A stretch of DNA of 33,924 nt, taken from contig CAJBLA010000143.1 of NCBI GenBank assembly GCA_903953815.1, forward strand, positions 1 through 33,924. The letters run 5' to 3'. The notes beneath the pieces were generated by a model. The model was not told where the DNA came from. It did not search any database and saw only the letters and a program-made list of their open reading frames with translations. Positions 1 to 33,924 of the stretch are shown piece by piece (positions within the stretch are counted from its first letter, which is position 1; the number at the start of each line of letters is the position of its first letter). Source of the DNA: an uncultured Bacteroidota bacterium (GTDB taxonomy: Bacteria > Bacteroidota > Bacteroidia > Chitinophagales > Chitinophagaceae). The translations under genes were made by a program, and so were the position numbers.

Positions 1-1113
1 CTTTACTTCCCCATTTCCACCTTGAATATAATAATTTTTAGCAAGTTCCTCCCCAATTGCCTTAACAAAAGCAGCTTTAATTTTCGAAATCTTCTCAGCG
101 GCAGAATTACTAGTAATATTGGCCATATCATCAATCCTATTTTTCATTTCTTGTAAATTTCCAATACTTGATAAGCTTGTATATATATCGTATAACTCTT
201 CTCTTTTACCACGTAAAAAACTCAGTCCTACTCCTTCTGGATGGTTTAAATAAAACAAGTATAATGTCTTTTCTAGAGGCCTAAGTTTTATTTCAATATT
301 ACCAAAATCGGGCAAAAAGATTCTTTTTCTTTCATCAATAACCAACTTGCTTAAAGCAACATTTTGCTTAAAATTTTGGGAAAATAACATTTTAACCCTT
401 AGTGACTCCATGATATTCAAAGCCTGGTGTATTTCAGCAAATGATAATTTTGCTTTTAGCTTATTCATGCAATCAGCGCAAATATCAGCTGTACGTAACT
501 TTAATTTTATGTCCTTTTTCTCCAAACACATGTCATTCACGCAACCAATTGGATCGTTATGAACGGAAGTTCTTAATTCATCGTAATCATTAAACATGTG
601 TTTTTGAAGCAAAAGGGCTATTACTTCGTAAGCTATAGGGAAGGCATCGTAACATTTTATGAAATGATTCCAGTCGGAAGTATGAATAAATCCATTAGTG
701 GGCATTTTTTCATCTAAACTTGCAAACCAGTTTTTATCATTTGAAATTTCAGTTAATAAAATAACAAATTCGTCATTGTTAATTCCCCTGCGTAAACGGT
801 AGTTATTACATTTAGCAAAGAGGGTTTCCCAATTAGACGCTTTTCTGCTAAATGGGAATTCGAACAACCTAATCCCTTTAGAACTTTTATAAGACTCATA
901 ATATGAAGCTTGTGGTCTACTCAATTTTACTCCTTTTTCAAACTTCTCTTGATCTAGAATTACATTTTCAACATAATCATCCTCGCTAAAATCAATTAAG
1001 TTATCGTTGTCGCATATAAACTGAATTGGGCCATCTAATGCATTCAATAAATCAATCACCTCCGTAAAAGTTTCATTACTCACATCCCCATCTTTAATTA
1101 AATGTATTTTCAT
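1..1113 (-). CDS. Conserved hypothetical protein with Cys cluster (GCVNDMC...ADICADCM), partial at left window edge
   Basis: Own translation from ATG at 1113 downwards stays open for 371 codons to position 1 (MKIHLIKDGDVSNETFTEVIDLL...); missed by the ORF track because it has no stop inside the window. CX4C and CX2C pairs resemble a zinc knuckle. Confidence 0.85.
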   Translation of the reverse strand, partial: MKIHLIKDGDVSNETFTEVIDLLNALDGPIQFICDNDNLIDFSEDDYVENVILDQEKFEKGVKLSRPQASYYESYKSSKGIRLFEFPFSRKASNWETLFAKCNNYRLRRGINNDEFVILLTEISNDKNWFASLDEKMPTNGFIHTSDWNHFIKCYDAFPIAYEVIALLLQKHMFNDYDELRTSVHNDPIGCVNDMCLEKKDIKLKLRTADICADCMNKLKAKLSFAEIHQALNIMESLRVKMLFSQNFKQNVALSKLVIDERKRIFLPDFGNIEIKLRPLEKTLYLFYLNHPEGVGLSFLRGKREELYDIYTSLSSIGNLQEMKNRIDDMANITSNSAAEKISKIKAAFVKAIGEELAKNYYIQGGNGEVK

Positions 1114-1115
1114 AA

Positions 1116-1745
1116 TTAATCTTCAAATAAATTACCTAAACTTCTGTTTGTTTTTTTCTTCTCAAAATAATGATTCATTGATTTGTCTAATTTACTCCAA
1201 ACACTATTATTCATTTCCCCTTTTTCAAAAGAAAAACTATTTTGTTTTTTTATGGACATACTTTCAGCAACATCAACTGCATCCAAAGTAGCCCCAATGA
1301 AACTAAAAGTCCATTTTCCTGATTCTTCTAATGAAGAAATCATATTACGAATTTTTACTAAGTTAAACAATCTTGACGCATTTTCATGGCCATCTGTAAG
1401 AATTACTACAACAACGGTAGTTGGAAGTCTACTACTTTGAGTTTGAATACTAATTTGGGTTATTGTATCTCCAATTGCATCCAAAAGTGCAGTTGAACCA
1501 TCTGGTCGATAGGTTACATGATTTAATAATTGTATAGTACTTGGATTGGACTGGAAGTAATGATGGTCAATATGGTTATTAAAAGTAGTTAACCCCATTG
1601 TAATTTCTTCCTCCTCAAATTCAAGACCCTTTAGCTTAATTCTATTGACCTGCTCATTAAACCCATTAATGGTGCTGTCAATACAATCAGACATTGAACC
1701 GCTCTTGTCCACGATTAAGTGGTAAATTGTTTTTCTCTTTTTCAT
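1116..1745 (-). CDS. von Willebrand factor type A (VWA) domain protein
   Basis: MIDAS-like DKSGSMS near the N-terminus, later TFNNHID, STALLDAIG and ILTDGHENAS; 2 nt from the next gene. Confidence 0.88.
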   Translation of the reverse strand: MKKRKTIYHLIVDKSGSMSDCIDSTINGFNEQVNRIKLKGLEFEEEEITMGLTTFNNHIDHHYFQSNPSTIQLLNHVTYRPDGSTALLDAIGDTITQISIQTQSSRLPTTVVVVILTDGHENASRLFNLVKIRNMISSLEESGKWTFSFIGATLDAVDVAESMSIKKQNSFSFEKGEMNNSVWSKLDKSMNHYFEKKKTNRSLGNLFED

Positions 1746-1746
1746 G

Positions 1747-2177
1747 TTATTTATTGTTTATTAATTTGATAAAAATGGTTTCTGGATATCCCCCTTCAAA
1801 AACATACTCAGTTACTGGACAAAGCCATAATTGATGGTTAATTGTTTCACCTTTAAAACTATCTACATGATAGTAAGCCCCATAATCTACAAGCGCGTGA
1901 CCTATATTATCTAATAGCCCTTTGTTCATCCCAATCCTTATTTTAGTCAGTTGCGCATCTGCGTCCTCAAATTCCTCTGTGCTTAGCTTTAGGGTCGCTT
2001 TTCCTTGGTTATTTGAGACAAGATCGAGAAAGGTGTCAGCCCCATCAACCATCATTAGGTTGGCCTTAGTTCCGAGATTTGCTTCTAAGAAAGCAGGTAA
2101 GTCGGCATACCAGATTCCGGCCTCTTTGTAAAAAGATAATGTTTTGGTAACTGTGGAAGTTTGGTGATTGTTTGCAT
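1747..2177 (-). pseudogene. DUF6717-like small protein, apparent 1-nt deletion close to the start
   Basis: The 102-aa ORF (1747..2055) continues upstream in frame as ANNHQTSTVTKTLSFYKEAGIWYADLPAFLEANLGTKANL-MMVDGADTF with no start codon, while ATG-CAA-ACA-ATC at 2177 lies in the adjacent frame. One base added in the TTT run at 2160-2162 would join them. Confidence 0.6.
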
Positions 2178-2196
2178 ATTATATTGGTTTAGAATA

Positions 2197-2204
2197 CAAA
2201 ATTA
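2197..2204 (-). promoter_or_regulatory. Candidate Bacteroidota -7 box (TAATTTTG) for the DUF6717/VWA operon
   Basis: Plus strand CAAAATTA, about 20 nt upstream of ATG 2177; no clear -33 element. Confidence 0.35.
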
Positions 2205-2416
2205 CTTTGAGCGGATGGCTAATTTTCTTCTCTACAAGTTGTAATGAATTGATTATTTTTTGGGTAAATATTTGATAACCAACATGTTAATAACTTAGCC
2301 GATTTTGATACACTTTTTGGCGCATGTTGATAAATATTTATCCTACTTATTTATCAGGAGATACTAGGAATGTCTACTTTTATTTTCCCCCTAAATTTCA
2401 CCTAACATTGAAGAAG

Positions 2417-3970
2417 ATGGAAAATGTAAATAATGATGAAGCATTATGCATAGATGCCCTAGCTGACATCATAAGTGTACGTCCGCTGAAGCCGGATAGA
2501 ATTAAACATTTGGTGAAAAAACATAATGAACTTTATGAAAATACTAAATCCATTTCTCCCGCTCAAAATGATTTCTTTTTTTTATACATGAAACTATGTG
2601 AATTAGATGGACTGATTAAAAAAACTGAAAGTGCAAAAATTGCCTTAAATGAGTTCAGTCAAATATATCATTTAAGTACTGGAAACATTATTAAATGGTT
2701 AGTAAAGCATGAGGAGGATGGGCTTTACATCAGAGAAAATGTAAAGAATACAAAAATTGAAATATCGGATATTGATAATGAAGGTATTTTATGGTTAAAT
2801 TGGTTTTGCATAAAAGTTGAAATTGTTAGTTTTATTCCGGTTTTAGATTTTATGTTGACATTTAATGATCACTATGATAAAACAATGGATAAGTACCGTA
2901 CAGATAACGATGAAGAAACTTATCTAGAATGTGGCGTAGAATATTATAAATCAAATAATGAGCAAAGAAGACTAATGGATTTTGTTAGGCATTTGATTAA
3001 TCCTCCAATTGAAGATATATTTTCACAAGCTACAACATCACTAGACTATAGTAAATTAAAGAATTATGTTCCTTTAAAAGTGGAGCATCACAGCCATACG
3101 CCATCAACTGAACTACAAGCAGCGCATGATTTATTTCATCAAGACAAATATGAAGACGCTAAATTTAAATATACTGAACTACTACAGTCCAGAAATGATT
3201 TTCAAGAGGCATGGCTAGGCTTAACAATTAGTAATTTCATATTAGGGGACTTTGACGCGGCCTATATAGCAAGTTCTAAGCTTTTAGCATATCAATACCG
3301 AGATTTAATTCGCTATATAGAAAAATATAAGCAAAATGATAGTAAGTCGGAAAATGAATTTTATATAGCAGATAAAACTTGTGAAGAATCGGTCAATGAT
3401 TATAAAACTAGCACTGACAAACTAGCGTGGTTAGCTGAAAATAGAGCACTCTATAATAGTATATCCATTAGGCCAGAAGGGCTTCCGTCGATAGCTAGTT
3501 GTTGCTTAAATGGGAAGCATTATGAAAATATATCAGTATTTCATAGTACATACTGTGATGCACAAATAGATGAAAACATATTAGATACAAAAACACATTT
3601 AGAAGCTGTTATTCATTTTATAGAAAAAATGGATATTAAAAAATTAGATGAGCTTTTATTAAAACAGAGTTACTCGAGTATAAGCAAGGCTAAGTTTATG
3701 GTAGAATTAAAAGGTGTATTTGATAGGTTTAATGACTCAAAAGACACCGTTTTATATGCAGAACCAGGAATATGTCAGGGTTGCAATAATGGATGCGGCG
3801 GATTTACCTTCTTAAGTAATAAATCTAGAAACTATATTGATCTGGTAATTAAGTCAGAAGATAATATCGTAACAGATATTTTTGAATGCAGTCAATTTAA
3901 AAATGATAATTTAGTTAAATCGATGCTTGGGAAAAGGATTACATTTTACAAAAACGATATGCCATTTTAA
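2417..3970 (+). CDS. TPR-like protein with C-terminal Cys/Gly motif
   Basis: 548-aa ORF from 2324; ATG at 2417 (MENVNNDEALCIDALADII) is the more likely start. TPR-like HDLFHQDKYEDAKFKYTELLQSRNDFQEAWLGLTISNFILGDFDAAY; C-terminal GICQGCNNGCGGFTFLS. Confidence 0.75.
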   Translation: MENVNNDEALCIDALADIISVRPLKPDRIKHLVKKHNELYENTKSISPAQNDFFFLYMKLCELDGLIKKTESAKIALNEFSQIYHLSTGNIIKWLVKHEEDGLYIRENVKNTKIEISDIDNEGILWLNWFCIKVEIVSFIPVLDFMLTFNDHYDKTMDKYRTDNDEETYLECGVEYYKSNNEQRRLMDFVRHLINPPIEDIFSQATTSLDYSKLKNYVPLKVEHHSHTPSTELQAAHDLFHQDKYEDAKFKYTELLQSRNDFQEAWLGLTISNFILGDFDAAYIASSKLLAYQYRDLIRYIEKYKQNDSKSENEFYIADKTCEESVNDYKTSTDKLAWLAENRALYNSISIRPEGLPSIASCCLNGKHYENISVFHSTYCDAQIDENILDTKTHLEAVIHFIEKMDIKKLDELLLKQSYSSISKAKFMVELKGVFDRFNDSKDTVLYAEPGICQGCNNGCGGFTFLSNKSRNYIDLVIKSEDNIVTDIFECSQFKNDNLVKSMLGKRITFYKNDMPF

Positions 3971-3981
3971 ATTAATAATTC

Positions 3982-4467
3982 ATGGAAATTTTAATGTTAT
4001 TTGGGTTTGTATTTTTACTAAGTTTCATAGTGAATAGTTTAACTGGAGTTGATAAACGCAAAAATGAAGAAGTTGATTTAGTAAAAATTACCAAGGATGC
4101 TCAAATTGAAACAGGATACCCAACTTCAATCATGCGCTCATTACATATCAATAGCACAATGGAACCTCCTCTGCCTTATCATAATTATAATGATGAACAA
4201 CTAGGTAGGTTTAAAGAAGAAGAGGCTGTTCCTTATAATAAACATAATTATACCATAAATATGTTTATTGAATCAAATCAAGAACTGAATTTAAGCCTAT
4301 TTGAAAGAGAGCTTACCGAACAAATGGTAAACGATGCCTACGAAAAAGTACTTAACGAACATTTGAGCAATATTAAAAAGGGAATTCCAGATGTTTTCAA
4401 TATAACTGACAAAAAAGAGGCCAAGGATTATCTATTAAATTATGTAAATAATTCAAGCAAACATTAA
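3982..4467 (+). CDS. Hypothetical protein with N-terminal membrane anchor
   Basis: 161-aa ORF, hydrophobic N-terminus MEILMLFGFVFLLSFIVNSL, 11 nt after the previous gene. Confidence 0.7.
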   Translation: MEILMLFGFVFLLSFIVNSLTGVDKRKNEEVDLVKITKDAQIETGYPTSIMRSLHINSTMEPPLPYHNYNDEQLGRFKEEEAVPYNKHNYTINMFIESNQELNLSLFERELTEQMVNDAYEKVLNEHLSNIKKGIPDVFNITDKKEAKDYLLNYVNNSSKH

Positions 4468-4477
4468 ATTAACCATT

Positions 4478-4647
4478 ATGGGAAAATACGGTTTTAGCTT
4501 TAGCTGTAAAAGGGCACTCGGGATTACCGCGGCAAAGCAAAAGTTTGCTCGAGAAAATGGCATACCACTTCGGTAAATGGCATCGAAAGAAAAGTAGGCC
4601 GTTCGGTTATCAACTTGCTTTTAGGCGCATTGTTTAAAAAGAGATAA
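4478..4647 (+). pseudogene. Frameshifted small protein, 'KRALGI'-type (about 57 aa ancestral)
   Basis: Frame 1: MGKYGFSFSCKRALGITAAKQKFARENGIPLR* (4478-4576); shifted frame continues VNGIERKVGRSVINLLLGALFKKR* (4573-4647). Consistent with loss of one base near 4570. Confidence 0.65.
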
Positions 4648-4651
4648 ACAT

Positions 4652-4789
4652 AAACCCTATTCGGGAATTTGGTTCTGGACTACCTTTAAATCCGAAGCTG
4701 ATTGGAAAGTGTATTTCACGAAATTCAAATCGGAAGCAACCCTAAAAGTTTACTTCACTAAATTCAAGAGTGAAGCCGGTATGAAATAA
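4652..4789 (+). pseudogene. 5'-truncated copy of the FKSEA-repeat (DUF6150-like) gene
   Basis: Reads KPYSGIWFWTTFKSEADWKVYFTKFKSEATLKVYFTKFKSEAGMK*; 44 of 45 residues match the C-terminus of the intact gene at 31413-31724. No signal peptide or start remains. Confidence 0.85.
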
Positions 4790-4797
4790 TTGAATGA

Positions 4798-5040
4798 TTA
4801 AAGCCTAAATAATAGCACCTCAAATTCATCGTAAGCGGTCATTACTTGATCAACTACGTTGATTTTAATAGTGCATACAACATCATCCCCTTCTTCCTCT
4901 AGGACCTGGTTCCTAAGGCGGTTGTATTTGGTCTTATCTGCCAATGATTCAACATATACTAACTGATCTTTAGTTAGGTCACTAAATAGGTATTCTCTTG
5001 AATCTAAGATGTATTTATTGGTGATGTTTGAGCCTCTCAT
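4798..5040 (-). CDS. Small hypothetical protein (80 aa)
   Basis: ORF track; plausible composition; no recognised motif. Confidence 0.55.
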   Translation of the reverse strand: MRGSNITNKYILDSREYLFSDLTKDQLVYVESLADKTKYNRLRNQVLEEEGDDVVCTIKINVVDQVMTAYDEFEVLLFRL

Positions 5041-5082
5041 GGGTATATTTAATTACGCTAAATTAGTATAAATCATACTAAA

Positions 5083-5649
5083 CTAAATACTGTTACTATT
5101 AGGAATAGTAAATAAAAAGTACTGTGGCATCTTGTTTTCAATTAAATAGTAATCATCGCATTGTATTATTAGTTCCCTTTGCTTAATGACCTTTTTATTC
5201 CAATCACTAGTGAGCTCTATTGCGGCATTACTTGTATATCCCATTTTATCAACAATAAATTGTTGCATTTGGTGCTGGTATATCATATAGCCATTACTTT
5301 GCTGTAAAAGCTCCTTTATATATTTATTATTTGAAAAGATAGGCGTATTTATAATCTTTAAAATAATTTCTGAGTCAACTTTATTATATAAACTTTTTAA
5401 AATAGTAAAATTTTGTTCAGTAGGTTGTTTTATGGCATCATAAATATCATTGAAAGTTAATTTTGTACTTACCTGTTGATTATTTGATGTGCCACTTAAA
5501 TGTATTACTTCACTTGGCCTTATTGCATCTGTCACCATTCGGATAAATTTAATCCCTTGCTCCTTCCATTTAACCACCCGATCAAGTAAAGAAGGAAATT
5601 GTATGATATTAGCATCATCAATTGATAAAATCATTTCTACGTATTTCAT
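5083..5649 (-). CDS. Hypothetical protein (188 aa)
   Basis: ORF in the same run as the SPFH and AAA genes. Confidence 0.7.
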   Translation of the reverse strand: MKYVEMILSIDDANIIQFPSLLDRVVKWKEQGIKFIRMVTDAIRPSEVIHLSGTSNNQQVSTKLTFNDIYDAIKQPTEQNFTILKSLYNKVDSEIILKIINTPIFSNNKYIKELLQQSNGYMIYQHQMQQFIVDKMGYTSNAAIELTSDWNKKVIKQRELIIQCDDYYLIENKMPQYFLFTIPNSNSI

Positions 5650-5675
5650 AATATTATATTTTAAAAAATTAAGAA

Positions 5676-5707
5676 AAGAAGACGCCGAAACAAATCAGCG
5701 CCTTCTT
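5676..5707 (-). terminator. Intergenic hairpin with T-run (minus orientation)
   Basis: Minus RNA AAGAAGGCGC-N12-GCGUCUUCUU followed by TTCTT...; one pair is G-U only in the minus-strand RNA. Confidence 0.6.
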
Positions 5708-5739
5708 ATTATTACTAACCCAACCATCAAACCATTAAA

Positions 5740-6297
5740 CTAGTTCATCATTTCAGGTAAAGCAAATGAAGCATGTTGCTGTTCCATGTTTTTATTTTGT
5801 ATTATCCTTAATGAATTTATACTAGCCAAATCCGTTAACGTAACTCGTTCTACTTTAATACCCCACCTTCTCACAAACGCACCTACCTTTTTGGTAAGCA
5901 ATGAATCCATGCCGTAAATCTCAGAAAATGTCATACCCTCAATAATTTCTCTAATCATTCCCTGTGTGGTATCAATAAGCACATCATGCGGCTGTGAGAT
6001 AGTGGTTAAATAAGTTTTAACATCTTCGATCCTAAAGCGAATAATAGCCTTCACAACCACATTTCTGCCATTACGGGTGGTGATACTTTGCGGATTCATC
6101 TCAAGTGACTGGGTAATTATTGTCGCTTCCCATACAGAATCTAAAAATGGAATTTTAAAGTGAATACCTGGCTTTAACACCTTTTGTTGAAGCTTGCCGC
6201 ATCTAAGCATAATAGCCTCATTCCATTGTTCAACAATAACATAAGGTAAAAACTCCTTTCCAATACTTATTATAAAGTCAATTAATTTATCAAACAT
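5740..6297 (-). CDS. SPFH/Band 7 (slipin/stomatin-like) protein
   Basis: N-terminal FLPYVIVEQWNEAIMLRCGKLQQKVLKPGIHFKIPFLDSV, SITTRNGRNVVVKAIIRFRIEDV, WGIKVERVTLTDLA: typical SPFH pattern. Confidence 0.88.
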   Translation of the reverse strand: MFDKLIDFIISIGKEFLPYVIVEQWNEAIMLRCGKLQQKVLKPGIHFKIPFLDSVWEATIITQSLEMNPQSITTRNGRNVVVKAIIRFRIEDVKTYLTTISQPHDVLIDTTQGMIREIIEGMTFSEIYGMDSLLTKKVGAFVRRWGIKVERVTLTDLASINSLRIIQNKNMEQQHASFALPEMMN

Positions 6298-6318
6298 AAT
6301 TTTTCATTTTTTTAGTAA

Positions 6319-6348
6319 AAGAAGCGCCGATATTTCGCAGCGCTTCTT
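6319..6348 (-). terminator. Intergenic hairpin with T-run (minus orientation), similar to 5676-5707
   Basis: Perfect 9-bp stem AAGAAGCGC/GCGCTTCTT, 12-nt loop, followed by T-rich sequence on the minus strand. Confidence 0.65.
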
Positions 6349-6379
6349 GATAATCAAAACACACACATTATTCAAAAAA

Positions 6380-8068
6380 TTATATTGGATGGTTAAATCC
6401 AATAGGGCTTCTACCCGTTTTACTTAATACAAATTCTTCCTTGCATAATTCCAAAATAGCATCTTCACTATTTGCTTCTTCATCCAACAAACTATTAATT
6501 AATATTTTCTTGTGAACATTCTGTATTTGACCACCTGTCAAGAAACAGGTATCATTAATTTTTTCAATAGTATCAACTGAAATATCCTGAAATACATTGG
6601 AAAGAATTTGTTTTCTTACATGGGCCTCCGGCTTCTTATATTCCACCTTGTATAAAAAGCGACGTTCAAATGCGGGATCTAAATGTGCAGCCAAATTGGT
6701 TGTTGCAATAAAAATGCCGTCTTCAAAATCTTCCATGTTTTGCAACATGATGTTTTGTAATGTATTGTAGGATTTGCTGGCGCTAGATTCTGCTTGCATT
6801 CTAGTACCTAAAATAGCATCAGCTTCATTAAACAATAAAATGGGTGCTAATTTCATTGATTTTCTACATTCCTTATAGCTAGTCCAAACGCTTTGCAACT
6901 GCTTTTCAGCCTCTCCCACAAATTTTGATTGCACACTAGAAATATCTAAAAAGAACACATCACGTCCAGATTGCGCAGCCCATTGCATTACCGTACTTGT
7001 TTTTCCACCACCAGCCACCCCATATAACAATATGTTGATACCGGTTTTTAAGCCCTTTTCTTTTAATTTGGTGACCAATTTTTTATAATTTTCTTCCTCC
7101 AAAGCACGAGAAATAGTGTCGATTTGCTTTTTCTCCGCTTCATTATAAAACAAAGTTTCTTTGTTAATTTTTTCGGCTTTATATACCGTACACAATTTGG
7201 GCTTTACTACTTTAGCAACTGTATCCTTGTATCCACCCAACATCACTTCCATCGCATGTTCACTTAATCTAACATAACTCATAAATGAAAATTCATCATC
7301 TGAATTAATCACCAAATCATTGGTAAATAAAGGACATTGGTTCTCTTTTATTTTTCTAGAATATCTAACTCTATCTTGTATCTCGCTATAAGTTTCCTTA
7401 ATCATTTTATCAATATTCACTTCATCCTGACCTTCAATATGCTCAATAGCAATATTTAATAAAATAGCTAAATCGTACTTTGTTACATCAGGATAGGATA
7501 ATAACCACTCCACCTCTGGAAAATCTGCATTTAATTGTAATAAGCCTAATAATTCATCACACAACTCTTCAGTTGTAATAATTGAATCAATACGCTTAAC
7601 GATCAATTCTCTAATTTGACTTAACAAAGCAAAGAAGTTACTAACCTTAGACACTTCCATCAAAGCTTTATCTCCTTTCATTAAAGCACCAATAGCACTT
7701 TCAACTACGGTAATTGTATTGTTATGTTCCTCCTTACGTCTCACTGAATAATCATGACGTTTTTTATACACTAATTTTTTTGCTGTCAATTCCTCAATGG
7801 CTATGTTTACCTCTGCCAACATGCTTAATTTTTTTCCAAAAATCTCTACCATTCTTTCTAAGTCAATATCTCGGTCTTTTAACTTTGCTTCTAAATACAC
7901 TGAAAATACTAATGCCTGAAAATGTGTGATACCATAAAAACCCATCAATGGCTGTGAGTCCATAACCAATTCATTCACCAATTGCTCAGTTAATTCTTGT
8001 CCTTTAATAGAAGTACTCAACTTTTGAACTGAAGTCAATAAATCTTTTGAAATGTGCATGTTTGTCAT
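6380..8068 (-). CDS. AAA family ATPase
   Basis: Walker A YGVAGGGKTSTV, Walker B-like ILLFNEADAIL, sensor-like IFIATTNLAAHLDPAFERRF. Confidence 0.92.
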   Translation of the reverse strand: MTNMHISKDLLTSVQKLSTSIKGQELTEQLVNELVMDSQPLMGFYGITHFQALVFSVYLEAKLKDRDIDLERMVEIFGKKLSMLAEVNIAIEELTAKKLVYKKRHDYSVRRKEEHNNTITVVESAIGALMKGDKALMEVSKVSNFFALLSQIRELIVKRIDSIITTEELCDELLGLLQLNADFPEVEWLLSYPDVTKYDLAILLNIAIEHIEGQDEVNIDKMIKETYSEIQDRVRYSRKIKENQCPLFTNDLVINSDDEFSFMSYVRLSEHAMEVMLGGYKDTVAKVVKPKLCTVYKAEKINKETLFYNEAEKKQIDTISRALEEENYKKLVTKLKEKGLKTGINILLYGVAGGGKTSTVMQWAAQSGRDVFFLDISSVQSKFVGEAEKQLQSVWTSYKECRKSMKLAPILLFNEADAILGTRMQAESSASKSYNTLQNIMLQNMEDFEDGIFIATTNLAAHLDPAFERRFLYKVEYKKPEAHVRKQILSNVFQDISVDTIEKINDTCFLTGGQIQNVHKKILINSLLDEEANSEDAILELCKEEFVLSKTGRSPIGFNHPI

Positions 8069-8297
8069 AGGATACTATTTATTGGTGAAAAAATGGGGGG
8101 AGCGAATATGAGATACTTATTTTAAACCTGAAAAATTAAAATGCCAATTTTATTAAGATGTGCGTAAGTATTTTATTTATTAAAAAGTTCCGCACAATAA
8201 CAACTATTAGTAATTTTCACAATCATCTGTTTAGTAACAAATTACTCATATCATGTTTGTGTTAAGTATAGTCAACTGATTGTCATATCTGTTAATT

Positions 8298-9002
8298 TTA
8301 TTTTAAATAATTTAGTTTATATAGGTCTAATATGCATTTTAACCTATAATCTGCGCCTGCCTTTCGGGCGCGCACTTCATAAGGGTTTAGGTAATAGGTT
8401 TTCTCTTTGGTCAACTTATCATATTCAGCCTGGTGTTTTTTACAGGTTATCACTTTTGAGTGATCATGCTCATGTATAATAGTGTCCACTAAGCTTTCAA
8501 TTGATTTGTGAGATCCAAAATAGATAGTAATTGTTTTATTATAATAACTATAGGACCCCATAAGTGTTTTATGTTTGGTATATTTTAAATTCAAGTGAAT
8601 GACTCTTTTTTTGTTCTCATCCAGGTTTTGAAGACACCATCTAATAACCGCTCTTACAAATTCGATTTTACTACAGTTAAGTTCATATTTTTTGATGGGG
8701 ATATGAATTCTTCCTTCCTTTTCGCCTGGGCTATCAATATCATCATCAGTAATTAACTTTCTTTTTTCAATGCCATTAATCCATATCCTAACAGATACAA
8801 AAATGTTGGTTTGAATATTATTAGTGGGTTTAATAACCACTGGTATAATATCCTTTGAATTTGGATGTGATTTAGCTTTACTTTTCGCTTTATCACTTTT
8901 ATATACGTTATGCAACACCCAAATGGCAAAACACACATATAAATACATTATCAGTGCCTTATCCGCAGTATTTAAATAAAGTAATGTTACCATGTGACGC
9001 AA
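8298..9002 (-). CDS. Membrane-anchored HEXXH (zincin-like) protein
   Basis: N-terminal hydrophobic segment; VDTIIHEHDHSKV fits HEXXH; downstream YYLNPYEVRARKAGADY. Confidence 0.65.
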   Translation of the reverse strand: MRHMVTLLYLNTADKALIMYLYVCFAIWVLHNVYKSDKAKSKAKSHPNSKDIIPVVIKPTNNIQTNIFVSVRIWINGIEKRKLITDDDIDSPGEKEGRIHIPIKKYELNCSKIEFVRAVIRWCLQNLDENKKRVIHLNLKYTKHKTLMGSYSYYNKTITIYFGSHKSIESLVDTIIHEHDHSKVITCKKHQAEYDKLTKEKTYYLNPYEVRARKAGADYRLKCILDLYKLNYLK

Positions 9003-9056
9003 TAAATAAGGTTAAAAATGGGCTTCTTAAACCCCCTTTTTTCTTTGAGGGGAGGA

Positions 9057-9085
9057 CAAACATACAGGAGTGGTTTTTAGTCTAT
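9057..9085 (-). promoter_or_regulatory. Candidate promoter: ATAGACTAAAA element plus TATGTTTG -7 box
   Basis: Plus strand CAAACATA (9057-9064) and TTTTAGTCTAT (9075-9085); same arrangement at 23047-23074. Confidence 0.4.
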
Positions 9086-9286
9086 TTAAAATCCGACAGC
9101 TGATTGAACTTTTTTTTATATTTTTATTATAAAATGATTATTAAATCATATAATATTGATAATCAATACTTTTAAATAATATTTAAAGTCGCATTTGGGG
9201 ATAAAATTAGCGGTGCTTTATATTATAAATAATAGTTTTAAATCATACATTTGAATGAGTCCTTCCCCTAATTAAAACTTCTTTTT

Positions 9287-10276
9287 ATGCCAATTGTACA
9301 TGCTGCTAGGTTAAGGATGAGATATTTAGACCAAATTCTGCGCAACCACAATAGAAAATATACTGTCCTTGAAATTAAGGATATGATTAACCTAAAAACG
9401 GGCATAGGTATTTCAAAAGAAACCGTCTATCAGGACTTACAATACTTGAAGCGTGAATTTGATGCAAAAATTATTAAAAACAGCTATAATCAATACTATT
9501 ACGAGGATGCAGAATTTTCAATTGAAAAAGCGCCATTAAGCGATGATGATAAAATATTGTTAGATGTTGCTACTAGTATTTTTAAGCAATTTAAATCATC
9601 TCCTATTTTTGAAAAGTTTGAAACTGTTATTAATAAAATACTTACCGGTAGTGCAATCACTAAAATAGAACGAAATACGATGGACTGTATTCAACCCGAG
9701 CAAACCCAAAGTGTGGTAGGTGTTGAATATATTGAACCTATTTTAAATGCAATTTTAGAGCGTAATTCCATAGAGATAGAATACCAAAAAGAAGGACAAA
9801 AGCCCGAAACCAAAATAATTTCACCCTATGTATTAAAGCAAGTTGATCATCATTGGTATATGATTGGATTTGATAATCTTAAAACTAGTTTAACCAAGAA
9901 CTATTCCTTGGATAAAATATTGTCAGTAAAGGTTTCTAAACAACCTTACTATGTGGATGAAAATTTTGATGCCAGCCAGTTTTTTAAATATTCATTTGGG
10001 ATTTATCATAACTATAATAACAAGCCTCAAAAAATTAAACTTGAATTTAAGGACCCTTATATTAATACAATTATCAACTACCCTTTAAGCCCTTATCAAA
10101 CCCATACCCTTAGTAAGGATGGTAAAAAGCTTACAGTAAACCTTGAATTGTATGATTCCTGGGAGATAGTTTCGGAAATACTTAAATATGGTGCTAGTGT
10201 TAGAGTGCTATCGCCAAAAAGTTTAGCTTTAAAGATAAAGGGGATAGCGGAGGAGATTGCGATGGGGTATAAATAA
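9287..10276 (+). CDS. WYL-domain HTH transcriptional regulator
   Basis: N-terminal HTH-like region (YTVLEIKDMINLKTGIGISKETVYQDLQYLKREFDA), C-terminal WYL-type NSIEIEYQKEGQ...ISPYVLKQVDHHWYMIGFD and VRVLSPKSLALKIKGIAEE. Confidence 0.88.
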   Translation: MPIVHAARLRMRYLDQILRNHNRKYTVLEIKDMINLKTGIGISKETVYQDLQYLKREFDAKIIKNSYNQYYYEDAEFSIEKAPLSDDDKILLDVATSIFKQFKSSPIFEKFETVINKILTGSAITKIERNTMDCIQPEQTQSVVGVEYIEPILNAILERNSIEIEYQKEGQKPETKIISPYVLKQVDHHWYMIGFDNLKTSLTKNYSLDKILSVKVSKQPYYVDENFDASQFFKYSFGIYHNYNNKPQKIKLEFKDPYINTIINYPLSPYQTHTLSKDGKKLTVNLELYDSWEIVSEILKYGASVRVLSPKSLALKIKGIAEEIAMGYK

Positions 10277-10296
10277 GGATTAGCAAATAAATTAAA

Positions 10297-10932
10297 ATGC
10301 AAGCAAGTACATTAATAAAAAAACTAAAAACTACCACCCTTCCTGAAACACTTACAATTAGGATTCACAGAGCCATTTCTTGGCTAAAAAGTGCAGAAAA
10401 ACAGGAAGAAAATTTAGATTTGAAATTCATCTCTCTATGGGTGTCATTTAATGCTTGCTATGCAGTTGACCTTAATGGGATTAGCTCTAAGCCAGAAAAA
10501 GCAAAATTGAGGGATTTTACAAGTAGTCTTGTTCAATTTGATCGTACCCGTTTATACAATTTATTTTGGGAGAAGTATAGCGGGCCTGTTAAAGTGTTAA
10601 TTGAGAATAAATTCGTTTTTGAAAAATTTTGGGAATATAATCGAGGTGAAGCCAATGACTATCTGCCTGCATTTAATAAATCTATCGCAAGTGCAACAAA
10701 CTGCCTATCCAAACAAAACATTGAGGGATTAATTGAAATTGTTTTGGAAAGGCTTTATACCCTTCGTAACCAATTAATTCATGGCGGAGCTACTTACAAT
10801 TCTAAGTTAAATAGGTCTCAATTAAGAGATGCCTGCAATATTATGCAATTGTTAGTTCCAATCATAATTGATATTATGCTCGATAACGGAGAGCATGATT
10901 GGGGGGAGATAGCTTATCCAGTGGTTTTATGA
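10297..10932 (+). CDS. HEPN (Apea-like) domain protein
   Basis: LKFISLWVSFNACYAV and C-terminal LYTLRNQLIHGGATY (RX4H). Confidence 0.75.
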   Translation: MQASTLIKKLKTTTLPETLTIRIHRAISWLKSAEKQEENLDLKFISLWVSFNACYAVDLNGISSKPEKAKLRDFTSSLVQFDRTRLYNLFWEKYSGPVKVLIENKFVFEKFWEYNRGEANDYLPAFNKSIASATNCLSKQNIEGLIEIVLERLYTLRNQLIHGGATYNSKLNRSQLRDACNIMQLLVPIIIDIMLDNGEHDWGEIAYPVVL

Positions 10933-13077
10933 TAAAATTAAATACTTTGTCATTACTGGATTAATCTTTGATGGATTCCAAACTAAAATTTCTGTATTCA
11001 ACTCGATTCTTGTTTCGCTTTCCCAAACTAATATTTTAATTTCTTTTTTATCATAATGATCATGTGACCATGCTCTCCCACTATAAACTGCAGGATTAGT
11101 CCAAAAATTGGAAATTGGTTTAAAATGCCATGGCATTATTTTAAATATATTTTTTGTACGAATGAAAAAATCGTTGAATAATGGATTAAGCTCATTTGCA
11201 ATGACATCTTCCGTTCTAATTATTTTATTATGATGAGAAGGTTTGTTTATTATATCGCTAATTCTATTAATTAAATTATAAAAATCTTTCCAATCAAACT
11301 CTGCTTTCCAATGAGAACCAAGGGCATAAATTATTTTATTTGCAGGGCCAACTGTAATATTTTCGATTTCTCTATCCCAATTGTTTCTTGACTGAAAACG
11401 AAAATCATTAATTTTAAGCAATACTAAATCATATAATTCATTCTTACTGTCTGGTAAATTAGAAGTAATTATTTTAATCAAATCTTTGAAATAACTCTCT
11501 AAACTAATCCTTAAACTATTCCATGTTTCAATTTTTGGATTTGATAAAACATAATTTCCGTCAACTTTTTCAAAAAAACTAACTAATGAAGTATCATATT
11601 CGATATGATCAGGTTTTACCCAACCTAAAGATTCAAGAAAATTGCTGTAATCGTTATTCAAATCGTGGTGAAATCCTAGTTCTTCAGAGATTTGTTCTAA
11701 CTCATCAGATCTGAAAAAGTCTAACATCATTTCTGCTAGCTTTCTTTTATCTCCATATTTGGAATTATCTTGTAAAAATAAATAATGTAAATAATCTGTA
11801 AATGAATCCCCGTTTAAAAATTCATTTGATTCAATGTCTTCAATTTCTATATTTGTATTGAAATGTTTATTAAGATACTTTGCATATGACTTCAAAAAAG
11901 GTGGATTACTAATCGATAACGATATTTTCCATCCAATCATTCTAGCATGATCCCAAACACAAATTTTTGACTCATTCCTGAATTCTTTCTCTAACTCAAT
12001 TAAGAAAATAGGTGAATATTCAATCACATTAACAATAAAATCATCAACTACTTTCCTATGTGATGGATTTTGTGTAAGATAAAGACTTTGCCAGTTTTTC
12101 TTATGCTCTTTAAAATCCGATTTGGCTCTTTTATATTCTTTATTTAAATCATAAATATTTTTGTCAATTTGAATGAGTTGTTCAATTAACATGCTCCTAA
12201 ACTGTTGATTCGCTTCCATTATCCATTTGTCAAAATCTGTAAGCAACGATTTGATTTCAGATTTAGGAATAAATCTAAAGGAATTAAAAACTTGAAGTAA
12301 ATTTTTTTCGATCTTATTATTGAAATCATTATATCTATTTAACTCAATACACTCTCTATATTTGAGAATTACTTCTTTTGCTAAATCTTTTTTATTATAT
12401 ATTATACAATATGACTCGTAAAATTTAAATAAATTTGAAAATTCGTTATTTATATCATGAGCAATTCTTAAAATGCTTTGAATTACTTCTAAATTAAATG
12501 GGGCCTCAATTAAAGTACTAATGTATTTATAACAGGTTTCGTAAATTTCAATTTTCCCTTTAGTTGGTTCAATTGGAATAGAATTCCTAAGCTTATTGTA
12601 ATTTAAATATGAAGGATAAATAACATTTGATGCTTCAATAATTGAAGTAAATTTTCCATTTAATAAAACATTGTTTAACTTATCTAGAATATTGAAAATA
12701 TTATCTACGTCAACGATTAAGCCCCAACCAGGTTGCGGGAATATACTACTCAATATAAGTAATGATTTACCTTTTTTATTAATATAACCATCTAATAATT
12801 TACTTATTTCATTTGAATCCGATGCTGATACCAACTTTGATTTAGTATTATATTTTTTATCCCCATTCGGATCTTCATTCTTTACAAAATAATTTCCTAA
12901 TAAGCGATATGGCTGGGCATTACTTATATCATTAAAAATTCTATAAATAGAATCAAGCTCATCCCAATTCCAATCTTGCCCTATTGGAATAACCCAAAAC
13001 AAAGAAGGCATTACTTTTTCGGAAGAAATTAGCTCTTGAATCTCTTTAGCTGAATAAGCACTTAATTGATAACCCAT
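10927..13077 (-). CDS. Large hypothetical protein (716 aa), no recognised domain
   Basis: Long ORF, 19 nt from the upstream gene; stop region overlaps the convergent HEPN gene by 6 bp. Confidence 0.85.
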   Translation of the reverse strand: MGYQLSAYSAKEIQELISSEKVMPSLFWVIPIGQDWNWDELDSIYRIFNDISNAQPYRLLGNYFVKNEDPNGDKKYNTKSKLVSASDSNEISKLLDGYINKKGKSLLILSSIFPQPGWGLIVDVDNIFNILDKLNNVLLNGKFTSIIEASNVIYPSYLNYNKLRNSIPIEPTKGKIEIYETCYKYISTLIEAPFNLEVIQSILRIAHDINNEFSNLFKFYESYCIIYNKKDLAKEVILKYRECIELNRYNDFNNKIEKNLLQVFNSFRFIPKSEIKSLLTDFDKWIMEANQQFRSMLIEQLIQIDKNIYDLNKEYKRAKSDFKEHKKNWQSLYLTQNPSHRKVVDDFIVNVIEYSPIFLIELEKEFRNESKICVWDHARMIGWKISLSISNPPFLKSYAKYLNKHFNTNIEIEDIESNEFLNGDSFTDYLHYLFLQDNSKYGDKRKLAEMMLDFFRSDELEQISEELGFHHDLNNDYSNFLESLGWVKPDHIEYDTSLVSFFEKVDGNYVLSNPKIETWNSLRISLESYFKDLIKIITSNLPDSKNELYDLVLLKINDFRFQSRNNWDREIENITVGPANKIIYALGSHWKAEFDWKDFYNLINRISDIINKPSHHNKIIRTEDVIANELNPLFNDFFIRTKNIFKIMPWHFKPISNFWTNPAVYSGRAWSHDHYDKKEIKILVWESETRIELNTEILVWNPSKINPVMTKYLILS

Positions 13078-13096
13078 AATCGATTAATTTAAAAAG

Positions 13097-13483
13097 TTAC
13101 AAACCAAATTTATCGAAATTTTCATCATTAAACCCTAAATCTCTTTGTACATTAATCGCGAAAGCTCGATTGTTATTGGGTTCAAGTTTTGTATTATTAT
13201 TAATTAAATAGCGATTCTCTCTGCCAACTTCCATAATTAATTGATGGTATTTGATTTTTGCATTTTCTAACTGCTTGATTGTCAATTTTCTAGTTGATTC
13301 TAATCTTCCTGTTACTAAAATAATTATAAAACCTAATTGATTCCATTTATTAAAATGTTCAATAACACCTGGCAAAAGTTCAAATTTATTTTCATCTAAC
13401 TCATTAAATTTTTCTTGTTTAAAAATTGTACCGTCAATGTCACAAAATATTGTTCTAGTGTTTTGATTTAATCCCATAGTCAT
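13097..13483 (-). CDS. HAD-superfamily hydrolase
   Basis: TIFCDIDGTIFK (DxDGT), IIILVTGRLESTRKLTIKQL. Confidence 0.85.
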   Translation of the reverse strand: MTMGLNQNTRTIFCDIDGTIFKQEKFNELDENKFELLPGVIEHFNKWNQLGFIIILVTGRLESTRKLTIKQLENAKIKYHQLIMEVGRENRYLINNNTKLEPNNNRAFAINVQRDLGFNDENFDKFGL

Positions 13484-13493
13484 TAATTTTTGT

Positions 13494-14411
13494 TCATAAT
13501 TTTTTTAATTCACTATCACTCGCATAAGGCACTTTGGCACTTGTTACCACTTTAGAGGCTTTATCCAAATGCACATCCTGGTCATCACAGAAAAAGTCAA
13601 CCCCGGCAGCTTCTAGTATTTTATCCTTTGATAGCCCTCCTAAAAAGTGGGTTTCGTGTATGTAAACACCCCAGGATCGTAATGTTTTAACTACCCTTTG
13701 TATTGCATCTCCTGACCTAGCAGTAATGATTGCCAATTTTAGGGGAGATAGCTCTACAGGTCCAGGTATAAATTGTTGGATTTGAGATAGCTTATGTAGT
13801 AATTTTGCAAAAGGACCCGCTGGCAGTGGTACGTCCTCATTGTCTTTTTCATGTTGTAAAAATGAAGCTAATCCTTCTGTCTTATACCTATATTCCGAGG
13901 AAGTAAATAATACCTCATCGGCGTCAAATCCAAACTTTACAATATTGGGATTGGTGATTACTTTATCAGGGGCATTTAAAATAAGAGCAGCTGCTGCTAG
14001 TTTTGAGTCAATTACTGCTTGTACATCTGTTTCATCTCTTGATAAAAACAAGTCAACGCCATAACCGGGTAAATATGTGCTAATTGGATTACCTCCTGTG
14101 AATGCCATTCTAGTGATATCTAATCCATGTTTATTTATTGAATTCATGACACGCATGCCCGTTTCAGGACTGTTTGTTGACATGACTACAATTTCAACTA
14201 TTTGCTTACTTGCAATTTTGTTTAATGCCAATAGCTTTTCGATTAAATAAAAGGCTGCACCTGGTGCTAATACTATATGCTCATTCTCCTCCTGGTATTT
14301 TCTAAATGCTACTATCCCTTCCTTGGTGAATATTTCATTTTCATGTTCTAATGAAAATAAACTTCTGGAGGAAACGCCTATTACTAATATTTCAGATAAA
14401 TCAACTGGCAT
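13494..14411 (-). CDS. 5'-nucleotidase (cytosolic 5'-nucleotidase-like, PF06189 type)
   Basis: FGFDADEVLFTSSEYRYKTEGL, LAIITARSGDAIQRVVKTLRSWGVYIHETHFLGGLSKDKILEAAGVDFFCDDQDVHL. Confidence 0.85.
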   Translation of the reverse strand: MPVDLSEILVIGVSSRSLFSLEHENEIFTKEGIVAFRKYQEENEHIVLAPGAAFYLIEKLLALNKIASKQIVEIVVMSTNSPETGMRVMNSINKHGLDITRMAFTGGNPISTYLPGYGVDLFLSRDETDVQAVIDSKLAAAALILNAPDKVITNPNIVKFGFDADEVLFTSSEYRYKTEGLASFLQHEKDNEDVPLPAGPFAKLLHKLSQIQQFIPGPVELSPLKLAIITARSGDAIQRVVKTLRSWGVYIHETHFLGGLSKDKILEAAGVDFFCDDQDVHLDKASKVVTSAKVPYASDSELKKL

Positions 14412-14413
14412 TG

Positions 14414-16444
14414 TTATTCTTGGTCGTTTAAAAGCATCATTCCTTCAACCAAAAAGCACATGGCCATGGTGTCTAACTCACAATAACGAAGTAGTGCTTC
14501 CTTTAATCTTAATCTTGCCTCTTCCGGTATGTGGGTGTATTGTAAATATGCATATGCACTTAATGCTGCACCGCCATCGGCAATGCCATCCATATCGTCA
14601 AAGTATTCATCCAATTCATCTCGGTCGTAGCCTTCAAAAATTGTAGGTAATGTTTTATAGGGGTCATTATTATAAGCTTGATTAATCCATTGATGATCGT
14701 CAAAGTTCAAGCTTTTAATAGCTAATTGTTTACCATAGATACCCAATGTTCCATATTTAGTTTTTAAATAAGGTACATCGTTGATTATTGAAGGTAGTAC
14801 AAACTTAAGTCCTACCTTGCCTTTTGAAAAAGGGGAATAATATAAGCGTTGAACTACATCATATAAATCAACCATATTTCTAGCGCCACTAACATAATTT
14901 TTACCATCTTCTTTATGTCTAGTTATTAAATCAATAAAGTCCAATAATTCAGATTTTTCAGGGTCTGCTACTTCTAACTCACCTGATACTATTTGACCAT
15001 GAATCATTCTTAAATAAGTATTTTCATGATTGTGGTATCTGAAAATTGTACCATTGTTTTTACTTAAAGATTGCTTTAGAGTTCTAATGAATTCTAAATT
15101 TGGAAAAACACCCTTTTCAAAATTGATGTACTCGCCAACATGTTCAATACGTCCATCCTTATGCATTAAATGATGCGACCATTGAAAAGCCACCCCACTG
15201 TATGGTGTCTTATTAATATAAAAAGGCAATGCACTGGTGGAAGTTTCAAAATCAATGTGATTTAAAGGCCATACCCAAGTGGCAGCCTCTGCATCAAAGT
15301 TATCTTTGTCAAAGTAATAATTAGTGTCCTTTGCTTTTTCCTTTTCCACTTGCTTACATCGTCTAGCATACTGATCTAAGCCAATTTTGTCTTTTTTTGT
15401 TGGTTCAGTTCCTAAGTCCGTATTTTCAAGGCGTTCCATTAGATAAATACCTTCATTCAAAGCGTTATCCATTCTTCCCTGCCAAACATCAATAGTCCAA
15501 GGGGATTGTAATAAATTATCTGCGTACTGACTTATATGTTTCCAACACTCTAATCTTCCATCTTTTAAACCATCTCCTTTTCCTGTCTTCACCCAAAATG
15601 AACATGATTTACAACTCATTGTAAGTGGAGAAAATTTTCGCTCGTCGTTTACATATATTTCTTCACAGTAGTTAACAAATTCCTCAAAAGTATACTCCTC
15701 GTTTAAAGTAGTTGGTACTTTATATTTATTCCATATTTTTTCAACTGTATCATCTGTATTCACAACAGCTAAGATAGATGCTCCTAATTGCGCCTTTGTG
15801 ACATTTGAGATATCAACAGATACCCTTCCGTCATCATCTTTAACAATTTGAAATATTTGATTCAACCCGTTAACTGTTGCTTTTTTTGCCTTATCCACCA
15901 ATAACAAATGTGAATTAACCCTATAGTCAGGGAAAGCTTTTGATACTACATATTTTTGAAATGCAATATCATATAAATAGGGCGCCCATTTGGAATTGAT
16001 GCCCTCCGTTGCTTTACCTAAATATGATATAAACGAAAGTTCGTTTTCAACATCGCTATTCCAACTTTTAGCTTTTACTTCATAAATGTCAATTACTTTA
16101 CCAACTGCATGTTTTACAATAATATCAGCTCTAATAAATAATTGATTGTATCTAAAAGCCCCTTCAGCAATTACTACCTTACCAGCCCTTGCTAGCTTTT
16201 CATTGGTAATACGAATTGATTCATCATAATCTAAGGTTTCAACAATAATATCATCAGCAATTGGGTTATCACAAAATTCAAATAATGCCAATGCGCCAGT
16301 TTGATGGCCACCTTCAGCTAATGCTTGTAAAAATTTATCATCAATTTTTTGATCAGCATATTCATTCTTTTTCCCCGTGTAATACAACTTAGTTACACAT
16401 TCTAACCCTGATTTGAACTTTGATTTTGTAAGATATCTTGCCAT
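14414..16444 (-). CDS. Cas4-like PD-(D/E)XK plus DEDD-exonuclease-like fusion (DUF2779 type)
   Basis: Start MARYLTKSKFKSGLECVTKLYYTGK at 16444 preferred over 16495; DIYEVKAKS nuclease core; MSCKSCSF...LECWK cysteines; NHIDFETSTSALPF and LRYCELDTMAM RNase H-like motifs. Confidence 0.82.
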   Translation of the reverse strand: MARYLTKSKFKSGLECVTKLYYTGKKNEYADQKIDDKFLQALAEGGHQTGALALFEFCDNPIADDIIVETLDYDESIRITNEKLARAGKVVIAEGAFRYNQLFIRADIIVKHAVGKVIDIYEVKAKSWNSDVENELSFISYLGKATEGINSKWAPYLYDIAFQKYVVSKAFPDYRVNSHLLLVDKAKKATVNGLNQIFQIVKDDDGRVSVDISNVTKAQLGASILAVVNTDDTVEKIWNKYKVPTTLNEEYTFEEFVNYCEEIYVNDERKFSPLTMSCKSCSFWVKTGKGDGLKDGRLECWKHISQYADNLLQSPWTIDVWQGRMDNALNEGIYLMERLENTDLGTEPTKKDKIGLDQYARRCKQVEKEKAKDTNYYFDKDNFDAEAATWVWPLNHIDFETSTSALPFYINKTPYSGVAFQWSHHLMHKDGRIEHVGEYINFEKGVFPNLEFIRTLKQSLSKNNGTIFRYHNHENTYLRMIHGQIVSGELEVADPEKSELLDFIDLITRHKEDGKNYVSGARNMVDLYDVVQRLYYSPFSKGKVGLKFVLPSIINDVPYLKTKYGTLGIYGKQLAIKSLNFDDHQWINQAYNNDPYKTLPTIFEGYDRDELDEYFDDMDGIADGGAALSAYAYLQYTHIPEEARLRLKEALLRYCELDTMAMCFLVEGMMLLNDQE

Positions 16445-16454
16445 GTTGATTAAT

Positions 16455-18932
16455 TTAAATATTAATAATATTACCCCTAGTAAATTGACTTGCATGTGAA
16501 TTATGACAAGTAAAAATTAGCACTTGTTTATTTTCCGCATAATCTTCAAAACAACTTACCGCATTTTGTTGTCTTCCTTCATCAAAATCAACCATTGGGT
16601 CATCGAACACTAAAAATCCGTCATTATTTTCTAATAAGTAATCTGCCATACTTAATCTTACAGCCAGACCCATTATACCAGAAGTGCCTTGAGATAATAG
16701 TTGAAATGGTAATTCTTTATTTTCTGCTACATTTACAACCATGTTTGGTGCCAATTTTTGTTCACTGTGAAATACATATTTACCACCACTTAGGGTATTC
16801 AAATATGTATTTAATTTATTGTGATAGTTTATATAAGGCGCATTTTGGGCATTTAGTAAAATATTTTTCAACTTATCTAAGGCCGATTTTAGGGAAATAG
16901 CTTCTTGGATTAAACTTTCTTTTTGTCTTGTTTTATCATTAATCTCTTGCTCTTTTTCCTCCGTGGTATAATTTATCGGGTTGCCTTCTAATATTTGCTT
17001 CTGTGTAAGTTTATCAGTTAATGAAACACTATTAGTATTATACCTTTCTTTTCTTGTTTCGAAAGTTGTGTTTAGAGTATCAAAATTTATTCCATCTGGG
17101 ATGGCTGCTAAACCATCAATCTGTGCTTGTTTTGCACTAATTTCATTAATCTTAGTAGCTATTGCTTGTACAATATCAATGACTCCTTGATATTGTTTTT
17201 TTAGATTTTCTAACTCTAGTTTGTGCTTATTAACTGCTATTTTTGATTGATTCAATTGCGTTGTAATTGAATTTTTCAAGTCAGTTAATTCTTCAACACC
17301 TCTAGTTAAGGGCAAGTTATTGATACTATCAACCTCAGCTTTTAAGGCCTCTAAGCTTCTGCCATTTAGTACTGCTTGCAATTCGGTATTTCTACTGCTC
17401 TTCACTTGCATTGCTGTATTGTAATTATTATTTAATGCTCTTAGCGCATCCATAGAATCAACCTTATATGAAATAAATATTTCTTTTAATTTCAATTCAA
17501 AATTCTTAATATCATTTTCTAATTGTAATATTTTTTCAACACTTGGTTTGATTTTAATTTTTACTGAATTAGTTGATAGTTTAACAGTTCCACTGCAGTC
17601 AATATCAATTGGGCTATTAGGTAATAATTGAATATTTTCATCTGGTAAATTTTCTTTAGTTACAACAAGATTATTTGTTTGTAACGCTTCAACCTGAATA
17701 ATAAATTTTTGTGCATTATTTAACGCATCTAAATTGGATTTCTTAATGTTTAAGTCATTTTGAATAGTTTCAACATCTGTCAAATTTGTATTAGTAATTT
17801 GTGGGGTATTTGATAATGCCAAATTAGCTGCAATAAATTGTGTATTCAAATCACTTGCGCGATTAAATTCATTGATTAAATTAATGGCACCTGCACGACT
17901 TTTTGAATTTTTTAATTCCGAATCTATACTTTGTAATTGCAGCGTATAATCATTAATTTGTTGTTCCAGGGCTGGTAACTGATTTTCACAATTTACCCAT
18001 GTATTTTGCTTATTCATTAATGATGCCTGCTGATCCACTAATAATTGTTTTTCAGCCAATAATCCTGAAGTTCTTTTGAAGCTCTCAATTTGCGGTTCTG
18101 TATCACTTATATAAAGTAAGTCTTCATTTACACTTATCCTTAAACTTCTAATGCTATTGACTAATTCATCTAGTTTATTGTCATAAGAAATTACAGCATC
18201 TAATTCTTTTTGATGATTATGAATTTCATAGGCTAATATTAATATTTTTCCTCTTGATTGAGTTCTTGGATAATCGTAACTACCTAGTCCATCGCCACCT
18301 ATAACTGGCGCATTATTATCAAAGTCCCAATTTTGAGAAATAGAATTTCGGTTGAATTCAAGTTTAGCAATAATATCTTGTGGCTGTATATTTGCAGTAT
18401 TCATTATTGCATTTATAATAATACTGTCTACATTTGCCTTAATTTCATTCGCATCTGAGTCTTTTGGATTATTTAACAACTCCAAAGTTTTTGCAATTTT
18501 TGATTGATTTACGAATAAAACATCTTTGAGAGATGCTTTATTAACTTTTATAAGTGTATCAAGCAATGCCTGCACATTAGCTTCATTTTCAATAGGTGCA
18601 TCATTCCCTTTTATAAGTTTAGAAGAATGGTTTGTTACTTTCCATGTTTTATATAATTTATAAACAACAGCATCAGACTCAAATGTTAATTCAATAGATA
18701 TTGAATCGCCTTTTGAATTATTTGTATTGATGGGAAAACAATCTCCCATCAATTTATTTAAATTATTTTCAGTAAGATCGGTTTTAACTAATAATGCTGA
18801 CTGTATCGCCTTAATCAAGGTTGACTTTCCACCTTCATTAGGTCCTTTAATTACATTCAAACCTTCATTAAAAATATAAGATTTATTAATCACACCAGCA
18901 AAGGCATTTAATTTAATATTGATCAATTTCAT
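16455..18932 (-). CDS. YhaN/SbcC/Rad50-like SMC-type ATPase without zinc hook
   Basis: Walker A VIKGPNEGGKSTLIKA, long coiled coil, signature LSQGTSGIMGLAVRLSMADYL, Walker B GFLVFDDPMVDFDEGRQ, no CXXC in the coiled coil. Confidence 0.87.
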   Translation of the reverse strand: MKLINIKLNAFAGVINKSYIFNEGLNVIKGPNEGGKSTLIKAIQSALLVKTDLTENNLNKLMGDCFPINTNNSKGDSISIELTFESDAVVYKLYKTWKVTNHSSKLIKGNDAPIENEANVQALLDTLIKVNKASLKDVLFVNQSKIAKTLELLNNPKDSDANEIKANVDSIIINAIMNTANIQPQDIIAKLEFNRNSISQNWDFDNNAPVIGGDGLGSYDYPRTQSRGKILILAYEIHNHQKELDAVISYDNKLDELVNSIRSLRISVNEDLLYISDTEPQIESFKRTSGLLAEKQLLVDQQASLMNKQNTWVNCENQLPALEQQINDYTLQLQSIDSELKNSKSRAGAINLINEFNRASDLNTQFIAANLALSNTPQITNTNLTDVETIQNDLNIKKSNLDALNNAQKFIIQVEALQTNNLVVTKENLPDENIQLLPNSPIDIDCSGTVKLSTNSVKIKIKPSVEKILQLENDIKNFELKLKEIFISYKVDSMDALRALNNNYNTAMQVKSSRNTELQAVLNGRSLEALKAEVDSINNLPLTRGVEELTDLKNSITTQLNQSKIAVNKHKLELENLKKQYQGVIDIVQAIATKINEISAKQAQIDGLAAIPDGINFDTLNTTFETRKERYNTNSVSLTDKLTQKQILEGNPINYTTEEKEQEINDKTRQKESLIQEAISLKSALDKLKNILLNAQNAPYINYHNKLNTYLNTLSGGKYVFHSEQKLAPNMVVNVAENKELPFQLLSQGTSGIMGLAVRLSMADYLLENNDGFLVFDDPMVDFDEGRQQNAVSCFEDYAENKQVLIFTCHNSHASQFTRGNIINI

Positions 18933-18938
18933 GTTCTT

Positions 18939-20060
18939 CTATGATTTATTTAATGTTTGTAAAGTTTCGAAAACTTTTTGCACTGCCAAAGTATCTCCAT
19001 CATTTAATAATTCAGTTAGTAGGACATTTGGGATAGATGCATTTGGATATGTATCATTTATCAATGTGTGATCAATTAATCTTTGTATATCCTTGACTTC
19101 CTCATAGTATAAAAAATTATTTCTAAAATCTCCTAATAATGTGGTCAAATTATCGGAATCGGCTTGACTTAAGCGACCCTTAATGTTTAAGCTTAAAGCA
19201 GTGTGTTTTTTATCTAAAGAATTTACAGTATTTGTTAGTTCTGTTATATCATTATTTGAGTTGATGTCTTTTTCTATTGATACGTACTCAAACAAACTAG
19301 GCACAAATCTTCTTGCATTTACATTCTTATCTTTATCAACTTCAATAATCCATGCATTTCCTTTACCATTTGATTTCCAAGAATCAGGCATATGAGTACC
19401 AGACATAAATAGGTTTGGATTCTCGGTAATATGTTCATAGGTAGGATAGGTGACATGAATATGCCCTAGTAGCCAAAAGTCGATATCAGTAGCTTTTAAT
19501 TCATCTCTCGTCATATTGAAATAGTTGTTCTTTTCGTCCCTACCTAAACCATAAACATTACCATGAGCTATTCCTATATTAATTTCATTTTTATTAATCA
19601 CTTCATTCTTTATCCAACCAATTGCGTTTTCTGAAGAATGTTTTGAACGACATGGTGCTGGATAAAAATTAACCTTTAAATCATTAGCTTCTAACACATG
19701 TTTTATAGAATTTGTTAATACAACGATATTATTATAGTTTCTACTATTATCTTTGAATTTCGACCACAGCGTATTAGCTTCATCTTCAAAGTAATCATGA
19801 TTACCCGGGGTAATAATTACCTCACCAGTAAAGTCTTTCAAAATATCGATTACTTTTTTTATGTTTGCGATTGATACTACAGTTTTGTCAAACAAATCAC
19901 CAGCAACTACTAAAAAATGACAACTATTCTCGTTGCCTGCTAAAACAATTCTTTTTATAGCCTCTAATCTTTCATTCAAACAGGTATCCTTTGCATTTTG
20001 CAAATTATTGTAACTTATGCCAATATGATTATCGGCGGTATGTATGATTTTTATACTCAT
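18939..20060 (-). CDS. Mre11/SbcD/YhaO-like metallophosphoesterase
   Basis: IIHTADNHIGI, VVAGDLFD, ITPGNHDYF, GIAHGNVYG, LLGHIHVTYP. Confidence 0.9.
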   Translation of the reverse strand: MSIKIIHTADNHIGISYNNLQNAKDTCLNERLEAIKRIVLAGNENSCHFLVVAGDLFDKTVVSIANIKKVIDILKDFTGEVIITPGNHDYFEDEANTLWSKFKDNSRNYNNIVVLTNSIKHVLEANDLKVNFYPAPCRSKHSSENAIGWIKNEVINKNEINIGIAHGNVYGLGRDEKNNYFNMTRDELKATDIDFWLLGHIHVTYPTYEHITENPNLFMSGTHMPDSWKSNGKGNAWIIEVDKDKNVNARRFVPSLFEYVSIEKDINSNNDITELTNTVNSLDKKHTALSLNIKGRLSQADSDNLTTLLGDFRNNFLYYEEVKDIQRLIDHTLINDTYPNASIPNVLLTELLNDGDTLAVQKVFETLQTLNKS

Positions 20061-20146
20061 AATAGCTAGTATTTAAGGTTTTTTAGGGGGATTCTAAATT
20101 TACGAAATTTATTAATAAAATAGGCAAATAATCTACCATTGAAATT

Positions 20147-20557
20147 TTAATCAATTATATAAAAAGTCACTACAGCTATATTATCATAATTGGTTGAAAA
20201 TGAGAGTATGCACTGTTGTTTTCGGCAACTGTCATAGCCATTAAAATTTTGATAAATGTTTTTACGAAGTTGACCATTATATAATTCATAACTAAGGTAT
20301 TTGTAGGAATGTGTCGGCAGTATTTGTCGACTGGTATAATCAATAATTTTGTCATGATTTAACCTATCGCATTGTAGGGTATCAAAGCCGGTTTCTAATA
20401 TAATTGAATCCAGTAGCGCTTTTCCATTTTCAGTTAAGACCTCATTAAAATGATGTTGTGGATTATTCCAGGAGTAATGCTTCATTTTAATGGCTTGCGT
20501 CTGTGAAAAAGCAGTTAAGCCAAAAAAAGTAAAAACCAAGCTTATTAATAATTTCAT
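20147..20557 (-). CDS. Secreted hypothetical protein (136 aa)
   Basis: Signal peptide-like MKLLISLVFTFFGLTAFSQTQA. Confidence 0.65.
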   Translation of the reverse strand: MKLLISLVFTFFGLTAFSQTQAIKMKHYSWNNPQHHFNEVLTENGKALLDSIILETGFDTLQCDRLNHDKIIDYTSRQILPTHSYKYLSYELYNGQLRKNIYQNFNGYDSCRKQQCILSFSTNYDNIAVVTFYIID

Positions 20558-20572
20558 CGCTTTAAAGTTTAA

Positions 20573-21169
20573 TTATACATGGTACACTAAAGTACTCTTA
20601 TCAATCTTCTTGCTTTTGGAGGCAAGTTTTGATTTGTATTGTTTAAATTCCTTGTATTTTTCAAATGGGAAATCACATAATGTAATTTCTGCTTTGTTGT
20701 ATGCAATATCTTCAATGGTGGTTACCGTCTCTAAAAAGTCATGTTCCGATAAGCCTGTATTTTTAAACTTTTGCCACTTTTTTAATTTATCATTTTCGTA
20801 TTTAAGTACTAAATTATATTTACCCAATTTTGACTTATATAACTCAATTAAAAATTCCTCAGTGAAACCTTCTGGATTTTGCTTAAATAACTCAAACAAG
20901 TATTTACCTCCGACTTTCCTTGGGAACGAATGCTCCTCCACCAATTTTGTATTTGCTGGATCGTTTCTTAAACTTTCTAAGGCAGCTTCACTAATTTTAC
21001 CGCTATAAAGTGCGTCATTGCTGGGTAAATACCAGATGCCTGCACCCAATAAGGTTTCGTACAAACCTTTTTGTCCCTCATTAATATCTGCACTGAAATA
21101 TCTATCATGTGTTGATGATATAATATTGTGCAATACCATTACTCTTTCTTCTAATAAATTGTTTTTCAT
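20573..21169 (-). CDS. Hypothetical protein (198 aa)
   Basis: ORF in the minus-strand run. Confidence 0.7.
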   Translation of the reverse strand: MKNNLLEERVMVLHNIISSTHDRYFSADINEGQKGLYETLLGAGIWYLPSNDALYSGKISEAALESLRNDPANTKLVEEHSFPRKVGGKYLFELFKQNPEGFTEEFLIELYKSKLGKYNLVLKYENDKLKKWQKFKNTGLSEHDFLETVTTIEDIAYNKAEITLCDFPFEKYKEFKQYKSKLASKSKKIDKSTLVYHV

Positions 21170-21260
21170 AAGTTTATTTTTTAATTATTTGTTTACTTTT
21201 TTGTTTACTGCTTCCTTGTTTGTCAATAGGAGTAATAATTCCATTAATTTTTTAGCAGTG

Positions 21261-22145
21261 TTATATTTGAGTGTACGGAAATGTATCCGTATTCTCAGAA
21301 ATCGATAAATTTTTACTGTTCATTTGTAATTTCAATATATCCAGTGGACCCTCATTTTTAGCTATTATTAAATGTAGTTCCCCTATATCATCACTTGGTA
21401 GGTCAATGATTTCATAGTAGTCGGGGCGAATTAAGAAAAACACCCTTTCCACTTCATTCACTATTCTGCTATCCAAATCGGTTATTCGCGGGAATTTTGA
21501 TTCCCTGTATTCAACCAATCTATTCCGAAGCGATATGGTACATAAAACTGGAACCTTATACTCCTGTGAAAATAAATTAATATCCAGCATCACATTAGTA
21601 ATATCCTGACTCCTATCTCTTCCTCGATCAATAATTGATTGCAAACAATCAACAAATAGCATCTTGGGTTTTTTCCCCTCTTTTAATTGATTAAAAACCA
21701 AGGATCGAATTTGAAATAGTGTAGGATTACTATTGGTTATAAATAATAGCCTATTTGATTCTAGGTGTTTTGTTATTGGATGTGAAGCAATTTGAGCTAC
21801 TTCCTGTTCTGTTAAATTTCCATTTTGAATATTGGTTAGTTCAATTTGTGTAGCTACTGCCAATAGTCGTTGTATTAATACAGTGGCGCTGTCCTTATCA
21901 GTTACATAAACAATTACCTCATCGTTTTGAATTGATTGTAGTAAACTGTTTACTTGATTTAAACAAAAAGCAGTTAAACCCATACTAGGACGTGCCGAAA
22001 TAATGCTTACACCAAGCTCCCATCCCCCAATAGTATTATCCAAACTAGTAATACCTGTGCGAATGGTATTTGGAGACAATGCATTGTTATTTGAAATTTT
22101 ATTCAATATTTTATGAACTATTTCTTCAGTCGTGTTGCTAATCAT
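21261..22145 (-). CDS. DnaB-like helicase C-terminal-domain protein with degenerate Walker A
   Basis: GITSLDNTIGGWELGVSIISARPSMGLTAFCLNQV resembles DnaB GARPSMGKTAF; MLFVDCLQSI; FPRITDLDSRIVNEVERVFFLIRPDYYEI. Confidence 0.8.
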   Translation of the reverse strand: MISNTTEEIVHKILNKISNNNALSPNTIRTGITSLDNTIGGWELGVSIISARPSMGLTAFCLNQVNSLLQSIQNDEVIVYVTDKDSATVLIQRLLAVATQIELTNIQNGNLTEQEVAQIASHPITKHLESNRLLFITNSNPTLFQIRSLVFNQLKEGKKPKMLFVDCLQSIIDRGRDRSQDITNVMLDINLFSQEYKVPVLCTISLRNRLVEYRESKFPRITDLDSRIVNEVERVFFLIRPDYYEIIDLPSDDIGELHLIIAKNEGPLDILKLQMNSKNLSISENTDTFPYTQI

Positions 22146-22489
22146 TTTGATCTTTTATTATTTTTCTTATTCAGCGCTAAAGTGAGACGTAAAATTTCAC
22201 TCGCAACTTCATAATATTCTGAATCCACATAAAAAGGTAATAAGTCCCTTTTTAATACCTCAACATCCTTGGTCACATCAAATGTGAAATTTGTATCCCA
22301 AGGGATATTGGTAATTTTGGCATCAATCTTTAATGTCAATACCGTTTCATTACTTTTTTCAAAATGCTGAAACAACTTCAAAATAGCATTATAAATTTTA
22401 ATTTTATTGCAGCCATAAAAGTCTGCGAAATCGCTATAGTTATCTTCAAGTAATAATGAAACAAATGGTGTTGCTTGTTTATTTTCCAT
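22142..22489 (-). CDS. Hypothetical protein (115 aa), translationally coupled to the DnaB-like gene
   Basis: ATGA overlap (4 bp) with the downstream gene. Confidence 0.7.
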   Translation of the reverse strand: MENKQATPFVSLLLEDNYSDFADFYGCNKIKIYNAILKLFQHFEKSNETVLTLKIDAKITNIPWDTNFTFDVTKDVEVLKRDLLPFYVDSEYYEVASEILRLTLALNKKNNKRSK

Positions 22490-22494
22490 ATTTA

Positions 22495-23013
22495 TTAATT
22501 TAATTTATGAATAGCTTTTTGACGGAATTCACTAATGTTTAAATAATCACCCTTGAACTTGTTTAAATATTCAAAAGCCTTTGGGTGTATTGACTTTAAT
22601 AATTTTAGTTCCAAAATATTTCCTTCATAGGAGCTACCTAAAATTTTAGCGCAGGAAATAGTTATTGTCTTTAAATTAAGTTCTAATGCAGCTTTATTTT
22701 GTAGCAAAATAAGCGCTTGCGCTTCAGTCAATGCTTCAAGACCAATCGTCAACGCGCCTTTAAAATTTGCCAGTATAGATAAAGTTTTATTGCTCACCTT
22801 TTTTAAACTTTTCAGTTCGATGATATCAAATGGACCGTTAATTAATATTTTCGCCGCCTGTGTTGAAATTTTAGTTACTCTTGGGGCTTCAAATATCATC
22901 AAGCACCTATCTAATCTTTTTAACTGCCGAATTTCTTTGATATCTTTCACATCTAATTTTGAATAAAGTGAAAAACAATGGGTATTTATTTTGTTATTGT
23001 GAATGGGTCTCAT
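22495..23013 (-). CDS. Leucine-rich-repeat-like protein
   Basis: Repeating pattern IELKSLKKVSNKTLSILANFKGALTIGLEALTEAQALILLQNKAALELNLKTITISCAKIL. Confidence 0.6.
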   Translation of the reverse strand: MRPIHNNKINTHCFSLYSKLDVKDIKEIRQLKRLDRCLMIFEAPRVTKISTQAAKILINGPFDIIELKSLKKVSNKTLSILANFKGALTIGLEALTEAQALILLQNKAALELNLKTITISCAKILGSSYEGNILELKLLKSIHPKAFEYLNKFKGDYLNISEFRQKAIHKLN

Positions 23014-23046
23014 AAAACACTTTTTACTTTATATTTTAAAGGAGCA

Positions 23047-23074
23047 CAAAGGTAGAAATGCGATTTTAGTCTAT
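23047..23074 (-). promoter_or_regulatory. Candidate promoter: ATAGACTAAAA element plus TACCTTTG -7 box
   Basis: Plus strand CAAAGGTA (23047-23054) and TTTTAGTCTAT (23064-23074), upstream of the gene starting at 23013. Confidence 0.45.
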
Positions 23075-23117
23075 CTACAATCTTGGGTTCATCTGACAAT
23101 TCTCCAAACCTCCTATT

Positions 23118-23681
23118 TTAAGGCACATAACACAGCCTTTCCATATTATAGGCTGCAACCACATTGGTCTTCGCTAGTTCAGCATAAGCACTGGTTAACA
23201 TGGAGTTATGTATTTCCTCAGGTCTTAAATGTATAAACTTACCCAGCGTCACCCCAAATACATAGTTACTTTGATCCACCATTTCCTGGGTGATATCATA
23301 CCCCAAGCCCATTAGGTTACATTCCGCAACTTCGGAACAAAACATGTCACTTGTATATAGCCCATGTAAATCAACGGAGGTAACAAACTTTTTTGCGTAA
23401 CAAAAAATGGTCACTACTTTTTTGTCCTTTAATAATGGCGCCATTTCCTTATCAACAATATATTCCATATAGGATAAGCCATTGAACTGGCCAATGGAAA
23501 ATAAACCAAATGGACTGCCGTGCCCTAAGCATAAAACCGTGTCGTGTTTTTTAATCAACGCAATTAATTCATTTTTACTTACGCCACCATTTACAACTGT
23601 CAATTCCTCTTTTGGAATATTACCATAAATCGGCATCAAAAACTCGGTTGAAATATCTGTAGGATGTATTACTATTGTCAT
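23118..23681 (-). CDS. Putative caspase/CHAT-like fold protein
   Basis: VLCLGHGSPFGLFSIGQF (His-Gly after a strand) and VVTIFCYAKKFV (Cys after the next strand), spaced as in caspase-like cysteine peptidases. Confidence 0.5.
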   Translation of the reverse strand: MTIVIHPTDISTEFLMPIYGNIPKEELTVVNGGVSKNELIALIKKHDTVLCLGHGSPFGLFSIGQFNGLSYMEYIVDKEMAPLLKDKKVVTIFCYAKKFVTSVDLHGLYTSDMFCSEVAECNLMGLGYDITQEMVDQSNYVFGVTLGKFIHLRPEEIHNSMLTSAYAELAKTNVVAAYNMERLCYVP

Positions 23682-23915
23682 ATATTTTTTAATTTACTTT
23701 TTTAAAATATTTTAAAAAAGTTGGGTTTGAAGTTCAATGAAAAATATCTTAATGAATTTTAAGTGATGAACTGAAAAATTTTAACTGATGAACTAAATGT
23801 GTTGAATACTTTATCTTTCATCGGCGTCAGCATCAATCAAGATTTGCTTAATTGTGCTCAATGCACAGGATATTTTTTATCTCCCCCCTCCCCCAACCGG
23901 TACTTTTAATTTATG

Positions 23916-24350
23916 TTAATTTAATATTGTTTTGTGGTTCCACTCGTCAAGTTCATCTTGTATGGTCTCAATTTGAGTCTCAATGTTCTTAACCATTTTA
24001 TCTCGTTCTAATATTCCAATTTCAGCAACCTTTGTAATATACTTTTCATCTGGCCACTTGGAATAGTGAGTTCCACTTTCACAACCCAACTCCTTTAACA
24101 TTTTACATTGTGTTTTTAATTCACTAAGTCGGTATATTTTGTCATTAACACTACTATTTGCCGCTTGTATTTTACACTTTAATGTAATTAACTCCTCCGT
24201 AAGGCCGAGCCAGTTTTTCATGGACTCCCTTGCGGAGTAAGGTCTTTCATTCTTTTCCTCAATACTGTTATATTGAGATACCTTTTTAAACTCCTGGGCT
24301 ATTTCACCCACTAATTTGTTTTTACGTTTTAACGCTTGTTTAATATTCAT
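23916..24350 (-). CDS. Predicted coiled-coil hypothetical protein (144 aa)
   Basis: Charged, heptad-like sequence. Confidence 0.65.
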   Translation of the reverse strand: MNIKQALKRKNKLVGEIAQEFKKVSQYNSIEEKNERPYSARESMKNWLGLTEELITLKCKIQAANSSVNDKIYRLSELKTQCKMLKELGCESGTHYSKWPDEKYITKVAEIGILERDKMVKNIETQIETIQDELDEWNHKTILN

Positions 24351-24368
24351 AATTTAATTTTTTTATTT

Positions 24369-25025
24369 TTATAATTTAATTCCTATCGTTTCAAGTAATT
24401 CTATAGTCTGTAGGTAATTTAATTCATAACTAAATTTTCGTTGACTACTTAATTCCTGAAACACTTTTACATAATTTTTCCAATGTATATTCGGACCATA
24501 CACACTTCCAGTTACTATTTTTTTATTGATTGGATCCCAAGCTGAATATACATTTGAACCTGATAAAGCAGACCCGCCAATTTTTATAATTTTGTTACCA
24601 TTATAAATAAGGTCATCTGAATTTTCCCAGGTTTTAAATAAGGCACCCAGCGAATATCTGAACGTACCTATATATAATCCACCAGAATACAACCAATTTG
24701 GTTTTAAATAGTAAAACCTTTCACTTGTTGTAATTTTTTCCCGTATGTCAAAGAGCTGGTCAAAATGATTAAACATTAAAGCAGAATATTTTTTCATATT
24801 CTCCTCTGTTTCTTCATGAACCCATGCACCATATAAGCTTACTGTTAAGCCTATTTTGTTATCTTCTATTTTTAAACCATTGGCAAAAACTAAATTCTTA
24901 GGGAATTTGATTACCAAGCCAGATGTATCTTTTAAAAGATAATAGTCTACTGCGTTGACCTCGATCTCACCGACGATATCTAAAAATTTATATTGCATTT
25001 GTTTTAATTCAGATTTTGTACCCAT
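24369..25025 (-). CDS. Hypothetical protein (218 aa)
   Basis: ORF preceded by a strong promoter-like signal and long leader. Confidence 0.75.
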   Translation of the reverse strand: MGTKSELKQMQYKFLDIVGEIEVNAVDYYLLKDTSGLVIKFPKNLVFANGLKIEDNKIGLTVSLYGAWVHEETEENMKKYSALMFNHFDQLFDIREKITTSERFYYLKPNWLYSGGLYIGTFRYSLGALFKTWENSDDLIYNGNKIIKIGGSALSGSNVYSAWDPINKKIVTGSVYGPNIHWKNYVKVFQELSSQRKFSYELNYLQTIELLETIGIKL

Positions 25026-25083
25026 AATATTTTCAATTTTAATTTTTTGATTATTAAGGGGCAGTTATTTTGAATAATCTCAT

Positions 25084-25117
25084 AACCACCCCTTAACCAC
25101 TAAACAACCACAACCAC
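25084..25117 (-). repeat. Four direct repeats of GTGGTT in a G/T-rich leader
   Basis: Plus strand AACCAC at 25084, 25095, 25106 and 25112. Confidence 0.7.
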
Positions 25118-25194
25118 AATTAAACCCCGTCAACTAACAAACAAAAACTACTAATATGAAAACCAAACAAAGTCATTATTTCGAAATGGGAGTG

Positions 25195-25226
25195 CAAAGC
25201 TAAATGTTATATTTTATATTGCCAAA
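25195..25226 (-). promoter_or_regulatory. Bacteroidota-type promoter TTTG-N20-TAGCTTTG
   Basis: Plus strand CAAAGCTA (25195-25202), 20 nt, CAAA (25223-25226). Predicts a leader of about 160 nt before ATG 25025. Confidence 0.6.
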
Positions 25227-25330
25227 TGTTTTTTTATATTTTTTTTATAAAATATACTAAAACTTTACTGCAATTGAAATTTTTTTTGTTTTTAGGCTAA
25301 AAAACGGTTGGTAATACCTTGCTTTCCCCC

Positions 25331-25789
25331 TTAAAACGGGTGGAAACTGATCGATTCAACCCCTTCTAATGGTCTGTTTATCAACTCCTCCTGCAATATT
25401 GCCTTGACAAGTGCCATATCGGGCCATGATTGCTCATCAAAGCAAAATATCATCTTATTGGATTTAAAATATTTTTCCTGGGCTTCGAAAGTATCTCCAA
25501 AAAACTTGCGTAAATCCTGCTGCATGGTCAATTGCTTATCTTGTCTTAATACGGGAAATAAGGTTATTGTATGCTTAGGAAATAAACAACCAGGTTCATA
25601 TTTGCTATTTACCATGTCACAATACCGATCGATATTTAATTGCGGTTCCCCCAATTTTGTTAAAAGAGTATTTGCCAAGCCTCCCACCTTTTTTGCTGAA
25701 CAAATAATGTGAAGCTTAGACGAGTTCAATAAATTAATTGAATCGTCACTTGTTATTTCATTAACTGTTATATTTTTTAAATTGCTCAT
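25331..25789 (-). CDS. Hypothetical protein (152 aa)
   Basis: ORF, 17 nt from the upstream gene. Confidence 0.68.
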   Translation of the reverse strand: MSNLKNITVNEITSDDSINLLNSSKLHIICSAKKVGGLANTLLTKLGEPQLNIDRYCDMVNSKYEPGCLFPKHTITLFPVLRQDKQLTMQQDLRKFFGDTFEAQEKYFKSNKMIFCFDEQSWPDMALVKAILQEELINRPLEGVESISFHPF

Positions 25790-25806
25790 TTGTTTTTTTT
25801 AATTAT

Positions 25807-26562
25807 TTATCGTTTTATACTAGTAGCATATAACAACGATTTTGCTTCAATCTTTTTTGTTGCTTCTACTATATCATTATGTAAAGAGACTAATTCATCT
25901 TGCTTTTCTAGTCGCTTAAATACCTTCACTTTGATATCTTTAATTTCCTTAATGCCTGTGATTATTACACTTCCTTGATTTATAATATTTAAATTTTTTG
26001 TTTCTAACCCACTCTTTTTAGCATTATACAAATCTAACAATTCATTTTTTACAAATGAATCTAGTATTAAATGAATATAATTGATGTTCATATTAGAATA
26101 GTTATCCCTTAATTTAAAAATTATAAAATGATGTGTTGCTACTGCATAAAAATTTTCAAACTGTTTATGATTTTTTAATTCATTCATTGACTTAATCATT
26201 GAATAGCCAGCTGGAATACCTCTAACACAAAGCAAATAATCAGTTGGTTGAATTAGGCGTTTTTCAGTAATTGGTATTAAATCTATTGAATCATTCTTTG
26301 TATCTTTTTTGGTGGCAATTTTCTTCTTTTCCCTTTTCAAACGATTATTAATTAAATCGGATTCATTTTGTGCTAAGTTTTCAAAATCTATTAGTCCATC
26401 AATTGCGCGCATGTCACCCATATGCAAAAACCATACTTTACGTTGTTCATTATTTTGTTCAATAAACCTTTCATGTTTATCCTCTAATATTCCAGTTGTG
26501 ATATGAAACAAATTATCTAGCGTTATCAACTCATGTTCATCTGTTAATAATAATAAAAGCAT
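25807..26562 (-). CDS. Hypothetical protein (251 aa)
   Basis: ORF in the minus-strand run; C-terminal helix-rich segment. Confidence 0.7.
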   Translation of the reverse strand: MLLLLLTDEHELITLDNLFHITTGILEDKHERFIEQNNEQRKVWFLHMGDMRAIDGLIDFENLAQNESDLINNRLKREKKKIATKKDTKNDSIDLIPITEKRLIQPTDYLLCVRGIPAGYSMIKSMNELKNHKQFENFYAVATHHFIIFKLRDNYSNMNINYIHLILDSFVKNELLDLYNAKKSGLETKNLNIINQGSVIITGIKEIKDIKVKVFKRLEKQDELVSLHNDIVEATKKIEAKSLLYATSIKR

Positions 26563-26572
26563 TATAAATATT

Positions 26573-26603
26573 TTGACGAAGATAGGAAATTATTTTATAT
26601 TTG
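26573..26603 (+). promoter_or_regulatory. Candidate promoter TTG-N20-TATATTTG for the M23 peptidase gene
   Basis: TTG at 26573-26575 and TATATTTG at 26596-26603; about 70 nt upstream of ATG 26676. Confidence 0.45.
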
Positions 26604-26675
26604 AAATATAATTTATATACTGTAATGTTTAAATAGTTCATAAATCATTGAATACCAATATTATAATTAATAATT

Positions 26676-27203
26676 ATGAATAAGAAAATATACTTTCTTC
26701 TCATTTTCATAACCTTACTCGCAACCTTAGTAGTATATAACTATTCAGATTGGAAATTCATTTCCCCAGTAAAAGGAAGTAGCAGGTTTAGTTATTCTCA
26801 AACCGCATTTGGGGCTCCTAGGGTAGGCCATAAACATAAAGGGGTGGATATATTTGCCAAGTCAGGTACTCCCGTTATATCGGCTTCAAAAGGCATTGTT
26901 ATATATACAGGGGTTTTATCCTTGGGAGGCAACGTAGTCGTGGTTTTAGGACCTGCTTTTAAAACACATTATTATGCACACTTAAAAACTACTGATACGC
27001 GATTAGGAATGATCTTAAATAATGGGGATCCTATTGGTACAGTTGGGAATACGGGAAATGCAAAAAATACACCATCGCATTTGCATTACTCCATTGGTAC
27101 AATGTTACCTAAATGGTATAAGGATAATAATAACGGGCTGTCCTTTTATACGGACCCTGTGCCGTTATTAAATAAGTATTTTGAGAACTTAAAGAATTTT
27201 TAA
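26676..27203 (+). CDS. M23 family metallopeptidase
   Basis: N-terminal membrane segment; HKHKGVDIFAKSGTPVISASKGIV, THYYAHL, GNTGNAKNTPSHLHYSIG. Confidence 0.93.
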   Translation: MNKKIYFLLIFITLLATLVVYNYSDWKFISPVKGSSRFSYSQTAFGAPRVGHKHKGVDIFAKSGTPVISASKGIVIYTGVLSLGGNVVVVLGPAFKTHYYAHLKTTDTRLGMILNNGDPIGTVGNTGNAKNTPSHLHYSIGTMLPKWYKDNNNGLSFYTDPVPLLNKYFENLKNF

Positions 27204-27257
27204 AAATTTATAAAAATATTATTAAATTCAGTTTTTTATTCACAAATATTTTAGTTT

Positions 27258-27926
27258 ATGGGACTATTTGATTTTTTCAAGAAAAAAGATGCTAATTTTT
27301 TTATTGATAACGATCCTGAATTGCAAAAACTCGATGCAGAAATAAGGGATATAAACAAAGGAGTAAATGAAATAGTCAAAAATGACAAAGAACTAAATAA
27401 TCTCTTAGAAAGGCATGGATTTCATAGCGATGATTCAATACCAGAATTCAAAAACTCTCAAGAAGCTATAATTTATGTCAATAAGATAAAAGAAGAGTTT
27501 TTTTTAAAATTAAATAGTTCAAAAGAGCAAAAATATCTATCTGAATATCTACACGACTCTATTAAAGACTTATTTGAAGAAGCAAAAATTGAGCAATATT
27601 TTGGTGATGATTATGCAGAAGGTTGGAAAGAATTTATTAAAGAAAATGATTTAATTATTGAGCGTGAAAAAGAAATGATTTTAAAATACAATTTTGATAA
27701 AGGAAGTAAAATCTCCCAACAGGAAATATGGATAGATATGGAAAGTAGCGAATTAGAAGATAGTAGAGGATATCCTGATAAAAAAGAACTTACAGAATCT
27801 GAAGACGATGCGTCTTATGAAACATGGACTTATGGTAATAAATTATCTGGATCACATTTTCATTTAAGAAACGGCTTTTTAATAAAATTTGTAGATAGGA
27901 AAGAACCAAAAAATCGATTTTATTAA
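27258..27926 (+). CDS. Hypothetical protein (222 aa)
   Basis: Charged N-terminus; C-terminal SRGYPDKKEL...YETWTYGNKLSGSHFHLRNGFLIKF. Confidence 0.75.
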   Translation: MGLFDFFKKKDANFFIDNDPELQKLDAEIRDINKGVNEIVKNDKELNNLLERHGFHSDDSIPEFKNSQEAIIYVNKIKEEFFLKLNSSKEQKYLSEYLHDSIKDLFEEAKIEQYFGDDYAEGWKEFIKENDLIIEREKEMILKYNFDKGSKISQQEIWIDMESSELEDSRGYPDKKELTESEDDASYETWTYGNKLSGSHFHLRNGFLIKFVDRKEPKNRFY

Positions 27927-28051
27927 AACGGTTTAAAATTTAAGTAGCCATTTAAATACATCCCCGGCAAGGTCACGATCCATGTTTTAGATTTTTTGTT
28001 GGGAAACAGGGGCAAATTGAGGACAAGCAATAAAAATATACAAAATGACCT

Positions 28052-28080
28052 TAGCTCAATGACTTGCATTCCATGAGCTA
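28052..28080. terminator. Possible bidirectional hairpin between convergent genes
   Basis: TAGCTCA (28052-28058) and TGAGCTA (28074-28080); 7-bp stem, 15-nt loop. Confidence 0.3.
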
Positions 28081-28098
28081 TAAAAATTCCATAATGTG

Positions 28099-29493
28099 CT
28101 ACTTAACAATAATATCTTTAACTGCTCTAGCCATACATTTTGGAATTTTATTTGGCGCTATGTCTTGTTGATTAAAACTAAATTGAATGGGTTCAATAAC
28201 ATTAAAATCGTCCCACTCGCGATTGCCTTCCAAAACATCTGAAATATTATCATCTGTCATATAACTTGTTTTTAAACTTGTCCCCCAATAACTAGTATTA
28301 AAAAATCCTCCAATAAAATCCTTGTTTTGATATAATGTATTCAATTCATCTTTGGTTGGTAATCTCCAACCTTTACCTAATGCATTACAAGCTTTATTGG
28401 CATCATCCCAATTCATTTCTTCAGGAAAATCATATTGTGCAACTTCTAAAATATCCATTTTGAATGGCGTGCCTATAATATTATTAGGTGCCTTAACGGC
28501 ACGAACATATTTCTGAAATCTCTTACCGTAATAGGTGGTCCTATTCGGATTTTTTTTGAAATGATTAAACGCTGACAAGCACTTATCATACTCGGTAGAA
28601 CTCCAATAGTTCCAATCACCTAAACAGCAGGTCTTATCTTTATTAAAATATAAATTTTTCAATTCTTCTTCAGTTGGTAACCTCCAACCATTAGCGAGTG
28701 AAGCACATGCTGATTCAGCGCTTTGCCAACTCATTTTTTCAGGAAAATCATATTGTGCAACTTCTAAATTGTCAATTTTAATTGGTGTTCCAATAATATC
28801 ATTAGGTGATGATATAATAGATGGTGCTTCTTTTGGTTCAAGATCCCCCCTAACGGCAAGAACTTTTTTAGTATGGAGTCTACTGCAATGATTATGTTCA
28901 CAATGCCTCATTGACATGGCAAATGCGCCGGTATCGGATTGTGTTGAGGAACTCCAATAACTCCCCTCATTCAGAGAATCGCCAAACTGGTCTTTATATT
29001 TATATAAAATACTTAATTCAAATCTTGTTGGTAATCTCCAACCATTAGCGAGTGAAGCACATGCTGCTTCAGCATCAGTCCAATTCACTTCTTGAGGAAA
29101 ATCATATTGTGCAACTTCTAAATTATCAATTTTGAATGGCGTACCAATGATATCAATAGAACTTTTCATTTTAACCAATCGCACATAAAATGAATTCTCT
29201 GAACTAAAATTTTGACCTTGAAATCCGGCATGCTCATCTTTCCCAAAAGATTGAATGCATTGTCCATTAGACTCAAATGTAGAGGACCAGTAAACCGGAT
29301 ATTTTATTATGCCATCTTGATCTATAATCGTTTCGGCAAATCCGCCAATTTTAGCCCTTTTGATAAAAATATAATTCAACTCATCTTTTGTAGGTAATCT
29401 CCAACCTTCCTTAATTTTTTGAAGATTAACAATTTCGTTATAAGGTAGATAACCTTCATCATGTTGGTCAATAAGTAAATATATAAAGCTCAT
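28099..29493 (-). CDS. DUF1566/FISUMP-type protein with four tandem GWRLPT units
   Basis: Four GWRLPTxxEL motifs, three IIGTPxKIDNLEVAQYDFP-type blocks, repeated YWSST. Confidence 0.88.
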   Translation of the reverse strand: MSFIYLLIDQHDEGYLPYNEIVNLQKIKEGWRLPTKDELNYIFIKRAKIGGFAETIIDQDGIIKYPVYWSSTFESNGQCIQSFGKDEHAGFQGQNFSSENSFYVRLVKMKSSIDIIGTPFKIDNLEVAQYDFPQEVNWTDAEAACASLANGWRLPTRFELSILYKYKDQFGDSLNEGSYWSSSTQSDTGAFAMSMRHCEHNHCSRLHTKKVLAVRGDLEPKEAPSIISSPNDIIGTPIKIDNLEVAQYDFPEKMSWQSAESACASLANGWRLPTEEELKNLYFNKDKTCCLGDWNYWSSTEYDKCLSAFNHFKKNPNRTTYYGKRFQKYVRAVKAPNNIIGTPFKMDILEVAQYDFPEEMNWDDANKACNALGKGWRLPTKDELNTLYQNKDFIGGFFNTSYWGTSLKTSYMTDDNISDVLEGNREWDDFNVIEPIQFSFNQQDIAPNKIPKCMARAVKDIIVK

Positions 29494-29825
29494 AAACTAT
29501 AATATTAAAGGGACTAGCAGTTAATGAATATAATAATAAATTATATACCTAAAGAATACAAATAAAATATTTGATTGGTTTGAACGATAAGATAGACACT
29601 TTCATAATTAATTCTATTTGGATGAACTTCGAATAGAATCGAGACAGCGATACATAAATTCTTCATTTTGTTTAATTTTTAACATATATTTTTTATATTT
29701 GTTTAAACAAGTTTGATAGGGCAAATATGTAGTGATTATTGAAATATTAAAGAAATGATTAATTTTATAAAAAGAGTTTACATTAATTTGGCAAAAAATA
29801 ATTTATACAGATTTAAAAACATTTT

Positions 29826-31343
29826 ATGGGTAGAAAATTAACTTATTACGAAAGATCTCAAAGAGATAGAGAAAGAGAAGAGGAGCGTGAAGAAAAGGCT
29901 GCTGCTGTAGCAGAAAGAAGAGCTCATGCCAAAAGAGTACGTGAAAGGGAAGCGGCAGCGCTTGCTGCATCACGTGAAAAACAAGAAGAAGCAAAAATCA
30001 GAAATGCCAATAATGAAGTAGCAACTTATGATAAATTTATAAAAGGAATTACCAAATTACATCTAAGTCAAAGTATTACAAATTATAAAAGATTTAATGA
30101 CGAATTTCAACTCGTATCTAAATTTGATAGTAGTGTTGTAAAGGAACCTACTCAACCTAAAATGGTTAAAGAATATATTTTTAAACCAAATGAATTTTCT
30201 TTTGAAACAAAAAAATTTCAATTTGGAAATGAAACTCAATTAAAAGAGTCAAAAGAATACATCAATTATAGTGCTGAACAATATTGTACAAAAATGAATA
30301 AATACAAACCAAGCGTTTTTGGTTGGATCCTGTATTTTATAATTTTGTTTCCTATAGCATTTTTACATTATTTAGTTGCTAAAAAGAATTTTTTCAAAAA
30401 ATCAAAATATAATGATTTTATCTCACTTCATGAATCTGAAGTTTCCAGACTGGAGTCTGAAAAAGAAACTAAACGAAGTGCATTTATGAAGGAACAAGAA
30501 GAAAAACGACAAAATGCATTAGAAAAATTTGAAAAAGAAGAAAAAGAAAGAAAAATTAAGGAACAAGAAAACTATGACAATAGTAAAAAAAATTACAACA
30601 TTCTATTAGAGAAGTACAATAAAGATTTAATTACATATAGAACTGAACTTGAACAAAAGAAACATACACACGAACAAAATGAGTTATTAAAAACAAAATG
30701 GTATAGTAACTTACTTATTGGAAATAAAGAGGCTGTTGAAGAAATGCTTGAACTTTTATTCCCAATAATTTTCGATTTAGACGCTGAATATGTGGATTCA
30801 GACCCATCTGAGATTGAAGTTGGGTTTAATGTGCTAAATAATAGTTCTGTAGATATAAGCATTAGTATTGATAAAGAATTGAAGTACGTACCTGAAGTTG
30901 GTTATAAATTAACAGCCTCAGGAAAAGAAGTTAGTGAATTTAATCTTACTCAAAAGGCTAAAAACGAATATACCAATGCTTGTATTTGTTCACTTACACT
31001 AGCCTATGTTAAAGCCGTTTTTGAATATTGTAAATCAATAGAAACCTTAAGAATAGAATTAACAATTCCAAGTACTAATAAAAAAACCGGCGAGTATGAA
31101 GATGAAGTACTTATATATTTAAACGCAAATAGATCAACTTATAATAAAATAGTGTATTCAAATATTGATCCAGTAGAAGCTATAACTAATTTTGATTGCG
31201 AATATAAACCTATTGAAAATCGTAAAAATAATATAGCATCTAAATTAGATAATGAAAATTTAATTTGGGCTACCAAAGAAGATACAGGCGTTGAAATAAA
31301 TGCGGTGATTAAGAGGGCATTTAAAAAACTTAATTATATGTAA
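29826..31343 (+). CDS. Coiled-coil membrane protein (505 aa)
   Basis: Highly charged N-terminus RERDREREEEREEKAAAVAERRAHAKRVREREAAA, TM-like FGWILYFIILFPIAFLHYLVA, second charged helix, globular C-terminus. Confidence 0.78.
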   Translation: MGRKLTYYERSQRDREREEEREEKAAAVAERRAHAKRVREREAAALAASREKQEEAKIRNANNEVATYDKFIKGITKLHLSQSITNYKRFNDEFQLVSKFDSSVVKEPTQPKMVKEYIFKPNEFSFETKKFQFGNETQLKESKEYINYSAEQYCTKMNKYKPSVFGWILYFIILFPIAFLHYLVAKKNFFKKSKYNDFISLHESEVSRLESEKETKRSAFMKEQEEKRQNALEKFEKEEKERKIKEQENYDNSKKNYNILLEKYNKDLITYRTELEQKKHTHEQNELLKTKWYSNLLIGNKEAVEEMLELLFPIIFDLDAEYVDSDPSEIEVGFNVLNNSSVDISISIDKELKYVPEVGYKLTASGKEVSEFNLTQKAKNEYTNACICSLTLAYVKAVFEYCKSIETLRIELTIPSTNKKTGEYEDEVLIYLNANRSTYNKIVYSNIDPVEAITNFDCEYKPIENRKNNIASKLDNENLIWATKEDTGVEINAVIKRAFKKLNYM

Positions 31344-31350
31344 ATAATTA

Positions 31351-31397
31351 TTAAACATACATTATTGAAAGTCAGCATTTCAATAATGTATGTTTAA
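31351..31397. repeat. Perfect 20-bp inverted repeat, 7-nt loop
   Basis: TTAAACATACATTATTGAAA gtcagca TTTCAATAATGTATGTTTAA. Confidence 0.92.
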
Positions 31398-31412
31398 AAC
31401 TATAATATTTAA

Positions 31413-31724
31413 ATGAGAACTTTTTTAGTTATAATAATACTTCTTTTAATCGGTGTATTTCCCGTAAATGCGCAAAAGGTTTATAAAACTTCCTTCAAAT
31501 CTGAAGCGGATAAAATCATATATGTTACCGAATTTAAATCCGAAGCAGATATCATAGTTTTTGATACTAAATTTAAATCTGAGGCTAAACCTTATTCTGG
31601 AATTTGGTTCTGGACAACATTCAAATCAGAGGCTGACTGGAAGGTATATTTCACTAAATTTAAATCTGAAGCAAACCTAAAAGTTTACTTCACCAAATTC
31701 AAAAGTGAAGCTGGGATGAAATAA
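31413..31724 (+). CDS. Secreted FKSEA-repeat protein (DUF6150-like)
   Basis: Signal peptide MRTFLVIIILLLIGVFPVNAQ then six FKSEA-containing repeats. Confidence 0.85.
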   Translation: MRTFLVIIILLLIGVFPVNAQKVYKTSFKSEADKIIYVTEFKSEADIIVFDTKFKSEAKPYSGIWFWTTFKSEADWKVYFTKFKSEANLKVYFTKFKSEAGMK

Positions 31725-31872
31725 AGACTAATTGCACTTTCATAACCATTCAATTGTCTCGATGTCAAAAAGGGGTCTATAGGTTGGTATAAAGCTATTT
31801 AAAGCCCATATCGAAGGTTTATGTATGTGGAAGCTCAGTGGAATCAAGTTAATATATCAGATTTAATAATGA

Positions 31873-32442
31873 TTATCTCCGAACTTTTGCTCTACGGCGA
31901 TTAGTCTGTTTTCCAAATCTTCCAATTAAACCCCCATTTTCATTCCTTTGCAACCCATATCTTAAAAATAATCCATAAAAGGTTTTCGTAAAATGGTTAG
32001 TTTCTCCAACTAAGTCAAAATTTCCAAAAATTGCTCCAATAGCTATATTATCAGCAACTTGAGCCATTAATGTTGTACTTATTTCAAACATCATTGGCGT
32101 TGAAGAATTAAAAACATGTCCAACTCCTAAAGCTAACTCACTGCTGAAAATACCAACTTGTGTTGCATTAAATGAAGTTCTCAATTGCGCATAAGTTGTA
32201 GTATCAGAAACTGAAAATCTGCCATATGCTAATCCTATATCCATTGGACCAAAAGTTTTACCAACTTCGAAATTTTGTACTAATTTTTCTTTATACTTAC
32301 CAATATCTATAGATGTCCCAATTGGACTTAATCTGAAATAATAAGGTTTTGAGGTTTTTGAAGTATCATTATTAACCGTCTGTGAAATTAGATTCGAATT
32401 TAAAAATAAAATAAAGAATGTTAGAATTAAATATTTTTTCAT
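31873..32442 (-). CDS. Secreted/outer-membrane-like hypothetical protein
   Basis: Signal peptide MKKYLILTFFILFLNSNLISQ; beta-rich glycine-containing body. Confidence 0.7.
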   Translation of the reverse strand: MKKYLILTFFILFLNSNLISQTVNNDTSKTSKPYYFRLSPIGTSIDIGKYKEKLVQNFEVGKTFGPMDIGLAYGRFSVSDTTTYAQLRTSFNATQVGIFSSELALGVGHVFNSSTPMMFEISTTLMAQVADNIAIGAIFGNFDLVGETNHFTKTFYGLFLRYGLQRNENGGLIGRFGKQTNRRRAKVRR

Positions 32443-32448
32443 GTTATA

Positions 32449-33072
32449 TTATTTTATAAAATCTATTGGATATGTAAGTTTATTCTTTAAATCTTTTAAT
32501 GAAATTCTTGCAACTGATCCCGATGAATCATTTTTAAATATTAAGGAATGTAGAATCAATCCAGTTTTTTTATTAATAACCACTTTCCAACAATATTCTG
32601 GTATAGCAATTTTCCCATTTATTTTTCGGTTTCCATATATAGCACCAACATAAATTCGTAATGGCCATTTTTTGCTTTCGTTTCTAATTGTTGTTTCCCA
32701 GGTTTTCCATACTCCTCTATTTAAATTAGGGTTTTGTGGGAAAACATTATACAAACTAAATGTTAACTTTTGAAAATCACTATTATAAGCAAAATCTTCA
32801 GCGTTAACTAAATGACCTTTATCAAAACCAGATTTTGCATAATCTTTATTTTTAGCACTGCCAATTTCCTCTTTAAATCTTAAATTTTTTCTAGAATAAT
32901 CCCCGCCACCATTATATAAATCATAAGATACATATAATGGCGCTTTTAAAGAATATGAAAAATAAGAAGTATAAATTTGCTTATTGATTACCTTATCAAT
33001 ATTTTGGCCAAATAAATGAAAGGATATTAATAAGTAAAGAAATAAAATGAATTTTTTCATGGATACTTTCAA
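32449..33072 (-). CDS. DNA/RNA non-specific endonuclease (NucA/EndoG-like), secreted
   Basis: Signal peptide; SGFDKGHLVNAEDF (DRGH-like) and YNVFPQNPNLNRGVWKTWE. Confidence 0.85.
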   Translation of the reverse strand: MKVSMKKFILFLYLLISFHLFGQNIDKVINKQIYTSYFSYSLKAPLYVSYDLYNGGGDYSRKNLRFKEEIGSAKNKDYAKSGFDKGHLVNAEDFAYNSDFQKLTFSLYNVFPQNPNLNRGVWKTWETTIRNESKKWPLRIYVGAIYGNRKINGKIAIPEYCWKVVINKKTGLILHSLIFKNDSSGSVARISLKDLKNKLTYPIDFIK

Positions 33073-33133
33073 TTTGTAAACAAAAAAAGATAATATATTA
33101 AAGATATGAAAAATACGTAATATATTTATAGGA

Positions 33134-33924
33134 ATGAAAGAAAGGGTACTATATAATTTGTGTAGGATTATGCTTGATAAAGAAAGTACTCAAATTTCTT
33201 TGGATCAATTATATGAGGATGAAGAAATTGGACATTATGTAAAGAATATACAAATTGATAGCCCATTTCAACAACTCATATTTTCTGGTATAATAACAAT
33301 AGTAAATAAAGGAGATGAAATTACAGTTAGTTTTACTGTAGAAGGATATTTTCACTTTACACTATCTAAATATTTGTATTCAATAGATAAGAATGAAGAT
33401 ATATTTGAAATTACTGATAAAATATACTCAAATTCAATTAATGGGCTTAATGAAGCTATAGCGTTGTATCTTAATATTTATATTCAAAAAGGAATTAATC
33501 ATTTTATACCGAAATTTATAGACAAATATCCAAATTGGACTAGAGCCAGTTCGCGCGTTTTAGCTCAGGATATAATGACAAATGGAGTTGGTTTAACAGA
33601 AACTATTTTAAAAGAAAAATCAGAAAGTGATATAATTGTACTTACAATGGTCATGGAATATTTTGAATACATCAATAAACCATTACCTAGTCAGCAACTT
33701 GCTAATTCTATCATTCAAATATTATTGCCTGAAAATATAAATGAATATGGGCTTATTTCCGAATGTATAAAATATTTAGAACAAGAAACTTTAGAAGTTT
33801 TTTACAAAAATTATATAAAATTTACTGAACAAAAACATGTTGTAAATGAAAATTTTATTAAGGTTTCCTATAAAATTGGAATTAATTTAGGAAAAGAAAT
33901 TCTTAAATATACATACAAAGACAA
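33134..33924 (+). CDS. Hypothetical protein, partial at right window edge
   Basis: Own translation from ATG 33134: MKERVLYNLCRIMLDKESTQISLDQLYEDEEIGHYVKNI...; open to the window end, absent from the ORF track. Confidence 0.75.
   Translation, partial: MKERVLYNLCRIMLDKESTQISLDQLYEDEEIGHYVKNIQIDSPFQQLIFSGIITIVNKGDEITVSFTVEGYFHFTLSKYLYSIDKNEDIFEITDKIYSNSINGLNEAIALYLNIYIQKGINHFIPKFIDKYPNWTRASSRVLAQDIMTNGVGLTETILKEKSESDIIVLTMVMEYFEYINKPLPSQQLANSIIQILLPENINEYGLISECIKYLEQETLEVFYKNYIKFTEQKHVVNENFIKVSYKIGINLGKEILKYTYKD

What the first reader, a model, noticed from the sequence alone, without database searches (positions are those of the whole stretch)
10927..20060. Tight six-gene operon combining Mre11/Rad50-like, Cas4/DEDD fusion, 5'-nucleotidase, HAD and a 716-aa unknown protein
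Seen: six minus-strand genes with gaps of 6, 10, 2, 10 and 19 nt. Knowledge: Mre11/Rad50-type pairs, PD-(D/E)XK nucleases and DEDD exonucleases process DNA ends; PF06189 5'-nucleotidases and HAD phosphatases act on nucleotides. Inference: the operon may couple DNA degradation to nucleotide dephosphorylation, as a defense, abortive or nucleotide-salvage module, with the 716-aa protein as a sensor or effector. A WYL regulator and HEPN gene face it.
Basis: partly seen in the sequence, partly recalled or inferred. Interest (0 to 1): 0.75.

Follow-up and report, generated by a model that had tools for sequence, protein, structure and literature searches.

The report
Nuclease-plus-nucleotidase defence-type operon
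Six bacterial genes run together on a probably mobile piece of DNA: a Mre11/Rad50 DNA-end cutter, a two-headed nuclease, two phosphatases and an orphan protein; the exact set is unique, but its core (Mre11/Rad50, the nuclease and a nucleotide-destroying enzyme) recurs in unrelated bacteria, wrapped around known anti-phage systems.

Summary
The six minus-strand genes at 10927-20060 are real. Identities hold: Mre11-like/Rad50-like pair, Cas4-like/DEDD DUF2779 protein, PF06189 5'-nucleotidase (PADLOC candidate PDC-S08), small HAD protein, and a 716-aa orphan with no relative found. Tight spacing is not special here: 10 of 21 other same-strand gaps are also <=20 nt. No other locus examined carries all six; each gene usually has other partners, mostly in defence contexts (BREX, restriction-modification, WYL). 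But the core recurs: Mre11/Rad50-type pairs with DUF2779 in an Oligoflexia genome, two IMG/VR contigs (same order, 15-nt gap) and Arcobacteraceae, where SbcD-SbcC-[slot]-DUF2779, often followed by dGTPase, is conserved (SbcCD near 12 of 40 sampled DUF2779 loci) and the slot holds Gabija, Hachiman, Ppl or Qat genes. Control: 0 of 59 generic SbcD loci have DUF2779. DUF2779-5'-nucleotidase adjacency recurs in an Arcobacter plasmid. Best reading: a compact mobile defence operon pairing DNA-end processing with nucleotide hydrolysis. No function was tested; accretion of separate defence genes is not excluded, and the HAD and 716-aa genes have no comparative support. Interest 0.6.

The parts
18939..20060 (-). 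Mre11/SbcD-like nuclease, 373 aa, first gene of the run
   Evidence: PF00149 1.9e-16; catalytic D10, D55, N87-H88, H166, H200, H202 invariant with three relatives; PDB Mre11/SbcD matches
16455..18932 (-). Rad50-like ATPase, 825 aa, short (YhaN-size) type; Walker A GPNEGGKS, signature LLSQGTSG, Walker B FLVFDDPMVDFD; no CxxC zinc hook seen in the translation
   Evidence: SMC_N/AAA_27; PDB Rad50 2e-9; Mre11 partner adjacent in every locus where the neighbouring gene is on the contig
14414..16444 (-). DUF2779 protein: N-terminal Cas4-like PD-(D/E)XK nuclease with four conserved Cys, C-terminal RNase-H-like DEDD exonuclease (start at 16495 also possible)
   Evidence: PF11074 1.5e-18; C33, C295, C298, C317, D124-E139-K141, D415-E417, D543, D675 (numbering of the 693-aa ORF) conserved in 16 sequences; family assignment in PMC3985635
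13494..14411 (-). 5'-nucleotidase (PF06189, cN-I type, HAD fold), 305 aa
   Evidence: PF06189 7.4e-103; PADLOC PDC-S08 6.7e-108; D163xD165, T230, D276-D277 invariant in 16 sequences
13097..13483 (-). Small HAD phosphatase-like protein, 128 aa, nearest to polynucleotide-kinase 3'-phosphatase and GmhB-like domains; DxDGT present, C-terminal acidic motif not recognisable
   Evidence: PF25109 4.4e-6, PF03767 6.7e-8; phrog_415 polynucleotide kinase 3.3e-10
10927..13077 (-). 716-aa orphan protein, last gene of the run; no family, no relative found
   Evidence: no significant hit in Pfam, PADLOC, NCBIfam; no relative; two weak hits are RsmH-like and haloperoxidase-like ORFs, taken as chance; model pLDDT 34.8, unusable
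9287..10276 (+). wHTH-WYL-WCX regulator (BrxR/CapW-like), convergent neighbour
   Evidence: PF13280 2.1e-11, PF25583 2e-7; WYL genes near DUF2779 in 6 of 28 Bacteroidota-sample loci, IMG/VR L203 and plasmids
10297..10932 (+). HEPN-like protein with RX4H motif (RNQLIH), 20 nt after WYL
   Evidence: PF18735 5.7e-4, below its cut-off; motif read

Best explanation
A mobile defence-type operon built on a recurrent nuclease core. Proposed order of events: (1) the Mre11-Rad50 pair loads on free or blocked ends of invading DNA and nicks it, using ATP; (2) the DUF2779 protein, with a Cas4-like PD-(D/E)XK head and a DEDD 3'-5' exonuclease head, resects the opened strands to short pieces and mononucleotides; (3) the 5'-nucleotidase strips the phosphate from released or free (d)NMPs so that they cannot be re-used for phage replication, playing the part that dGTPase plays in the Arcobacteraceae version; (4) the small HAD may clean 3'-phosphate ends; (5) the 716-aa orphan is a candidate effector, comparable to the variable cargo that elsewhere sits in these loci. 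Shown here: gene content, intact catalytic motifs of genes 1-4, recurrence of the core and its defence context. Inferred: enzymatic activities, order of events, anti-phage function, and any role of the HAD and 716-aa proteins.
For: Catalytic motifs intact: Mre11, Rad50 Walker A/B and signature, DUF2779, nucleotidase. Core recurs: Oligoflexia L122 DUF2779-MvaI/BcnI endonuclease-Mre11-Rad50; IMG/VR L202/L204 SbcD-SbcC-DUF2779, same order, gaps 11 and 15 nt, followed by a restriction/McrBC-like block; Arcobacteraceae SbcD-SbcC-[cargo]-DUF2779-[cargo]-dGTPase. SbcCD-type genes within 10 kb of DUF2779, same strand and upstream, in 12 of 40 sampled Campylobacterota loci; about 0.8 expected by random placement, binomial 1e-11, relatedness ignored. 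Cargo in that slot is known defence: GajA 1e-187 with GajB 2.5e-241, HamB, Ppl, plus PADLOC dGTPase 9e-65 downstream, Qat, SIR2 with a DUF87/HerA protein. DUF2779 next to 5'-nucleotidase in Arcobacter p82 and Sphingobium; same strand within 6 kb in L271/L272. 5'-nucleotidase and DUF2779 each also sit at BREX genes.
Against: The full set occurs only here. In 28 DUF2779 loci of the window's phylum no Mre11/Rad50 or 5'-nucleotidase neighbour was found, and 20 more distant Campylobacterota DUF2779 loci have no SbcCD. The Mre11 family mostly travels with Rad50 alone. Campylobacterota loci are related, so the 12 of 40 are far fewer independent events. DUF2779 there is a ~490-aa form, about 26% identical to P0003. 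Tight spacing is ordinary in this window. HAD and 716-aa genes have no comparative support.
Confidence: 0.45

Rival explanations
1. Accretion: separate, self-sufficient defence genes (Mre11-Rad50 pair, DUF2779, nucleotidase PDC-S08, orphan) have piled up head to tail behind one promoter in a gene-dense, mobile island, with no joint mechanism.
For: Each gene is usually found without the others; nucleotidase alone beside BREX, type III and Eco57I-type restriction genes; Mre11-Rad50 with reverse transcriptase, AlbA/Schlafen or HerA; ordinary spacing; different defence systems swap in the Arcobacteraceae slot.
Against: Mre11/Rad50-type pairs of at least three subfamilies recur beside DUF2779, and 0 of 59 generic SbcD loci have DUF2779.
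Confidence: 0.33
2. Replicon maintenance: a plasmid- or phage-borne DNA recombination and nucleotide-recycling module (SbcCD / gp46-47-like) serving the element's own replication.
For: DnaB-like helicase, AAA, SPFH and VWA genes flank it; AAA relatives sit on plasmids of Segatella, Aliarcobacter, Chryseobacterium; VWA relatives in large phages; Arcobacteraceae SbcCD sits beside parA/parB/rep genes.
Against: No phage structural genes recognised; WYL, HEPN and PDC-S08 neighbours and swapped-in anti-phage systems point to defence; no replication initiator or relaxase recognised in the window; relatives also occur on large chromosome-size contigs.
Confidence: 0.17
3. Nucleotide salvage: DNA degraded by the nucleases is turned into nucleosides for growth.
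For: A nuclease plus 5'-nucleotidase pairing is what salvage would need.
Against: No nucleoside kinase or transport gene in the run; the alternative partner elsewhere is dGTPase, which wastes dNTPs; defence context throughout.
Confidence: 0.05

Closest known systems
SbcD-SbcC-[Gabija/Hachiman/Ppl/Qat]-DUF2779-dGTPase loci of Arcobacteraceae (recognised here; the genes are listed singly for an A. cryaerophilus plasmid in PMC6690266, in a table of possible virulence genes)
   Same: Mre11/Rad50-type pair first, DUF2779 downstream on the same strand, a nucleotide hydrolase after it, tight spacing in L264/L265, WYL regulators nearby in some
   Different: Different SbcCD subfamilies, ~490-aa DUF2779, dGTPase instead of 5'-nucleotidase, known anti-phage cargo between SbcC and DUF2779; the window has no cargo there and ends with HAD and an orphan
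dGTPase / dCTP-deaminase nucleotide-depletion defence (cited in PMC9090908)
   Same: Would starve phage of DNA precursors by removing phosphates from nucleotides
   Different: The window enzyme is a PF06189 5'-nucleotidase acting on monophosphates (family knowledge), not a dNTPase or deaminase, and is linked to nucleases
PADLOC candidate PDC-S08
   Same: P0004 matches it at 6.7e-108; the gene is repeatedly found in defence islands
   Different: PDC-S08 is a single-gene, unvalidated candidate; here it is joined to Mre11-Rad50 and DUF2779
Lamassu (LmuB SMC-like protein; PMC10586767)
   Same: SMC/Rad50-type ATPase in a defence setting; P0002 hits LmuB at 1.7e-15
   Different: A Mre11 nuclease partner is present; no LmuA effector or LmuC detected
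Bacterial SbcCD and B. subtilis YhaN/YhaO-type pairs
   Same: Same fold pair and operon order, nuclease before ATPase
   Different: A distinct, patchily distributed family: 7 of 297 phylum genomes at E<=1e-10 including the window's own, only 3 others clearly in the family

Membership tests
Mre11-Rad50 (SbcCD) complex | Metallophosphoesterase nuclease with Mre11 motifs, adjacent to a Rad50-type ABC ATPase | tested here: met
   pair conserved in all loci where both sides are on the contig
Mre11-Rad50 (SbcCD) complex | CxxC zinc hook in the Rad50 coiled coil | tested here: not met
   No CxxC in the P0002 translation; short YhaN-size subtype, so this limits the claim 'canonical Rad50', not 'Rad50-like'
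DUF2779 nuclease (RNase H-like exonuclease family F.17 with DUF83/PD-(D/E)XK domain, PMC3985635) | PF11074 domain with DEDD residues plus Cas4-like PD-(D/E)XK domain and Cys cluster | tested here: met
   PF11074 67.7 bits over cut-off 23.3; conserved D/E/K and four Cys
DUF2779 nuclease (RNase H-like exonuclease family F.17 with DUF83/PD-(D/E)XK domain, PMC3985635) | Three-dimensional Cas4-like and RNase-H-like folds | tested here: inconclusive
   Model pLDDT 66.8; only weak PDB matches, E>=0.02, among them HincII, Cas4-family ACE1, Cas4 4r5q, RNase H
PF06189 5'-nucleotidase / PDC-S08 | Family score over cut-off and HAD catalytic residues | tested here: met
   343.9 bits against 28.2; PDC-S08 358.4 bits; invariant residues
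PF06189 5'-nucleotidase / PDC-S08 | 5'-nucleotidase activity and anti-phage effect | not testable with these tools
   No experiment possible; PDC systems are unvalidated candidates (PMC10855318)
Lamassu | LmuA effector encoded with LmuB, usually with LmuC | tested here: not met
   No LmuA or LmuC hit in any gene of the run
BREX | PglX, PglZ, BrxC/BrxL core genes | tested here: not met
   None of the proteins scanned in and beside the run hits them; BREX genes occur only at relatives' loci
SbcCD-[slot]-DUF2779-nucleotide hydrolase frame (defined here) | Mre11/Rad50-type pair upstream of DUF2779 on the same strand, nucleotide hydrolase after it | tested here: met
   Window order Mre11-Rad50-DUF2779-5'-nucleotidase; parallels
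SbcCD-[slot]-DUF2779-nucleotide hydrolase frame (defined here) | Common descent of the frame rather than convergence | tested here: inconclusive
   Different SbcCD subfamilies and DUF2779 lengths; no tree was built
BrxR/CapW regulator family (PMC9122601) | wHTH-WYL-WCX layout near defence genes | tested here: inconclusive
   WYL and WCX domains found; the N-terminal HTH is my reading of the sequence; DNA binding and target promoter not testable

The most novel reading that the evidence does not exclude
SbcCD-type complex + DUF2779 + nucleotide hydrolase is an undescribed, widely distributed defence module (or a frame around swappable anti-phage systems) in which a DNA-end-processing machine feeds a two-headed nuclease and the released nucleotides are destroyed; the window is a compact form of it with a 5'-nucleotidase and a new 716-aa effector.
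Probability: 0.33. Interest if true: 0.8.

Novelty: new variant of a known kind. Interest (0 to 1): 0.6.

Why it matters
DUF2779 has no hit in PADLOC, and none of the six papers in the library that name it was seen to give it a defence role. Finding it repeatedly between SbcCD-type genes and a dGTPase or 5'-nucleotidase, with Gabija, Hachiman, Ppl or Qat genes swapped in beside it, gives a directly testable hypothesis: that destruction of invading DNA and destruction of its building blocks are coupled in one operon. It also gives a marker (DUF2779 near sbcC) for finding new defence systems in the slot, and makes the 716-aa orphan a concrete candidate.

Tried and rejected
Six-gene unit conserved elsewhere: rejected. 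Homologues of the 716-aa protein: searched in relatives, phylum sample, plasmids, phages, viral and genome contigs; none; two weak hits turned out to be RsmH-like and haloperoxidase-like ORFs. Structure of the 716-aa protein: pLDDT 34.8, so no fold search was made. Phage origin of the window: flank genes have distant phage relatives but no structural genes were recognised; the AAA gene is closer to plasmid genes. Circular contig: no exact end overlap. Lamassu membership: no LmuA/LmuC. Promoter and terminator scans: chance level for promoters, three minus-strand terminator-like sites all inside coding sequence. DUF2779 of L204 in E. coli genomes by DNA: none. Single-protein viral scans with P0001, P0006 and the AAA protein found nothing.
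Full report
WHAT IS THERE. The window is contig C143 (33,924 nt) of a 2.62-Mb, 312-contig assembly. Six minus-strand ORFs fill 10927-20060 with gaps of 6, 10, 2, 10 and 19 nt. Spacing by itself is weak evidence: 10 of the 21 other same-strand neighbours in this window are also <=20 nt apart. No terminator-like site lies between the genes and promoter-like sites are at shuffle level. The WYL and HEPN genes lie on the other strand and converge on the 3' end of the run.

WHAT THE GENES ARE. P0001 is a Mre11/SbcD-type nuclease with its metal ligands. P0002 is a short Rad50-type ATPase with Walker A, signature and Walker B motifs and no CxxC hook. P0003 carries a Cas4-like PD-(D/E)XK domain with four conserved cysteines and a C-terminal DEDD exonuclease domain (DUF2779), with catalytic positions conserved among 16 sequences; a published survey puts DUF2779 among RNase-H-like 3'-5' exonucleases that also contain a DUF83/PD-(D/E)XK domain (PMC3985635). 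P0004 is a PF06189 5'-nucleotidase that matches PADLOC's unvalidated candidate PDC-S08. P0005 is a small HAD protein closest to polynucleotide-kinase phosphatase and GmhB-like domains; its C-terminal acidic motif is not recognisable, so activity is uncertain. P0006, 716 aa, has no relative in any collection searched and gave no usable model.

IS THE SET CONSERVED? No. DUF2779 relatives occur in 43 of 297 genomes of the phylum (the window's own included); among 28 neighbourhoods none had the Mre11, Rad50, nucleotidase, HAD or 716-aa gene, while 6 had a WYL gene and one a relative of the AAA gene that also flanks the window's run. Single partners include a reverse transcriptase, an AlbA/Schlafen protein and HerA. 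The nucleotidase occurs in 13 of 297 genomes (the window's own included), in part beside BrxL/PglZ, type III or Eco57I-type restriction genes, and on plasmids in part near SIR2, TM0106 RecB-like or RecD-like genes.

BUT THE CORE RECURS. In an Oligoflexia genome DUF2779 (922 bits to the local family model), an MvaI/BcnI-type endonuclease, Mre11 and Rad50 lie in one run. Two IMG/VR contigs, similar to each other, carry SbcD-SbcC-DUF2779 in the window's order, 11 and 15 nt apart in L204, inside a block with an AAA protein and McrBC-like genes (my reading of the sequences). In Arcobacteraceae plasmids and other Campylobacterota genomes the order SbcD-SbcC-[cargo]-DUF2779 recurs and is often followed by dGTPase; L264 and L265 are tight six-gene runs, SbcD-SbcC-~889 aa-~175 aa-DUF2779-dGTPase, the 889-aa gene of L264 matching Ppl. 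The cargo is Gabija in L262, a HamB (Hachiman) helicase in L268, an OLD-like protein in L266, Qat in pACRY43158, and SIR2 with a DUF87 protein in pAFAEC. Of 40 sampled Campylobacterota DUF2779 loci, 12 have SbcCD-type genes within 10 kb, upstream on the same strand, 6 have dGTPase and 2 the nucleotidase; random placement predicts about 0.8, though the loci are related and 20 more distant ones had none. Conversely 0 of 59 generic SbcD loci carried DUF2779. DUF2779 and the 5'-nucleotidase are adjacent in Arcobacter plasmid p82, which also encodes another SbcCD pair elsewhere on the plasmid, and are neighbours on opposite strands in Sphingobium.

HOW IT MAY WORK. The pattern suits a defence operon in which Mre11-Rad50 opens DNA ends, DUF2779 degrades the strands, and a phosphohydrolase removes nucleotides: 5'-nucleotidase here, dGTPase in Arcobacteraceae. 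dGTPase is an accepted nucleotide-depletion defence (cited in PMC9090908). That the nucleotidase acts on (d)NMPs is family knowledge, not tested. The HAD protein as 3'-end cleaner and the 716-aa protein as effector are guesses. The WYL gene has the layout of BrxR-type regulators, about half of which sit near defence systems (PMC9122601), but its position offers no proof that it controls the run.

ALTERNATIVES. Independent defence genes gathered behind one promoter explain much of the data and are my main rival; the repeated pairing of Mre11/Rad50-type genes with DUF2779 is the reason I put it second. A replicon-maintenance role cannot be excluded, because DnaB-like, AAA, SPFH and VWA genes flank the run.

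VERDICT. Observation confirmed; interpretation partly supported; a new variant of a known kind, resting on comparative evidence only.

Noticed in passing
L262, L264, L265, L268, L248 (Campylobacterota): SbcD-SbcC and DUF2779(-dGTPase) bracket a slot that holds Gabija, Ppl, Hachiman or Qat genes: a possible defence-system insertion hotspot.
   Followed up: partly
L091 7681-12607: The window-type Mre11-Rad50 pair directly follows a reverse-transcriptase gene (RVT_1 1.1e-11), overlapping by 1 nt.
   Followed up: no
L097, L105, L201, L203: PF06189 5'-nucleotidase and DUF2779 each sit beside BREX genes (BrxL, PglZ), suggesting they can be accessory BREX genes.
   Followed up: partly
L115 (Zymomonas plasmid pZMOB01): Apparently broken 5'-nucleotidase beside SIR2, a non-canonical NTP pyrophosphatase and adenosine deaminase: a cluster of nucleotide-degrading genes.
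   Followed up: no
window 31413-31724 (+): Secreted-looking 103-aa ORF made of repeated FKSEA-containing units.
   Followed up: no
window 28099-29493 (-): 464-aa protein with several copies of a GWRLPT/YWSS repeat (DUF1566-like, my reading).
   Followed up: no
window 6380-8068 (-): AAA+ ATPase whose best plasmid relatives are on Segatella, Aliarcobacter and Chryseobacterium plasmids, in part near WYL, HAD or 5'-nucleotidase genes.
   Followed up: partly
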